A stretch of 64,000 nucleotides of DNA from Rothia mucilaginosa (GTDB lineage Bacteria > Actinomycetota > Actinomycetes > Actinomycetales > Micrococcaceae), in NCBI RefSeq assembly GCF_019334805.1, contig NZ_CP079822.1:2108001-2172000 (forward strand), in the 5' to 3' direction. The stretch's first letter is position 1, and every line of letters begins with the position of its first letter. The translations under genes were made by a program, and so were the position numbers. The notes beneath the pieces were generated by a model. It did not search any database and was not told the origin of the DNA. It saw only the letters and a list, made by a program, of their open reading frames with translations. Of the stretch, positions 1 to 64,000 are shown one piece after another.

Positions 1-394
1 CTTCGGGCTGGTGCGCGGTGCGGTGCCGCCCTTTTTGTGCCCGCCAGGGGTACGGCAAGGCAGGCTGATATGTGGTGATGACCTGCGCTTTCTTGCCGGG
101 CTTTAGCGTCACATGCCTACCGTCATATGCCGGAGTATCAGCCCCGCCGCCGTCATAAAAGACGCGCTTTGTCATATGCCCGGTAAGTCCGTTCATTTGC
201 GGTGCGTAATTCTTGGTTCCGGGGTGAACTCCGGTAGCCTTAGAAAAGGAGAAAATTCGAGTATTTCATACCGTTTTCTCACTCAAACTAGGGCGCCCAC
301 CACCCGCCGGTGCTCCTCCTGAGAAATCACCGCAGACATCAGGTCACTGACCCTTCTGCGCCGATTTCACCACGCCGATCGAAAGGGAATTTTC
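1..394. other. non-coding region upstream of clpX
   Basis: No convincing gene is seen. The first 40 bases look like the right arm and T-run of an intrinsic terminator (gcggtgccgccc followed by ttttt) whose left arm lies outside the window, so an upstream plus-strand gene probably ends just before position 1. The sequence gtcatatgcc occurs twice (about 122 and 172) with no clear meaning. A purine-rich ribosome site (gaaaggga) precedes the clpX GTG. Confidence 0.5.
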
Positions 395-1762
395 GTGGCC
401 ACAGACGTCATTGTGCCTCCCGAACAGCCCAACGCCAGCATGCGATGCTCCTTCTGCAAGAAGACTCGCGCGCAGGTTTTTAAGATTGTGCTCGGCCCGA
501 ATGTTTCTATCTGCGACGAATGCGTGGAGCTGTGCGAAGAGATCCTCGCTGAAGAGCGTCTGAAGGTGAAGGCCCCCGCCGCTGCGCCCGCGCCTCAGCT
601 GGCTACTCCGCGCGAAATTTACAGCTACCTCAACGACTACGTCATCGGTCAGGACGCGGCGAAGCGCACCCTGGCGGTGGCGGTGTACAACCACTACAAG
701 CGCATCCACGATATTGATAACCCGGTGTTGACCTCCCGCATTCTTTCGGCGACCGCGGGGGAGCAGGTGGAGCTGGGCAAGTCGAATATTCTGATGCTCG
801 GCCCGACCGGCTGCGGTAAAACCTACCTGGCGGCAACCCTGGCGAAGAAGCTGGATGTGCCTTTCGCCCTGGTTGACGCAACCACCCTCACCGAGGCGGG
901 TTACGTGGGTGACGACGTGGAGAACATTCTGTTGCGCCTCATTAACGCCGCTGACGGCGATATTGCCAAGGCTCAGCGCGGCATCATCTACATTGACGAA
1001 ATCGACAAGATTGCCCGCAAGGGTGGCGAGAACCTCTCCATCACCCGTGACGTGTCCGGTGAGGGCGTGCAGCAGGCGCTGCTGAAGATTATCGAGGGCA
1101 CCGTGGCGACCGTACCCCCGGAGGGCGGCCGCAAGCACCCGGCGCACGCGAACATTGAGATTGATACCTCGAACATTCTCTTCATCGTGGCTGGTGCCTT
1201 CGACAATATTGACGACCGCATTGCAGCCCGCGTGGGTGCCGGTGGCATCGGTTTCGGTGCCGAGCTGGGCGGTTCCGTAAAGAACCCGCTGGACCAGATC
1301 ATGCCCGAGGACTTGGCGCACTACGGCATTATCCCCGAACTGATTGGTCGCCTGCCGGTCATCTCGACCCTGAACGAGCTCAACGAAGAAGAGCTGGCTC
1401 GCGTGCTGACCGAGCCGAAGAACGCGCTGCTCAAGCAGTACCGTCACCTCTTCGCCCTGGACGGCGTGGACCTGGTCATCGATGACGCTGCGATCGCGGC
1501 TATTGCCCGCCTCGCCGCCGAACGCGGCACCGGTGCCCGCGGCCTGCGCGCCATGATGGAGCAGATTCTGCAGCCGATTATGTTCGACATCCCGGACCGC
1601 ACCGATGTGGTGTCCATCGTCATCGGTGAGGACACCGTGCTCAACGGCACGGAACCCCGCTACGTGCTGCAGGCGCCCGACCCCGAAACCGAGACCACCC
1701 GCACCGTGAAGGGGGAGGCGAAGACCGCCTCCCTGAAGGCCGCGGACCGTCAGGCGGCATAA
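395..1762 (+). CDS. clpX: ATP-dependent Clp protease ATP-binding subunit ClpX
   Basis: AAA+ unfoldase that recognises tagged substrates and threads them into the ClpP peptidase in the cytoplasm. The 455-residue length is normal. The N-terminal zinc-binding domain is visible as MRCSFCKK and CDECVELC (about residues 15–45). The Walker A is GPTGCGKT (about 136), with Cys where Ser is usual, followed by the pore loop GYVGD, Walker B with IYIDEIDKI, the RKH loop, the ClpP-docking IGF tripeptide (about 284) and the sensor-2 GARGLR. The start is a GTG after gaaaggga. The C-terminal 25 residues are low in complexity and variable. clpP is expected upstream, outside the window. Confidence 0.97.
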
Positions 1763-1799
1763 CCGAATACTTCCAGCCGAACAGGCTAGGGAATAAAGA

Positions 1800-1832
1800 A
1801 GCCGTCGCCCCGGTTATACGGGGTGACGGCTC
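1800..1832 (+). terminator. hairpin after clpX
   Basis: Inverted repeat gccgtcgccccg / cggggtgacggc with a 6-base loop, 38 bases after the clpX stop. It has no real T-run, so termination may be weak or factor-dependent. Confidence 0.5.
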
Positions 1833-1937
1833 ACTAGCAGGTACTGCTCTCGCTGGCATGTCCTGATGAGCGTGTACCGAAGAATAAGCGCCGGCTCATA
1901 GAAGCGGCTGGCGCAACCGTATGAGAGAGGAACACTC

Positions 1938-2579
1938 ATGACTGAGAACGCACCCGCACAGATTGATTTCTGGTTCGACCCGATCTGCCCCTGGTGCTGG
2001 ATTACCTCCCGCTGGATTGGCGAGGTGCAGAAGGTCCGTAATGTTGAGGTGACCTGGCGTCCCTTCTCCCTGTCCATGCACAACCAGGGCCGCGACCTGC
2101 CCGCCAGCTACCAGGCAGCGATGAACAAGTCCTGGGCGCCGGCCCGCCTCATTACCGCTGTGCGCGAGCTGCACGGCAACGAGGTCATCAAGCCCCTCTA
2201 CGACGCTCTGGGCGAGCAGATTCACCACAACGACAACAAGGCTGATTCCTACCGCGACGCAATCGTCAAGGCGCTGGAGGAGGTCAACCTGCCCGCAGAG
2301 CTGGTGGATGTCGCCTTCACCGACCAGTACGATGAGCAGATGCGCGCCTCCCTGGACCTGGCGTTGGAGACCGTGGGCGGCACCGATGTGGGTGTTCCGC
2401 TGATTTCCATTAACGGCACCGCTTTCTTCGGCCCGGTCATCTCCCCGAGCCCCGCCGGTGAAGAGGCAGGTAAGCTCTTCGACGGCGCCCTGGCGCTGGC
2501 TTCCTACCCCGGCTTCTTTGAGCTCAAGCGCCCCCGTAACGTGGGCCCGATTTTCCACGGCGAAAAGGGTGAAGCCTAA
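1938..2579 (+). CDS. DsbA-family mycothiol-dependent nitroreductase (Rv2466c-like)
   Basis: Thioredoxin-fold oxidoreductase of 213 residues with CPWC at residues 17–20. The flanking motif FWFDPICPWCWITSRW, the internal AFFGPV and the C-terminal ASYPGFFELKRPR closely match my memory of M. tuberculosis Rv2466c, which uses mycothiol as reductant and activates nitro prodrugs. No signal peptide is seen, so it is cytoplasmic. The ATG follows gagaggaacactc. Rv2466c also lies not far from clpX in Mycobacterium, which supports the family call. The physiological substrate is not known from sequence. Confidence 0.88.
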   Translation: MTENAPAQIDFWFDPICPWCWITSRWIGEVQKVRNVEVTWRPFSLSMHNQGRDLPASYQAAMNKSWAPARLITAVRELHGNEVIKPLYDALGEQIHHNDNKADSYRDAIVKALEEVNLPAELVDVAFTDQYDEQMRASLDLALETVGGTDVGVPLISINGTAFFGPVISPSPAGEEAGKLFDGALALASYPGFFELKRPRNVGPIFHGEKGEA

Positions 2580-2647
2580 GAAGCCTGCAATGTGCTGAGA
2601 TTCCTGCAATGCGCGCAGGCCCGGTAGAGTCTGCGGCTGCAGAGCAA

Positions 2648-2688
2648 AAAAGTACCGCCCGATCATGTACTGACCGGGCGGTACTTTT
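2648..2688. terminator. bidirectional terminator between convergent genes
   Basis: Perfect 14-base arms aaaagtaccgcccg / cgggcggtactttt with A-run and T-run at the two ends. It lies between the nitroreductase (plus) and the membrane protein (minus) and can serve both. Confidence 0.85.
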
Positions 2689-2719
2689 CTATTCACTATG
2701 TTGCGCTGAAACGTGCAAT

Positions 2720-4303
2720 CTACGCGCGGTGAGCGTTGCTTGCAGAGGTAGCTTTGCGTGCCTTCTGCGCATTGTGCGTCTTCTGCGCTTTCTGGGCTTT
2801 CTGAGCCTTGCGCTGTGCCCTGTGCTCGAGAACCTTCGGGTGCGTTGCGCGCTGCACGATCTTCGTATCGCGCATGTGGAAGGTGCGGGTTGCCGTGTAC
2901 TGGACCGCCGCATCCGAGGTGAACGCCAGCATCGCAAACACCGCAACACCCAGCTGGAAGAAAATCGTGGACAGCGGCAGGGACTGGTGGCCCCACAGCA
3001 CACCGCCGGTAATCGCTGCGAAGTTCAACGCAGTCAACAGCAGAGCCAGACGGCGGGCCTTCGAGGAGCCGCGTAGCGTGCTCCACAGCAGGAACAGGTG
3101 CACCGCCGAATAAATCGCCACGAAACCAACCAGCACCGTACCGGTAATGGTCAGCAGTACGTCGCTATCCACCTGGTCGAAGAGGTTCAGCAACTCAAGA
3201 TCGTTGCCGGAGCCTTCCTCCAGTAGCTTGGCACGCAGAGCCGGGCGGCTGAGCGCCAAAATGACGCTGTTGACAATGTCGGCGAGGGTCACGACGATGA
3301 GCATACCCGAACCGATCAGCAGGCTCAGCGGCATGCGGTACGCCAGGTCGTGCGCGCTGGAGAGGTGAATTTCTTCCTGTTCCTGCGGCTCCAGGCCCTC
3401 ATTGTTCAGCACGATGACCGGGAGCGCGCCGTCCGTGCGGATCGCGTCACCGCCGCCGTTACGGGCGTGGTAACCGGAGGAAAAATCGTGCAGAATCTCA
3501 ACGTGAGTTTCCGGGTGGGCGTACTGAATGGACTCCACAATGTAGTCGCGTTCAAAGTCGGTTTCAGAGTCAATGCGGTGCGTGACCTGCAGGGTGAAGA
3601 AGCTGAAACCCACACCGGAGTCGTACGTGCCCGCCGCCAACCAATCCACCTGGTGACCGCCAGGCAGAAGCCAGCCGTCCGGGGTTTTCCAGAAGCGCAC
3701 GTGGTGGCGTTTCTCGGGGTTGCCATCCACTTCCTTCTGGTAGGCGAAAGCCTGCGTCTTACCAAAAATTTTCAGCGGGGAGACGGGTGCCTCCGCGTAG
3801 GAACGGCGGGTGATGGTGGAAAGAATAATCTTCCAGGAGGAGACGAGGGTGACGTCGTCAGCACGGGTCCAGCCAGCGTCCTGCATGACCTGGTGAATCT
3901 GCTCCTCGGTACCAATCAGACCGATATTGACCGGGTCGCCGAGCAGACCGTCCGGGGTGCGGGTGCGCCCAATAAAGTAGTCGGGCACGTAGATGCGGGT
4001 CATGATGGCATGAAAACGCGGTAGCGTCAGGTACGCGGTGACCGCCCAGAAGATAATCGCAATGGGAAAACCCCACCATGAGTGGCCGACCGTATTCGCC
4101 AGAATCATGAAGGTCAGTACGAGTGCCGCGACGCCGGCGAAGATAAAGAAGAGAGTGTCCCAGAAATCAACCCAGAAGCTACGCGGGACGAGGTCTTGCG
4201 CCGCGCCGCGCGTGTCAATATCACCACGGTAGACCGGTGGCGAGGTGACTGGGGGAGCAACATCGCTACGTATAGGCCGTAGGACGCGTTTTTGGTGGGA
4301 CAT
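2720..4303 (-). CDS. membrane protein with LssY C-terminal-like domain
   Basis: About 527 residues from the preferred ATG at 4303, which has agaaagggcggga in front; an ATG 21 bases further upstream lacks such a site. Two membrane segments lie near residues 40–85. A soluble part follows with WTRADDVTLVSSWKI and PVSPLKIFGKTQAFAYQKE, which resemble the LssY_C domain. Four further membrane segments lie at about 325–460. The last 40 residues are a basic QKAQKAQK repeat. LssY_C proteins are of uncertain function, sometimes linked with PAP2 lipid phosphatases, but no PAP2 motif is visible here. It shares a terminator region with the convergent nitroreductase. Confidence 0.75.
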   Translation of the reverse strand: MSHQKRVLRPIRSDVAPPVTSPPVYRGDIDTRGAAQDLVPRSFWVDFWDTLFFIFAGVAALVLTFMILANTVGHSWWGFPIAIIFWAVTAYLTLPRFHAIMTRIYVPDYFIGRTRTPDGLLGDPVNIGLIGTEEQIHQVMQDAGWTRADDVTLVSSWKIILSTITRRSYAEAPVSPLKIFGKTQAFAYQKEVDGNPEKRHHVRFWKTPDGWLLPGGHQVDWLAAGTYDSGVGFSFFTLQVTHRIDSETDFERDYIVESIQYAHPETHVEILHDFSSGYHARNGGGDAIRTDGALPVIVLNNEGLEPQEQEEIHLSSAHDLAYRMPLSLLIGSGMLIVVTLADIVNSVILALSRPALRAKLLEEGSGNDLELLNLFDQVDSDVLLTITGTVLVGFVAIYSAVHLFLLWSTLRGSSKARRLALLLTALNFAAITGGVLWGHQSLPLSTIFFQLGVAVFAMLAFTSDAAVQYTATRTFHMRDTKIVQRATHPKVLEHRAQRKAQKAQKAQKTHNAQKARKATSASNAHRA

Positions 4304-4486
4304 TCCCGCCCTTTCTGCAAACATAGTTAGGCTCTTTGAATATCACATAACTATAGCAAGGGGTGGGTTGCCAGATGCGTCCGTTCCGGGCAGGGCTTAA
4401 TCGCTTGGCTCGATAGCCCCGCCGCAGAAAAACGCGGTACAACGCGGAGTGCTGGCGTTGCCGCGCGAAAGAAATAAAGGGTGACT

Positions 4487-4888
4487 CTACTCGGGGAGGG
4501 GCTTAGCCTCAACCGCAGCACGTGCGGCGGCAATGGAGCTTTCGTGGTGCAGCATATCGCGGCTTTCACGCATGAGGCGCACCCACTTGCGGGTCAGCTC
4601 CTCAAGCTGCTGAGCGGTCAACGAACCGGAGGCGATGCTCGCCTCATCGGCGGCGGCGCTGGTGGAAATGTGCTGATGCCACAGGTCGTACACTTCGTTG
4701 GTGTAGCTGTCACGTAGTGCCCGGGCGTGTTCGCGTGCCTGGCTGATGTATTCGTTCAGGCTTGCGTGGTAGTGCTGAAGTTGATCGGGGGAAATGTTTG
4801 CTTGCGCTCCTGGCGGTGAGCTCGGGGTTGAGCTCTGCCTCGCCTGGGGTTTGTTCGGTAATCCGGAAGAGGATGAGTATGAATTCAT
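4487..4888 (-). CDS. hypothetical protein
   Basis: 133 residues, hydrophilic, with a Ser/Pro/Gln-rich first third and a probably helical remainder (LNEYISQAREHARALRDSYTNEV and LTRKWVRLMRESRDMLHHES). No signal peptide, membrane segment or known motif is seen. There is no good ribosome site before the ATG, so the start, and to a lesser degree the gene, is uncertain. A second open frame (4710–5117, same strand) overlaps it and looks less protein-like. Confidence 0.5.
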   Translation of the reverse strand: MNSYSSSSGLPNKPQARQSSTPSSPPGAQANISPDQLQHYHASLNEYISQAREHARALRDSYTNEVYDLWHQHISTSAAADEASIASGSLTAQQLEELTRKWVRLMRESRDMLHHESSIAAARAAVEAKPLPE

Positions 4889-5360
4889 GAGGATATGGGG
4901 TGCGCCTACTTTGGCGCGGGTCAGAGTCAGGACGCATCGCTGCGCCTGACGGGTGGTTTATTGTCGTGCGGTTGGTCGGGGTATGTCTTGCTCGTACCGG
5001 TGATTTGTCTGTTGCTGAAGTTGAATAGAGGGTTGTTCCTAATGGTAAAACCCTCGCATCAACAATCATACATAAGTGACAGTCAATCTCATAAGGTTGA
5101 TTATGCTCTTTGCACATTGATGAACAGAAAAAGGGATTGAAAATCCCACATAATCCCTACAGAACAGCAGACTAAAACCCACATTATTGGGGGAGGAGGT
5201 TGTGAAGGTGCTAGGGATGGGTACGGGCACCCGCGGGTACCGAATGTGTAAAGCCTCTAGTCAGAGTCGTAAAGGCACCCTGCAAAGCACCGCCCGCAGC
5301 CGAGCATCATGCTTTCCGAATATCTTGCCGGCAGAAACCAACGAACCGCAGACACAGAAA
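4889..5360. other. intergenic region, no gene seen
   Basis: About 470 bases between a hypothetical gene and the valS terminator. It is AT-richer between 5030 and 5180. No supported reading frame, RNA gene or clear repeat was found; the promoter of the 4487–4888 gene should lie in its first part. Confidence 0.5.
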
Positions 5361-5393
5361 ACGGGGCGGTACCGTCAATCGGTACCGCCCCGT
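5361..5393 (-). terminator. valS terminator
   Basis: Perfect 14-base arms acggggcggtaccg / cggtaccgccccgt with a 5-base loop. Read on the minus strand it is followed by ttttctgt. It lies 51 bases beyond the valS stop. Confidence 0.88.
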
Positions 5394-5444
5394 CCTCAAC
5401 ACCAACTCGGTGTTATGTCACTAAGCAATGAACGTTAGATTCGA

Positions 5445-8177
5445 TTACTCAGCTGCTTCTTCCACAACGAGTACAACGTCGCGAACCTCCAGCTCGCCCT
5501 CAGCTGCCACCAGGGACAGCTCACGAGCGTTACCGGCAGCCTTCAGGTCAGCCAAGCCAGCGGCAATGCGATCCAGCTGAGCCTGAGGAGCCGCAATAGT
5601 AGCGGACTCAACCTCGGTGCGCTGCTTGACCTTCGCGTCGCTCTTAGCCTTACGCAGACCACCCAGAGCCTCAGCAACATCCGGCAGGATCTGCTTGAGC
5701 GACTCAATCTGAGCCGGGTCAGCGTCCGCCAGGACCCACTGAGCAGAAATGCCAGCAGTCGGGTTCTGTGCAGAGTACTCAGCCAGCAGGGTACCCTCCA
5801 GAATGGGCAGTGCCTGCGGCCACTCGGCGCGGTGCACGCTACCTGCGCGCCACCAGGACCAAATCTCTTCGGTCACGAACGGCAGGAAGGGTGCGAACAG
5901 GCGCAGCAGAGCATCCAGGGTGGTTGCCAGCGCGGCAAGAACAGAAGCCTGCTCCTGCTCGCCGCGAGCACCGTACGCACGGTCCTTGATCAGCTCAACG
6001 AAGTCGTCGGTGAAGGACCAGAAGAAGCTCTCACAAATCTGCAGGGCACGAGCGTACTCGTACTTCTCGAACGCTGCGGTTGCTTCCTCAATCAGGTACG
6101 CCAGGCGAGCCAGCAGGGAGCGGTCCAGAGCGTTGATGAGCACGCGGCCCTGAGCCTGAGAAGTGATCACGGACTTCTCGGTAGCGCCCAGGTTCAGCAC
6201 GAACTTGGATGCGTTCAGCAGCTTGATCGCAAGGCGGCGGCCAATCTTCATCTGGCCTTCGTCGTAGGCGGTGTCAGCACCCAGGCGAGCCGAAGCAGCC
6301 CAGTAGCGAACAGCGTCCGAACCGTACTTCTCCAGAACCTCGTTGGGGACCACAACGTTGCCCTTAGACTTGGACATCTTCTTGCGGTCCGGGTCCAGAA
6401 TCCAGCCGGAGAGCGCGGTGTTGTACCACGGCACGGAGGAAGCCAGGGTCTCCGCGCGAACAGCGGTGGAGAACAGCCAGGTACGGATAATGTCGTGACC
6501 CTGCGGGCGCAGATCCATGGGGAAGGTCTTTGCGTGCAGGTCCGGGTTCACACCCCAGCCGGTCGCAATCTGCGGGGTCAGGGAGGAGGTAGCCCAGGTG
6601 TCCAGAACGTCCGGGTCAGCGATGAAGCCGCCGGCCACGCCGCGCTGATCCTCGGTGTAACCGGGAGCGGTCTGCGAGGCGGGGTCTACCGGGAGCATAT
6701 CCTCGGTGGGCAGAATCGGGTTCTCGTAGTCGGGCTCGCCCTCGGCGTCCAGCGGGTACCAGACGGGGAAGGGAACACCGAAGAAGCGCTGGCGAGAAAT
6801 CAGCCAGTCGCCGTTCAGACCCTCAACCCAGTTCTCGTAGCGGCTACGCATGAAGGAGGGGTGCCAGTTGATCTCGCGGCCGCGCTCGATGAGCTTCTCG
6901 CGGCGTGCAGCGTCACGGCCACCGTTGCGGATGTACCACTGACGGGAAGCAACGATTTCGAGGGGCTTGTCGCCCTTCTCGTAGAACTTCACGGGGTGAG
7001 TAATCGGCTTGGGGTCGCCGTCCATTTCGCCAGCCTCAACCAGCATCTCCACGACGGTCTTCTGTGCGGTGAAGACGGTGGCGCCTGCCATGCGCTCGTA
7101 GCGCTCGCGACCCTCGGGGGAGGTGATCCATTCGGGGATTTCGCGGGAGAAGCGGCCATCGCGACCGATGAGGGCGCGGGTGTCCAGCTGCAGTTCACGC
7201 CACCAGGTGACGTCGGTGGTGTCACCGAAGGTACAGATCATGGCGATACCGGCACCCTTGTCGGGCTGTGCCAGCGGGTGCGCCTTGATCTCGACCTCAA
7301 CGCCGAACAGCGGGGAGGTGACGGTGGTGCCGAACAGCGGCTTGTAACGCTCGTCGTCCGGGTGCGCCACGAGAGCCACACAGGAGGGCAGCAGCTCGGG
7401 GCGGGTGGTCTCAATCCAGACCTTCTCGCCGTTGGGGCGGTGGAAGCTGATGCGGTGGTACGCGCCGGGGCGTTCCTTGTCTTCCAGCTCTGCCTGTGCC
7501 ACTGCGGTGCGGAAGGTGACGTCCCACATGGTCGGTGCTTCAGCCATGTAGGCGTTGCCTGCTTCCAGGTCCTTCAGGAAGGCGAGCTGGGAGACCTTGC
7601 GGGAGTGCGCGTCGATGGTGCGGTAGGTGCGCGACCAGTCAACGGACAGGCCCAGGGTGGTGAAGAGGTTTTCGAAGACCTTCTCGTCTTCAACCGCGAG
7701 CTCTTCACAGAGTTCAATGAAGTTGTTGCGGGAGATACGCGGCCACTTTGCCTGGCTGCGGTCGGGCTTGGGGGTGCCGTCTGCCTTCCAGGTGATCAGG
7801 TCACGGAAGGAGTCGTTGTCTGCCACGGAGGGGTCGCAGAGAACGCCGTAGTAGTTCTGAACGCGGCGTTCGGTGGGCAGGCCGTTGTCATCCCAGCCGA
7901 GGGGGTAGAACACGTTCTTGCCGGTCATGCGCTGGTAGCGTGCAATGACGTCGGTCTGGGTGTAGGAGAACATGTGACCCACGTGCAGGGAGCCGGATGC
8001 GGTCGGCGGCGGGGTGTCAATGGAGTAGACCTGTTCGCGAGTGGTGTTCTCGTCGAATGCGTAGGTCTTCTCGTCGGCCCAGCGCTGCGAGAGCTTCTCT
8101 TCGAGGCCTTCGAGGGCGGGGCGGTCGGGAACGTTAATCTGTACGGGCGAGTCTGAGCCCAAAATGTTTTCAGCCAT
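5445..8177 (-). CDS. valS: valyl-tRNA synthetase
   Basis: Class I aminoacyl-tRNA synthetase charging tRNA-Val. At 910 residues it has the usual length. The ATP-binding HIGH motif is HVGH (65–68) and the KMSKS loop is KKMSKSKGN (about 600). The insertion editing domain lies between them, and the C-terminal helical/coiled-coil arm is Ala/Glu-rich. The ATG is preceded by gagaaaatagccgtt. No T-box leader is seen before it, unlike ileS at 33.8 kb. In Mycobacterium valS and folC are adjacent; here they are separated by about 29 kb. Confidence 0.97.
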   Translation of the reverse strand: MAENILGSDSPVQINVPDRPALEGLEEKLSQRWADEKTYAFDENTTREQVYSIDTPPPTASGSLHVGHMFSYTQTDVIARYQRMTGKNVFYPLGWDDNGLPTERRVQNYYGVLCDPSVADNDSFRDLITWKADGTPKPDRSQAKWPRISRNNFIELCEELAVEDEKVFENLFTTLGLSVDWSRTYRTIDAHSRKVSQLAFLKDLEAGNAYMAEAPTMWDVTFRTAVAQAELEDKERPGAYHRISFHRPNGEKVWIETTRPELLPSCVALVAHPDDERYKPLFGTTVTSPLFGVEVEIKAHPLAQPDKGAGIAMICTFGDTTDVTWWRELQLDTRALIGRDGRFSREIPEWITSPEGRERYERMAGATVFTAQKTVVEMLVEAGEMDGDPKPITHPVKFYEKGDKPLEIVASRQWYIRNGGRDAARREKLIERGREINWHPSFMRSRYENWVEGLNGDWLISRQRFFGVPFPVWYPLDAEGEPDYENPILPTEDMLPVDPASQTAPGYTEDQRGVAGGFIADPDVLDTWATSSLTPQIATGWGVNPDLHAKTFPMDLRPQGHDIIRTWLFSTAVRAETLASSVPWYNTALSGWILDPDRKKMSKSKGNVVVPNEVLEKYGSDAVRYWAASARLGADTAYDEGQMKIGRRLAIKLLNASKFVLNLGATEKSVITSQAQGRVLINALDRSLLARLAYLIEEATAAFEKYEYARALQICESFFWSFTDDFVELIKDRAYGARGEQEQASVLAALATTLDALLRLFAPFLPFVTEEIWSWWRAGSVHRAEWPQALPILEGTLLAEYSAQNPTAGISAQWVLADADPAQIESLKQILPDVAEALGGLRKAKSDAKVKQRTEVESATIAAPQAQLDRIAAGLADLKAAGNARELSLVAAEGELEVRDVVLVVEEAAE

Positions 8178-8196
8178 AACGGCTATTTTCTCATAT

Positions 8197-8511
8197 TCAC
8201 GGCATTCTCTCAGCTCCGGGGGAATTCTGCGCTGTGCTGTTCTGTTCGTACTGCTCGATGGCGGCTTCCAAACGTGCTAGCAGCGGCCGGTACCGGCGCG
8301 CGAAGTGTGCCCTGCGTACTGCGGCGCGTACCCCTTTGGAGGCGGTGATTTCCTGCCAGCTGGCGGGGTCGAGGTAGCTCTGCCCGAGCAGCAGATGCAC
8401 CTCAGAACTGTAGGGGGTTCCGGTGGCGGTGCGGACGCTGCGCGCCCTCTGCTGGAGTGCTTGGCGATGCTCGTGTAGTGCGGTGATGCGCTGGCGTGGT
8501 GTTGCTGTCAT
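8197..8511 (-). CDS. small hypothetical protein upstream of valS
   Basis: 104 residues, basic, predicted mostly helical (ITALHEHRQALQQRARSVR and HFARRYRPLLARLEAAIEQYEQ). It ends 19 bases before valS on the same strand and could form an operon with it. No purine-rich ribosome site precedes the ATG; the upstream bases on this strand are pyrimidine-rich, so it may be leaderless or the start may be wrong. No family recognised. Confidence 0.5.
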   Translation of the reverse strand: MTATPRQRITALHEHRQALQQRARSVRTATGTPYSSEVHLLLGQSYLDPASWQEITASKGVRAAVRRAHFARRYRPLLARLEAAIEQYEQNSTAQNSPGAERMP

Positions 8512-8647
8512 GTGGAGGTCCCTAGAGGAGGAGTAATCGGCGGTTCAGTGGAAAACTCAGTGGCAAACTCGGTGGAAAACGGCAGTGGGGGAGGGATCCC
8601 CTAAAATGCTACCCTCGGTTACCTGCAGTGTAGGCGCGAAAATCTGC

Positions 8648-8707
8648 GGTATCAATAGCCGTGGTATCAACAGTGACAGTATCAATAGTGACGGTATCAA
8701 CAGCCGG
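8648..8707. repeat. four tandem 15-bp repeats
   Basis: Four exactly phased copies of a 15-base unit (ggtatcaacagtgac and variants, beginning at 8648, 8663, 8678 and 8693) in the region between the divergent genes at 8511 and 8772. The unit is a multiple of three, and on the minus strand an open frame reads as a five-residue repeat (VDTVT/IDTVT), but that frame overlaps the start of the plus-strand gene. Confidence 0.85.
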
Positions 8708-8771
8708 TGAATCCTTCTCAGGGGCGCGGTGGCGGCGTAGACTGAAAGCATACGACCTTTGAGGAGTTGCC

Positions 8772-9086
8772 ATGAGTTCTCTGAGTATTTTCGGTTTGGG
8801 CACGTCCGAAACTGTTCTGCTGATACTGCACCTGGTGCTGGTTGCGTTGTGCATCTGGCATTTGACGGTGCGTAGTGGTTACGGTGAGGCGCGCATGCGT
8901 TTCGTGCTACCTCTGATTTTGTTCATGCCCGGTGCCGCGATTCTTTATCTGCTGTCGGCGCGTGAGGGTACGGTTCCTCCGGACACCATCAAGACCGGTA
9001 GTAGTTCGCCCGTGTATTTTGAGCACCGCCTCGGATTCCGTGACGGTGGCAGGAGCCGCTGGGGTCTGCCGCGCCGCCACAAGTAG
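8772..9086 (+). CDS. small membrane protein
   Basis: 104 residues with two membrane segments (about 12–32 and 43–63) and a polar basic tail ending RRHK. The ATG follows ttgaggagttgcc, a strong ribosome site. Its layout (short N-terminus, helical hairpin, charged C-terminus) resembles phospholipase D-nuclease-like N-terminal membrane proteins, but no diagnostic motif can be claimed. It stands alone upstream of the dehydrogenase gene. Confidence 0.72.
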   Translation: MSSLSIFGLGTSETVLLILHLVLVALCIWHLTVRSGYGEARMRFVLPLILFMPGAAILYLLSAREGTVPPDTIKTGSSSPVYFEHRLGFRDGGRSRWGLPRRHK

Positions 9087-9153
9087 GAGCCTGACGGGGC
9101 GCCGGGTGGTTGTGGTTCCGGAACCTATCTCACTATCGAAAATTTCAAAATAT

Positions 9154-9192
9154 ATGCCCGCGAGTCTGCTCGATCAGAGCACCCGCGGGCAT
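9154..9192. terminator. hairpin between membrane protein and dehydrogenase
   Basis: Long imperfect inverted repeat: outer arms atgcccgcg / cgcgggcat and inner arms tgctc / gagca. No T-run on the plus side and a weak one (atatatttt) on the minus side. It lies 20 bases before the next start, so it could also be a leader hairpin. Confidence 0.42.
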
Positions 9193-9212
9193 CACTCTAC
9201 TAGGATTAAAAT

Positions 9213-10013
9213 ATGACTGAGAACACCCACATTCCTGCATCTCCTTTCCTGCCCAACGCCGGTGTTGGCAAAGTTGCCGTGGTGACCGGCGCCTCCAGCG
9301 GTATTGGCCGCGCCACCGTACAGCAGCTCGTGGCAAGCGGCTGGACCGTCTATGCTCTGGCGCGTCGCACCGACCGACTCTACACCCTCTATGCGGAGAC
9401 GGGTGCTCACCCGGTGACCTGTGACGTGACCGACGAGCATTCCGTGCGCTTCGTTGCCGAGCAGATTCTGGAAGAGCAGGGCACCATTGACGCCCTGGTC
9501 AATATTGCCGGCGGCGCTATTGGCGTGGATAAGGTCGCCGACGGCAAGACGGTTGACTACCTGAAGATGTACCAGATGAACGTGCTCGGCATTCTGCACA
9601 TGGTGCGCGCCTTCGCGGAGGCGCTGCGACTGAACGGGCACGGCACGATCCTGAACCTGACTTCCACCGCAGCGGAACACGGCTACGAGGGCGGCGCCGG
9701 ATACAACGCGGCGAAGTTTGGCGCTCGCGGTCTGACCGAGGCGCTCCGCCTGGAAGAGGCCGAGAACAATATTCGCGTGATTGAGATTTGCCCGGGCATG
9801 GTGCATACCGAGGAGTTCTCCCTGAATCGCCTGGGTTCTAAGGAGGCGGCTGACCGTGTTTATGCCGGAGTTGAGAAGCCTTTGACCGCCGAGGATGTGG
9901 CGCAGACCGTGACCTTTGCTCTGAACGTTCCGCACCACGTGAACCTCGACCGTATTACGATTCGCCCGGTAGCTCAGCCCAGCCAGTTCAAGGTGATTCG
10001 TAAGGAGAGCTAA
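9213..10013 (+). CDS. short-chain dehydrogenase/reductase
   Basis: 266 residues with a Rossmann fold. The nucleotide-binding TGASSGIG (about 27–34), the ARRTDRL segment typical of NADP preference, the structural N in NIAGGAIG, and the catalytic Ser and YNAAK (Tyr-x-x-x-Lys) are all present. It ends in a variable substrate region. It resembles the clan of NADP-dependent serine/3-hydroxy acid dehydrogenases (YdfG-like), but the substrate cannot be assigned. The ATG follows taggattaaaat. It is a single-gene unit closed by a strong terminator. Confidence 0.88.
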   Translation: MTENTHIPASPFLPNAGVGKVAVVTGASSGIGRATVQQLVASGWTVYALARRTDRLYTLYAETGAHPVTCDVTDEHSVRFVAEQILEEQGTIDALVNIAGGAIGVDKVADGKTVDYLKMYQMNVLGILHMVRAFAEALRLNGHGTILNLTSTAAEHGYEGGAGYNAAKFGARGLTEALRLEEAENNIRVIEICPGMVHTEEFSLNRLGSKEAADRVYAGVEKPLTAEDVAQTVTFALNVPHHVNLDRITIRPVAQPSQFKVIRKES

Positions 10014-10055
10014 GCTTTGCGCTCTTGCGCTCGCTGATGCGGGGTTATTGTGCGT

Positions 10056-10100
10056 GCCTCGCCCGCATTCCAGATTCTTGGGATGTGGGCGAGGCTTTTT
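10056..10100 (+). terminator. terminator after dehydrogenase
   Basis: Arms gcctcgcccgcattcc / gggatgtgggcgaggc followed by ttttt. Confidence 0.88.
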
Positions 10101-10575
10101 GTGTGCGCCCGGCTTTTTATGTGTGTGCACGGGAGGCCTGTGGCTTGTGTGGAGCTTTGGTTGGGGTGCCGTACGGGGCGAGAACGGGTGGGGGAGAGGT
10201 ATCAAGGAGTGCTTGATAAAACTATAAAGTGGTACGTGAGACTTTAAGGTTCACCAGGGTGAAATAGTTGGGGTGAAATCATCTATGGAAAGTATTATAT
10301 TTTCTTCAAATGCAATCAAAATGTAGGGTTACCGGTGTTTACATGTCAGTATATGACCACAAAACACCATAATTGGTCTGTAATAACCCTCAACTTGAGG
10401 GGTGGTTTTATAACGATTTCATTACAGTTACTTAAAGCGGGCATTAAGAGGGCAGAAGACTCAGAGTTGGGTGTTAGCCTTTTAGCAGTCACACCCATGT
10501 GTGAATCTGCGCGCCCCTCAAGGACGGAGGCACACCGCGTAGGTTCACCACCGATAATTCAGAGATCGAGGAAAA
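10101..10575. other. promoter and leader region of the first surface-protein gene
   Basis: About 475 bases, AT-rich from 10200 on. It contains taaggtt at 10245 followed by agggtgaaatag, a motif also found before other genes of this cluster. The short direct repeat ggtgaaat occurs twice (about 10258 and 10275). A hairpin ccctcaa-c-ttgaggg (10387–10401) is followed by a T-rich stretch and could act as an attenuator. No gene is seen. The gene's ribosome site is gaggaaaa, directly before 10576. Confidence 0.5.
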
Positions 10576-12411
10576 ATGTCGAAGACTACCCGTCGCGTTT
10601 ACAAGATCGCAGCTGCGGCAGCTTTTACCGCTGGTTCTGTAGCAGCAATCCCGGCAACCTTCGCGGCAGAAGCACCCGCCGATCAGCAGCAGCAGGTTGT
10701 TGATCAGAAGGCATCTTCTCAGACTTCTTCCCTGCCCGGCGGCAACGCAACCGAGACTCCCAAGGCTGAGGCAACCGAAGCTCCTAAGGCTGAAGCTCCT
10801 AAGGCTGAGGCAACTGAAGCACCTAAGGCTGATGCTCCCAAGGCTGAGGCAACCGAAGCTCCTAAGGCTGAAGCACCTAAGGCTGAAGCACCTAAGGCTG
10901 AGGCAACCGAAGCACCTAAGGCTGAGGCAACCGAAGCACCTAAGGCTGAGGCAACCGAAGCACCTAAGGCTGAGGCAACCGAAGCACCTAAGGCTGAGGC
11001 AACCGAGTCTCCTAAGGCTGAAGCGCCGAAGACCGAGGCTCCTAAGGCAGAGACTCCTAAGGCTGAGACTCCTAAGGCTGAAACCCCCAAGGCTGAGACC
11101 CCCGCTCCCGAGGTGAAGCAGGCTAACCCCTTCGTCTCCATCGAGAACGCACGCTTCTCCGGTGATGCGCAGTTCAACACCGTGAGCGTTGTTGGTACCG
11201 GCTTCTACGGCGAGAAGGTCGGCCCCGGCGTCCAGGTCAGCATCTACGCGCTGGATGAGAACCAGCAGATTACCGGTGACGCCATTACCACCGTGTCCGT
11301 GTCTGCGGACCAGATTCAGGATGGCTCCTTCAAGACTTCCTTCACTGTCGAGGCAAGCAAGCTGCCCGCCGGCGCTTCCTACGCTCTGGTTGCTGTGAGC
11401 AACCCTCAGGCTGCTCAGGCTGACCAGAAGCTCGTGGCTCTCTCCTCCTTCAAGGTCACCGAGTCCACCTCTCCCGAGGCACCCAAGAACAAAGAGACCC
11501 CCGCTCCCGTGACCCCGGCACCGGAGACCCCCAAGGCTGACGAGACTCCCGCTCCCGTGACCCCGGCACCGGAGACCCCGAAGGCTGACGAGACCCCGGC
11601 ACCCGAGGCCCCCAAGGAAGAAACTCCTGCTCCGGAAGCACCTAAGACTGAGACCCCCAAGGCTGACGAGACCCCCGCTCCGGAGGCTCCCGCAGCACCC
11701 GAGAACGCAACCCTCACCACCGAGGACGCTTCCCTGAACCCGAACGATCAGTACAACGTCCTGACCTTCAACGGCTCCGGCTTCACCCACGAGTCCGTCG
11801 CTAACGGTGTGCAGATCGCTATCTTCCGCCTGGATGCAAACGGCAACATCACCGGCGACGCTCTGGCAACCCACGACGTACCCGCTTCTGAAATCGTGAA
11901 CGGCACCTTCCGCGTCAAGGTCAGCGTTCTTGCTGAACTGCTGCAGCCCGGTTACGCCTACGCAATGGTGGCAACCAGCGACCCCAACGGCCCGGTACAC
12001 CAGGTTGCAGTCACCACCGCCACCGTGAGCGATGCGAACAACCCCGCACCGACCCTGCCGGCAGCTACCGAGGACGAGAGCACCACCGTTCGCGATAACG
12101 GCGACGGCACCACCAGCGTCTTCACCGCTGAAATGCGCGAAGACGGTTCGGTTGTCGTAACCGAGACCCGCATGCCCTCTTCTCAGGCACCCAAGGCTAA
12201 GGTTGGTAACGCATCCGCTGCTACCTCCTCTAGCTCCAAGGGCCACACTGTAGGCGTCTCCGGCACCAAGGGCTCGGCTCAGGCTTCCTCCTCCTCGAAG
12301 CAGCAGCTGGCACACACCGGTGCTGAGGGTGTTGCAGGTATCGCAGGCGTTGGCGCCGCAGCTCTGATTGCTGGTGCCGCACTGATGCTCCTGCGCCGCC
12401 GCAGCCTCTAA
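10576..12411 (+). CDS. LAHTG-sorted surface protein with APKAEATE repeats
   Basis: 611 residues. Signal peptide 1–30 (SKTTRRVYKIAAAAAF, cleavage probably after TFA). A repeat stalk of roughly 120 residues built on the octad APKAEATE covers about 56–180. Two copies of the cluster's beta-rich domain follow (about 184–282 and 380–478, core GVQVSIYALDENQQITGDA and GVQIAIFRLDANGNITGDA), separated by a PAPETPKADET-repeat linker. The sorting signal LAHTG at 578 is followed by a hydrophobic stretch and RRRSL. LAxTG is the class E sortase motif of actinobacteria, so covalent wall attachment is expected. Adhesion is plausible but not shown by sequence. Confidence 0.9.
   Translation: MSKTTRRVYKIAAAAAFTAGSVAAIPATFAAEAPADQQQQVVDQKASSQTSSLPGGNATETPKAEATEAPKAEAPKAEATEAPKADAPKAEATEAPKAEAPKAEAPKAEATEAPKAEATEAPKAEATEAPKAEATEAPKAEATESPKAEAPKTEAPKAETPKAETPKAETPKAETPAPEVKQANPFVSIENARFSGDAQFNTVSVVGTGFYGEKVGPGVQVSIYALDENQQITGDAITTVSVSADQIQDGSFKTSFTVEASKLPAGASYALVAVSNPQAAQADQKLVALSSFKVTESTSPEAPKNKETPAPVTPAPETPKADETPAPVTPAPETPKADETPAPEAPKEETPAPEAPKTETPKADETPAPEAPAAPENATLTTEDASLNPNDQYNVLTFNGSGFTHESVANGVQIAIFRLDANGNITGDALATHDVPASEIVNGTFRVKVSVLAELLQPGYAYAMVATSDPNGPVHQVAVTTATVSDANNPAPTLPAATEDESTTVRDNGDGTTSVFTAEMREDGSVVVTETRMPSSQAPKAKVGNASAATSSSSKGHTVGVSGTKGSAQASSSSKQQLAHTGAEGVAGIAGVGAAALIAGAALMLLRRRSL
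10750..11105 (+). repeat. in-gene tandem repeats encoding APKAEATE
   Basis: Codes for the stalk of the preceding surface protein. Between about 10890 and 11010 several 24-base units (gctgaggcaaccgaagcacc plus taag) are identical or nearly so, which favours slippage and length change in frame (24 is a multiple of three). Confidence 0.9.
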
Positions 12412-12473
12412 TAGCTCAGCCTCTATAGGCTAGGCTCTGAATATCTGATACTCGCCGTAAGGTGAGTGATTCA

Positions 12474-12514
12474 AGTGCCGTCAATACTCTGAAAAGGGTA
12501 TTGGCGGCACTTTT
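12474..12514 (+). terminator. terminator after first surface gene
   Basis: Arms agtgccgtcaatac / gtattggcggcact followed by tttt, 62 bases past the stop. Confidence 0.85.
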
Positions 12515-13164
12515 GCGTGCTAGCAGTTTTGTGTTGAGCTGTTTTGAAATGGAGGGGGGTGGCAAAGCGTGTGCGGCAAGCTGGGGGAGAGGTGCGGGTG
12601 TTCTCTTTCGTGGTGGAGGTGCGGGGTGGAAGCGCGGGGCGGTGTAACGGAATGATTTTGCTGGGTTATTTGGCGCGCAATTATTGGTACGCATGCTTGT
12701 AATCAATGCGCATGTAAAAGTGGTGTGACCTGCGATTTTTTCACTTAGAAGAAATAAATTAAATGCATGAATGTGCAGAATATTTTTATCTCAAATCCAT
12801 TAAAACTGCATATGCATGCAATAAAACCTTGAGTTTCAAGGGAGAGTTGAAAAATTTTGCCTAGTCCATGCAATTTGAGTGCTCTTGATGATGTTATAGA
12901 GAGTAAAAAATATGCTGTGTGGGTTATTGCACAGGAAAATAGTTGGGACGTAAAGCGTCTTTACAGCAATAACAAGAAAAGTATTGTTAGTGTGGAATTA
13001 CCGATAAATAGAGCGATTCCCTTCGCGGTAACTTCCACCATTACATGAACGTTATGACTAGTCCGTACGTTATAGCGGTCAATCCCGAAGAGACACCCGT
13101 CCAGCTTCGATCCGTGGCACCCTCCGGAGGGTATCGTTCACACTCACAGAAGAAGGTGTGTTTC
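12515..13164. other. long AT-rich upstream region of the second surface gene
   Basis: About 650 bases. From 12650 to 13040 the composition is much more AT-rich than the genes. It holds several atgcat-type palindromes (12771, 12811) and a segment ttgagtttcaagggagagttgaaaaa (split around 12828–12855) that resembles the upstream element of genes at 10576 and 19898. A 63-codon open frame at 12857–13048 has no ribosome site and an atypical composition, and is not called. Confidence 0.45.
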
Positions 13165-15177
13165 ATGCCCGAACCCGCTCACTCAAAAACCCGAGCAACA
13201 GCCGCTATTGCTGCTTCCGTCCTGTCCGCCACCGGTGTTGGTGCTGCGCACGCAGATGTGCAGGTGCAGAATACCGGCGGAATGGCTTCACCGACTGCGG
13301 TGGAACTCGACAATCCTCCCTCCGCTGTAAATGCAACCCCCATCGAAAACGTTGCTACCCAGAACTCCCCGCAGGTGTACGTCGAGCAGGGTGTTGTCAT
13401 TAACCCGGCGCGTTCCCAGAGCATTACCGTCACCGGTGAAGGCTTCACCGGCGGTGCCGTTGAACGTTACGGTGTGGCGGTGTACGTGAGCGAATACCGC
13501 CAGTACCCCCTCTACGCACTGGGTCGCGGCTCCGCAGTGACGATGACCCTCGTGCCCGAACTCGATGTGGACGGTGGCCGCTTCAGCACCCAGTTGACCC
13601 TGCCCGCAGGTACCCTCGACCCCAACCAGCAGTACGTTGTCGCAACTGCCGTGGTTGACCCTGCCAAGGGCTACGCGACGGAGGATCCCTCCTACAACTC
13701 CTCCGCACCGCTGGAGCTGCTGCCCGCAAATACTCAGGATGAGCCGCTCAATGCTCAGATTCTTTCGGGGCAGCTGGAGATCCCGCAGGATAAGAACCTT
13801 GTCGTCTACAAGGTCACCGGTCTGGGTGAGGCGCAGGCCTTTGAAGTGATGACCTACGCCTACGCCCTGGATAGCCAGGGTAACCGCATCCTGCTCGCTG
13901 CCTCTCCCGCGCGTGCCGACGTTGTAAACGGCACCCTCCTGGACGGCATTGAGGTGCCCGGATCCAGGTTGGAAGAAGTGCAGGCTGTTCACGAAGACCT
14001 GCGCTATGTGCTGAGCGTTGAGGTTGCACCCTCTGCCGCTAATGGTTACACCGCCCAGGAAGTTGAGGTTCCCTTCATGAATGGTTGGAATGTACAGCAC
14101 GGCTCCGCTCCGGTTGCCACCGCCGAGCGCGCAATGGCGGAGCAGGCACAGTTCGAGAAGAAGCAGTTCGAAGAGGAGGCGCAGCCCGAGCAGGTCGCCC
14201 AGGCTACCCCGAGTGCGCAGTCTGAGCAGGCTACCTCGAATGCTCAGTCCGCTCAGGCAGTTGCCGCGAGCCCCGTCGAGCAGTTCGACCACGTACTGCC
14301 CGAGAACGACCCGCGCCGCCACTACAGCCTGCCGCGCAACACCGTTTTTGACCGCGTCCACGACACCACCGAAGAACAGACCAACAACACCGCTAACCCC
14401 GTGATGACCGCCCGCCTGCACGTAGAAGAAACCGTAGTTCCCGAAAACGATTCCGCAAAGACCCTGACCCTGCGTGGAGAGGGCTTCACCGGCGTCAGCT
14501 CGGTGCACCTGATGGTTAGCGCTATCGATGAATACGGAGTGGCTACCGGCGGCGTGATTGCGTCGGCTGATGTCTCTGAGATTGACGACTCCGGTGCTTT
14601 CACCGCACAGGTGCAGATTCCCGGCTCGGAGCTCAAGCCCGGCACCACCTACCGTGTGAGTGCTGTGGCGGAGGATGAGCAGGGTACTGTGCGCATGGTC
14701 AATGGTGGCTTTACCGTCGAGCGCGATAGCGTGGATAGCCTGCCCACTACCCCTGAGCAGGATGCGCCCACTGTCGAGGCTCCCGTAGCCGACACTCCCG
14801 CTGTCGAGACTCCCGCGGTCGATGCTTCGGTGCCTACTGAGCCTGCGGCTGATCAGGCTTCTGTTACCGAGCAGAAGGCGGGGGAGAGCGGTGCTGAGCA
14901 GAAGAATGAGGCTCCGGTTGCTACCCAGAACGCCCCTGCTCAGAACGCTTCTGCACAGAAGGGTGATGCCCAGAAGAGCGATGCTCAGAAGGTTGAGGCG
15001 CAGGCATCTGGTGGTCAAAAGGTTGCCGCTGCTACCCAGCCGAAGCGCGAGCAGCTGGCGGCTACCGGCGCCTCCAATATGCTGGTCATTAGCGCAGCTG
15101 GATCGCTGTCGCTGCTTGCTGGTATGCGTTTGAGCCGTCGTCGCCGTAGTGAGATGCGGCTCAGTTCTCGCCGCTAA
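13165..15177 (+). CDS. LAATG-sorted surface protein with three repeat domains
   Basis: 670 residues from the ATG at 13165, chosen because agaaggtg precedes it and a clean signal peptide follows (TRATAAIAASVLSATGVGAAHA, cleavage after AHA). An in-frame upstream start at 13045 would add 40 unlikely residues. Three copies of the cluster domain can be traced (about 71–169, 200–292, 414–515); the first and third have the clear GEGFTG strand and the LP/VPGSxLxxGTxYRVSA end. A Gln/Ala-rich linker lies between copies two and three. A Pro/Thr/Glu then AQKxxAQ-rich stalk leads to LAATG, a hydrophobic segment and RRRR. Probably wall-anchored by class E sortase. Confidence 0.88.
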   Translation: MPEPAHSKTRATAAIAASVLSATGVGAAHADVQVQNTGGMASPTAVELDNPPSAVNATPIENVATQNSPQVYVEQGVVINPARSQSITVTGEGFTGGAVERYGVAVYVSEYRQYPLYALGRGSAVTMTLVPELDVDGGRFSTQLTLPAGTLDPNQQYVVATAVVDPAKGYATEDPSYNSSAPLELLPANTQDEPLNAQILSGQLEIPQDKNLVVYKVTGLGEAQAFEVMTYAYALDSQGNRILLAASPARADVVNGTLLDGIEVPGSRLEEVQAVHEDLRYVLSVEVAPSAANGYTAQEVEVPFMNGWNVQHGSAPVATAERAMAEQAQFEKKQFEEEAQPEQVAQATPSAQSEQATSNAQSAQAVAASPVEQFDHVLPENDPRRHYSLPRNTVFDRVHDTTEEQTNNTANPVMTARLHVEETVVPENDSAKTLTLRGEGFTGVSSVHLMVSAIDEYGVATGGVIASADVSEIDDSGAFTAQVQIPGSELKPGTTYRVSAVAEDEQGTVRMVNGGFTVERDSVDSLPTTPEQDAPTVEAPVADTPAVETPAVDASVPTEPAADQASVTEQKAGESGAEQKNEAPVATQNAPAQNASAQKGDAQKSDAQKVEAQASGGQKVAAATQPKREQLAATGASNMLVISAAGSLSLLAGMRLSRRRRSEMRLSSRR

Positions 15178-15217
15178 AACGGGGCAATTATTGCCCCACT
15201 AGGCAAAACGTGCACAT

Positions 15218-15275
15218 AGATGTAGGGACGTCCGAAATGCAAGATTCGGGCGTCCCTGCATCTTTAACTTTTTCT
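15218..15275 (+). terminator. terminator after second surface gene
   Basis: Arms agatgtagggacgtccgaa / ttcgggcgtccctgcatct followed by ttaacttttt. A second small hairpin ggggcaa-tta-ttgcccc lies just before it at 15181. Confidence 0.82.
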
Positions 15276-15474
15276 AAGGTTATACCTATAATTTAGAGTG
15301 CTGTTATAGACGGTACTATCACTCTTTATCACCTCGTTCACCCGGGGTGAGGAGTCGCTGTGAAGCGCCTCCGGTCACCGATATGAGAGAACCGTTATTC
15401 TGTGCCTACTTCCGACCTTTGGGCGCAGGAGTCACACGACGATTCATCACACTCACTCACGAAAATAGGTGACC

Positions 15475-17280
15475 ATGTTTTCCACGCAGCGAACTGCTCG
15501 CGGCGCGGCGCTAGTAGCGTCCGCAACCCTCGGTTTGGGGGGTGCTCTCGCGCCTGCAACTCTTGCTCCCGCAACTTTCGCGCCTGTTGCCTACGCTCAG
15601 ACTCAGCAGCCTGAAAAGCCTGAACTTCCGCTCGCCGTTGCCACTGATGTGGTTCAGCACAGTATCTCCTTGGTTTTACTGGCTCAGACTGGCGACTACA
15701 CTCTTCTGCAAATCGGCGGTGTAAATTCCCTGGACCAGGTGAAGGTTCGCCTGTCCGCCATCTCCGTTGAAGATGGCGTTGTGGCGACCATGACCGTACC
15801 CGCAGCCCAGATGACTGCCTCAAAGAATGAAGAAGGCAATATTGAGCTGAGCATCCACCAGCGCCTCAACGTTGAGCAGCCGTACATGGTTGAGGTGCAG
15901 AACCTGAGCACCAAGGATGCTATTTCGGTTGAGTTCATGCCTGAACAGGGCGCGACCGTTGACGAGATTCTGGCGAGCCGCCAGAACATTTTCTTCCCTG
16001 ACACCCCAGGCGTTCCCCGTGCTAACCGCGTGGAGGCGAATCCCACCCCCGAGGTGTCCGCAAGCCCGAGCGCATCCCCGAGCGCCGCGAAGGATAGCCC
16101 GCGCCCGACGGTCGCCCCGGCACCTTCTGTGGCACCGTCCGCATCGCAGAAAGTTTCGGCTCGTCCTTCTGCGAGTGCATCTGCTAGCGCCTCGGTGAGT
16201 GTGTCCGCGAGTGAGTCTGCTTCGGCGAGTTCTTCTACCGATGATGCGGCGCCCGCTGAGGTGACCGAGGATCGTCTGCTGGTGCACTCCCGCTCCGATC
16301 GGGCTCCCGCGGAGACCCGTGAGGCGACCCTGGAAATTTCCACCGCAGAGCTGCGCGGATCGGATGAGCTGCAGCCGATTAGCGTGCGCGCTAGGAACGT
16401 TGCGGAGAGTGGCCTGGGCTATGACGTGATGGTCTTTGAAATGCCTGCTGACGGCGGTGCCGTGGGTTCGCCGCTGGCAACCACGCATGTGAGCCCTCAG
16501 CAGGTGACTGATGCTTCTTTCTCTGCTGATTTGAAGGTTCCCGGTACCTCTTTGAATGCGGGTAAGCGCTACCGTGTGGTTGTGGTGGGTGGTAACTCCA
16601 CTGAGGAGCTGCAGCTCATGGCGACCAGTGCTTTTGGTGTGAGCGTGATTCAGCGTGCGGTTCCTGTTGACCCGGCTCCGAAGCCTACGAATACTGTTGT
16701 TCACCCGCAGGTCCCGATGATTTCTGATGCGAACCAGCGTATGAGCCCTTCGGCCCCTTCAGGTCGCGTGGGCTCTTCAGATACCTCTGCGGACGCTCAG
16801 GGTTTGGTGATTGATTCTGTTGCTAAGATTCCCTCGGTGGATAGCGCTCTGGGCTATATTGTGCAGGCGCAGCAGTCGGCGCGTGCGATTACCGCGCAGG
16901 CTCGTAGTTCTGTGGCTGAGACTGCGGTGGTTCCTTCGACGATGGTGATGTCTGGTTATGCAGTGATGTTGCCGGGGCGTACCGTGGTGAACCTGTTGGG
17001 TTACCAGTCTACTGAGGGGGAGACGGTGACTGTTGCTTCGCCTCAGGAGAATGTGGGTGCTGCAGGTTCGGGTAGTTTCTATACGCGTAGCTCGAAGTCG
17101 CGCGGTGATTCTGCCGGTTCGAAGCTGGAGGCGAGTGCTCAGGATAATGGCCCGCTGCCGGAGGGTACCTTGCCGCTGAGTATTGCTCTGCTGGGTTCGG
17201 TTGCCTTTGTGGGTACTGCTGTTGCGGTTAACGTGTATCGTCGCCGCCTTGAGGGTGCTGAGGAGCTGGGTGCCGAGTAG
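15475..17280 (+). CDS. exported surface protein, membrane-tail type, no sorting motif
   Basis: 601 residues from the ATG at 15475; a GTG two codons earlier is possible. Signal peptide with cleavage after AYA (about residue 42). An N-terminal beta region follows (about 55–150), then a long Ser/Ala/Pro low-complexity linker. One clear copy of the cluster domain spans about 284–379 (GYDVMVFEMPADGGAVGSP, then VPGTSLNAGKRYRVVV). A long C-terminal region precedes a membrane segment and YRRR tail. Before that segment the sequence is LPEGTLP, which is not a canonical LPxTG or LAxTG signal. It may be a degenerate signal or a plain membrane anchor. Confidence 0.82.
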   Translation: MFSTQRTARGAALVASATLGLGGALAPATLAPATFAPVAYAQTQQPEKPELPLAVATDVVQHSISLVLLAQTGDYTLLQIGGVNSLDQVKVRLSAISVEDGVVATMTVPAAQMTASKNEEGNIELSIHQRLNVEQPYMVEVQNLSTKDAISVEFMPEQGATVDEILASRQNIFFPDTPGVPRANRVEANPTPEVSASPSASPSAAKDSPRPTVAPAPSVAPSASQKVSARPSASASASASVSVSASESASASSSTDDAAPAEVTEDRLLVHSRSDRAPAETREATLEISTAELRGSDELQPISVRARNVAESGLGYDVMVFEMPADGGAVGSPLATTHVSPQQVTDASFSADLKVPGTSLNAGKRYRVVVVGGNSTEELQLMATSAFGVSVIQRAVPVDPAPKPTNTVVHPQVPMISDANQRMSPSAPSGRVGSSDTSADAQGLVIDSVAKIPSVDSALGYIVQAQQSARAITAQARSSVAETAVVPSTMVMSGYAVMLPGRTVVNLLGYQSTEGETVTVASPQENVGAAGSGSFYTRSSKSRGDSAGSKLEASAQDNGPLPEGTLPLSIALLGSVAFVGTAVAVNVYRRRLEGAEELGAE

Positions 17281-17720
17281 CTCAGCTATTTGTTGCTTAG
17301 CGCTGTGAGGCGTGGCTCTCTGTAGGGGAGTTTGTTGAGTGGGAGGCGTTCTGCTGGATGCGTGCCGTGTGGGTGCGTGTTTGGTGGGGCGCCTTCTGTG
17401 TGCCCGGATGTTTGACTCTATTGCGCGGTGGTCTGGTGCGCTTTGGGGTGGTGTAAAAATCTCTTTTTAGTGCACTCTGGGGAATATATTTTGACATTCG
17501 AATTTTGCGTTATTTATATCTCAGTAAAGTAATTAATTCCCTTTTATTTCGGCAATTACTGCGACATAAGGTTTTAGCACGTGAATGCAATGCAACATTA
17601 AGTGCAATATCCGTGTTAGGCTAGGGTGTAACCGACGTACTGGTGCGCAAATACTTGGATAGAAACACCGGCTTGTGGTGAGCCTTCCCTAGTCCACGCT
17701 TTGCGCCTACATCGATCGAA
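17281..17720. other. intergenic region before third membrane-tail gene's neighbour
   Basis: About 440 bases. The first 180 are GC-rich without a clear terminator. From 17450 it is AT-rich with aattaattccc and ATAAGGTT at 17566, the heptamer taaggtt shared by several genes of the cluster. No gene seen. Confidence 0.45.
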
Positions 17721-19559
17721 ATGGCGCACATGACTATCACTCGACTTCCGAAACGCATTCATGCTCTTTCGCTTGCAGCCGCTTTAGGTGCAAGCGCTTT
17801 TGTGCTTCCTGGCGCCTCCGCAGTAGAGGCTGAAGCAATTAACGTGAATGATTGCCTGGCGGCTCTGGTTAATAGCGAATTTAATTCAAGCTGCCCCTAC
17901 GAAGACCTCGAAATTGAGGTCGATACCATTGAGATTCAGATTCAGTCCATCAAGGACGGTCAGGCAACCATTAAGCTCGTGCCCCTCTATGAGGGCGGCT
18001 ACGTGGGCGATGCCTCTAGGGTGTACCTGGTAATGCAGTACTACGACGCCACTGGCACGTTGCTTGGGTCTGACACTTACGAGCCCTCCGCAATGCAGGT
18101 TGAGCGTGCGAATGACGGCTCGATGCTCGTCACCTTTGAGATGCCGCAGATGCCTCAGGAGGGCTACTACTCCATGAGCGTCATGGACCTGACGACCTCT
18201 GACGAGGGCTATGGCGAATTCATGATTTCTGAGGGTTCCCTCGTTCCGCACGCTATCCCGATTGAGGATGACCCTGACGAGGTGATGGTGGACAAGAAGG
18301 AAAACGCCCACCAGGTGCCGACCATTGACGAGCTGAAGACGATGGAAAAGCTCCGTGAAGAGGAGCAGAAGAACCAGCAGGCTGCAGATCAGAAGGGTAG
18401 CAGGGATAAGGTTAAGACTGAGGCGCCTTCCGAGTCTGCTGAAAACCCGAACTCCGAAACCCACACGCAGAAGCTGGAGCAGATCCCCGGCGGATCGACC
18501 TCTTCTCGCGATATTCAGACCCTGAGCGCTACGGAACTGAAGGTTGCGTATGCTGAGGTTCGCTCCGATAAGGAAACCAAGCCGGTGACTATCAGTGCAG
18601 CGCGTCTGGCTGCGAATGCGGCTGGCTACGACCTGATTGTGGTTGAAACCGACATGAGTGGCAACCATAAGGGTGATGCGCTGTCCATTACGCACATCAG
18701 CTCTGATCGCATTGTGAATGGCGCGTTCAAAGAAGAGATTGGCATGCCCGGCTCTCTGCTGAAGACCGGCTCGGTGTACACCGCCTACCTGGTGCGTGCG
18801 GACGATACTGAGTATGCGGAAGAAGTTGTCTCGGTGCGATTCAAGGTCAGTGGCGAGGCGACCGGCAACTCAACCTCCTTGACGAAAGATGAGTCGCCTC
18901 GCCAGGATGCAAGCGCATCGCTCACGCCCAGCGCCAATGCGGCCGAGGCGACCGGTGCCACTCAGGGTAGCCCCTCCGCTGCTACTAGCGCCGTCTCGAC
19001 TCGTTCTGATGATACCCAGTCGGGCTCGGGTCAGTCTGCCGCGAGCGCACCCCGTTCCACTCTGGATGCGGTGAGCGCCATGTCCAAGGCAAAGGAAGCG
19101 AAGGCTGAGCGTCAGCGTCAGGCTCTGCAGGCTTTGGCTCAGGCACGTACGGTAGCTCCGCGTTCGGCTTTTGAGCCGACTCGCACCAATCAGATTTCGG
19201 CGTACAGTTCGGGTTCTGACCCGGCATCTATCGCTGCTGCCGCGAACTCGGCTGCTTTGACGGATGAAGAAAAGGCGGCGTCGGCAGCTTCTGGTAATGG
19301 CAATAAGGGTTTCACCCCCGTGGTTCATTCGGAATCTAATAATCGTTCCGCTACGGTGAACTCGAATACCACCCAGGTGCACTCCAACGCGAATGCTGAT
19401 CGTCAGGATGGCGTGAAGGCTGTAGCTTCGGCGGCGTCTCCCGCTAGTGAAGAGGTTGCGCAGCACGGTGTAGCTTTCTGGGCTCTTGGAGGCGCCGGTT
19501 TGGCGCTGGTGGTTGGTGCCGCGTGGATGGCTCACCGCAGGGGAGTCCTCGGCGGCTAA
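17721..19559 (+). CDS. exported surface protein, membrane-tail type
   Basis: 612 residues. Signal peptide ending near VLPGASA. An N-terminal beta region (about 70–160, VYLVMQYYDATGTLLGSDTY) looks like a diverged copy of the cluster domain. A charged linker rich in Lys/Glu/Gln follows, then a clear copy at about 267–377 (GYDLIVVETDMSGNHKGDA, then MPGSLLKTGSVYTAYLV). A Ser/Ala/Thr-rich stalk ends in VAQHG, a hydrophobic segment and HRRG. VAQHG sits where LAxTG would be, so this looks like a decayed sorting signal. An ATG three codons inside is an alternative start; neither has a strong ribosome site. Confidence 0.82.
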   Translation: MAHMTITRLPKRIHALSLAAALGASAFVLPGASAVEAEAINVNDCLAALVNSEFNSSCPYEDLEIEVDTIEIQIQSIKDGQATIKLVPLYEGGYVGDASRVYLVMQYYDATGTLLGSDTYEPSAMQVERANDGSMLVTFEMPQMPQEGYYSMSVMDLTTSDEGYGEFMISEGSLVPHAIPIEDDPDEVMVDKKENAHQVPTIDELKTMEKLREEEQKNQQAADQKGSRDKVKTEAPSESAENPNSETHTQKLEQIPGGSTSSRDIQTLSATELKVAYAEVRSDKETKPVTISAARLAANAAGYDLIVVETDMSGNHKGDALSITHISSDRIVNGAFKEEIGMPGSLLKTGSVYTAYLVRADDTEYAEEVVSVRFKVSGEATGNSTSLTKDESPRQDASASLTPSANAAEATGATQGSPSAATSAVSTRSDDTQSGSGQSAASAPRSTLDAVSAMSKAKEAKAERQRQALQALAQARTVAPRSAFEPTRTNQISAYSSGSDPASIAAAANSAALTDEEKAASAASGNGNKGFTPVVHSESNNRSATVNSNTTQVHSNANADRQDGVKAVASAASPASEEVAQHGVAFWALGGAGLALVVGAAWMAHRRGVLGG

Positions 19560-19620
19560 CGCCCCTAATCCGTGCTTTTTGGCGGCATCGCATAGTATGT
19601 TCGTTGTTTCATGAGGAATG

Positions 19621-19660
19621 CTCGCCCCCGCTATCTGTTGGCGCAGATCGCGGGGGCGAG
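19621..19660 (+). terminator. hairpin after 17721–19559 gene
   Basis: Arms ctcgcccccgc / gcgggggcgag, extended by atctg / cagat inside. No T-run follows, so its role as terminator is uncertain. Confidence 0.5.
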
Positions 19661-19897
19661 TCGTGCGTTCAGGGTGTTCAAAAAAACTCTACCCTCGCGT
19701 GAATAAACCTTAAGGTTCGTGATAGGGTTGAAATAACCGATAAATAGATGCGAGCTATTGTCAGGTCTTCTTCACCTGAAATATGAAGCGGAGTATGGTA
19801 CGACAAATCCGGGTGTATGGCGCTCCCGAAAGGCTCCCTGAGGCGCATGAAGAATGGGCAGTAGCACGCACAATTCCATCATGAAAAGACGCATTGC
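19661..19897. promoter_or_regulatory. upstream region with shared TAAGGTT element and a six-codon leader frame
   Basis: Contains ttaaggttcgtgatagggtt gaaata at 19710–19735, strongly similar to the element before the gene at 10576. A six-codon frame ATG AAA AGA CGC ATT GCA TGA (19881–19901) overlaps the start codon of the next gene in the ATGA arrangement typical of translational coupling. No ribosome site is obvious for either. Confidence 0.3.
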
Positions 19898-21505
19898 ATG
19901 AGTATTTATTCAGCGAAGCACCGTATTGTCACCGCAACCGTTTTGGTTGCGGGGCTTCAGTGCGGGCTTGTTGTACCCTCTGTCGCAACGGAAGCACCCG
20001 TCACGACCCACTCTGCCGTGCAAAAAACCGCCACCCTGACCGCAACCCCGAACCAGGCTGAAGACAATCAGCAGGTGCAGGGCGCAGCCTCCACCATCAC
20101 CATGAAGGCGCAGCTCAAGGATGGTGGCTACCTTCTACGTTGGACGGGTTTCCCTGAAGATCTGGAGGCCTCCAGCGTTCTGGTTGATGTGAACTTCTAC
20201 ACCCCTTCCGGTGAGTATGGTGGCTCCGTTCTGGAAAGCCCGACCCTAGCTGAGGGGACCAAGGAGGGGGAGTTTCGCCTCCTGATGAGCCCGGCGACGG
20301 ACTCTAACGTCGTGTACGTGATTGTTCTGGAGGATACCGCGCACGGTGTCTCCTACGAATTCTTTGTCACCGAGCGGGGGAACCGCCTGGTTGAGGCCGC
20401 TGACCCGCGCAACGGTAAGGCAAAGCCTACTGAACCGCCGGTCGACATTGAGCGTGAAGAGGCAGAAACCGCTGAGGCAAGTGCCACCCCAAGTCCCGAG
20501 GCGGTAAACCTGCCTTCGCCGACCGCTACGTCGTCCACCGATACGAACGGTGACACGGTTCGCCGTACCGTAGACAACCTGCAGAACAAGGATTCTGGCC
20601 AGTACGTTATCTCAGAAGACAATAGCGTGTATGACCCGATGAATCAGCGCAAGGGCAAGGCGCACATGTCTATTCAGGATTCGCAGGGTGACTCTCAGGA
20701 TGATACGAAGCCTGTCACGGTCCGTGCCACGAACTTCCCCCAGAATGACAAGGGTTACGACCTGATCGTCATGGAAATCGACACCAATGGCAACACTGTT
20801 GGTGATGCGCTCGCCATTGTGCACGTTGGCCCGGAATCTATTTCTGCGGGTGCGTTCGAGGCTGTGATTGGTGTGCCCGGTGCGTCCCTACAGATCGGTA
20901 AGACGTACCTGGTGGCGGCTTTTGACGCTGCCGGTGACGGTAACCTTCAGCTCAACACGGTGCGTTTTACGGTGACTCAGGCGTCCTCTGAGGGCGGTGG
21001 ATCATCGTCCAATTCTTCGTCTGTGAACGAGGAGAAGCCGGTTACTGTACCTTCCGCGTCTGCCTCTGAGACTGCGGATGCACCCGCTGCGGGTTCTAAG
21101 TCTAAGACCCGCGGTATTCAGGCTGATACCGCCATGGCTCCGGGTACTAATGACGCCACGATTTCTGTTCCGCGCGCTGCCGGTAGCCCTGCCACCGCGT
21201 CTTCCTCGGCGCTGGGGTACCGCACCGGGGAGGCGCAGCCTGTTGAGGTGGCGACCCCCGAGTCTAATTTGCCCTCGGGTACCGATTCGGCGGCTCAGTC
21301 TCGCCGTGCCGCGATTCTGAACGGTTCTTCCTCTCAGGTTCGTACTGATCCCGGATCGCCGAATGGTGTGAAGGCAACGGAGGCGCAGATTACCCGCAAC
21401 ATGGATAAGAGTTCGCCGCTTCTGCCGATTTTGGTGACCCTGGGTGGCGGTCTGATTCTGGGTGCTTTGGGTATGTCACGTATGCATGCTTCGAAGAAGG
21501 ATTAG
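19898..21505 (+). CDS. exported surface protein, membrane-tail type
   Basis: 535 residues. Signal peptide with hydrophobic core VTATVLVAGLQCGLVVPSVA. An N-terminal beta region (about 65–160) resembles that of the two preceding genes. A Glu/Pro/Ser linker follows, then a clear copy of the cluster domain at about 268–362 (GYDLIVMEIDTNGNTVGDALAI, then VPGASLQIGKTYLVAAF). After a Ser/Ala-rich stalk it ends in a single hydrophobic segment and HASKKD without any LAxTG-like motif. Membrane anchoring with the domain outside is the simplest reading. Closest relatives are its two upstream neighbours, suggesting tandem duplication. Confidence 0.82.
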   Translation: MSIYSAKHRIVTATVLVAGLQCGLVVPSVATEAPVTTHSAVQKTATLTATPNQAEDNQQVQGAASTITMKAQLKDGGYLLRWTGFPEDLEASSVLVDVNFYTPSGEYGGSVLESPTLAEGTKEGEFRLLMSPATDSNVVYVIVLEDTAHGVSYEFFVTERGNRLVEAADPRNGKAKPTEPPVDIEREEAETAEASATPSPEAVNLPSPTATSSTDTNGDTVRRTVDNLQNKDSGQYVISEDNSVYDPMNQRKGKAHMSIQDSQGDSQDDTKPVTVRATNFPQNDKGYDLIVMEIDTNGNTVGDALAIVHVGPESISAGAFEAVIGVPGASLQIGKTYLVAAFDAAGDGNLQLNTVRFTVTQASSEGGGSSSNSSSVNEEKPVTVPSASASETADAPAAGSKSKTRGIQADTAMAPGTNDATISVPRAAGSPATASSSALGYRTGEAQPVEVATPESNLPSGTDSAAQSRRAAILNGSSSQVRTDPGSPNGVKATEAQITRNMDKSSPLLPILVTLGGGLILGALGMSRMHASKKD

Positions 21506-21655
21506 TCGCGTAGGGGGTGGGGGAGTAGCGGCCCCTGTTGCCTGTTGAAGTGTGCTGGTACGGGGTGGGTTTATTGCCCTGTCAGTGTGCTGTGGGGTGG
21601 TTTGTCACAAAACGGTTTCTTGGAACCTGATGTTGAGAAATACTCACGCTATCGA

Positions 21656-21674
21656 TATAGTAAGCCTGTCCTAA
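21656..21674 (-). promoter_or_regulatory. DtxR/IdeR-like iron box before the HtaA-type gene
   Basis: Read on the minus strand it is TTAGGACAGGCTTACTATA, matching 15 of 19 positions of TWAGGTWAGSCTWACCTWA. It ends 28 bases before the start codon, where a repressor would block transcription. A 7-base inverted repeat ctatcga / tcgatag surrounds its edges. Confidence 0.5.
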
Positions 21675-21701
21675 CAATGTCGATAGTATGGATACACACC
21701 A

Positions 21702-24515
21702 ATGAAGATTTTCACATCTGGCACCCGCCTCTCCAAGGGAGCCTGCGCCCTCGCCGTTGCTGGCGCTGTTGCCCTGCCCCTGGCACCCGTTCTCGCCGAG
21801 AACATTAATATCGCTGCCCAGAACGTTGCCGCACAGAATGTCGCTGCAGGCGACCAGGCAACCGCCGGCGCATCCTTCGGTTGGGGCGTGCGCGCCTCCT
21901 TCCTGTCCTACAACGGTATGCCCCGCGAAATGACCGACGGCGCAGCCTGGGACGCAACCGCAAAGCAGTTCACCTTCACCCCGACCTCCACCACCGTCTC
22001 TGAAGACGGCAAGCAGGTCACCCTGCAGGCAGCCGGCCGCCTCTGGTTCACCGGCCACTGCGCTGAAGGTCAGGACCCCGAAACCGGTTGCGCCCTGAAC
22101 CTCACCTTCTCCAATCCCCGCGTGGAACTGAACCTCGCTGACGGCACCGGCTCTCTCTACATGACCGTGCGCACCAAGAACTACGCTTCCGGCAAGTTCG
22201 AGGGCCCCATGGAAGTCAAGATGGCGACCCTGAGCACCGGCACCGCCAAGCAGAGCGAGAAGGACGGCGTAGTTAGCATCAGCGGCATCTCCGCGAACCT
22301 GACCGCCGACGGTAACCACGCCTTCTCTGACTTCTACAACGAAGGCGCCAGCCTCGACCCGCTGAGCATCTCCTACAACGGTAGCGCAGCTAACACCCCC
22401 AAGAGCGCCTACAGCGTCGCCGAGTCTTACAACACCGGCGCGGGCGTGAACCAGCCCCAGAACACCGCACGTCTGGGCCAGAACCACATCGTGCACGTGG
22501 CACCCCCGAGCTTCAGCGGTGACACCACCTACACCGTGCTGACCAGCTCCAACCTGAAGATGACCGACACCGGCGTCCTGAAGGCAATCAAGGGCGTTTT
22601 CGCGGTAGACGCTGACGGCAACCGCATGCTCGTCATCGGCAGCGAGACCAACAAGCCCGAGCTGTACACCGTGACCGCCGAGGGTAAGCTCGTCTCCTCC
22701 GGTACCTACTCCGACGTAGACCTCGGCGCCAACACCGTCAAGGCAATCGGCTACAACCCCGCCAACAACACCTGGGGCATCCTCAGTATTGACGGCCAGG
22801 GCGGCGGCAAGCTGACCATCATTGACGCATCCGGCAAGGCAACCTCGCAGGCTCTGCCGAAGCCCGACTCTATCGACCCGCAGGTTGTGAACGCCTACTC
22901 GCTCGACGAGTACTACGGTGACTCGTTCTCCAATAACACCGTGACCCTCGCGCCGCTGCCCGACGGCAGCTTCGTGTACGCGCCGTCGACCTCCATCTAC
23001 GATGCGGCCGGCGAAAAGGTGGTTCAGAAGGGTCACCTGCTGCACATGAGCAGCAACGGCGTGTCCCTGGTTCCGAACTCTTCACCCGCAGGCTACGACA
23101 CCGCCCTGCCCTCGACCCTGGTCAGCCCCAAGGGCTACATTTACCGTTGGAACAACTGGTACGGCGGTAAGGTGCAGATCCTCAAGTACGAGAACGGCAC
23201 TTTCAGCGTGGTCCGCGAGTCCGCAACTCTTGAGGGCTTCGAGAAGACCGAGGTTGCCACCATGTTCCTGACCCGCGCGGGCAACGTGGTTGTGGTGGAT
23301 GCTTCCGGCTCCCGCCTGGTGTTCATGGATGACACCCTGAACAAGGTGAACGAGGTCGTGCTCTCCTCGATGCGCAAGACCGACAAGAGCGGCGGCTACA
23401 ACGCCCTCGAGCTGCCCAACGGCGATATTATCTACCCGACCAGCTTCGAGAACCCGAACACCTACGAGGATCAGCTGTGGCTGAACCGCCTGGCAGCAAA
23501 CTCGGCACCGGAACAGACCCCGGCACCCGAGCCCACTAAGTCTGCTGAGCCGACCGTTGCTCCCACCGTAGCTCCGACCGTGGCACCGACTGCTGAGCCG
23601 ACTGCCGCGCCTTCTGCTGAGCCTACCGTCACTGCGGAGCCGACTGTTGCTCCGACCGAGGCACCGACCGCAGAGCCCACTAAGTCTGCTGAGCCGACTG
23701 TCGCGCCCACCGTGGCACCGACTGCAGAGCCTAGCAAGACTGCAGAACCGACCGTGGCACCGACCGAGGTTCCCTCTGCAACTGCTGAGCCGACCGTCGA
23801 GCCCTCGGCAACTGCAGAGCCTAGCGTGACCGCAGAACCTTCTGCAGAGCCGACTATGGAGCCTTCCGCAACCGCTGAGCCCACCAAGACTGCAGAACCC
23901 ACCGCAGTGCCTTCGGAGGAGCCCACCTCGCCGTCTCTGCCGACCGCATCCGTGGCACCTTCTGTAGCACCTTCTGCAACTCCGAGCGCATCGGTGAGCG
24001 CTTCCCCGACCGCGGTTCCGAGCATTCCCGCCGTGACCCCCTCGGTGAGCGCGTCTGCATCGGCGTCCGCTAGCGCGTCTGCTTCTTCGAGCGCTTCTGC
24101 GAGTGCATCGAGCTCCGCAAGCAGCTCCAGTAGCGCTTCGGTGACCGCATCGGCTAGCGAGTCTGCATCTGCGAGTGCATCCGCGTCCGCGAGTGCTTCC
24201 GCGAGCGAGTCTGCATCCGCGAGCGCTTCTGCTTCTGAGAGCAGCACCGCCGACCAGAACGCAGCCGGCCACAAGGGCGGCTCCAACGGCGGTTCTGACG
24301 CAGGTTCCGGCACCTCCGACAACTTGGGTGTGAGCGGCTCCAATGGCGGCTCCTCTAACGGTGGTTCTTCCGCAGGTGGTTCCTCGACCTCCGGTAGCTC
24401 CTCCTCGAAGCTGGCACAGACCGGCGCATCCGGCGCTATGTTCGCCGCAGCAGCTGGTGCTATCACCCTGGCTGCGGGTACCGCACTGGTCGTGGCTCGC
24501 CGCCGCAAGAGCTAA
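21702..24515 (+). CDS. HtaA-domain haem-binding surface protein, LAQTG-sorted
   Basis: 937 residues. Signal peptide (cleavage after VLA, about 32). One HtaA domain at about 58–220: FGWGVRASFLSY opens it and LWFTGHC follows; Tyr70 and His119 correspond to the conserved Tyr and His that bind haem in corynebacterial HtaA. Residues about 250–605 look like a beta-propeller (repeated strands such as VFAVDADGNRMLVIG and GNVVVVDASGSRLVF). A Thr/Pro/Glu (AEPTVAPT) stalk and a Ser/Ala stalk follow, then LAQTG with hydrophobic segment and RRRKS. Known HtaA proteins capture haem from host haemoproteins. No hmuTUV transporter lies nearby. An iron box precedes it. Confidence 0.88.
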   Translation: MKIFTSGTRLSKGACALAVAGAVALPLAPVLAENINIAAQNVAAQNVAAGDQATAGASFGWGVRASFLSYNGMPREMTDGAAWDATAKQFTFTPTSTTVSEDGKQVTLQAAGRLWFTGHCAEGQDPETGCALNLTFSNPRVELNLADGTGSLYMTVRTKNYASGKFEGPMEVKMATLSTGTAKQSEKDGVVSISGISANLTADGNHAFSDFYNEGASLDPLSISYNGSAANTPKSAYSVAESYNTGAGVNQPQNTARLGQNHIVHVAPPSFSGDTTYTVLTSSNLKMTDTGVLKAIKGVFAVDADGNRMLVIGSETNKPELYTVTAEGKLVSSGTYSDVDLGANTVKAIGYNPANNTWGILSIDGQGGGKLTIIDASGKATSQALPKPDSIDPQVVNAYSLDEYYGDSFSNNTVTLAPLPDGSFVYAPSTSIYDAAGEKVVQKGHLLHMSSNGVSLVPNSSPAGYDTALPSTLVSPKGYIYRWNNWYGGKVQILKYENGTFSVVRESATLEGFEKTEVATMFLTRAGNVVVVDASGSRLVFMDDTLNKVNEVVLSSMRKTDKSGGYNALELPNGDIIYPTSFENPNTYEDQLWLNRLAANSAPEQTPAPEPTKSAEPTVAPTVAPTVAPTAEPTAAPSAEPTVTAEPTVAPTEAPTAEPTKSAEPTVAPTVAPTAEPSKTAEPTVAPTEVPSATAEPTVEPSATAEPSVTAEPSAEPTMEPSATAEPTKTAEPTAVPSEEPTSPSLPTASVAPSVAPSATPSASVSASPTAVPSIPAVTPSVSASASASASASASSSASASASSSASSSSSASVTASASESASASASASASASASESASASASASESSTADQNAAGHKGGSNGGSDAGSGTSDNLGVSGSNGGSSNGGSSAGGSSTSGSSSSKLAQTGASGAMFAAAAGAITLAAGTALVVARRRKS

Positions 24516-24531
24516 AATTTAGCCTTCGTGC

Positions 24532-24583
24532 AACACCCCGCTTCGCCACTCGTGTTCATGAGTGGGGGAGCGGGGTGTTCCTT
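24532..24583 (+). terminator. terminator after HtaA-type gene
   Basis: Arms aacaccccgcttc / gggagcggggtgtt with inner ccactc / gagtgg, followed by cctttc. Confidence 0.75.
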
Positions 24584-24598
24584 TCATACAATGGAAAT

Positions 24599-25339
24599 AT
24601 GACTATTCTGAATGTAATCGCAACTTCGCACGGCACTGACTCGGTCGCCGGTCGTGAAGCTATCACGCTGATTCGTGAGCAGATCAAGTTCCTGCTTGCC
24701 CAGCGTAATGACGGTGTGGAGTACCGTGTCCACGCCGCATATGTGGATGTGGAATCTCCCAGCGTTGATGATGCCGCAGCATCCCTGCCCAATGATGAGC
24801 CCTGCGTGATCGTGCCGATTCTGCTGTCGACCGGCTTCCACACTCAGGTGGATTTGCGCCGTGCTGCACGCAATAGCGGTATTGAGCGTATTAGCATTGG
24901 TGAGTCGCTGGGCCCGGATGCGCGCCTTGCCGCACTGACCCGTGCCCGCCTGGAAGAGGCTGGTTGGACTCCCGGTGACGGCCCTGTGGTTCAGGGTGCT
25001 GCCGGTTCTTCTCGTGCTGATGGTCGTGCGGACATGAGCCGTGCCGCTGAGCTGCTGGCTGACGAGCTGAACGCTCCGGTACATCACGGCTTTATTGCCG
25101 CGATTGATCCGAAGTTCCACGAGGTTGTTGCCGAACATCAGCCTAAGTTTGCCGCGACCTACCTGCTGGCGGAGGGTTTCTTCTCCGGTAAGATGCGCCG
25201 TGATGCTGAGTCGACCGGTGTGCCGGTGAAGGTTGCCGCGCCGCTGGTGAACGCGCAGGGTGGTGCTTCTGCTGCCGTGGTGGCGGAGTGCTTTATTGAC
25301 CGCATGGATGCGGCTATCGCCCAGCTGGACGCCGCCTAG
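24599..25339 (+). CDS. CbiX/SirB-type sirohydrochlorin chelatase
   Basis: 246 residues from the ATG at 24599; a GTG eight codons earlier falls inside the preceding terminator. The N-terminal SHGT carries the metal-binding His, and HTQVDL (about 88) the second, as in the CbiX family that inserts Fe2+ (SirB) or Co2+ into sirohydrochlorin. The long form has two related halves, the second with VHHGF and LAEGFFSGKM. The nirB and cobA genes alongside favour the iron enzyme, giving sirohaem for nitrite reductase. Confidence 0.85.
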   Translation: MTILNVIATSHGTDSVAGREAITLIREQIKFLLAQRNDGVEYRVHAAYVDVESPSVDDAAASLPNDEPCVIVPILLSTGFHTQVDLRRAARNSGIERISIGESLGPDARLAALTRARLEEAGWTPGDGPVVQGAAGSSRADGRADMSRAAELLADELNAPVHHGFIAAIDPKFHEVVAEHQPKFAATYLLAEGFFSGKMRRDAESTGVPVKVAAPLVNAQGGASAAVVAECFIDRMDAAIAQLDAA

Positions 25340-25374
25340 CTGTTCGCCCAATTTAGTTTGGGGCTTCTAAAAGC

Positions 25375-25422
25375 ACATACAAAAAACCTCGGGAGGTGAT
25401 TCTCCCGAGGTTTTTTGTATGT
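25375..25422. terminator. bidirectional terminator, chelatase and nirD
   Basis: Perfect 21-base arms (acatacaaaaaacctcggga plus g and its complement) around a 6-base loop, with A-run and T-run inside the arms. It lies between the convergent chelatase and nirD genes. Confidence 0.95.
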
Positions 25423-25441
25423 AGCTGAAGTAGCTGAGTGC

Positions 25442-25768
25442 TTAGGCAGTCTTGAGGTAGACGTCGCCGTCGCGGACCTCTACGGGGTAGACCTTGATGG
25501 AGTAGGAGGGGTCGGAGACGCACTCGCCGGTGGTCAGGTCGTAGACCTCCTTGTAGAGGGGGGAGGTGATGGTGGGGTTGCCGTTCTTCTCGCCGACGAT
25601 ACCGCGTGCGAGGACCAGTGCCTGGCTGTGCGGGTCGAGGTGGTCGCCGGCGAAGATGCCGTGCTTGGTCTTGTAGATGGCGTACTGGTAGCCGTCGACC
25701 AGGGCGACTTCGCCCCAGTTTTCTTCGAGGTCAGATTCAGCGCAGATGCGTACCCAGTTCTCAGCCAT
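25442..25768 (-). CDS. nirD: nitrite reductase (NADH) small subunit NirD
   Basis: 108 residues with the Rieske-like fold of NirD (WVRICAESDLEENWGEVALVDG, then SPLYKEVYDLTTGECVSDPSYSIKVYPVEVRDGDVYL). As in most NirD proteins, the Cys/His cluster ligands of true Rieske proteins are absent. It partners NirB in reducing nitrite to ammonium in the cytoplasm. The ATG follows gaaaggaaaccccc. Unusually it is not downstream of nirB but divergent from it, 545 bases away, so both could share a control region. Confidence 0.92.
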   Translation of the reverse strand: MAENWVRICAESDLEENWGEVALVDGYQYAIYKTKHGIFAGDHLDPHSQALVLARGIVGEKNGNPTITSPLYKEVYDLTTGECVSDPSYSIKVYPVEVRDGDVYLKTA

Positions 25769-25934
25769 GGGGGTTTCCTTTCGAAGTGGTGGTCTGCGCC
25801 GCGCGGGGTGCAGGACACAATAGCGGTTCGTGTGTTCTTTGTTTGGAGTTTACCTTATGAAACCCACATTTGGAAATGGGGCACGCGGAGGGTGCTAAAG
25901 GTTATTTTTACCCTAAAAGATGATCTCAAATTTT

Positions 25935-25953
25935 ATAGATTAGCCTTACCTAA
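25935..25953 (+). promoter_or_regulatory. DtxR/IdeR-like iron box 1
   Basis: ATAGATTAGCCTTACCTAA matches 17 of 19 positions of TWAGGTWAGSCTWACCTWA. It lies 167 bases upstream of the nirD start and 361 upstream of nirB, so which gene it controls is open. Confidence 0.6.
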
Positions 25954-25954
25954 A

Positions 25955-25973
25955 TTAGGTTTAGATAAGGTAA
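25955..25973 (+). promoter_or_regulatory. DtxR/IdeR-like iron box 2
   Basis: TTAGGTTTAGATAAGGTAA matches 14 of 19 consensus positions and begins 20 bases after box 1, about two helical turns, an arrangement that would allow two dimers on one face. Confidence 0.4.
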
Positions 25974-26313
25974 GAATACCCTATTCCAGCCCGGTATTCC
26001 GCGGATTTTTTGGAAAATTTTCCCAAAAAATACGGATTTTCGATACTTCGACCCCGCGCTAGAGTGTACGATAAAAGTCGTAGTTTAAAACGCCTTTTGA
26101 CTGCCTGAAGAAAACAACATAATCCCACACAAAAATGTTTCGTAATTTTCAGATGCATTCTAAAGAAGCGGGCGCTCCAACTACTCGGTACGCATCAGGT
26201 ACGAGCCCAACGGTACGGAAACTAGGAGTTCCAATACCGGGCACGATCCAGTCGCACACTGAGGGTAGATAAGTGCCATGAACTACCTGCATTACAACTA
26301 GGAAGGAAAATCC

Positions 26314-28983
26314 ATGTCGCACACCCCCCGCAACATTCTCGTTGTCGGCGCAGGCCCCGCTGCGTGGCGTTTTGTACGCGCGTACCACGAAGGCGCTGAA
26401 GCTGCCGGTCGCGCAGCGGACACCATCACCGTCCTCAACGATGAGCCCTACATCCCCTACGACCGCGTTGCTATCGAGAAGATTTTCAAGGACACCGAGA
26501 AGGACCTGACCCTCGGCGACCCCGAACTGTGGAATGCAGAGAACATCAACCTGGTCAACAACTGCCGCGCAGAGAAGCTTGACCGCACCCGCCGCGTCGT
26601 CACCGACACCGAGGGCAACGAGTACCCCTACGACGTGCTGGTTTTCGCAACCGGTTCCCGCGCGGTTCGTATCCCCATTCTTAACTCGGATGCCGCACAC
26701 GTCTTCCGCACCATTGACGACGTGAAGAACATGGTCTCCGAGGTCAAGCGCCTGCAGTCCACCCTCGGCCGCGCACCCCGCGGTGTCGTCGTCGGTGGCG
26801 GTCTGCTCGGCCTCGAAGCAGCTGAGGGTCTGAAGGACCTGGGCGCAGAGCCCACCATCCTGGACGTGGCACCCTGGCTGCTCTCCGTTGAGGTTGACCA
26901 GGGCGGCGGTTACGCCGTGAACGCCCAGATCAAGGCAACCGGCATTGAGATTGAGACCGGCGTGTACATCTCCGGCATCAACAAGGACGCTGACGGCAAC
27001 GTCGTCTCCGTCTCCATCGCAGATTCTCCCTCCGAGGATGCAGAAATCCGCACCCTGCCCGCCGACATGGTGGTCTTCGGTGCCGGTATTCGCCCCAACG
27101 ACGAGCTGGCACGTGACGCTGACCTGGCACTGGGTGAGCGCGGCGGTATTCTCGTCAACGACGCATGCCACTCCTCCGACGAGCACATTTGGGCTATCGG
27201 TGAGGTTGCCTGCGTGCTGGGTCGCACCTGGGGCCTGGTTGCACCGGCTAACGCTATGGCTGATGCTGTGGCAGCTAACCTGCTCAACGACAACGAAGAA
27301 GCTCAGGTTGAAGAGTTCGACATCGCAACCAAGCTGAAGTTCTCCGGCGTTCAGGTGGCTGGCTTCGGTGACCGCCGCGGCACCACTGAGGGCTGCCTCG
27401 AGGTTCTGTTCGCAGACCCCGCACGCGGCATGTACCAGAAGATTGTGACCAGCGGCGATGCAAAGACCCTGCTCGGTGGCGTGTTCGTCGGCGACACCGC
27501 TCCCTTCGACTCCCTCAAGCCCCTGCTCGGTCGCGAACTGCCCGCTGAGCCGAACGTCTACCTGACCGCAGCTGGCGGCGGCGACGGCATCCCCGACACC
27601 GAACTGCCCGACGACGCAATCCTGTGTTCCTGCAACAACATCAGCTTCGGTGCCGTCCGTGAGGCTATCGCAGACGGCAACCACGATGTTGCATCGCTGA
27701 AGTCCTGCACCACCGCGGGTACCCAGTGTGGTTCCTGTGTTCCGATGCTGCAGAAGACTCTGGAACAGCAGATGAAGAAGATGGGTCTGACCGTCTCCAA
27801 GGCACTGTGTGAGCACTTCGACTTCTCCCGTGCAGAGCTGGCTGAGGCTGTGCGCCTGACCAACCTGGACGACTTCGACTCCGTGCTGGCACGCTTCGGT
27901 CGCGGCGGTGACGGCTGTGCAATCTGTAAGCCGACCGTTGCGTCGATCCTCTCCTCCTTCCGCAACTCCTACGTCCTGGATGCAGGTCGCGGTGGTATTC
28001 AGGAGACCAACGACCGTGCACTGGCTAACATGCAGAAGAACGGTACCTACTCCGTCGTTCCGCGTATTCCCGCAGGTGAGATCCCCGCTAAGAAGCTGGG
28101 CGTCATCGCAGAGGTTGCTGAAGAGTTCGGCCTGTACGTGAAGATTACCGGTGCACAGCGTATCGGTATGTTCGGCGCTCGCCTGGAGCAGCTGCCCTAC
28201 ATTTGGGAGCGCCTGGTGGATGCCGGCTTCGAGTCCGGTCAGGCATACGGTAAGTCCCTGCGTAACGTGAAGTCCTGCATGGGTTCGACCTGGTGCCGCT
28301 TCGGCGTTCAGGACTCCACCGGTATGGCAATCCAGCTGGAGAACCGTTACCGCGGTCTGCGTTCCCCGCACAAGTTCAAGTTCGGCGTTTCCGGTTGTAA
28401 CCGTGAATGTGCTGAGGCACAGGGTAAGGACGTTGGTCTGATTGCAACCACCAACGGCTGGAACCTGTACCTGGGTGGTAACGGTGGTGCAAACCCCGCT
28501 CACGGTCGTCTCTTCGTCAAGGACGCCTCCAGCGAGGACATCATCCGCTACATTGACCGCTACCTGATGTACTACATCCGTACCGCAGACAAGCTGCAGC
28601 GTACCGCTCGCTGGCTTGAGGACCTGGATGAGGAGCACGGCGACGGTCTGGCACACCTGCAGTCCGTCCTCATTGAGGACTCCCTGGGCGTGTGCGAGGA
28701 CCTGGAGCGCGACATGCAGCGTCACGTTGACTCTTACGAGGACGAGTGGGCAGCAACCCTGCGTGACGAGCGCCGCCTGCGCCGCTTCCGTGCCTTCATC
28801 AACGAGCCCAACGGCAGCGACGAGGGTTCGCACCTGTACGTGCTGGAGCGCGAGCAGATTCGCCCCGCAACCCCCGAGGAAATTGCGGCGGCAGAAGCTG
28901 GCGAGTCCGACACCGTCCTGCTGACCGGTACCAAGATTCCCGTGGGTAAGCCCAGTGACCTCAACCCGGTCCCGGCAGCATAG
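26314..28983 (+). CDS. nirB: nitrite reductase (NADH) large subunit NirB
   Basis: 889 residues. Domains in order: FAD/NAD-binding pyridine nucleotide-disulfide reductase (GAGPAAWRF near the start, second GxGxxG in VVVGGGLLGLEAAEG); a BFD-like [2Fe-2S] domain (CSCNN about 436, then GTQCGSC); a second BFD-like segment ending GDGCAICKPT; the sulfite/nitrite reductase half-domain; and the sirohaem/[4Fe-4S] site with CMGSTWC (about 655) and GCNREC (about 695). It reduces nitrite to ammonium with NADH. The start follows aggaaggaaaatcc. The next gene, cobA, begins at its stop codon, so sirohaem synthesis is coupled. Confidence 0.96.
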   Translation: MSHTPRNILVVGAGPAAWRFVRAYHEGAEAAGRAADTITVLNDEPYIPYDRVAIEKIFKDTEKDLTLGDPELWNAENINLVNNCRAEKLDRTRRVVTDTEGNEYPYDVLVFATGSRAVRIPILNSDAAHVFRTIDDVKNMVSEVKRLQSTLGRAPRGVVVGGGLLGLEAAEGLKDLGAEPTILDVAPWLLSVEVDQGGGYAVNAQIKATGIEIETGVYISGINKDADGNVVSVSIADSPSEDAEIRTLPADMVVFGAGIRPNDELARDADLALGERGGILVNDACHSSDEHIWAIGEVACVLGRTWGLVAPANAMADAVAANLLNDNEEAQVEEFDIATKLKFSGVQVAGFGDRRGTTEGCLEVLFADPARGMYQKIVTSGDAKTLLGGVFVGDTAPFDSLKPLLGRELPAEPNVYLTAAGGGDGIPDTELPDDAILCSCNNISFGAVREAIADGNHDVASLKSCTTAGTQCGSCVPMLQKTLEQQMKKMGLTVSKALCEHFDFSRAELAEAVRLTNLDDFDSVLARFGRGGDGCAICKPTVASILSSFRNSYVLDAGRGGIQETNDRALANMQKNGTYSVVPRIPAGEIPAKKLGVIAEVAEEFGLYVKITGAQRIGMFGARLEQLPYIWERLVDAGFESGQAYGKSLRNVKSCMGSTWCRFGVQDSTGMAIQLENRYRGLRSPHKFKFGVSGCNRECAEAQGKDVGLIATTNGWNLYLGGNGGANPAHGRLFVKDASSEDIIRYIDRYLMYYIRTADKLQRTARWLEDLDEEHGDGLAHLQSVLIEDSLGVCEDLERDMQRHVDSYEDEWAATLRDERRLRRFRAFINEPNGSDEGSHLYVLEREQIRPATPEEIAAAEAGESDTVLLTGTKIPVGKPSDLNPVPAA

Positions 28984-28984
28984 T

Positions 28985-29896
28985 ATGTGCCCGAAGATTC
29001 CTCCGTTCCCGCCCCGCGAGTTCGCCACTATCGACGAAGTACTCGCGGGCGGGGCGCCCGGGCACAGCCTGGACGATAGCGTGACGGAACGCGGCATTCT
29101 TCTGCCCGGCGAGCCTGCTGAGAACCCCGGCAAGGTCTACATTGTGGGTGGCGGCCCCGGTGCCGCTGACCTGCTGACCCTGCGTGCGGCACGTGCCCTG
29201 AGCGAGGCGGACGTGGTCCTTCTGGATCACCTCGCCCCGCAGGAGTACGGCGAGTACGCACCGAACGCCCTCATCGTTGATGTGGGCAAGGTTCCCGGTA
29301 AGCACGCTGTTCCGCAGTCCCGCATTCAGCAGCTCATGATTGATTACGCGCTCTCGGGTAAGACCGTGGTGCGTTTGAAGGGCGGCGACCCGTACGTGTA
29401 CGGTCGCGGCGCTGAAGAGCTGGATGCGTGCATCGCCGCCGGCCTGGAGGCTGAGGTTATCCCCGGCATTACCAGCGCCATTGCGGTTCCTGCGCGTGCT
29501 GCGATTCCGGTGACCCTGCGTAAGGTATCCTCGATTTTCACCGTCATTTCTGGTCACTCCGGCCTGTCGGAGACCGAAGTGTCGGCGGTTGAGGCGACCC
29601 TGCGTGCCCAGGGCACCGTGGTGCTGCTGATGGGCGTTCGTACCCTGCCCGATACGGTGGCGTCTCTGCTCTCTCGTGGGATTGAGGCTGACACGCCGCT
29701 GGCAACCATTGAGAACGGTTTCTCTGAGAAGGAGCGCGTGACTGTCACGACCCTTGAGAACGCTCAGGTAGATTGCGCATCGGTTAAGGCGCCGGCTATT
29801 ACCGTCATCGGTGAGGTCGTGCATTATGCTCGCGATAATCAGAACCGCTTTGTGAGCGAGGTTCACGAGCGTCTGCGTGAGCGTTCCACCTCCTAG
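28985..29896 (+). CDS. cobA: uroporphyrinogen-III C-methyltransferase (SUMT)
   Basis: 303 residues. It makes precorrin-2 from uroporphyrinogen III, the first step to sirohaem. The SUMT motifs are clear: VYIVGGGPGAADLLTLRA, VVLLDHLA, VRLKGGDPYVYGRGAEE, and PGITSAIAVPA. About 40 residues precede the catalytic domain. The CysG N-terminal dehydrogenase/chelatase part is missing, in line with a separate chelatase at 24.6 kb; no precorrin-2 dehydrogenase is seen in this window. The ATG is one base after the nirB TAG; a GTG ten codons earlier would overlap nirB. Confidence 0.94.
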   Translation: MCPKIPPFPPREFATIDEVLAGGAPGHSLDDSVTERGILLPGEPAENPGKVYIVGGGPGAADLLTLRAARALSEADVVLLDHLAPQEYGEYAPNALIVDVGKVPGKHAVPQSRIQQLMIDYALSGKTVVRLKGGDPYVYGRGAEELDACIAAGLEAEVIPGITSAIAVPARAAIPVTLRKVSSIFTVISGHSGLSETEVSAVEATLRAQGTVVLLMGVRTLPDTVASLLSRGIEADTPLATIENGFSEKERVTVTTLENAQVDCASVKAPAITVIGEVVHYARDNQNRFVSEVHERLRERSTS

Positions 29897-29923
29897 AGGC
29901 GGTGCGCCAGATAGTATTGCACG

Positions 29924-29964
29924 GCCCCGCATCCTTGGTTTTCCTAGTTGCCAAGGGGCGGGGC
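29924..29964 (+). terminator. hairpin after cobA
   Basis: Arms gccccgc..ccttgg / ccaagg.gcggggc with a bulge, followed by a weak tgttgctgtg. Confidence 0.5.
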
Positions 29965-30068
29965 TGTTGCTGTGCCTGCTGTTATTGCTGCGCGTAGATG
30001 CTAGATGTTGGGCGACTGAGGCGCGCACAGGCGCAGTGGCGCCGGGAGCGCCGCGGCACAAAAACATA

Positions 30069-30110
30069 CGAAAGCGGGGCGGGTATCAACTGATACCCGC
30101 CCCGCTTTCG
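30069..30110 (-). terminator. terminator of the 30133–31086 lipoprotein gene
   Basis: Perfect 20-base arms (cgaaagcggggcgggtatca and complement), read on the minus strand, followed by tatgttttt. Confidence 0.9.
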
Positions 30111-30132
30111 TCAGGGGTGTTGCTCTCAGCGC

Positions 30133-31086
30133 CTAGATCTTGAAGTCGTTGCTGCTGCCGGAACTGCCGGAGCTACCGGAGCCACTGGACTTGCTTGCCG
30201 AAGCCGATGAGGAGGGACCCTCAAAGACCTGGCGGAATCGGTCGCTGTACTCCGACACGAAGTACTCGCGGCTAGTCACGCGCCACTTGCCCTCGGCGTA
30301 CACCACGTAAATCACGACATCCAGGGTGCTTGCCTTCTGAGGCTCACCCGTGCCCTTCTGGTAGATGGTGTATTCCTTGACAACATCCCGGCAGGGGAAC
30401 GCCACAACAGCCAAATCGGAAGAGGCAAGAGCCTTCGCATCGAGATCGTCACGGATGCTCAGCTTGCTCTCGTAGTCCTTAGTCCAACCGCCCGCAGCGT
30501 AGAGCTTAGCGATAGCCTTCAGGTTGTTGACCAGACCGCTGTCAGCGCCGTGGACCAGACCCTTGAGGTACTGCAGGTCGCCGTTGTACATCGCGGCAAT
30601 ATACGCGCTCTGGTAAGCAGCCAGGGTCTTGTAGGCGCCCTCGAGGGAGACGGTACGCTGAGCCACAGTATCAATGACCGGGATCGGAACGTTCTTCGCG
30701 GGGGAGGTGTCGGTCGGCTCAACATAGTGCGCAATGGCGGGCTTGTACTCGTACTTGACGTCGCCAATGTACTTCTTATAGTCCTTCAAGAACTCGTCAG
30801 ACGGAATAATCTTCGCGCTGTTACGGCTTGACGAGGACGAAGACGAAGCGGATGCCGAAGCCGAGGCAGACTCAGAAGGCGAAGCCGACGCAGACGCCGA
30901 GGGAGAGGCGCTCGGGGAGCCGGAGAAAGTGTCGCCGCTACCGGTGGGGCGAATATCCTTGTTGAAGGCGCATCCTGCTAGAGTCAAAGCACCGGCGGTC
31001 AGACCGCCAAAAAGAACGGTGCGGCGGGTCAATCCGTTTCGGTCGTTAGCAGAGAAGCTGGTGTGTGCACTCGGCCGGAAGGACAT
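30133..31086 (-). CDS. Tat-type lipoprotein, DUF6318-like
   Basis: 317 residues. The N-terminus has TRRTVLFGG, a twin-arginine motif, and the lipobox LAGC, so it is probably exported folded and lipidated. A Ser/Ala/Pro linker follows the Cys, then a soluble domain containing YKPAIAHYVEP and SPAKNVPIPV, similar to what I recall of actinobacterial DUF6318 lipoproteins; that link is tentative. It ends in a Ser/Gly-rich tail. The start follows aggagatacc. The next upstream gene (31421–32320) is a paralogue with its own leader and terminator. Confidence 0.82.
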   Translation of the reverse strand: MSFRPSAHTSFSANDRNGLTRRTVLFGGLTAGALTLAGCAFNKDIRPTGSGDTFSGSPSASPSASASASPSESASASASASSSSSSSRNSAKIIPSDEFLKDYKKYIGDVKYEYKPAIAHYVEPTDTSPAKNVPIPVIDTVAQRTVSLEGAYKTLAAYQSAYIAAMYNGDLQYLKGLVHGADSGLVNNLKAIAKLYAAGGWTKDYESKLSIRDDLDAKALASSDLAVVAFPCRDVVKEYTIYQKGTGEPQKASTLDVVIYVVYAEGKWRVTSREYFVSEYSDRFRQVFEGPSSSASASKSSGSGSSGSSGSSNDFKI

Positions 31087-31309
31087 GGTATCTCCTGAAA
31101 GTGGTTGATCGAGGTAACTCGCAACGCTGCGATGCGTACGAGAGACTCTTCCTCATCGTTTTGTATGGTGCGCGGTACAGGGGGGGTACCGGGATACGGG
31201 TGTGCCGGAGCGTGAACTGCGGCGGTATGAAGTATCCACTTCTTACTATAGAAGACTGGTTTTAAAACTTCGTCAAAAAACCCTGGACATTGTCTTTAAG
31301 ACGCAATAA

Positions 31310-31354
31310 CCCAAAGTCGGTGAGGTGCAGGGGGTGTACCGTCACGACTTTGGG
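31310..31354 (-). terminator. probable terminator of the 31421–32320 lipoprotein gene
   Basis: Arms cccaaagtcggtga / tcacgactttggg with one bulged base, 67 bases beyond the stop. The T-run on the minus side is weak (ttattg). Confidence 0.55.
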
Positions 31355-31420
31355 CTAGTGCGTATGAAATTGATGAAACGGGGCTAGTTTAGACCTCGCC
31401 GGAATTAGACTTTGCCGGAT

Positions 31421-32320
31421 TTAGACCTTAGTGGAGCCTCGGCCCGAGGACGAAGAACCGCTAGAACCGGCAGAGCTGGAACCTCCGGAACCAGAAGAGG
31501 CGGAAGAGCCCTTGCCGCCATTCAGACGCTCGTTCAGATAATCGTTGCCGATTCGCCACCACTTACCCTCGGTGTAGAGCATGATGTGCGAAACGGATAC
31601 CTGAGTAATCGCCGGAACCTTGCGTTCGGTGCCATCCGGCTGATGGATGGCGGTGGCAGAATACTGGGAGTCCACCAAGATTTCTACGTAGCCGTCACCG
31701 TCCTTCACAGCACTGTCCGGTTCGGTATTCCGCATGGAAATGCTGCATGTGAACTCCATGTACCAGCCGTTCTTCTCGTACAGTTCCTTGACCGCCTTGA
31801 CCTCATCAATGGCGCTCTTATCAGCCGGGTAGGTCAGCTCAATCGCCTGATCCGCGTAGCGACCGTCCTTGAGTGCGGCGATCTGGGCGCTGTAGTAGGC
31901 ACGCAACGTCTCGTAGGCACCCTGGAAGGTCGGCTCCTCACGGTGCGGAACGCTCTTGAGGGGCTTGGGTACGTTCTTCGCCGGGGAAGAAGCAGTTGCC
32001 GGCTGGTACTCGCCCATGTACTCGCCGGTCAGCTTCAGGGGTCCGGGGTACTTCTGCCAGCCCTCGACCAGCGCATCCTCGGAGACGGGTACGCGTGCCG
32101 CACTGGACGAGCTGCTTGTGGCATGTGCTGAAGCACTTGCCGAAGCGCTCGCGGAAGGGGCGGGGGAGCCTACCTTAGCTTTTGCCTCTTCGCTCAGTGG
32201 GCGAATATCGGAGGCGCAACCAGCCATGAGGGAAACCGCGCCACCGAGTAGCAGGGTGCGGCGGCTTAAGAGGCGGGAAGTAGCGGAACGGGTACTCGAA
32301 GAGCGGTCGGGTGAGAGCAT
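31421..32320 (-). CDS. Tat-type lipoprotein, paralogue of 30133–31086
   Basis: 299 residues with SRRTLLLGGAVSLMAGC: a twin-arginine signal and lipobox. The same order follows: Ser/Ala linker, then a domain with YQPATASSPAKNVPKPL, FQGAYETLRAYYSAQIAALKDG and YEKNGWYMEF aligning well to the neighbouring lipoprotein, and a Ser/Gly tail. ATG after aaggagttcaccg. Function unknown. The two genes look like a tandem duplication whose products keep the domain but have diverged in the linker. Confidence 0.82.
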   Translation of the reverse strand: MLSPDRSSSTRSATSRLLSRRTLLLGGAVSLMAGCASDIRPLSEEAKAKVGSPAPSASASASASAHATSSSSSAARVPVSEDALVEGWQKYPGPLKLTGEYMGEYQPATASSPAKNVPKPLKSVPHREEPTFQGAYETLRAYYSAQIAALKDGRYADQAIELTYPADKSAIDEVKAVKELYEKNGWYMEFTCSISMRNTEPDSAVKDGDGYVEILVDSQYSATAIHQPDGTERKVPAITQVSVSHIMLYTEGKWWRIGNDYLNERLNGGKGSSASSGSGGSSSAGSSGSSSSGRGSTKV

Positions 32321-33337
32321 CGGTGAACTCCTTGATTTTTTCCGAGGCAGGCTCGGGGCACCCGGCGGCGGGCGCGTGGTTGTATGGCGTGTTGGATGAG
32401 GTCGTGAAAGGGGTGAAAACTTCGGGCAAATGCCGCGGTTTCAGACCCTGTCCGGAAGTGACCTCGGGTGTACCTCACGCCGTGGGCTAGAGGTACTGGT
32501 GAACTCATCTTTGAGACTGCTGTGGTCGCGCCCCGGTGAGAGGGTAGATGTTATCGAATCATCATTGATGTGTTACACGATTCATTTTAGACTATTTTGA
32601 GCTCAAAATGCACGAAAAAGCACCTTAGTAATCCCTGAGAGCCTATGGGGCATTCAAGATATCAATCACTGTAAAGTATTACGGCTGCCCCCTGCTGGTG
32701 AGGAGTTATGTGATGGAGGCGACTACTTGGCGAGGGGGTTGCGCGCATGTCGAGCTAAGTGATTTCGGTCATATTTATGACTTGAAAAATAAAAGAGCTG
32801 CGCCTCAGTATTTCCAAAAGGCGGGGGAGAGGAGGGTGTTTAGTTTAATCTTCTGACCGTAAGGAAGTCTTCAATAGTCCAGAAGAAATACCCGATTCAA
32901 TAAGGGGAAACCCGCTCGGCAATCCCCAAATATGCACTCTATTCACCCGCTATGCATTGCTGAACCATCCGGAAAAACCGGTTCCCACACGGAATACTGA
33001 GGGGATGAAAACTTGCAGAGGTGAATATCTAGTGGAATTACATCGGTGTTCACCCTATATCTTGTGGTTGCACTGGGGGTAATTCCATGGGCTCCCCTGA
33101 AAAAATCGAATCCCACTTAAAGCAACACGCAAGGAATGTAAAAACATACATCCTTAAACACGCCCGAGTGCGGGGTGAGGCAAGACCCCTTAAGCCCCCT
33201 ACTCGCTCTAGATATCGCCGAACGAAGAACCATTCTGTTTTACGCCTCCAGCATTGGTGCATCAGAAAAGTGCTGTTCAAACCCACACCCCGCGGGGTTG
33301 CATACAGACACAAAAGCCACATAAACTATTAGTGTTT
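32321..33337. other. about 1 kb without a supported gene
   Basis: Several short open frames occur on both strands (for example 33050–33322 minus and 33087–33332 plus), but none has a ribosome site and a credible protein. Small inverted repeats are visible: ccgg-aaaaa-ccgg at about 32970, and ggaattac / gtaattcc 50 bases apart around 33033–33086. AT-rich from 32560 to 32680. It holds the promoter of the minus-strand lipoprotein gene at its left end and of the T-box transcript at its right end. Confidence 0.5.
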
Positions 33338-33672
33338 GCAACGACCCGGCCATCACCGGCGAGCAATTCGGAAGAACGGACCGCACCTGCGGGCACCCGC
33401 CAATCGCTGCGGCGAGGGTGTCTTAGCGGAAGAGATGTAGTCCCAGTAGAACCGGACGGTTAAGCCCGATATAGCTGTAATAAGCGACTGATACCCGCCC
33501 AACGCGCCGCTCTTCCGGTGGCTAGGTATCGCGGACACGCGACGCCACGTAGCCCCGGGAGGGTTCGGTGCGTTGAGCTGTTAAATCAGTAAGCAAGGTG
33601 GTACCGCGCCGCATCCCGACCCCCGGCACAGCCCGGGCAGGTCAGCGATGCCTAGGCGTCCTTGCACCCGTC
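33338..33672 (+). promoter_or_regulatory. T-box leader of ileS (ultrashort stem I class)
   Basis: The 5' part acccggccATCaccgg (33344–33359) with ttcggaagaacgg matches the ultrashort stem I of actinobacterial ileS T-boxes; the specifier ATC (33352–33354) is an Ile codon. The middle part tagaaccggacgg is also typical. The T-box core aaggtggtaccgcg is at 33595–33608, where tggt can pair with the uncharged tRNA 3' end. No U-run terminator follows, consistent with translational control through the ileS ribosome site. Leader boundaries are approximate. Confidence 0.93.
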
Positions 33673-33773
33673 ATGTCAATCCTCACCCGCTGAAACGGTG
33701 GGACGACGAGTGCTACGTACCCTGTCGCCCCGCCTCTCAGCGTTGAGAACAACAGATAAGGGCGCACAAACAC

Positions 33774-36700
33774 ATGTCCCATGTTTACCCCAAGGCGAGC
33801 GCCTTCGAAGCCGCAGGAAGCGGCGTCACCGCATCGCCTAAGTTCCCCGCACTCGAAGAGGCAGTCCTCGACTACTGGAAGAAGGACAACACCTTCTCCG
33901 CATCCGTCGAGAACCGCCCCGCAGGTGAAAACGGCGAAAACGAATTCGTCTTCTACGACGGCCCTCCCTTCGCTAACGGCCTGCCCCACTACGGCCACCT
34001 GCTCACCGGCTATGCCAAGGACCTCGTCGCACGCTACCAGACCCAGCGAGGACACAAGGTAGAACGCCGCTTCGGCTGGGATACCCACGGCCTGCCCGCA
34101 GAACTCGAGGCGATGAAGCAGCTCGGCATGACCGACAAGCGCGAAATCCTCGAAATGGGCATCGACAACTTCAACGACGCTGCCCGCGCATCCGTGCTCA
34201 AGTACACCAACGAGTGGGAAAAGTACGTCACCCGCCAGGCACGCTGGGTCGACTTCGAAAATGACTACAAGACCCTGAACGTCGAGTACATGGAGTCCGT
34301 CATCTGGGCGTTCAAGCGCCTCTACGACAAGGGCCTGACCTACCAGGGCTTCCGCGTGCTGCCCTACTGCTGGAAGGACGAGACCCCCCTCTCCAACCAC
34401 GAGCTGCGCATGGACGACGACGTGTACAAGGACCGCCAGGACCAGACCGTCACCGTCGCATTCCGCCTCACCGCAGACACCGCCCTCGGTGCTGACGAGA
34501 AGGTCGCCGCAGAACTCGACGGCATCGAAGCACTCGCATGGACCACCACCCCCTGGACCCTGCCCACCAACCAGGCGCTCGCCGTTGGACCCGAGATTGA
34601 ATACTCCGTCGTACCCGGCGCAGGCAAGTTCGAGGGCCGCTCCTTCCTGATCGCCTCCGAGCTGCTCGGCTCCTACGCCAAGGACCTCGGCTACGAAGGC
34701 GACCAGCCCGAAAAGGACGCAGCCGCAGCTGTCACCGCACGCTACACCGGCTCCCAGCTCGAGCACGTGCGCTACACCCCGCTCTGGGACTACTTCGCAG
34801 ACACCGAAAAGTGGGGCACCGAAACCTCCTGGCAGATCCTCGTCGCCGACTACGTCACCACCGGTGACGGTACCGGCATCGTCCACCAGGCACCCGCCTA
34901 CGGTGAAGACGACCAGAAGGTCTGTGAAAGCTACGGCATCCCTGTGATCCTCTCCCTCGACGAAGGCGCAAAGTTCCTGAACCTCTTCGCCGAGCCCACC
35001 GCCTCCGGCTCCACCGCCCTGGCTGAGATTGCAGGCGTGCAGGCATTCGATGCGAACCGCACCATCATCAACGCCCTCAAGGCAGATGACGTGCTGATCC
35101 GCGAGAAGTCCTACGTGCACTCCTACCCGCACTGCTGGCGCTGCCGCACCCCGCTCATCTACCGTGCAATCACCTCCTGGTACGTGAAGGTCACCGACTT
35201 CAAGGACCGCATGTACGAGCTGAACAAGCAGATCAACTGGATCCCCGAAAACGTGAAGTACGGACAGTTCGGCAAGTGGGTTGAGAACGCACGCGACTGG
35301 TCCATCTCCCGTAACCGCTTCTGGGGCTCCCCGATCCCCGTGTGGGTTTCGGACGACCCGAACTACCCGCGCATGGACGTGTACGGCTCCCTCGAAGAGC
35401 TCAAGGCAGACTTCGGCCGCCTGCCCCTGAACAAGGACGGCGAACCCGACCTGCACCGCCCGTACATCGACGAGCTGACTCGCCCGAACCCGGACGACCC
35501 GACCGGCAAGTCCACCATGCGCCGCGTGGAAGACGTGCTCGACGTCTGGTTCGACTCCGGCTCCATGCCCTACGCACAGGTGCACTACCCCTTCGAGAAC
35601 CAGGAATGGTTCGAGAACCACTATCCGGCAGACTTCATCGTCGAGTACATCGGTCAGACCCGCGGCTGGTTCTACGTGCTGCACGTGTTGGCGACCGCGC
35701 TCTTCGACCGCCCCGCGTTCAAGAACGTTATCAGCCACGGTATTGTGCTCGGCTCGGACGGTCAGAAGATGTCCAAGTCCCTGCGTAACTACCCGGATGT
35801 CTCCGAGGTTCTCGACCGCGACGGCTCCGACGCGATGCGTTGGTTCCTGATGTCGTCCCCGATTCTGCGCGGCGGCAACCTGATCGTGACCGAACAGGGC
35901 ATCCGTGAGGGTGTTCGCCAGGTCATGCTGCCGCTGTGGAACGTCTACCACTTCTTCGCCCTGTACGCTAACGCCGCTAACAACGGCGAAGGCTACAGCG
36001 CAAAGCTCAAGTACGACTCACAGCACGTGATGGACCGCTTCATCCTCGGCAAGACCCGCGAACTCATCGAGCAGGTCACCGCAGCGATGGACTCCTACGA
36101 CATCTGGAACGCCTGCGAATCCCTGCGCCAGTACGCTGACGCACTGACCAACTGGTACGTGCGCCGCTCCCGCGAGCGCTTCTTCAACGAAGACACCGAC
36201 GCATTCGACACCCTCTACACCGCACTGGTGACCGTGTCGAAGGTCGCCGCGTCCCTGCTGCCGCTCAGCAGCGAGGAAATCTACCGCGGCCTCACCGGTG
36301 AACGCTCTGTGCACCTGGCTGACTGGCCCGAGGCATCTGCTTTCGCTGATGAGTCCGACCTGCTGGCTCTCATGCAGACCGTGCGTGAGGTCTGCTCCGC
36401 CGGTTCGGCACTGCGCAAGGAAAAGAAGATCCGCGTGCGCCAGCCGCTACAGAAGATGACCGTGGCGATTGCACCCGAGCAGTTCGCAGCCCTGGGCACC
36501 GCTTTCGGTGAGAAGGGCGCGGAGTACTTCGCGAACATCGTCGAGGACGAGCTGAACCTGCGCCAGGTGGAGCTGGTCAGCGCCGACACCGTCGACCCCG
36601 CCGACTACGGCATCTCCCAGCAGCTGAAGGTCAACGCACGTGCGGCAGGTCCGCGCCTGGGCAAGCAGGTGCAGGTTGCCATTAAGGCATCCAAGTCCGG

Positions 36701-37115
36701 TGACTGGACCGTGACCGAGGACGGCACCGTCCTGGTCGGCGTGGCAGCTCTGGACGGCGGCCTGGCTCTGGAAGAGGGCGAATACGAGCTGGCAACCGTG
36801 GTTGCCGCTGACGCGGAAGGTGCTGAGCACACTGCGGCTGCGGTTCTGCCTGGCGGCTTCCTGGTCCTCAACATTGAGCTGACCGACGAGCTGGTTGCCG
36901 AGGGCATCGCCCGCGACACCATCCGCGCTATTCAGCAGGCACGTAAGGACGCCGACCTGAACGTGGCGGACCGCATCAACCTGAGCATCGCGGCACCGGA
37001 GGAAACTCTGGCGGCTCTGCGCGCCAACGAGGCACTGGTGACCGGCGAAACCCTCGCCGTGTCCCTGCAGCTGAGCGAAGCAGACGAGCTGAGCATTAGC
37101 GTCGCCAAGGCATAA
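33774..37115 (+). CDS. ileS: isoleucyl-tRNA synthetase
   Basis: 1113 residues, the long eukaryote-like form common in actinobacteria, which in other species tends to be less mupirocin-sensitive than the E. coli type. HIGH motif HYGH (about 71–74) and KMSKS at about 665–669 ([13 protein letters not shown]). The editing insertion carries [10 protein letters not shown]. The [11 protein letters not shown] and SPILRGGNL segments are typical of IleRS. ATG after gataagggcgcacaaacac. Expression is expected to respond to uncharged tRNA-Ile through the T-box in front. Confidence 0.97.
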
Positions 37116-37131
37116 AACGCCTGAACCGTAC

Positions 37132-37165
37132 GGCCGTCCCGCCCCCTTGATTGGGCGGGGCGGCC
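37132..37165 (+). terminator. hairpin between ileS and folC
   Basis: Arms ggccgtcccgccc / gggcggggcggcc, short loop, no T-run. Confidence 0.5.
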
Positions 37166-37247
37166 CGTCGTCTATCCCGCCGCACGGTTATCCTGCCGCA
37201 CGGTGGGCCCCTGCCGGCACCGACCGGCTATCCCAGTGAGGAGAACA

Positions 37248-38909
37248 ATGAGCGAGAAGAATTACCCCGCAATTCCCGACCCCGAGGGCGTGGAGCGGGT
37301 CTACGGTGAACTGCTGGCGCGAGCACCCGAAAACAAGATGGCGCCGCGCCTGGACGCCGTGGCGCGCGCCGTCGAAATCCTTGGCGACGTGCACCGTGCC
37401 GCGCCGGTCATCCACATCACCGGCACGAACGGCAAGACCAGCACCGCCCGCATGATTGAGGCGCTGCTGCTCGGCCACGACCTGCGCGTGGGCCGCTTTA
37501 CCAGCCCGCACCTCGAAAGCGTTACCGAGCGTATCTGCATTAACGGCGCGCCCGTACCGGACGCCACCTTCGTGCGCATTTGGGATGAAATCGCCCCCTA
37601 CCTGCAGATTGTGGACGCAGAGATGACCTCCCGCGGCGAGCCCGCGCTGACCTTCTTCGAGTCCGTTACCGTGCTCGCCTTCGCGATTTTCGCGGACGAG
37701 CCGGTGGACGTGGTGGTGCTCGAGGTCGGTATCGGCGGCACCTGGGATTCCACGAACGTTGCCGACGGCGTGGTTTCCGTGGTCACCCCGATTGGTCTGG
37801 ACCATACCGACATGCTCGGCGAAACCCTCGCCGAGATTGCGACCGAAAAGTCCGGCATTATCAAGCCCGGCGGCTTCTTGATTTCTGCGGCACAGGACCC
37901 GGAAGCGGCGGACGTGTTGCTCGCCTCCGCTCGTGAGAAGGAAGCATCCTTCGCCTTTGAGGGCGTGGAGTTCGGCGTTGTCTCCCGTGAGCTTGCGGTC
38001 GGCGGTCAGCTGCTGACCCTGCGCGGACTGGCGGGCGAGTACCCGGATGTGCCGCTGTCCCTGCACGGTGCGCATCAGGCGCAGAACGCCGTGGTGGCTC
38101 TCGCCGCCGTGGAGGCGTTCTTCGGCGGTCAGCGTCAGCTGCCCGAGGACGTGGTGCGTACCGCGTTTGAGACGGTGCGCTCGCCGGGCCGCCTGGAGGT
38201 TGTGCGCACCGAGCCGCTGACCATCCTGGATGCGGGCCACAACCCGCACGGTGTGCGTGCGTCTGCGGCTGCGCTGACTGAGGCGTTCAAGCTGTCCCAC
38301 CTGCATTCCGTGGTCGGTATTTTGGGTGAGAAGGATGCTCTGGGCATGTTTGAGACCATGCGCGAAGAGTACGTGGACGCTTCTGACGGTACCTTCCGCC
38401 TGTACCTGGCGGCGTCGGATTCGCCGCGTGCGATTGCGCCGGAGCGTCTGCACGAGTTGGCGCTGGATGCGGGCCTGGACGAAGACTCGATTGAGGTGTT
38501 TGAGCACCTGGACGAGGCGATTGCCACCGCCATGGAGAACGCCCTCTTTGAGCAGGAGTCGGCGGGTGTGCTGATTACCGGTTCGATTACTGTCATTGGT
38601 GAGGCACGTACCCTGCTGGCCAAGCACGCGGAGGCGAAGACCCCCGGTGCCGAGGCCGAGGAACTGCCGGATGAGCTGCCCGCCGAGGGTGCTTATGCGG
38701 GTTCTGCGGGTGCGGCGTCGGCTTCGACTCTGGCTGCCGCGGCGGCTGCGGCTGCCTCTGCTGAGCCGGATGAGCTGCTGGACGGCATCATGGCTGAGCT
38801 CGGCGGCGAGTCTGCGGCGGGTTCTTCGCTAGAGGATTCGCTGGGTCTGCCGCTGGGCGATTCGTACACCGATGATTTCTTCGGTGATGATGAAGACTCG
38901 GACAACTAA
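37248..38909 (+). CDS. folC: folylpolyglutamate/dihydrofolate synthase
   Basis: Adds glutamate to dihydropteroate/folates. The ATG at 37248 follows gaggagaaca; an in-frame start 45 bases upstream is less likely. The ATP loop ITGTNGKTSTARM (about 64), FTSPHLESVTER, the metal-binding EVGIGGTWDSTN and the C-terminal domain beginning LDAGHNPHG are present. The Mur-ligase-type enzyme should end near residue 455. The protein runs on for about 95 residues of Ala/Glu/Ser/Asp-rich sequence ending in DDFFGDDEDSDN, an unusual tail. folC follows ileS instead of valS as it does in Mycobacterium. Confidence 0.95.
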   Translation: MSEKNYPAIPDPEGVERVYGELLARAPENKMAPRLDAVARAVEILGDVHRAAPVIHITGTNGKTSTARMIEALLLGHDLRVGRFTSPHLESVTERICINGAPVPDATFVRIWDEIAPYLQIVDAEMTSRGEPALTFFESVTVLAFAIFADEPVDVVVLEVGIGGTWDSTNVADGVVSVVTPIGLDHTDMLGETLAEIATEKSGIIKPGGFLISAAQDPEAADVLLASAREKEASFAFEGVEFGVVSRELAVGGQLLTLRGLAGEYPDVPLSLHGAHQAQNAVVALAAVEAFFGGQRQLPEDVVRTAFETVRSPGRLEVVRTEPLTILDAGHNPHGVRASAAALTEAFKLSHLHSVVGILGEKDALGMFETMREEYVDASDGTFRLYLAASDSPRAIAPERLHELALDAGLDEDSIEVFEHLDEAIATAMENALFEQESAGVLITGSITVIGEARTLLAKHAEAKTPGAEAEELPDELPAEGAYAGSAGAASASTLAAAAAAAASAEPDELLDGIMAELGGESAAGSSLEDSLGLPLGDSYTDDFFGDDEDSDN

Positions 38910-38935
38910 AGCGACCTGTTGAGGCTATCGACATG

Positions 38936-38995
38936 AGGCGGGGTGCCGCCCTCCGGCTGGTTTTACCGGCTGGGGGAGCGGTGCCCCGCCTTTTT
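38936..38995 (+). terminator. folC terminator
   Basis: Arms aggcggggtgccgc / gcggtgccccgcct with inner ccggctgg / ccggctgg loop, followed by ttttt. Confidence 0.85.
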
Positions 38996-39323
38996 GTACC
39001 TTCCCTCTTCGCGTCTCGTCTATTCGCGCCTCTGCCCTCATGCTCCCACTCGAACACATGCGCTCTCACGTGTTCCCAAGGGCTCTCACCTAACCCCAAT
39101 CGCTCAAATTCAACCGGCATCATCCGCTTTCACTCACCCTCACCCACCCAAAAATCGAAAAGAACGAAAATTTTTGGGCACCGGGGGTACATAACCGGGC
39201 ACACCGTGGAGTCACGGTGCTATATTCGCTGAGGCGCCGGCCCCAACGCCTGAGGCCGCACCAACACACCCGCACACATACGCATACCAGCGACGGTATG
39301 CCACATAGTGAAAGGCACCCATC
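38996..39323. promoter_or_regulatory. leader region of the TenA-like gene
   Basis: C-rich to 39140, then hairpin cccaaaaat / atttttggg (39149–39179), hairpin caccgtg / cacggtg (39202–39219) directly before a good -10 sequence TATATT (39221–39226), and a structured stretch with gctgag, cctgag and ataccagcgacgg. The last three fragments recall parts of a TPP riboswitch but the full set of conserved positions is not there. Ribosome site gaaagg before the ATG. Confidence 0.35.
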
Positions 39324-40001
39324 ATGCCCGCACCCTTCACCGATTTGATCGGCACCGATTCGTTCACCGAGTCCCTACGCCAGGAGAACCTCGCCACCTG
39401 GCTTTCTGCCACGAATCACCGCTTTGTTGCTGAGCTTTTTGACGGCTCGATTGCCCCGCAGGTCATGGCGGGGTACCTGGTGCAGGACTACCGCTTCCTC
39501 GATACCTTCCTCGCCCTGATTGGTGGCGCTATCGCCAACGCTGATACTCTCACGGGTCGTCTGCGCCTCTCCAAGTTCGCGGGCGAAATCGCGGGCGATG
39601 AGAACACCTACTTCCTGCGTTGTTTTGAGACTCTGGGCGTGACCGAGCATCAGTGTGACTCCATGCCCGATACGGAGGCGACCACCGGCTTCAAGCGCCT
39701 CTTCCTCGACGCTGCGGCAAGCGGCAGCTACGCGGCGATTCTGTCGGTGCTGATGGTTTGCGAGGGCCTGTACCTGGATTGGGCGTCTAAGGCTCCCGCC
39801 AAGCGCCCCGATTCTTTTGTGCACCACGAGTGGATTACCCTGCACGACTACCCGGAGTTCCGTGAGCTGGTTGATTTCCTGCGCCGTGAACTGGACCGTG
39901 TGGGCCCGTCGGATGCGCAGGCTGCCCGCGAGTTCTTTAGCCGCGCGGTGGAGCTGGAGCAGCAGTTCTTTGACGAGTCGTACACCCACCCGCTGCCCTA
40001 A
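39324..40001 (+). CDS. TenA/thiaminase-II-like protein (TenA_E type)
   Basis: 225 residues, all-helical TenA fold judged from FVAELFDGSIAPQVMAGYLVQDYRFLDTFLALIGGAI and the C-terminal EFFSRAVELEQQFFDESY. The catalytic Cys region of TenA_C proteins is here MVCEGLYLDW, with the Glu seen in TenA_E members, which are linked to salvage of thiamine breakdown products. No other thiamine gene is nearby, so the assignment rests on sequence alone. In related genomes this position next to folC often holds ndk; none is seen here. Confidence 0.78.
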   Translation: MPAPFTDLIGTDSFTESLRQENLATWLSATNHRFVAELFDGSIAPQVMAGYLVQDYRFLDTFLALIGGAIANADTLTGRLRLSKFAGEIAGDENTYFLRCFETLGVTEHQCDSMPDTEATTGFKRLFLDAAASGSYAAILSVLMVCEGLYLDWASKAPAKRPDSFVHHEWITLHDYPEFRELVDFLRRELDRVGPSDAQAAREFFSRAVELEQQFFDESYTHPLP

Positions 40002-40099
40002 CGCACTGCCCTCACGTGCCGTCTGTGCGCTCCACGGTAGTTGCCGTGGGAGCCGCCGCGCGTCGATAAGGCGAATGCCATAGAAAACATGCGCACCAT

Positions 40100-40152
40100 G
40101 CCCCGGAAGGTCCCGCCCGCCGCTACGTTGCGGGCTCCTTCCGGGGCTTTTG
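40100..40152 (+). terminator. terminator after TenA-like gene
   Basis: Arms gccccggaagg / ccttccggggc followed by ttttgtgttt. Confidence 0.85.
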
Positions 40153-40336
40153 TGTTTAAGGTACGTCACAAAAATGCGCCTATTTGCATGATTTGAGGCG
40201 TCATATAGTAAATGTAGAAGCTAATGGCGTGCTATTGAGCAATGTGAGAGGCTAGGATAAATGGGGTACTGCTTCCGGGGTGCTGGCTATGCCGCGCCGG
40301 TGAGTATCACCGTAAAACACTATCTAAAGGAGTCGT

Positions 40337-40999
40337 ATGAGTACCGCCGCATCGAGTACTACCGAGCCCACCCACGCTGAAAAAGAAGCGCAGCACGGGC
40401 ACGCGGGAACCCCGGGCAGCTACTCAGACCGACAGCTCGGATTCTGGCTGGTTGGCGCCGGCCTAATCGCACTCATTTCTTCAGCGATTCTGGTGTACGA
40501 GCGCCTGCAGATTTACATTGATGCCGGCCACTCCACGGTCTGCGATATCAACGCCCTGCTCAGCTGCGGCACGGTGATGCGCACCCCGCAGGCGGAAGCT
40601 TTCGGCTTCCCGAACCCGTTCATTGGCCTGGTGGGTTTCTCCATTGTGGTGACTATCGGTGCCGCGATCATGGCGGGTGCACAATTCAAGAAGTGGTTCT
40701 GGGTGTGCATGAACATTGGTTTGGCTGCGGCAACCGCGTTCATTATGTGGCTGTGGTACCAGACGACGTTTCAGATTAACGCGCTGTGCCTGTTCTGCAT
40801 GATCGTGTGGGTTATGACCATCACGCTTTTTGTGAAGACCACGGTCCGCAATATTTCGGCGGGGGTCATCCCGGCGTCGCAGTCGATGCGTGAGAGCGCT
40901 CGCGGCTGGTCCTGGTTTGCGATTAGCCTGTGGCTGATCCTGATTTTCGGCATTATTGTGATCCGCTTCTTCGAGGTCATTGTGAATATGATGCGCTAA
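40337..40999 (+). CDS. vitamin K epoxide reductase (VKOR) family protein
   Basis: 220 residues, about five membrane segments. The loop Cys pair Cys69 and Cys77 (CDINALLSC) and the active-site CLFC (151–154) are those of bacterial VKOR, which reoxidises DsbA-like proteins and passes electrons to menaquinone. The N-terminal His/Glu-rich 30 residues are cytoplasmic. ATG after aaaggagtcgt. The thiol oxidoreductases at 1.9 and 57.2 kb lack signal peptides, so its extracellular DsbA partner is outside this window. Confidence 0.92.
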   Translation: MSTAASSTTEPTHAEKEAQHGHAGTPGSYSDRQLGFWLVGAGLIALISSAILVYERLQIYIDAGHSTVCDINALLSCGTVMRTPQAEAFGFPNPFIGLVGFSIVVTIGAAIMAGAQFKKWFWVCMNIGLAAATAFIMWLWYQTTFQINALCLFCMIVWVMTITLFVKTTVRNISAGVIPASQSMRESARGWSWFAISLWLILIFGIIVIRFFEVIVNMMR

Positions 41000-41043
41000 G
41001 CGTTCATCTCTGAGCTTGGTTTGAGGGCTGATGCCCCGAACAT

Positions 41044-41079
41044 GCAACGCCCCGGTGCCTGTTGGTGCCGGGGCGTTGC
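41044..41079 (+). terminator. hairpin after VKOR gene
   Basis: Arms gcaacgccccgg / ccggggcgttgc, 12-base loop partly paired (tgcc/ggtg), weak T-run. Confidence 0.6.
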
Positions 41080-41344
41080 TGTGTCTGCGGGTGGGTGAGG
41101 TTGCGCCGGGTTGAGTGCGCCGGGCTGATCGCACCGAGCTGGGGTGCCGGGTAGTAGCTGGGTAGCGGGGAGGCACCGGTGACCTTGCCTGCGGCGGTCA
41201 GCGGGGAAGCGGTGCGGGTGCGTATAATGGTCAGGTATATTCTTGAGCGGCATCGGTCGGAGCGGTCCGCGGGTTTTACCTGCGGTGCCGGTTGCCTGCC
41301 GTTCTGATGGACACTAGATTCTTGATACCCCTTCGAGGAGAACC

Positions 41345-41584
41345 GTGAAGACTGCCGGAATTGCCGCAATGGGCGTTGCTGCCGTTATTTTTCTGACTGC
41401 CCTGCTGTTGCTGACCGCCGGTCACTTCTCGCTGCTGTGGGTGATTCTGCTGGTGGTTTCTCCGTTTGTTTTCATTCTGGGTGTTCCGTTTGCGACCGGT
41501 TCCGGTCCGGAGTACCTGCCGACCGACCCGAAGCTTGCTCAGCAGGCTCGTGAGGCGCGTGATGCGGAGCTGGGCCTGAACTAG
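41345..41584 (+). CDS. small membrane protein
   Basis: 79 residues from a GTG with cgaggagaacc in front. Two membrane segments (about 5–25 and 28–50), then a short cytoplasmic tail PEYLPTDPKLAQQAREARDAELGLN. Conserved position between VKOR and rne suggests a real gene; no function can be given. Confidence 0.75.
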   Translation: MKTAGIAAMGVAAVIFLTALLLLTAGHFSLLWVILLVVSPFVFILGVPFATGSGPEYLPTDPKLAQQAREARDAELGLN

Positions 41585-41625
41585 CCCTTCTTCTAGAGGC
41601 TAGCCCTTCCTCTGAAAGTTTTTTG

Positions 41626-41660
41626 AAGCCGGGTGGTGCGTAGTGGCACGCCCGGCTTTG
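41626..41660 (+). terminator. terminator after small membrane protein
   Basis: Arms aagccggg / cccggctt with inner gtgc / gcac. Confidence 0.65.
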
Positions 41661-42210
41661 CTGTACCCGCTAGACATCTGCCGTAGTGTACCTGCCGCAA
41701 TGTGCCCGCACAATAACACCTGCCGCAATGTGCCCGCGCATCCTGCCGGGAAATGGAGCCGGGATAGGATGGGCGGGGTGGCTTAGAGGCACCCTCTACC
41801 GGGTATAATGGAACACGGTGTCTTGTGCGCCCCGCACGCGCATAAAGATCCCCACCAACGCATCGAGGGAGAGTACCCGAAGAGCGCCGGCTATAAGCCG
41901 CGGAGCATAACTGTCGCACCGCGCGTGCCGCCCGCCTCGGCGAAGAAACCCGAAGACCGGCAGGGCACCCAGGAAGGGTGTGAGCGTGCCGTGCTCGAGA
42001 GCGAGGTGGCTGTGACCGTCGCGGCGCGCTCTGCGTTCCGCCCGCTCGCCCCCTACGGCAGAAGCACTGAACGAGATAGTGCCCGGTAGCGCCGATGAAT
42101 GCGTACCGTAGGGTGAGGCTTGAGCCGCGGTGGCAGCAACTAGGCTTTGCGCTGTATGCGCGCTGTTAAAATCCTTGCGGTGCGGAGCAGGGTGTAACGA
42201 AAGAAGATTA
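41661..42210. promoter_or_regulatory. long leader region of rne
   Basis: A perfect -10 TATAAT lies at 41804–41809 and a second -10-like TAAAAT at 42167–42172, 39 bases before the start codon; -35 partners are poor for both. A transcript from the first would have a leader of about 395 bases. A direct repeat of 20 bases (acctgccgcaatgtgcccgc) occurs at 41690 and 41718. No gene seen. RNase E genes in other bacteria are controlled through their leaders. Confidence 0.45.
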
Positions 42211-45200
42211 ATGTCTGACGAGAAGAACGTCGAACTTGGGGTTTTTGAGGCGCTGAACGCCCTCGCGGAGGAGAAGAACGCCTCTGCAGAGACCCGTGAA
42301 ACTCTGCGTAAGAATGTTCGTGAGAGCTCTGACGCCCAGCAGGGTACTGAGCGTCGCCGTCCTGGTCGCCCGAAGAAGGAGAAGGCTCCTGAGGTTCCCC
42401 TGGATGAGGCGATTGCTGCTGGCCTGACCAACCTGCGTAACGCTAAGGCTAAGCACGCGCCGGCACCTAAGGTTGCCGCTCCCGTTGTGTCTGAGACCGA
42501 GGTTGCTTCTACTCTGGATAGCCTGTTTGAGGCTGCTGAGAAGAAGGCGGCTGAGCCTGCTGTCGCGGAGAACACCGCGAAGGTGGAGGAAGTCGTCGCC
42601 CCCGCCGCTGAGCCCGCCGCTGAGTCTGCCGTTGAGGTGAAGGAAGAGACCGCCAAGGTTGAGGTCGTAACTCCCGCACAGGCTGCTGAGAAGACCGAGG
42701 CCACCGCTGAAGCTGCTGAGCAGAAGGCTGAAGAAGCCGCCGCAGAGCAGCCCGCTGAGGCTACTGTAGTTGCTGAGGAGTCTGCAACCGAAGAGCCCGT
42801 AGCTGAGGAGCCTGAAGTAGCTCCCGAGCCGGTAAAGACCATTAGCGACCTGCAGCGCGAGAAGCTGCAGGAGCTGCGCTCGCGTACCCCGATGGGTGCG
42901 ATGCCGCTGTTCATGGCGCCCGAGCCGGAGGAGCTGAGCGAGCTTGCTGTTGCCGCCAAGCTGGAGCGTGAAGCACGCCGCGCCGCTGCTGAGGAGCAGA
43001 AGCGTAAGGAGCGCATGGAGCGCCGCCGTGAGGAGGCTGCCGCTGAGGCTGAGGTGACGAGCCACCGTCGCCGTCGCCGTCGCCGCGGTACCGAAGATAT
43101 TGAGATTGAGGGCGGCGTTGATGATGACGTTGAGACCGTCACCAAGGTGCGTGCACCGCGCCTGGCTGACTCTCACGCATCCAACACTGTGACCGGTGTG
43201 CGCGGTTCTACCCGCCTGGAGGCGAAGCGTGTGCGCCGCCGCGAGTCCCGCTCCCTGGGTCGCCGCCGCCACATCGTGACTGAGGCTGAGTTCCTGGCTC
43301 GCCGCGAGTCTGTGGACCGTCAGATGCTGGTTCGTCAGAAGGACGGCCGCATCCAGATTGGTGTGCTTGAGGACGGCGTGCTGGCTGAGCACTTCGTGTC
43401 TAAGACCCAGCAGGATTCCCTGATTGGCAACGTGTACCTGGGTAAGGTTCAGAACGTTCTGCCGTCCATGGAAGCTGCGTTCGTTGACATTGGACGCGGT
43501 CGCAACGCTGTGCTGTACGCGGGCGAGGTCAACTGGGATGTCACCGGTCTGGACGGTGCACCCCGCAAGATTGAGAACGCCCTGAAGCCCGGCGATTCGG
43601 TTCTGGTGCAGGTCACTAAGGACCCGATTGGTCACAAGGGTGCCCGCCTGACCAGCCAGGTTTCCCTGCCCGGCCGCTTCCTGGTGTACGTGCCGGGTGG
43701 TTCGATGACCGGTATTTCCCGTAAGCTGCCCGACACTGAGCGTGCTCGTCTGAAGAAGATTCTGAAGGACAAGCTGCCCGAGGGTGCTGGCGTAATCGTT
43801 CGTACCGCGGCGGAGGGTGCTTCTGAGGAGGAGCTGACCCACGACATTAACCGTCTGCGTGCGCAGTGGGAAGAGATCCAGGAGAAGGCTAACTCCCGCA
43901 AGGTGCTGGCTCCGGAGATGCTCTACCAGGAGCCCGACCTGATGATTAAGACCGTGCGTGACGTCTTCAACGAGGACTTCACCGCGATGATCGTTCAGGG
44001 CGAGAACGCGTGGGATTCCATCGAGGCGTACGTGACGTACGTGGCGCCGGACTTGGTCTCCCGCCTGCAGCAGTGGGACGGCGATGACGACCTCTTCGAC
44101 CACTACCGCATCAACGAGCAGCTGGCGAAGGCACTGGACCGTAAGGTGTACCTGCCTTCGGGTGGTTCGCTGGTGATTGACCGTACTGAAGCCATGACCG
44201 TGGTGGATGTGAACACCGGTAAGTTCACCGGTAGCGGCGGCAACCTTGAAGAGACTGTCACCAAGAACAACCTGGAAGCCGCTGAGGAGATTGTCCGTCA
44301 GCTGCGTCTGCGCGATATCGGCGGCATTATCGTCATTGACTTCATTGACATGGTGCTTGAGTCGAACCGTGACCTGGTTCTGCGTCGCCTGATTGAGTGC
44401 CTGGGCCGTGACCGTACCAAGCATCAGGTGGCTGAGGTGACTTCGCTGGGTCTGGTTCAGATGACCCGTAAGCGTCTGGGTACCGGTCTGCTTGAAGTCT
44501 TCTCGGAGCCCTGTGAGCACTGCGCCGGTCGTGGCCTGGTGGTTCACGATCAGCCGCTGAGCGGTCGTAGCGGTGGCGCGTCGGATTACATTCACCGCCA
44601 TGAGCGTAATGACCGTAAGCGTAGCCGTGCCGCTGCCCGCGAGGATTCTCGTGACCAGCAGAAGCAGGATGCTCTGGAGTCGAAGAAGGCTGAGCGCCGT
44701 AACGCTATGGCTGCGGTGGCTGCCGCATCCGCTCAGAGCGAGGACGTTTCGGAGGAGACCGCTTCGACCCGCAAGAAGCGTAAGCGCCGTAAGCGTTCGC
44801 GCCGCGCGGAGACCGCTGAGCTTTCGCTTGAGCAGGAGATTCAGGGTATTGCTGAGGCTGCCAGCGAGCAGGCTCACGCGGAGGTTGCTCAGCGTGAGGA
44901 CAAGGTCGCTGAGGTCACCGAGGGCAACTGGATTGGTGAGCAGGGCGGTTTCTCCCTGGAGCAGCTGGCGAGCGCGTTTGACCGCGTGGAAGAGTCCGCT
45001 GAGGATTCCTCGAAGGACTCTGCTGAGGAGCGTTCTGATCAGGAACGTTCGGAAGAGCGTCGTTCGTCCAAGCGTGGCGAGAAGAAGTCTTCTCGTAACC
45101 GCCAGCGTCGCGAGCTGACCGATGCGGATATTGCCGCTGTTGAGGATTCCGGCGCGGGTGCGCTGGAGGACGAGCACCACGTTGACCCGGAGCTCGACCC

Positions 45201-45942
45201 GCGCTTTAGCCGCTCCTCGGATCGTTTTGAGGCGATTCGCGCCGGTGAGGCGAAGGCTCGTGCTTCTCAGAAGGCTGGCCGTCTTGCCCGCGCCGAGGGT
45301 GAGTCGTTCCGTTCGGGCCGTGAGGATCGTTCGGCGAAGCGCCAGAACGCTGAGCAGCAGAACACTGAGCACAAGGGCGCTGAGGCAACCTCCGCTGAGG
45401 TAAACTCGGGTGTGCAGAAGGCTCAGGAGCCCAAGCGCATTGAGCGTGAGGACCTGCGCATTGAGGATGTTCGTGAGACCCCGCGTGCCTCCCGCCGCCG
45501 TGCTCGTCGTGCCGCTGATGAGAAGCGCGCCGAGAAGGCAGCTGAGCAGAGCGTGGCATCCGAGCAGGCACCCGCAAAGGCTGATAAGATTGAGAAGTCT
45601 GAGTCTCGCCCGGTTGTGACCGGCGTGATTGGTGCTCCGGCTGTGACCGGTGTGGTGGGCGCAGCTCCCGCAGCGGTTGAGGCTCCGGTTGAGGATCAGA
45701 CGCCTGCGGCTCAGGTGCCCGGTTCGACCCCGCGTAAGCGTCGCACTCGCCGTGCGGCTTCGAGTGCCGGTGCCGGTGCTCAGGTCGTGACCGTGGACGC
45801 TTCCGAGCGTGCTGAGGGTTCCGTGGTTGCTTCCGCTTCTGTTGCGGATGTGGCTCCGGTGTCTGATGACGCTTCGGCCCCTGTCTTGTTCGGCATTGGC
45901 GTTGCTGCTGCCGACATTAAGCGTGAAGGTAAGGACGATTAG
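42211..45942 (+). CDS. rne: ribonuclease E/G
   Basis: 1243 residues from the ATG at 42211, which follows aaagaagatta. Endoribonuclease for rRNA maturation and mRNA decay. The catalytic core is at about 370–780: MLVRQKDGRIQIGVLEDG begins it, the S1 domain has NVYLGKVQNVLPSMEAAFVDIG, the DNase I-like part has VVDVNTGKF and the Asp-rich VIDFIDM (about 709), and the zinc-link CEHCAGRG is near 768. A 370-residue acidic/Ala-rich N-terminal extension ends in a HRRRRRRG stretch, and a long Glu/Arg/Ala-rich C-terminal tail follows the core. Both are probably disordered and may recruit partners. This layout matches actinobacterial RNase E/G. Confidence 0.95.
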   Translation: MSDEKNVELGVFEALNALAEEKNASAETRETLRKNVRESSDAQQGTERRRPGRPKKEKAPEVPLDEAIAAGLTNLRNAKAKHAPAPKVAAPVVSETEVASTLDSLFEAAEKKAAEPAVAENTAKVEEVVAPAAEPAAESAVEVKEETAKVEVVTPAQAAEKTEATAEAAEQKAEEAAAEQPAEATVVAEESATEEPVAEEPEVAPEPVKTISDLQREKLQELRSRTPMGAMPLFMAPEPEELSELAVAAKLEREARRAAAEEQKRKERMERRREEAAAEAEVTSHRRRRRRRGTEDIEIEGGVDDDVETVTKVRAPRLADSHASNTVTGVRGSTRLEAKRVRRRESRSLGRRRHIVTEAEFLARRESVDRQMLVRQKDGRIQIGVLEDGVLAEHFVSKTQQDSLIGNVYLGKVQNVLPSMEAAFVDIGRGRNAVLYAGEVNWDVTGLDGAPRKIENALKPGDSVLVQVTKDPIGHKGARLTSQVSLPGRFLVYVPGGSMTGISRKLPDTERARLKKILKDKLPEGAGVIVRTAAEGASEEELTHDINRLRAQWEEIQEKANSRKVLAPEMLYQEPDLMIKTVRDVFNEDFTAMIVQGENAWDSIEAYVTYVAPDLVSRLQQWDGDDDLFDHYRINEQLAKALDRKVYLPSGGSLVIDRTEAMTVVDVNTGKFTGSGGNLEETVTKNNLEAAEEIVRQLRLRDIGGIIVIDFIDMVLESNRDLVLRRLIECLGRDRTKHQVAEVTSLGLVQMTRKRLGTGLLEVFSEPCEHCAGRGLVVHDQPLSGRSGGASDYIHRHERNDRKRSRAAAREDSRDQQKQDALESKKAERRNAMAAVAAASAQSEDVSEETASTRKKRKRRKRSRRAETAELSLEQEIQGIAEAASEQAHAEVAQREDKVAEVTEGNWIGEQGGFSLEQLASAFDRVEESAEDSSKDSAEERSDQERSEERRSSKRGEKKSSRNRQRRELTDADIAAVEDSGAGALEDEHHVDPELDPRFSRSSDRFEAIRAGEAKARASQKAGRLARAEGESFRSGREDRSAKRQNAEQQNTEHKGAEATSAEVNSGVQKAQEPKRIEREDLRIEDVRETPRASRRRARRAADEKRAEKAAEQSVASEQAPAKADKIEKSESRPVVTGVIGAPAVTGVVGAAPAAVEAPVEDQTPAAQVPGSTPRKRRTRRAASSAGAGAQVVTVDASERAEGSVVASASVADVAPVSDDASAPVLFGIGVAAADIKREGKDD

Positions 45943-45988
45943 TCTTTAGCTTCCGATCATCGGAATTCCGATGGTGTGTGTATATGAG

Positions 45989-46037
45989 ATAGCCTCGGTA
46001 GGGCGAGCCGGAACTTCCCTACCGAGGCTATTTTTTT
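45989..46037 (+). terminator. rne terminator
   Basis: Perfect 15-base arms atagcctcggtaggg / ccctaccgaggctat followed by ttttttt. Confidence 0.95.
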
Positions 46038-46137
46038 CTGTGCGTGTGCTGCGTCATTTTAAAGGCGCTACTAAGAGTGCGGTGCAGTATTAGAGGAGCA
46101 TCACGTGGTGTCTGCGGATAATCCGTAAATTTATCTA

Positions 46138-46167
46138 TTGCGCGGCGCGTAGATCATGCCGTATCCT
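46138..46167 (+). promoter_or_regulatory. candidate promoter of rplU-rpmA
   Basis: TTGCGC, 18 bases, TATCCT. It would give a leader of roughly 295 bases before rplU. Confidence 0.35.
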
Positions 46168-46174
46168 TAAGGAC

Positions 46175-46468
46175 TGGTGTTTATCTCAGTGAAGCCCTAT
46201 CGACGCAGGGCCAGCGGGAGACACCGCTCCCACCCGCATCGTCTTCGGCGTGGTCGAGTATTCGGCTGAGTCGAAACGTGCGGGAGAGAGACACCACCGG
46301 TGAGCCTCGCGTGTTGGCTTCGGCGGGCAATCCCGCCGGAACGCACGGGCCGTTCCTCCTTGTTCGCGGTCATTCGACTGGCGGGGGAGGGCGCACAGCA
46401 ATGAAAGCGCAGGTTGCTCATTCGTGTGAGATCCAAGAAGCAAGTTGTCGAGAAAAGTGAGTCCCATA
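46175..46468 (+). promoter_or_regulatory. structured leader of rplU
   Basis: Nearly 300 GC-rich bases with several strong hairpins (ggag-acaccg-ctcc at 46209–46222, ggcggg-caat-cccgcc at 46322–46337) and no gene. Ribosomal protein leaders often bind their own product; no named Rfam structure was recognised. Confidence 0.35.
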
Positions 46469-46780
46469 GTGGCATACGCGATTGTACGCGCTGGCGGCCG
46501 CCAGGAGAAGGTTTCCGTAGGCGACCTCGTTACCCTTGACCGTGTTGCAGGCGAGCCCGGCAGCACCATCGAGCTGCCCGTGCTGCTGCTCGTCGACGGT
46601 GACAAGGTCACCGCTGATGCAAAGTCCCTGGCTTCCGCCAAGGTTGTTGCTGAGAAGGTTGAGGACCTGCGCGGTCCGAAGATCGTTATTCAGAAGTACA
46701 AGAACAAGACCGGTTACAAGAAGCGTCAGGGCTTCCGCGCCGAGCTGACCACCGTCAAGATTACCGCTATCAACGCGTAA
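46469..46780 (+). CDS. rplU: 50S ribosomal protein L21
   Basis: 103 residues from a GTG ([18 protein letters not shown]), chosen because it gives the normal N-terminus; an ATG eight codons upstream adds non-conserved residues. The C-terminal [26 protein letters not shown] is the conserved RNA-binding part. First gene of the usual rplU-rpmA-obg order. Confidence 0.97.
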
Positions 46781-46821
46781 TCGAAACGACCGGAATTCAA
46801 ACCCTAAGGTAGGAATACAGA

Positions 46822-47079
46822 ATGGCACACAAGAAGGGCGCAAGCTCCACCCGTAACGGCCGTGACTCGAACCCCCAGTACCTCGGTGTTAAGCGCTACG
46901 GCGGCCAGTCCGTCAACGCAGGCGAGATTCTCGTTCGCCAGCGCGGCACCCACTTCCACCCCGGCCTGAACGTTGGCCGCGGTGGCGACGACACCCTGTT
47001 CGCTCTGGCAGCAGGCACCGTCGAATTCGGTACCCGCAAGGGCCGCAAGGTCGTTAACATCCTGGCAGCAGCTGAGTAA
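46822..47079 (+). CDS. rpmA: 50S ribosomal protein L27
   Basis: 85 residues, full length, starting [21 protein letters not shown] as in actinobacteria, without the cleavable N-terminal extension of Firmicutes. Lies 41 bases after rplU; ATG preceded by aaggtaggaatacag. Confidence 0.98.
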
Positions 47080-47095
47080 TACTCACCGCTAGGGC

Positions 47096-47125
47096 AGAGG
47101 GGGTAGGCGTTAGTCTACCCCCTCT
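47096..47125 (+). terminator. hairpin after rpmA
   Basis: Perfect arms agagggggtag / ctaccccctct with an 8-base loop, no T-run; may allow partial read-through to obg. Confidence 0.6.
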
Positions 47126-47273
47126 CGCTATGACCTCGAATGCCGTGGACGCCTGTGCTGGGCTCCACGATGAGGCGCACCCCAACCCGGTCGCGCCTGC
47201 CGCCGCATCCGCAGCATGATGGGTGTGTGCCGTGCGGTGGCGAAGTGAAGATTTTCCAAGATAAGGAGAACCC

Positions 47274-48881
47274 GTGGCAGAATTCGTGGACCGCGTGGTC
47301 TTACATGTATCTGGCGGTCGCGGAGGTAACGGCTGCGTCTCCGTGCGACGTGAAAAGTTTAAGCCCCTGGGCGGCCCTAACGGCGGTAACGGTGGTAATG
47401 GTGGCGCGGTGATTCTGCGCGTGGATAACCAGACCACGACCCTGCTGGAGTACCACCACAGCCCGCACCAGCACGCCCCGAATGGCGATATTGGTCGTGG
47501 CGATATGCACCACGGCTTTAACGGTGAGGACCTGATTCTGACCGTGCCGCAGGGTACTGTGGTGAAGGACCGCGAGGGTAATGTTTTGGCTGACCTGCTG
47601 CGTGTGGGCGACGAGTACGTTGCTGCCCGTGGCGGTATGGGTGGTCTGGGTAACGCTGCGTTGGCTTCGGCTAAGCGTAAGGCTCCCGGTTTTGCTCTGC
47701 TGGGCACCCCCGGTGAAGAAGCTGATATTGTTCTGGAGCTCAAGTCCATTGCGGATGTGGCTCTGGTAGGTTACCCCTCGGCGGGTAAGTCTTCGTTGAT
47801 TGCTGCGATTTCTGCGGCGCGTCCGAAGATTGCCGACTACCCGTTCACCACTTTGATCCCGAACCTGGGTGTGGTGCAGGCGGGCGATGTTCGCTACACC
47901 GTCGCGGATGTTCCGGGTCTGATTGAGGGCGCTTCGGAGGGCCGCGGTCTGGGCCACCGCTTCCTGCGCCATGTGGAGCGTTCTTCGGCTCTGGTGCACG
48001 TGATTGACTGCGCTACTTTGGAGCCGGGCCGCGACCCGATCAGTGATTTTGAGGTAATCCGCGGCGAGCTGCAGAACTATGAGGTTGACCCGACTGCGGG
48101 TGTGACCGTGCCGCTGCATGAGCGTCCGCAGATTGTGGTGCTCAATAAGATTGACGTTCCTGAGGCTCGTGAGCTGGCTGAGTTTGTTCGCCCCGAGTTT
48201 GAGGAAATGGGTTTCAAGGTCTTCGAGATTTCGACTGCTTCCCATGAGGGTCTGAAGTCCCTGATCTTTGCGATGGCAAAGCTCGTGGAGGAGGACCGCG
48301 TGGCTCGTGCCGCTGCCGAGAAGGAAGCGGAGCGCGTGGTTGTTGAGGCTCCTGTGGTTCGCCCGAAGGGCTTCCGCGGTAAGAAGAAGCAGGAGTTCAC
48401 TATTCGCCGCGAGGAGCGTAACCTTGAGCCGCTGTTCCGCGTGATTGGTGAGAAGCCTGAGCGTTGGATTCAGCAGACTGACTTCAATAATGATGAGGCT
48501 GTCGGCTACCTGGCGGACCGCCTGGCGCGCCTGGGCGTTGAGGATGAGCTGTTCAAGGCTGGTGCTCGTGCCGGTGACGCCGTGGTGATTGGCGAGAACG
48601 ACAACTCGGTGATCTTCGATTGGGAGCCGACCATGGTCGGTGGCGCTGAGCTACTGTCCTCCCCGCGCGGTACGGACGCTCGTCTGGAAGAGCTCATTCG
48701 CCCGACCCGTGCGCAGAAGCGTGTGGAGTACAAGGAGCGTATGGACGCGAAGGCGGAGGCTCGTGCCGAGCTGGAGTCCGAGCGTGTTGCAGGCGTGTGG
48801 ACCGAGTCGGTTGAGTACCGCAAGAAGTTGAAGGAAGGCAAGGTCGACGAAAATATCGACATGCCGAACATCGACGACTAG
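47274..48881 (+). CDS. obg: GTPase Obg/CgtA
   Basis: 535 residues from a GTG after ataaggagaaccc. Essential ribosome-assembly GTPase. The Gly-rich Obg domain ([31 protein letters not shown]) is N-terminal; the G domain follows with GYPSAGKSS (about 166), [16 protein letters not shown] and NKID; the OCT domain ([39 protein letters not shown]) is C-terminal, with a charged tail. Position after rplU-rpmA is conserved across bacteria. Confidence 0.97.
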
Positions 48882-48932
48882 TAGCTGACGCGTTAGCTGT
48901 TTCCTAGACAGCTGTTACTTAGACAGTGAATG

Positions 48933-48976
48933 GTGCCGCGCACCGGGGTTTGGCTCCGGTGCGCGGCGCTTTCTTT
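48933..48976 (+). terminator. obg terminator
   Basis: Arms gtgccgcgcaccgg / ccggtgcgcggcgc followed by tttctttt. Confidence 0.9.
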
Positions 48977-49266
48977 TGCGTGCGGTGCTTTCTTGTAGGT
49001 TCTGTGGTTGCCCGCTCGCGCCGGATGTGCGTGTCGGAACATGCGGGTGAGCCTGCGGGTGGGCGTGCTGGCTGGGTATTCCACTGGCGGCTTAGCTCAC
49101 CCCCGTCATTTCGGTGTTTTTGACCGTAAGAAGGTAGCATAGAGGGGAATGTACGCGGGCACCGTTTTCGGTGTTGCGTACCTTCTGTGTACCTGCCCGC
49201 ATCCGCACCTGTGGTGGCTCTTTAAGTTGCCGTGGTGCGGTCTCTGTCCCAGCAAGGACGGCATTT
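48977..49266. other. intergenic region before nadD
   Basis: About 290 bases, no gene seen. proB and proA, which often lie between obg and nadD in related genomes, are absent here. Confidence 0.45.
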
Positions 49267-50016
49267 GTGACTGACCAGCCTGTTCACCTTGATTTTGGTG
49301 CCCCGAGCACCGAGTCGATTCCCCCGCGTACCCCCGGTCGGGTGCGTCTGGGCGTGATGGGTGGAACTTTTGACCCGATTCACCACGGACACCTGGTGGC
49401 GGCCAGCGAGGTTGCCGCCGTGTTCGACCTGGATGAGGTCGTTTTCGTTCCGACCGGTCAGCCCTGGCAGAAGGTGGGGGAGCGGCACGTGAGTGACGCT
49501 GAGCATCGCTACCTGATGACGGTGATTGCGACCGCGTCGAACCCTCGTTTTACGGTGAGCCGTATTGATATTGACCGTGGCGGCGCCACCTACACCTTTG
49601 ATACGCTTAACGAGCTGCGCGCCCTGCGCCCGGATGCTGACCTGTTCTTCATTACCGGTGCGGACGCGATTAGCCAGATTATGACCTGGCGCAATGCCCA
49701 TAAGCTGTGGGATTTGGCGACTTTTGTGGGTGTGACCCGCCCCGATCATGAGCTGGATCCGCCGCTGGCTGAGGGTCGTCATATTACGACCCTGAAGATT
49801 CCTGCGATGGCGATTTCTTCGACCGATATTCGTCGCCGCGCAGCTGAAGACGCCCCCATCTGGTACCTGGTGCCCGATGGTGTGGTGCAGTACATTGCTA
49901 AGTACGGCCTGTACAAGAAGGACGCTTTGACGGCGTACCGTGACGGCTTGCCCCGCGTGAAGGATGAGTCTGGTCAGACACCCCAATCGACGAATAATGA
50001 GGGAACACATGAGTGA
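49267..50016 (+). CDS. nadD: nicotinate-nucleotide adenylyltransferase
   Basis: 249 residues from a GTG at 49267 that has aaggacgg in front; an upstream in-frame start would add 32 atypical residues. It makes deamido-NAD from nicotinate mononucleotide and [15 protein letters not shown] (about 32–43, with HxGH) and the C-terminal ISSTDIRRR are diagnostic. About 25 residues of polar tail follow the normal end. The stop overlaps the start of the next gene by 8 bases, indicating translational coupling. Confidence 0.95.
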
Positions 50017-51076
50017 AGCTACGGGTTCGAAGCCCTATAGCGAGGACGAAGCGTACCTCTACGAGACGTACGTGACCGAGGACGGCATTGAGGTGCCGCC
50101 GCCTACTAAGGTGATGGGTCCGCGCCGTCTTGCCCGCTACCGTGAAGAAGTTGCCGAGTACCTGCGTGCAGCCCGCCGCGGTGAGCCCGCGAAGCCTGTT
50201 GCGAACATGGGCTCCGTGATTCATGCGGACGCTATTGACCCGCAGGTTCTGGCTGTTCAGCGTCGTTTTGCGGCGCTGGCGGCGCAGGGCAAGATTGACA
50301 CTGAGGCGAACGATGAGGAGAAGCTGCACGAGCCTGCTCCTCTGACCAGTAGCCTGCGTATTCTGCGTCCCGAAGAGATCGCGCAGAACCGTGTGGATGC
50401 GACCAGCCCCTCTGCGGTGGATAACCCGATGACTTCTTCAATCCCTGTCATTGCCGTGGTCAAGGAAGAGAAGCCGGAGCCTGAACTGCACCAGTACCTG
50501 GTGCGCGATGAGCCGAAGGTTGAGGAGCTGGACAGCTCCGTCGCTGAGGTTGAGGAGACCGAGGCTGCTTCCGTTGAGGAAGAGACCGTTGAGGTTGCTG
50601 AGGTTGAAGAGTCTGCTGACGAGTTGCCCACCCGCGTGAGCGCTGTGAACGCGCAGGGTCTTGACCTGAGCGTGTTGGATAGCGCCTCCGCAGGGGATAC
50701 CGTGGATTCGGTGGATGGTGACCCGACCGTTGCTCTGAGCCCGGATGAGGTTGAGGAGCTGCTGCAGCGCATGGTGGATCGTCAGGATCCCGAGGAGTCC
50801 GCTGCCCTGGTTGAAGAGGTCACCGAGGAAGCTGAGGAGTCTGAGGAAGCCGCGAAGGGTGCAGAGTCCAAGGTTGCTGATTCTAAGGTTGCTGAGTCCA
50901 AGTCTGCTCCGGTACCTTCCGCTGAGGCTTCCAAGGAGTCCGCTTCTAAGGGCGCTGTTGAGAAGGCTGAAGAGGTTCTGCAGCCTGCGCAGAAGGCCTC
51001 CCTGGCGTGGCTGTGGATTGTGCTGTTGCTCGCCCTGGTCGTTGTTGGTCTGATTATGATTTTTGGCCCTAAGTAG
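50009..51076 (+). CDS. tail-anchored acidic protein in the nadD-rsfS operon
   Basis: 355 residues. A basic/helical N-terminal part ([29 protein letters not shown]) is followed by a long Glu/Val/Ala-rich acidic region, and one membrane segment ends the protein ([20 protein letters not shown], about 330–350) with only FGPK behind it. No signal peptide, so the bulk is probably cytoplasmic. A similar hypothetical gene sits between nadD and rsfS in several Micrococcaceae as far as I recall. Function unknown. Confidence 0.82.
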
Positions 51077-51142
51077 GCCGTGAACAATGCACCCCTGTTG
51101 CGGGTGCTGCCGGCGGGTGTTCTGCCGGCAAGGAAGGAAAAT

Positions 51143-51580
51143 ATGACTGCTGCACAGTCCTCGATTGAGGCTCTGCGCATTGCCGCCCGCGCTGCGGAGG
51201 AGAAGCAGGGAACTAACCTGTTCGCTGTGGATGCTTCCGACGCGATGGGTCTGATTGATGGCTTCCTGGTGGTTTCTGCCCACAATGAGCGCCTCGTGAA
51301 CGCTGTTGCGGATGAGGTTGAGGACGCTCTGCGTGAGCAGGCTGACCTGAAGCCGGTCCGCCGTGAGGGTCGTTCCTCGGGTCGTTGGATTCTGCTGGAC
51401 TTCGGCGATATTGTCGTGCATGTTCAGCATGAGGAGGACCGCGAGTTCTACGCTCTGGATCGTCTGTGGGCTGAGGCCCCGCGTATTGAGCTGGGGGTTG
51501 AGAACGAGGCTCCCTTCGACATTGAGGGTGAGACTGAGGAAGATGCTGCGCGCATCATTCCCGCTCAGGATGAGGCGTAA
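51143..51580 (+). CDS. rsfS: ribosomal silencing factor RsfS
   Basis: 145 residues from the ATG at 51143, which follows aaggaaggaaaat; an upstream in-frame start at 51080 is rejected. It binds L14 and blocks subunit joining in starvation. The family signature is SDAMGLIDGFLVVSAHNERLVNAVADEVEDAL, then GWILLDFGDIVVHVQHEEDREFYALDRLW (here with RW). The acidic tail of about 30 residues is variable. Partner of nadD in most bacteria. Confidence 0.95.
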   Translation: MTAAQSSIEALRIAARAAEEKQGTNLFAVDASDAMGLIDGFLVVSAHNERLVNAVADEVEDALREQADLKPVRREGRSSGRWILLDFGDIVVHVQHEEDREFYALDRLWAEAPRIELGVENEAPFDIEGETEEDAARIIPAQDEA

Positions 51581-51783
51581 GCTTGATTTTTAGCTGATGA
51601 GGGGTGGGCTCTGCTGGCGCTGTATGGTGCCGCGGGTCCGCCCCTTTCGGCGTGTTTGCGGGTATTTCTGCATGCCCGGTTGCCCCGGAACTTTTTTGGA
51701 TTTTTGGGTGCGCTGGTTTGCATCGTTGTCCGTGGTGTGTGTAATATATTCATGTTGCCTCGTTGAGGTCACTAACTGAATAT

Positions 51784-51856
51784 GGGGATATGGCGCAGCT
51801 GGTAGCGCACCTGCATGGCATGCAGGGGGTCAGGGGTTCGAGTCCCCTTATCTCCA
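51784..51856 (+). tRNA. tRNA-Ala (GGC anticodon)
   Basis: 73 bases. Acceptor ggggata / tatctcc with the G3:U70 pair that identifies tRNA-Ala; D arm gcgc / gcgc; anticodon arm cctgc-atGGCat-gcagg; T arm agggg-ttcgagt-cccct. CCA is not encoded. A hairpin with T-run follows at 51881. Confidence 0.97.
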
Positions 51857-51880
51857 CGTTTTCCTCGGTTGAGGAGCTTT

Positions 51881-51910
51881 TCGCCCGGTTCTTGTGAATC
51901 GGGCGATTTT
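51881..51910 (+). terminator. terminator after tRNA-Ala
   Basis: Arms tcgcccggttc / gaatcgggcga followed by tttt. Confidence 0.85.
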
Positions 51911-51968
51911 GCTATCTGCCGATAACTCTCGATAGTCAACAACGCAGTTCATAGTTGAGGAGAAGCGC

Positions 51969-52934
51969 ATGGGAGCGCACGCACATCACGGCCACCACGG
52001 GCATCACCACGATCATTCGCATGCCCCGAGCCCGGAGGAGGCCGCCTCGATGCGTCCGCGCCTGCTGATTGCGTTCAGCTTGGCGGTCGTTATTGTGTTG
52101 GCGCAGGCGATCGGTTCGTTGGTCACGGGAAGTCTTGCGCTGCTGACTGATACGGCGCACGCCATTACGGACGCGTCCGGCCTGCTGGTGGCGCTCGCTG
52201 CGGCTTCGCTGATGACGCGCCCGGCGACGTCCCGCCGTACGTGGGGTTTCCGCCGTATTGAGGTGCTTGCCGCCCTCGGGCAGTCGGTGCTGCTGCTGGC
52301 GGTGGGTATTTACACGGCGGTGGAGGGCGTGCATCGCCTGTTCGCCCCGCCGGAGGTGCCCGGCACCGAGCTGCTGATCTTTGGTGTGGTTGGCCTGGTG
52401 GCGAACGCTATCGGCATTGCGGTGCTGGCTACGGCGAGGAACGCGAACTTCAATATGCGTGCCGCGTTCCTGGAGGTGCTCAATGACGCCCTGGGTTCGC
52501 TGGGCGTGATTGTGGCAGCTATCGTGATTTGGCTGACCGGCTTCTACCAGGCGGATGCCCTGGCGGGTCTATTTATTGCGGCGCTGATTGTGCCGCGTGC
52601 AGTACGTCTGATGAAGCAGACCACGGCGGTGCTCATGGAGTTCACCCCGGACGGCCTGGACCTGGACGCGATGCGTGAGCACATGCTCCGCGTTGAGGGC
52701 GTGGTGGAGGTGCACGACGTGCACGCCTCGATGGTGGCGACCGGTCTGCCGGTGGTGACCGCGCACGTGGTGGTTGCCGATTCATGCTTCCATGACGGGT
52801 CTGCGGTGACGATTCTGGACCATATCCGTTCGTGTGTGGCGAGCCATTTTGAGGTGTCGGTAGAGCATTCGACGTTTCAGCTGGAGACCGCCGAGCTGGG
52901 TGGCCGTGAGCCGGCTTCGATTCGCCACCCGTAA
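51969..52934 (+). CDS. cation diffusion facilitator (CDF) family metal exporter
   Basis: 321 residues, six membrane segments, cytoplasmic C-terminal domain. His-rich N-terminus (HHGHHGHHHDHSH) suggests Zn2+ or similar. TM2 carries LLTDTAHAITDASG with the His/Asp metal ligands; in TM5 the usual HxxxD is here FLEVLND, with Glu in place of His, a variant also seen in other actinobacterial CDFs as far as I recall. ATG after gaggagaagcgc. Single-gene unit next to the tRNA. Confidence 0.92.
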   Translation: MGAHAHHGHHGHHHDHSHAPSPEEAASMRPRLLIAFSLAVVIVLAQAIGSLVTGSLALLTDTAHAITDASGLLVALAAASLMTRPATSRRTWGFRRIEVLAALGQSVLLLAVGIYTAVEGVHRLFAPPEVPGTELLIFGVVGLVANAIGIAVLATARNANFNMRAAFLEVLNDALGSLGVIVAAIVIWLTGFYQADALAGLFIAALIVPRAVRLMKQTTAVLMEFTPDGLDLDAMREHMLRVEGVVEVHDVHASMVATGLPVVTAHVVVADSCFHDGSAVTILDHIRSCVASHFEVSVEHSTFQLETAELGGREPASIRHP

Positions 52935-53289
52935 GCTGTGCCCGTAGGCTGGCTCGCGTAGGTTTTGTCCGGGTTTCGTCGGCGGTGCTGCCCGCCGCGG
53001 TAGATAGAGCAGAAATAGCAAGCCAGAACAGGTACCAGAACCAGAGATAGCGGGGGAGAGGCGACCGTTATATTTGGTGGCTTCAACACGCAAAAGATAC
53101 ACTCTTTAGGGAGTAAAAGGCGCTTGCCACCCACACACTTTGACAGGCTCGCTGGCAGATTCTTTAGTTAGGTAGCCGCGGCAGCCTGCAACGATGAGCG
53201 CCTCAGCCTAGCCGAAACGGAACAGTGGGCGGGCGCATCCTGAAATTTTTGACGAGAACAACCACGATTAGCAGCAGATACGGAACACT
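52935..53289. other. intergenic region before glsA
   Basis: 355 bases, no gene seen. A consensus -35 ttgaca at 53140–53145 is followed 17–19 bases later by tttagtta, a possible promoter with a leader of about 115 bases. Confidence 0.4.
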
Positions 53290-54690
53290 ATGCATTCACC
53301 TATTGCCACTTACCTGACCGAGACCCTCGAGTCGGTCGCTTCTGATACCTCCGGTGAGCTGGCAAACTACATTCCGGAACTTGCCGCCGTGGACCCGGAC
53401 AAGCTTGCCGCGTCCATCGCCATGGTTGATGGTGAGCAGTACGCCGCCGGTGACTCCGATGTGGAGTTCACGATCCAGTCGATTTCTAAGCCGTTCGTGT
53501 ACGCCCTGGCGCTCGCGGACCGCGGCTATGATGACGTGCTTGCGAAGGTGGGCGTGGAGCCTTCCGGTGAGCCGTTCAACGAGCTGTCCCTGGAGGACGG
53601 CTCCGGTAAGCCGCTGAACCCGATGATTAACGCGGGCGCGATTACCACCCATTCGCTGGTGGGCCCTCCCGGTGCGACTCAGGGCGAGCGCATGGAGCGC
53701 GTCATTTCTGGTCTGTCTGCGTTTGCGGGCCGCCGCCTGTCGGTGAACGAGCGCGTGTACGAGTCTGAGCTGGAGCACGCGCACCGCAACTACGCGATTG
53801 CGCACATGCTGCGCGGCCACGGCATCCTGACCGGCGACCCGACCGTGGCGGTGCAGGGTTATACCCGCCAGTGCTCGCTGATGGTGACGGTTAAGGATTT
53901 GGCGTTGATGGCGGCGACTTTGGCGAACTATGGTGTGCATCCGGTGACGGGTGAGCAGGTGGTTCCTAAGACGGTGGTGCGTCAGGTGCTGAGCGTCATG
54001 TTCACGTGCGGTATGTATAACGCGGCGGGCGACTGGGCGACCCAGGTGGGCGTGCCGGCGAAGAGCGGCGTGGGCGGCGGCATCATTGGTGCGGTGCCCG
54101 GTCAGCTGGGTGTGGCGACGTTCTCGCCGCGCCTTGACGGTCACGGTAACAGTGTGCGCGGCGTGGAGCTGTTCGAACAGTTCTCTGATGACATGGGCAT
54201 GCACGTGATGAACGTGCCGACCGTGGCTCGTTCGGCGTTGCGCGCGAACTACCAGATCGGTTCGGGGGACGAGTCGATGCGCCTGATTCAGCTGCAGGGC
54301 CGTATCCGTTTTGCGGGTGTGGAGCGCGTGATCCGTGAGATTGTGGAATCCCCGATGGAGGGTTCGAAGGTCGCCCTGGATGTGACTCGCGTGTACGCGG
54401 TGGATGAGGTCGCTCAGAGCATGCTCCTGGAGCTGATGCGTCGTCTGCGGAATGACGGGTACAAGGTATACCTGATTGATAATGACGAGACAATCACGAA
54501 TACGGATGCGCTGCGCAGCATGGGTGTGAAGGTTCTGACGAACCCGGCGGCGGTGACCTCTGCTGAGTCGGATGCTGAGCGTGTGGCTGAGGCGGACGCC
54601 GAAGAAGCGGCGGAGGCTGCAGCGCTGGAGGCGCTGAATGCGCTGGATTCCGTTCAGGCGGAGCAGCGGGAAGCTTCGGAGTCCGAGTAG
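53290..54690 (+). CDS. glsA: glutaminase A fused to a STAS domain
   Basis: 466 residues. The serine-dependent glutaminase domain (about 5–305) hydrolyses glutamine to glutamate and ammonia: SxxK catalytic motif SISK at 64–67, NAGAI, the Tyr/Asn-rich region ERVYESE, and VPAKSGVGGGI are typical. A STAS-like domain follows (about 325–430, VALDVTRVYAVDEVAQSMLLELMRRLRNDGYKVYLID), an arrangement known from other actinobacterial glutaminases. The Ala/Glu-rich tail is unremarkable. No strong ribosome site (acggaacact). Confidence 0.94.
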   Translation: MHSPIATYLTETLESVASDTSGELANYIPELAAVDPDKLAASIAMVDGEQYAAGDSDVEFTIQSISKPFVYALALADRGYDDVLAKVGVEPSGEPFNELSLEDGSGKPLNPMINAGAITTHSLVGPPGATQGERMERVISGLSAFAGRRLSVNERVYESELEHAHRNYAIAHMLRGHGILTGDPTVAVQGYTRQCSLMVTVKDLALMAATLANYGVHPVTGEQVVPKTVVRQVLSVMFTCGMYNAAGDWATQVGVPAKSGVGGGIIGAVPGQLGVATFSPRLDGHGNSVRGVELFEQFSDDMGMHVMNVPTVARSALRANYQIGSGDESMRLIQLQGRIRFAGVERVIREIVESPMEGSKVALDVTRVYAVDEVAQSMLLELMRRLRNDGYKVYLIDNDETITNTDALRSMGVKVLTNPAAVTSAESDAERVAEADAEEAAEAAALEALNALDSVQAEQREASESE

Positions 54691-54738
54691 GTTTCTCTCC
54701 ACGTACTTGGATGTACGATTGTGTGAACTTATATATTG

Positions 54739-54787
54739 AGGCCCCTTTCCCGGGCGCGTTATGAACGTGTTCTGGGGGAGGGGCCTT
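54739..54787 (+). terminator. glsA terminator
   Basis: Arms aggcccctttccc / gggggaggggcct around a partly paired 20-base loop, followed by tgctgtg. Confidence 0.65.
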
Positions 54788-54985
54788 GCTGTGCTTACCT
54801 AGAATTGCACCTTGCGCTGTACCTGGATTATCTGGCGTGCGGGTAGCTTAGTGTGCTGAGCGTGCTCTTCGGTGAGCGAGTGGACTGAACGTGTATAAAG
54901 GTTCTTTAATAGTGCCGTTGTTAATCATTAAGTAATATTTTGAATTTTTCGATAGCTGACGGCAATCTCATCATACACTCGTAAT

Positions 54986-55972
54986 ATGAACACTGTTCCA
55001 CACTCAGAAACACCTATCACTACTCGTCAATCCGCTATTACTGATCCCACCGCTGACCGGGCGGTGGCGGGTGCTTCTGCCCGCGCCTCCATGGGGCGAC
55101 GGGAACTCTTACAACACGTTGGTACCTTTGGCCTGGGCGCGGTGGGCTTCGGCGTGCTGGGTCTTGGTCTCACCGGTTGTACCCCGTCGAATACCCCATC
55201 CGGTAGTGCGTCGGCGAGCCCTTCTTCAACCCCTTCGGCAAGCTCGGCGGCTACCCCTTCCGCATCTGGCTCCGCAACGGGTACTGCATCTCCGACCGCC
55301 GCGGCATCTAAGACCGCTTCTGCGACTGCGACCTCGTCGAACCCGGTTCCCGAAGCTCGTGCCTGGACTGGCCCGCAGACCGGCCTGCCCGGTGAGGGCA
55401 AGTATATTGCGTGGACGGTCGATGATGGCGCCGACCCGGAGGTGGTACGCGCCTACGCGGAGTTTTCCCGCCGTACCGGCACGCGCCTCACCTTCTTTAT
55501 CAACGGTCAGTACCCGGCGTTTAGGCAGCATCGTGACCTGTTGTTGCCGCTGGTGAAGAGCGGCCAGTTGCAGATTGCGAACCATACGTATAGTCATGCG
55601 GCGTTGACGAGCCTGACGGATGAGCAGATTGTTCAGGAATTGACCCGTAATGATGAGGAGATTAGGCGGCTTTTTGGGGTGTCTTCGAAGCCGTATTTCC
55701 GCCCGCCGTACGGGTATTATGATGCGCGCGTGTTGGCGGCTGCGGCGTCGTGTGGTTTTACGCGCCCGGTTCTGTGGTACGGGTCGTTGGCGGATTCGTC
55801 TAATATTTCTTCGGCTGAGGTGTATGCCTATGCGGAGAAGTATGCGTTGGCTCAGCATATTGTGATTGGGCATTTGAATTATCGGGGTGTGGTATCTGAG
55901 CTGGACCGTATTCGGGCGTTGTTGGATCGGCGCGGGTTGACGACGGTGACGATTCGTGACTATTACGGGTAG
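54986..55972 (+). CDS. polysaccharide deacetylase (NodB) lipoprotein
   Basis: 328 residues. Twin-arginine signal MGRRELLQHVG and lipobox LTGC, then a Ser/Ala/Thr linker, then a NodB domain: TVDDG (metal Asp), HTYSH (metal His pair), RPPYGYYD, and IVIGHLNY. Enzymes of this kind remove acetyl groups from peptidoglycan or other wall glycans. A -10-like TACACT ends 6 bases before the ATG and no ribosome site is present, so the mRNA may be leaderless; the Tat signal would also suit an internal ATG at residue 36. A paralogue is at 58163–59278. Confidence 0.9.
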   Translation: MNTVPHSETPITTRQSAITDPTADRAVAGASARASMGRRELLQHVGTFGLGAVGFGVLGLGLTGCTPSNTPSGSASASPSSTPSASSAATPSASGSATGTASPTAAASKTASATATSSNPVPEARAWTGPQTGLPGEGKYIAWTVDDGADPEVVRAYAEFSRRTGTRLTFFINGQYPAFRQHRDLLLPLVKSGQLQIANHTYSHAALTSLTDEQIVQELTRNDEEIRRLFGVSSKPYFRPPYGYYDARVLAAAASCGFTRPVLWYGSLADSSNISSAEVYAYAEKYALAQHIVIGHLNYRGVVSELDRIRALLDRRGLTTVTIRDYYG

Positions 55973-56020
55973 CGCGGGGGAGTCCTGGCGGGGGTTCCGG
56001 TGGGTATACTGGGAGGCATG

Positions 56021-56290
56021 ATGAAGCTTCCTCAGAACCCTATCCTTCGGCAGGTGCACCGTTTCCGTGAGTCGCTGCTGCTTCTGCTGTATTATTCGCT
56101 GTCTTTTTTGGGTGTGCGGTGGGTGCGCTCGGGGCATCCGCGTGTGGCGGCGGTGTGGTCTGTGGGTTTGTGGCTGAATTTGGTGGTGCGCGGTATGGGC
56201 CAGCTGGTGCGTATGCTGGTGCCGGTCCTGCAGGATGCGGAGGCGCGCCGTGCTCGCGCTGAGCGTGCCCGCGCCTACCAGCCGCGCTAA
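56021..56290 (+). CDS. small hypothetical membrane-associated protein
   Basis: 89 residues from the second of two adjacent ATGs, because gggagg at 56011 is better spaced from it. Two hydrophobic stretches (LLLLLYYSLSFLGV and VWSVGLWLNLVVRGMGQLV) and a basic Ala/Arg-rich tail. No family recognised. Follows the deacetylase by 48 bases and may be co-transcribed. Confidence 0.62.
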   Translation: MKLPQNPILRQVHRFRESLLLLLYYSLSFLGVRWVRSGHPRVAAVWSVGLWLNLVVRGMGQLVRMLVPVLQDAEARRARAERARAYQPR

Positions 56291-56337
56291 CCCTGCTTCC
56301 GCAGGTTCTGACCCCGCGCGGATTCTAGGCTGATATG

Positions 56338-56384
56338 ACGAAGCCCCTTCGTACTAGAAATAGTACGAGGGGGCTTCGTTCTTA
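56338..56384. terminator. bidirectional terminator
   Basis: Arms acgaagccccttcgtacta / tagtacgagggggcttcgt around gaaa, followed by tctt. Lies between convergent genes. Its outer arm (aagcccc) recurs in two nearby hairpins. Confidence 0.85.
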
Positions 56385-56398
56385 GTTTGGACAGAAGC

Positions 56399-56884
56399 CT
56401 AGCGCTTCTTCTTCGGCTCGCACGCCACGCCGTCACCATCGGAATCAAGACCAGGACGGTAACCGGGCTCGCCACGATGCAACGGTGCCGCACCTGCCGC
56501 AATAGCTGCAGCACAATTCTTGTAATAAACACTCGACTGCGCCGGAGCCTGCTGAACAGGCTGTGCCGGTGCCTGCTGAGCAGGAGCCTCAGCCGCCGGC
56601 GCCTGTGCGGAAGGTGCCTCAGCAGCGGGAGCCTGCGCGGGAGCCTCAGTCGTCGGAACCGGAGACGGGGTTACCGTCGGAGAAGGAGACTCCGAAGGAG
56701 TCGCAGACGCACTCGGCGTCGGAGAAGAACTAGGGGTAGCCGAAACGGAAGCGGACGCAGAAGCAGACGTCGACGATGACGAAGCGGAGGGCGTGACCTT
56801 CGGAGCACGAATAGACGAAGAGCAGCCGGTCAGCAGCAGAGCACCCGCAAGAACACCAGCGGTCGCGGTGTGAATTTTCAACAC
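56399..56884 (-). CDS. lipoprotein with Excalibur calcium-binding domain
   Basis: 161 residues from a GTG after aaaggaatatt. Lipobox LTGC; Ser/Ala then Pro/Ala/Glu-rich linker; C-terminal Excalibur domain YYKNCAAAIAAGAAPLHRGE then DSDGDGVACE, the DxDxDGxxCE calcium-binding loop. Such domains are surface exposed; enzymatic function is not implied. Ends 15 bases from the shared terminator. Confidence 0.9.
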   Translation of the reverse strand: MLKIHTATAGVLAGALLLTGCSSSIRAPKVTPSASSSSTSASASASVSATPSSSPTPSASATPSESPSPTVTPSPVPTTEAPAQAPAAEAPSAQAPAAEAPAQQAPAQPVQQAPAQSSVYYKNCAAAIAAGAAPLHRGEPGYRPGLDSDGDGVACEPKKKR

Positions 56885-57025
56885 AATATTCCTTTATAAA
56901 GTGAGTGGACAAGGGTGTTCACCGTAGAACACACACTCAAGTGTAAAGGAAAACGGTCCCATCCGCAGGTAATATTGAGCCCCCAAAAATTTCTCACAAG
57001 GGAAGATGTAACGTGCGGGCATAGT

Positions 57026-57073
57026 AAAGCCCCCTCGTACCGGTTTAGCCAAGAACCGGCACAAGAGGGCTTC
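57026..57073 (-). terminator. terminator of the FrnE-like gene
   Basis: Arms aagccccctcgtaccggtt / aaccggcac.aagagggctt, followed on the minus strand by ttactatg. Same outer arm as hairpins at 56338 and 58080. Confidence 0.75.
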
Positions 57074-57188
57074 GCTATATCTGGGGGCACCAGCCAGGGA
57101 CACTAGGGGAGTAGCGCCCCCACTGGGATAGCTCTAGCGGGCAGCACTAGCCAGAACCATTGCCCAGAACCATTGCCCAGAGCCGCCG

Positions 57189-57929
57189 CTAGGAGCAGTT
57201 GCCGTTCACATCGCAGGACGGACCCGCCTCCGCAGCATTGGCACCCGCGCCGTCACCAGCCGCGCCCGCCAGCGGGTTCAGGAACTCCACACGGTGAGTC
57301 TCCTCCCACACCTGACGCAGCGCCTGCACCAGCATCTTCGCAGGCTGCGCACCACTGACCGCCCACTTCGACTCAATCAAAAAGAACGGCACACCATTAA
57401 TGCCCAGCTGACGCGCCAACTGCTCATCAGCACGCACATCCGCCGCGTAACGGTCACTCTTCAACACCGCCTCAACCTCGGCAGTATCCAGACCAATCTC
57501 AGAAGCAATATCCAGAATCGACTCGTGATTCTGCACCGAACGGCCCTGCGTAAAGTACGCCAGCTTAAACGCCTCCTGCGCCGCCGACGTCAAACCCTGC
57601 TCCGCCGCATAATGAATCACACGGTGCGCATCAAACGTGTTACCATACCGCGCCTGCCGCCAATTGAAATCCAAACCCACCTCGCGGGCACGCTCCGCCA
57701 ACGACTCCTGGCTCGCAATCGCCTGCTCCAGCGGCATCTGATACTTGCCCGCAATCAGCTCAGGCAGCGAACCGGCAGGATGCTCCGTAGCCGACGGATC
57801 CAGCTCAAAACTATGCCACACCACCTCAACCTCGTCACGGTGCTCAAACTCGGCGAGCGCCAGCTCCAGGTTACGCTTGCCCACGTAGCAGAAGGGGCAC
57901 ACAATATCGGACCAAATATCAATACGCAT
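57189..57929 (-). CDS. FrnE-like DsbA-family oxidoreductase
   Basis: 246 residues, no signal peptide. CPFC at 11–14 in MRIDIWSDIVCPFCYVGKRNLE and the cis-Pro GVPFFLIE. The C-terminus CDVNGNC gives a second Cys pair (CX5C), comparable to the second pair of Deinococcus FrnE. Members act as cytoplasmic disulfide isomerases in oxidative stress. ATG after gagaggaatagacgaca. Confidence 0.9.
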   Translation of the reverse strand: MRIDIWSDIVCPFCYVGKRNLELALAEFEHRDEVEVVWHSFELDPSATEHPAGSLPELIAGKYQMPLEQAIASQESLAERAREVGLDFNWRQARYGNTFDAHRVIHYAAEQGLTSAAQEAFKLAYFTQGRSVQNHESILDIASEIGLDTAEVEAVLKSDRYAADVRADEQLARQLGINGVPFFLIESKWAVSGAQPAKMLVQALRQVWEETHRVEFLNPLAGAAGDGAGANAAEAGPSCDVNGNCS

Positions 57930-58008
57930 TGTCGTCTATTCCTCTCACACTCGGATGCGGCACACTGCCGCCGTTCTACGCTCACCTAACGCCCCGGCTG
58001 CCGTACTT

Positions 58009-58069
58009 ATTCCCGCGGCTATTACCCGCGATTATTCCCGCCGGGTTTATCCCCAGTACGTATTCCCGC
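58009..58069. repeat. degenerate 13-bp tandem repeat
   Basis: Five copies of ATTCCCGC-like words begin at 58009, 58021, 58034, 58049 and 58062, about one every 13 bases. They lie between the FrnE-like gene start and the terminator of the next minus-strand gene, in the presumed promoter region. Confidence 0.65.
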
Positions 58070-58079
58070 AGGGCACGGC

Positions 58080-58139
58080 AAAGCCCCCTCGCGCCGGTCC
58101 GTACAGAATCTCTGCACGGGAACCGGGTCAAGGGGGCTT
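58080..58139 (-). terminator. terminator of the 58163–59278 deacetylase gene
   Basis: Outer arms aagcccccttg / cgagggggctt with an inner paired ccggt / accgg, followed on the minus strand by tgccgtgccc. Confidence 0.7.
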
Positions 58140-58162
58140 CACCAGGAAAGGTCTACACCAAC

Positions 58163-59278
58163 CTATCGGCGGGCAGTCGCCGAAGCGCTCTGCGAAGACG
58201 CCGGCGCCGTAGTAGCCGCCGGTGCCGTGGTCGCACGAGCAGCCGGAGCAGTCGTTGCCGCCGGAGCGGTCGTCGCCTGCTGGCTAGCCGCAACCTCATC
58301 CTCATAGCGGGTGGTCGGTGCCTGAGTCGGAGCCTCAGTGGTCGGCTCCGGGGTAGCTGCCTCCGTGGTCGCCTCGGGGGACGGGGTGTGCTCCTCCGGG
58401 GTGGGAGTCGGCGAAGGTGCCGCCGCCTTAATCTCTTCCTCGGATGCGTCACCGTAGTAGTCACGAACCGTCACCGCAGTCAGGCCGCGGTCATCGAGCA
58501 GGCCCTTCACCTTATCGAGGATCGGGATGATCGTCTCGTAGTTCAGGTGACCCAGCACGATCTGCTGCGGCAGCATGTAGCGGATGCAGCGCATGTAAAT
58601 CACGCGGGAGCTGGTCTTCGCCTCGTCACCGGTAGTGCCGTTCCACATGACCGGGCGGGTAAAACCAATCTCACCGGCCGCCTTCAGCACCGCATCGTTA
58701 TAGCGGCCGTAGGGCGGGCGGAAGTACGGCTTCGACGAGACACCGAACATGCTCATAATCTCGTCTTCGTTACGCTGTAGCTCTTCCTTCACACCCTCAG
58801 CATCCAGGGTGGTCAGATCAGCGTGGCTGTAGGTATGGTTCGCAACCTGAATCTGGCCGCTCTGAACCAGCGGACGCAGCAACGACACATGCTCCTTAAA
58901 ACCGGTGTAAGAAGCGTTAATGAAGAACGTCAGGCGAGTATTCGTACGCTTCGAGAACTCAGCGTAGCCGCGAATCGCCTCCGGGCTTGCGCCGTCATCA
59001 ACAGTCCACGCAACATACTTGCCGTCACCAATGAGGGAGTTGCCGATACCGGGCCATTCGCGCGGCTTATCAACCGGGTTGCCAGCAGCGGCAACCGTCG
59101 GCGAATTCGTGGGTGCGGGGCGAGTAGCAGCAGCAGAGGTCTCGCCGCCAGCCTGATACGGAGTGAAATTACCGCTGGTGCCGTCGTAGTCATTCGACTT
59201 CTTCGAGCAGGCAGCAATCAGCGGAAGCATAGCAGTGCCGAGCACAAAAAGTCGGCGGTTAGGCTGTGAGTGGGTCAT
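58163..59278 (-). CDS. polysaccharide deacetylase (NodB) lipoprotein, paralogue
   Basis: 371 residues. Signal NRRLFVLGTAMLPLIAAC with lipobox IAAC and a possible twin-arginine pair. The NodB domain matches the 54986 gene almost motif by motif: KYVAWTVDDG, HTYSH, RPPYGRYN, IVLGHLNYETIIPILDKVKGLLDDRGLTAVTVRDYYG. It differs by a Thr/Pro/Ala-rich tail of about 110 residues after the domain. ATG after ctggagagt. Probably a duplication, now 3 kb away on the opposite strand. Confidence 0.9.
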   Translation of the reverse strand: MTHSQPNRRLFVLGTAMLPLIAACSKKSNDYDGTSGNFTPYQAGGETSAAATRPAPTNSPTVAAAGNPVDKPREWPGIGNSLIGDGKYVAWTVDDGASPEAIRGYAEFSKRTNTRLTFFINASYTGFKEHVSLLRPLVQSGQIQVANHTYSHADLTTLDAEGVKEELQRNEDEIMSMFGVSSKPYFRPPYGRYNDAVLKAAGEIGFTRPVMWNGTTGDEAKTSSRVIYMRCIRYMLPQQIVLGHLNYETIIPILDKVKGLLDDRGLTAVTVRDYYGDASEEEIKAAAPSPTPTPEEHTPSPEATTEAATPEPTTEAPTQAPTTRYEDEVAASQQATTAPAATTAPAARATTAPAATTAPASSQSASATARR

Positions 59279-59455
59279 ACTCTCCAGGATAACGCCCCCA
59301 CCTGCAAGGAACGAATCTGAACAGCGAATACACCCTAAATAATGTGCACATCACACCCCGCGCTCAGCACCACAGTATTAATAGGTATAAAAACTAGGTA
59401 TAAGAACACAAAATCCTAAAGCCGCAAGCCGGTAACGCTCCGCTACACTAGTGGG

Positions 59456-60565
59456 ATGGAGAATCTGGGCACTCACGAATTGCGCAACCTTGTGAACGAT
59501 GCTGCCGACGAGGCTGTCAACATCGGCTACCGTGTTGCAGACCGGCTGCACAGGTGGCGCGAAAAGCGTGCCATCGCTGCCGGTCGCGAGCCTATCCTCG
59601 TGCCCACCGAAGGCTACGGTCGCGCTGCCTCCGACGGAAACCCCGGCTGGGTCCGCGTCATCGCCCGCGCACTCTACAAAACGGTCAACCTCGAACGCCT
59701 GCTACAGGTTGTAGAAGGCACCCAAGACACCGCCAACCCCATGCGCGGCTGGCGCTCCTTCACCGCAACCGCAATGTCCGATGCACCCGTCACCATCGTC
59801 ATCGACGGTACCAAGCACGAGGCGTACACCGACCGCGGCGGCGTGCTCGACGTCAAACTCAGCATCGACCTGGAACCCGGCATGCACGAAGTCATCATGT
59901 ATGTGCCCGGCTCCCGCGCCGTAGCAACCAGCGTCTACATCGTTCCCGAAAGCCAGAAGCTCGGCGTCATCATGGACGTCGACGACACCGTCATGGTCAC
60001 CATGCTGCCGCGCCCCCTGGTTGCCGCCTGGAACTCTTTCATCCTCGACGAGCACGCACGCATCCCCACCCCCGGCATGGCGGTCATGACCGACCGTATC
60101 CGCCGCAGCCACCCGGATGCGCCGTTCATGTACCTATCCACCGGCGCCTGGAACATTACCCCGACCCTGCGCCGCTTCCTCAGCCGTAACGGCTACCCGC
60201 GCGGCACGTTCCTGCTCACCGACTGGGGCCCCACCCCGGACCGCTGGTTCCGCTCCGGAACCAACCACAAGGTCGATTCCCTGCGCCGCCTCGCCGAGGA
60301 ATTCCCGCAGATGAAATGGATCCTCGTCGGTGACGACGGCCAGCGCGACCCGTACATCTACAACGGCTTCGCGGTACGCTACCCGGACAACGTGGCGGCA
60401 ATCGTCATCCGCAACCTGACGGTGGGGGAGACCATGCTCGCCTCCGGTCGCGTGTGGAGCGACTACCGTGCTGAACAGATGATGCGCTCGCCGCTGTGGA
60501 TTGAAGCCACAGACGGCGTAACGCTGAGCAAGAAGCTGCGTGAGCTGGGCCTGATCGATTTCTAG
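59456..60565 (+). CDS. App1-type (DUF2183) phosphatase
   Basis: 369 residues. The HAD-like App1 catalytic domain starts at LGVIMDVDDTVMVT (nucleophile Asp in DVDDT), then YLSTGAWNI and WILVGDDGQRDPYIY supply the later HAD motifs. Yeast App1 is a phosphatidate phosphatase; bacterial members are uncharacterised. The N-terminal 160 residues include a beta domain also usual in this family. A -10-like TACACT ends 6 bases before the ATG, again suggesting a leaderless transcript. Confidence 0.9.
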   Translation: MENLGTHELRNLVNDAADEAVNIGYRVADRLHRWREKRAIAAGREPILVPTEGYGRAASDGNPGWVRVIARALYKTVNLERLLQVVEGTQDTANPMRGWRSFTATAMSDAPVTIVIDGTKHEAYTDRGGVLDVKLSIDLEPGMHEVIMYVPGSRAVATSVYIVPESQKLGVIMDVDDTVMVTMLPRPLVAAWNSFILDEHARIPTPGMAVMTDRIRRSHPDAPFMYLSTGAWNITPTLRRFLSRNGYPRGTFLLTDWGPTPDRWFRSGTNHKVDSLRRLAEEFPQMKWILVGDDGQRDPYIYNGFAVRYPDNVAAIVIRNLTVGETMLASGRVWSDYRAEQMMRSPLWIEATDGVTLSKKLRELGLIDF

Positions 60566-60610
60566 CCGGTCACTGTTCGCCGGTTGCTAAAACCTGCGCC
60601 TATGGCCTGT

Positions 60611-60657
60611 AAACCCACCGCAAATACCGCGAAATACCGGTATATGCGGTGGGTTTT
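60611..60657 (+). terminator. terminator after App1-type gene
   Basis: Arms aaacccaccgca / tgcggtgggttt followed by tgctgttt. Confidence 0.8.
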
Positions 60658-60969
60658 GCTGTTTCAGTGGAATTAACCAACATAAACCCACGACACACCG
60701 GCTCATCAAAAAGAGTTAAAAATCTTTTCTACAGCTTTAATCACACAGCTTAAAGCCGCTCGAAGGGGGTTAACCCTCGCCTTTAAGAAAGTCCGTTCTG
60801 CTTTAAAACCGCGCCGTTCCGCGTAAGAACGCGTGAGAGTTAAGATCTCTTTAAAATCAAGCCCGAATCTGCCGGGTTTTATGCCCCCGAAAGCATACAT
60901 GAGGTTAACTGAACCTCAACTTGGCGGGCTTATGAACCCTTAAAAATCCTGACCAACTTAAACCCCACC

Positions 60970-60978
60970 TGTGGATAA
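60970..60978 (-). promoter_or_regulatory. DnaA box
   Basis: TGTGGATAA, the exact complement of the consensus TTATCCACA. Confidence 0.65.
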
Positions 60979-61024
60979 CCCGGCACACCCCGCGAAAATC
61001 CAACGAACTAGCCCCGCGGCAGGG

Positions 61025-61033
61025 TGTGGATAA
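61025..61033 (-). promoter_or_regulatory. DnaA box
   Basis: Second exact TGTGGATAA, 55 bases after the first in the same orientation. Confidence 0.65.
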
Positions 61034-61096
61034 GCTGTAGACACCCCCTCTTAAGTGGGTTCAGCTGTGGGTTTATCGAACGAAACACGCCCCTCA

Positions 61097-61145
61097 CACC
61101 ACATCATCTTGTGGTGCAGAAAAATCTCGACACTAGATGTAGTAT
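61097..61145 (+). promoter_or_regulatory. NrdR-like box pair before nrdHIE
   Basis: Box A ccacatcatcttgtgg (61099–61114) is a palindrome within caccaca / tgtggtg. Box B acactagatgtagtat (61130–61145) matches 13 of 16 positions of acaCwAtATaTwGtgt. Their centres are 31 bases apart, the spacing known for NrdR pairs. NrdR represses ribonucleotide reductase genes when dATP is high. Confidence 0.7.
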
Positions 61146-61338
61146 TAATACTCGGTTCCACCACTACGGCACTTTTGAGCGCCCTGCCCCCGCGCAGGAA
61201 ACCGCCACACCCCACTAGGAGGGGTAGCGGACGGCACCGCGCTCACCGTCAACACCACGTGGTGAACCGCAGACGAAACACGCCAGATTCATTCACGAGA
61301 TAACCCCGCCTGAGCGGGAGAAAGTAAGAGGCATTCCC

Positions 61339-61563
61339 ATGGTAGTGACCGTGTACACCAAGCCGCAGTGCGTCCAGTGCAACATGACCTACCGCGCCCT
61401 CGACGCGAAGGGTATCAGCTACACCAAGGTTGATATCACCGAAGACGCTCAGGCCCTCGAAATGGTCAAGTCCCTCGGCTACATGCAGGCACCCGTCGTC
61501 ATCGCAGGCGACGAGCACTGGTCCGGCTTCCAGCCCGACAAGATCAACGCTCTGGCAGCGTAA
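61339..61563 (+). CDS. nrdH: glutaredoxin-like protein NrdH
   Basis: 74 residues. Electron donor for class Ib ribonucleotide reductase. CVQC at 11–14 in VYTKPQCVQCNMTYRAL and the C-terminal WSGFQPDKI are the NrdH signature. ATG after gtaagaggcattccc. First gene of nrdHIE. Confidence 0.97.
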   Translation: MVVTVYTKPQCVQCNMTYRALDAKGISYTKVDITEDAQALEMVKSLGYMQAPVVIAGDEHWSGFQPDKINALAA

Positions 61564-61637
61564 CAACCCAGCCGAAACCCGCACCAACGGGAATCGGCAC
61601 GGAACTCACACCGGCACACGAGAATAAGGAGTACACA

Positions 61638-62165
61638 TTGAGTACCACCCTCACGCCCAATCCCGTCGACGAGCACGCAGAAATCCGCAAGATTCTTATG
61701 GATGCACGCAACGCCTCCGAGGGTCGAGCGACCGAGGTCCTGGACGACACCGCGCCGCTCATCGTGTACTTCTCCTCCATCTCCGGTAACACCCACAAGT
61801 TCGTGGAGAAGATCCGTGCCCGCCGCCTCCGCCTGCCGCTGCGCACCGGCGAAGACACCCTCATTCTTGATGAGCCGTTCGTGCTCGTCGTCCCCACCTA
61901 CGGCAAGCCTGAAGGCGCCGGTAACGTTCCCCCGCAGGTGGTTAAATTCCTGAACGTGGAGCAAAATCGCAACCACATGATCGGTGTGATTGGCTCCGGC
62001 AACACCAACTTTGGTCCGCTCTTCGGTATCGCGGCAGACATTGTCGCCAAGAAGTGCGATGTGCCCGTGCTCTTCAAGTTTGAGCTCATGGGCACCGATT
62101 CAGATGTAGAAAAAGTCAACGAAGGATTGGAAGCATTTTGGACGCAAAACTGCCCTCAGCACTAG
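61638..62165 (+). CDS. nrdI: flavodoxin-like protein NrdI
   Basis: 175 residues from a TTG with aataaggagtacaca in front. It supplies the oxidant that builds the dimanganese-tyrosyl cofactor of NrdF. The flavodoxin part begins at [18 protein letters not shown], with [16 protein letters not shown] and GSGNTNFG around the FMN. About 40 residues precede it, more than in most NrdI proteins, so a later start cannot be excluded although no better ribosome site is seen. It overlaps nrdE by 28 bases. Confidence 0.94.
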
Positions 62166-64000
62166 AAACTCTCGGTGCGAGCCACAGCGGCAAGAGCGTG
62201 CCCGAGAAGTTCAAGGGTATGAGCTACCACGAGCTGAACGCACTGCTGAACCTCTACGATGAGAACGGCCAGATTCAGTTCGATGCAGACCGTCAGGCTG
62301 CACGTCAGTACTTCCTGCAGCACGTCAACAACAACACCGTCTTCTTCCACGACCTGGAAGAGAAGATCGAGTACCTGATCGAGAACCAGTACTACGAGCC
62401 GGAACTCTTCGACAAGTACAACTTCCAGTTCATTAAGAACCTGTTCAAGCGTGCCTACGCCGTGAAGTTCCGCTTCCCGACCTTCCTGGGTGCCTTCAAG
62501 TTCTACACCTCCTACGCGCTCAAGACCTTCGACGGTCAGCGCTACCTGGAGCGTTTTGAAGACCGCGTCTGCATGGTCGCGCTGCTGCTGGCAGAAGGCA
62601 ACGAGAAGCTTGCCGAAGACATCGTCGACGAGATCATCTCCGGCCGTTTTCAGCCGGCAACCCCGACCTTCCTCAACGCAGGTAAGAAGCAGCGCGGCGA
62701 GCTCGTCTCCTGCTTCCTGCTGCGCATGGAAGACAACATGGAGTCCATCGGCCGCTCCATCAACTCTGCACTGCAGCTCTCCAAGCGCGGCGGCGGCGTG
62801 GCATTCGCCCTGACCAACCTGCGCGAATCCGGTGCGCCCATTAAGAAGATTGAGAACCAGTCCTCGGGCGTTATCCCCGTCATGAAGCTGCTGGAAGACG
62901 CCTTCTCCTACGCAAACCAGCTCGGCGCACGTCAGGGTGCCGGTGCCGTCTACCTGCACGCACACCACCCCGACATCTACGCCTTCCTGGACACCAAGCG
63001 TGAGAACGCTGACGAGAAGATCCGCATCAAGACCCTCTCCCTGGGCGTTGTCATCCCCGACATCACCTTCGAGCTGGCAAAGAAGAACGAGGACATGTAC
63101 CTCTTCTCCCCGTACGATGTGGAACGCATCTACGGCGTGCCCTTCTCCGACATCAACGTCTCCGAGAAGTACTACGAGATGGTCGACGATGCACGCATCA
63201 CCAAGACCAAGATCAACGCACGCGAGTTCTTCCAGACCATCGCAGAGATCCAGTTCGAGTCCGGCTACCCGTACGTGATGTTCGAAGACACCGTCAACCG
63301 CGCGAACCCCATCGCCGGTAAGGTCATCATGTCCAACCTGTGCTCCGAGATCCTGCAGGTTTCTGAGCCGTCCACCTACCACGCTGACCTCGGCTACGAG
63401 ACCGTCGGTAAGGACATCTCCTGCAACCTCGGTTCGCTGAACATTGCACTGACCATGGACGGCGACGACTTCGGCAAGACCGTGGAAACCGCGATTCGTT
63501 CGCTGACCTCCGTCTCCGACCAGTCCGACATCCGCTCCGTACCCTCCATCGAGCGCGGCAACAACATGAGCCACGCCGTGGGTCTGGGCCAGATGAACCT
63601 GCACGGCTACCTGGCACGCGAGCACGTCTACTACGGTTCCGAAGAAGCACTGGACTTCACCAACATGTACTTCTACACCGTCGCCTACCACGCAATTCGC
63701 GCCTCCATGCAGATTGCTAAGGAACGCGGCCAGCGTTTCGAGGGCTTCGAGAACTCGAAGTACGCATCCGGTGAGTTCTTCGCAAAGTACATTGAGAAGG
63801 AATGGGCACCGCAGACCGAGCGTACCCGCGAACTGTTCGCTAAGCACCACATCCCCACCCGTGAAGAGTGGATCCAGCTGGCTGCTGACGTGGCACAGTA
63901 CGGCATGTACAACCAGAACCTGCAGGCTGTTCCGCCGACCGGCTCCATCTCCTACATCAACGGCTCGACCTCTTCGATTCACCCGATTGCTTCGAAGATT
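62138..64000 (+). CDS. nrdE: class Ib ribonucleotide reductase alpha subunit NrdE (partial)
   Basis: 621 residues in the window, cut at its right edge; about 100 are missing. Start is probably the TTG at 62138 with gaaggattgg before it. Reduces NDPs to dNDPs. [21 protein letters not shown] opens the conserved part; [22 protein letters not shown] contains a catalytic Cys; SNLCSEIL and NLGSLNIAL form the active-site region; [19 protein letters not shown] follows. No N-terminal ATP-cone, as expected for class Ib. NrdF should lie beyond the window. Confidence 0.96.

Follow-up and report, generated by a model that had tools for sequence, protein, structure and literature searches.

The six consecutive plus-strand genes A–F of Rothia mucilaginosa raise the question of what five neighbouring surface proteins, built around one domain common to them, are doing beside a gene for a haem-binding HtaA protein. 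They were analysed within a window of 64,000 nucleotides (2,108,001-2,172,000 of the one-contig 2.28-Mb genome), whose features are listed in Table 1, and the tandem array of six genes described in the original prediction is found there at the coordinates given by it. The array is flanked on one side by valyl-tRNA synthetase (ValS, named by eye) and short-chain dehydrogenase (SDR) genes, and on the other by CbiX-like and nirB-like genes. Neighbouring genes are separated by 196-633 bp and a strong terminator-like hairpin follows gene B, so A–F probably form separate transcription units rather than one operon. A 13-mer repeated upstream of B and E is within chance for the window (8 of 100 shuffles).

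Table 1. Features of the array and their positions in the window
Feature	Position	Strand	Description
Gene A	10576..12411	+	611 aa; start resembling a signal peptide, stalk of APKAE-type repeats, domain in two clear copies, LAHTG sorting signal
Domain copy A1	11113..11466	+	Leave-one-out 71.7 bits; non-Rothia profile 34.5 bits, best shuffle 11.0
Domain copy A2	11695..12036	+	Leave-one-out 65.1 bits; supported by non-Rothia profile; copy used for the AlphaFold2 model
Gene B	13045..15177	+	Up to 710 aa; three domain copies, LAATG sorting signal
Domain copy B1	13354..13710	+	Leave-one-out 37.6 bits; non-Rothia profile 37.0 bits (top of eight), best shuffle 7.8
Domain copy B2	13732..14082	+	Marginal; leave-one-out 8.6 bits, best shuffle 7.4; non-Rothia profile 1.7 bits, 57/1000 shuffles equal
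Domain copy B3	14395..14727	+	Leave-one-out 61.1 bits; supported by non-Rothia profile
Terminator-like hairpin	15218..15263	+	3' of gene B; strong, intrinsic type, 19 pairs
Gene C	15469..17280	+	603 aa; domain in one clear copy, hydrophobic helix and positive tail at the C terminus, without LPXTG/LAXTG motif
N-terminal region of C	15637..15951	+	Proposed diverged copy; no sequence support (hhalign 2%; non-Rothia profile, 28/1000 shuffles equal)
Domain copy C1	16309..16647	+	Leave-one-out 73.3 bits; supported by non-Rothia profile
Gene D	17721..19559	+	612 aa; domain in one clear copy, hydrophobic helix, without sorting motif
N-terminal region of D	17913..18236	+	Possible diverged copy (weak); hhalign 74%; orthologue (L069) 1.2e-4; no score with non-Rothia profile
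Domain copy D1	18516..18857	+	Leave-one-out 66.2 bits; non-Rothia profile 15.0 bits (lowest of seven), best shuffle 9.6
Gene E	19898..21505	+	535 aa; domain in one clear copy, hydrophobic helix, without sorting motif
N-terminal region of E	20054..20377	+	hhalign 0.3%; shuffles not beaten by non-Rothia profile; model beta-rich, low confidence
Domain copy E1	20645..20983	+	Leave-one-out 77.7 bits; supported by non-Rothia profile; model of the E ectodomain shows beta strands here at good confidence
Promoter-like site of F	21633..21661	+	TTGAGA-17-TATAGT; consensus match only
DtxR/IdeR-like iron box of F	21656..21674	+	Overlaps -10; 15/19; 0/200 shuffles equal
Gene F	21702..24515	+	937 aa; HtaA domain, ca. 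380-residue region, PT/S-rich stalk, LAQTG sorting signal
HtaA/CR domain of F	21870..22373	+	Axial Tyr, propionate Ser and Tyr kept; helper His; Cys pair
Ca. 380-residue region of F	22398..23540	+	In G001 also fused to three domain copies and SLH

The predicted export of A–E is borne out by their hydrophobic, signal-peptide-like N-termini (hydropathy and inspection by eye), which F shares; the C-termini of all six hold hydrophobic stretches too. Sorting to the wall, also predicted, stands for A, B, and F, each of which carries a sortase-substrate signal (LAXTG, hydrophobic stretch, positive tail) scoring above the TIGR01167 cut-off, and fails for C, D, and E, where neither an LPXTG/LAXTG motif near the C terminus nor a TIGR01167 match was found and the protein ends in a membrane helix. 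Comparison with orthologues places the true start of B probably near residue 39-41. Sorting signals aside, no other recognised domain was found in A–E, and F alone in the cluster matches PF04213 (CR domain). The name 'enoyl-CoA hydratase', given by NCBI to 4 among 120 listed homologues of gene E (19898-21505), receives no support from E itself.

The domain common to A–E (10576-21505) comprises ca. 110 residues and occurs in 2, 3, 1, 1, and 1 copies, respectively. The five proteins are connected by blastp among the six (best pair D/E, 4.8e-18), and each of the eight aligned copies was scored with a leave-one-out HMM against 1000 shuffles of that copy. Seven were firmly recovered, the best shuffles in their tests reaching 9.2-14.7 bits, and B2 is marginal; hence the copies do align to one another, and the copy numbers originally proposed hold with a reservation for B2. 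The further, diverged copies proposed for the N-terminal regions of C, D, and E fared worse: those in C and E find no support in the sequence, and the one in D is a weak candidate. The proposed origin of the array by tandem duplication, with stalks that diverged, holds.

An AlphaFold2 model of copy A2 is a seven-stranded Ig-like sandwich (pLDDT 86.6, pTM 0.78). None of 51 copies matches Pfam below E = 0.001 (best 0.01), nor do any of 29 wider-family rows, and NCBIfam gives no convincing match, only two scattered, incoherent rows below 0.001: NTTRR-F1 (3/51 copies at E<=1, best 3.9e-4) and 2-isopropylmalate synthase (1/51, 6e-4). The domain, of Ig-like predicted fold, constitutes a single family without a name in Pfam or NCBIfam; its description as a beta-rich domain outside the defined families was right as to the missing name in these two libraries, while the predicted fold is of a known type and relatives are findable. 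One Tyr is present in 51/51 copies, and there is no conserved His, Met, or Cys (best columns 16%, 14%, and 0%, respectively).

The domain was compared with several known surface modules. In the intramolecular ester-bond (T-Q) adhesin repeats (8dj2, 8f90, CPE0147) the cross-linking residues are a Thr-Gln pair, which the array domain does not conserve (in 51 copies, Thr reaches at most 57% in any of the first 50 columns and Gln at most 20% in any of the last 50). It resembles the GxPGS Ig-like domain (NF058592; hhalign 96.8% over 69 columns) in a common hairpin pattern, DxxGNxxGDP, and differs in that none of the 51 copies matches the NCBIfam model. The match to the neocarzinostatin/macromomycin fold (PF00960) is not significant, the best NCBIfam chromoprotein hit being one copy of 51 at 0.061. 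The likeness to NEAT domains and to the HID of the Shr haemoglobin receptors, surface-displayed domains of haem-capture systems according to portions of PMC8977872, is by analogy only; the array domain has no significant Pfam match, and a single copy of 51 touches PF07550 at E 0.091. Of the HtaA/CR haem-capture proteins (PF04213; HtaA and ChtA of C. diphtheriae) only gene F is a member—A–E lack the CR domain and their own domain is Ig-like, not CR, although outside Rothia its relatives lie mostly in or near reading frames of that kind.

This last point emerged from profile searches of related genomes. A 51-copy profile run against 295 genomes of the family hit 17, four of Rothia and 13 others. 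In three of the latter (G043, G071, and G102) Pfam-unnamed domains lie inside haem loci, with HtaA in the domain's own frame in G043 and G071 and in the next gene in G102, alongside homologues of this genome's HmuT, HmuU, and HmuV and haem-oxygenase-like genes (reference genes named by eye). The remaining ten hits are weaker; three were scanned, two of them (L052, L055) being of the GxPGS type and one (L062) giving no match in Pfam, the only library used for it. In none of the five genomes checked from these ten is the domain linked to HtaA, and one has HtaA on another contig. By hhalign the Rothia domain scores ca. 97% with both the HtaA-locus group and the GxPGS group. Against 42 non-Rothia copies the 51-copy Rothia alignment gives 98.4% over 113 columns and the window copies alone 97.4% over 88 columns; controls, shuffled or reversed and compared with the first 12 copies of the 42, stay below 1%.

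A profile of 12 non-Rothia domains, run against 395 family genomes, found 13 carriers, five of Rothia and eight others, three of which had supplied the profile. All eight have HtaA: in the same frame in six, in the next gene in one, and ca. 1 kb away in the eighth, where the domain frame is cut by a contig end. Among 396 genomes of the order the same profile found 39 carriers, G000, G013, and 37 others. HtaA lies in the domain's reading frame in 29 of these 37 (a count that covers domain-carrying order genomes only), within 10 kb in two, and off the domain's contig in six; it occurs anywhere in 33 and is missing from four. A shared frame was judged from the contig and strand of the two matches, the distance between them, and the length of the frame; each genome contributed a single domain row, except G455 with two. 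The same-frame HtaA matches lie below 1e-30 in 19 of the 29 and are weak, though over the cut-off, in ten (1e-9 to 3e-5), eight of them in one genus. A further non-Rothia profile of 26 rows, our choice from the 42 listed copies and with 18 rows from HtaA frames, scored seven of the eight window copies above all 1000 shuffles of each, B2 being the exception, and gave whole-protein E values of 9.9e-15 (B), 1.6e-13 (A), 4.1e-7 (C), 9.4e-6 (E), and 0.023 (D).

The domain family of the array is thus a frequent partner of HtaA, and the original statement, which limits the link with haem to position, says too little. Outside Rothia, too, HtaA is adjoined by stand-alone domain proteins whose ends look LAXTG-like by eye (L099, L127), and hmuTUV homologues come next in three genomes beyond the 37 (L097, L098, L099). 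The window copies are likewise in separate genes beside HtaA, not in its reading frame. They also lack the WxAH motif that follows the YxV strand in the HtaA-linked form: of 29 wider-family rows, 72% have its W and 72% its H, and the motif was not found in any of the eight array copies. In portions of PMC12494546 and PMC8977872 HtaA proteins are described through their CR domains, and in a limited collection of papers none of those listed showed a link of HtaA with an Ig-like domain in its title or abstract opening, nor was there any paper pairing HtaA with Rothia. A second domain recurring in HtaA frames (29/37 carriers) would mean that a widespread haem-capture system has an unexplained functional component, and the Rothia array, offering the domain as stand-alone proteins, makes it easy to test. 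R. mucilaginosa was the most abundant species in a saliva cohort of 12,519 persons, as stated in part of PMC12979206.

The identification of the sixth gene as HtaA is firm (7.6e-39, 134.3 bits against a cut-off of 24, profile positions 2-164 of 164). The closest solved chain to the HtaA domain of F is 9o0k, to which the F residues SFLSY 66-70 (with Ser four before the axial Tyr), FTGH 116-119, and SDFY 209-212 align; the roles of the axial Tyr, the propionate, and the helper residues of CR domains are set out in parts of PMC12494546, where ChtA is said to hold a disulphide in the loop in which F has its Cys pair. The region of ca. 380 residues that follows looks by eye like a beta-propeller, with no match in Pfam and none significant in a sequence search of the PDB. 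Eight other Rothia genomes have F-type genes, in which HtaA precedes this same region. In G006 the protein is SLH-anchored and gene A lies far from its gene; in G001 the HtaA-propeller gene adjoins one coding for propeller, three domain copies, and SLH.

Iron boxes were scored against what we take to be the 19-base DtxR/IdeR consensus. A 15/19 box lies 46 bp upstream of F in all four genomes of the R. mucilaginosa group (0-2/200 shuffles equal), that of G013 not being independent because its F seems recently imported (see below). Among other F-type genes a box was found in G028 (16 at -43; 0/200), G006 (14 at -39; 13/200), and G001 (14 at -283, the start being annotated probably too far downstream; 3/200), and the best boxes of G012 and G022 (13 each) are within chance (30/200 and 20/200). 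A weight matrix also scores highest at F, which is circular because it was built from F-type boxes. Upstream of A, B, C, and E there is no convincing box (128-173/200 shuffles equal); D has one of 14/19 (8/200), which its G013 orthologue lacks (155/200). The positive control was poor: the main haem operon at 935-941 kb, in which HmuT-, HmuU-, and HmuV-like genes come after that of a LASTG protein with three HtaA domains, has a best site of only 14/19. A regulation of A–E shared with haem uptake was rejected, as only F has a clear iron box.

The diversifying selection that might be expected of adhesins is not seen. Against G014 the dN/dS values of the domain are 0.19, 0.07, 0.13, 0.07, and 0.05 in A–E, and those of the remaining parts 0.19, 0.36, 0.19, 0.17, and 0.25 (flanking ValS and SDR, 0.03-0.05), so the domain is tighter than the rest in four of the five genes and equal to it in A. 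Against G013 the domain gives 0.34 (A), 0.19 (B), 0.13 (C), and 0.16 (E), D yielding no value, and the rest 0.19, 0.32, 0.36, 0.33, and 0.30 (A–E), the A domain here being looser than its surroundings; mis-paired fragments, the SirB row of L041 and the ValS row of L042, were left out. Selection on the domain is purifying, not diversifying, and the A domain is the least constrained. In local alignments with G013 the array proteins are 38-72% identical and F is 97-100%. The reading of this difference as hypervariability, such as would mark an adhesin exposed to immunity, was rejected, since the flanking SDR and SirB genes differ as well (dS 0.9 and 1.1) and selection on the domain is purifying; in D and E synonymous sites, too, have diverged further (dS ca. 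2.0, near saturation). The F gene of G013 (L042), with a dS of 0.12 to that of the window against ca. 0.9-1.1 for the flanking genes, appears to have been acquired recently through recombination between lineages.

Within Rothia the domain is present in seven of 35 genomes, all of them among the 19 with HtaA; being related, the seven are not independent evidence. Relatives of gene A occur in Rothia sp. RSM386 (95%) and R. mucilaginosa strain 141_RMUC (73% over the domain). In the R. dentocariosa-like G006 gene A alone of the array genes stands at the syntenic site, 95-97% like proteins named R. dentocariosa by NCBI, and in G027 A and F are retained, separated by mere fragments of C and E. At L043:4795-5804 (Rothia sp. 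RSM386) fragments of C and E occupy the place that B–E have in the window, and the array seems to have been lost there. The genome studied has a second domain cluster at ca. 244-262 kb (L038:12-18361) of large proteins, found with the 8-row profile and seven in number by the wider one; the one scanned has an SLH match and not a sorting signal, and the others are similar by eye. A singleton at 1786 kb is a LASTG-ended protein, and both loci are far from the two HtaA genes of the genome. In Rothia, then, domain proteins bear sorting signals, hydrophobic tails, or SLH domains.

How the array works can be proposed with due reserve. A–E would represent an Ig-like surface domain, expanded specifically in this lineage, that belongs with the actinobacterial HtaA haem-capture proteins, each protein presumably holding one to three Ig domains off the cell on a flexible stalk. 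These may bind a protein of the host or of saliva, the likeliest being a haemoprotein (haemoglobin, for example, or its complex with haptoglobin), the domain itself not being expected to bind haem; the HtaA domain of F could then take the haem, and the separate three-HtaA protein with HmuTUV (ca. 935-941 kb) could import it. In 31 of the 37 order carriers related domains share a frame with HtaA or lie no more than 10 kb from it, which supports this, and since the domain is so often built into HtaA proteins of related bacteria, the array may help the cell to hold host proteins or to take up iron. That A–E serve haem uptake is the reading we favour, tentatively and at somewhat less than even confidence, because it has the regulation, the loss of WxAH, and the second cluster against it. 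The more specific version, by analogy with the haemoglobin-interacting parts of Shr and IsdB, is quite doubtful: the domain would be an Ig-like receptor module of the haem-capture system, made by the R. mucilaginosa group into a five-gene array docking host haemoproteins for the iron-regulated HtaA neighbour.

The original suggestion of adhesins leads to a competing account, which we regard as possible, on the doubtful side, in which A–E bind a non-haem ligand (salivary pellicle, mucin, epithelial or bacterial partners) and the domain is a general Ig-like module borrowed from or lent to HtaA proteins; the residence of most order-level relatives in HtaA frames and the low dN/dS (0.05-0.34) tell against it. 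It is unlikely that the domain is merely a spacer, a string of Ig-like beads lifting other parts off the wall without a ligand of their own. The predicted fold, the frame shared with HtaA domains, and the invariant or nearly invariant Tyr, Leu (window set), and Gly, which look structural, would suit such a role, but A–E have, besides sorting signals, no other recognised domain to display, domain-only proteins recur next to HtaA, and against G014 the domain is tighter than the rest in most of the genes (though that of A is looser against G013). The company of HtaA and the Tyr of all 51 copies could also suggest a second type of haemophore; this is very improbable, as conserved His, Met, and Cys are missing, the Tyr opens a beta strand and looks structural, and none of the 50 fold matches listed is by title a haem protein.

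Several observations concern other loci. The R. mucilaginosa region associated with ABO in the available part of PMC12979206, which includes a 3-isopropylmalate dehydrogenase gene, is probably not this locus: the sole match to that enzyme family in this genome is at 1,989,825, with the nearest domain hits more than 120 kb away. The start of L124:2560-4188 resembles the second-cluster proteins, and at L124:6035-14443 (G000 C1, ca. 270-278 kb) seven similar lipoprotein-like genes stand in a row, most of the products starting with ACASDIRPL (by eye). In the window, two neighbouring minus-strand genes (30133-31086 and 31421-32320) carry DUF6318, and a cluster of DtxR/IdeR-like boxes, one with three mismatches to the 19-base consensus (0/100 shuffles), lies at 25897-25984 upstream of the nirB-like gene.
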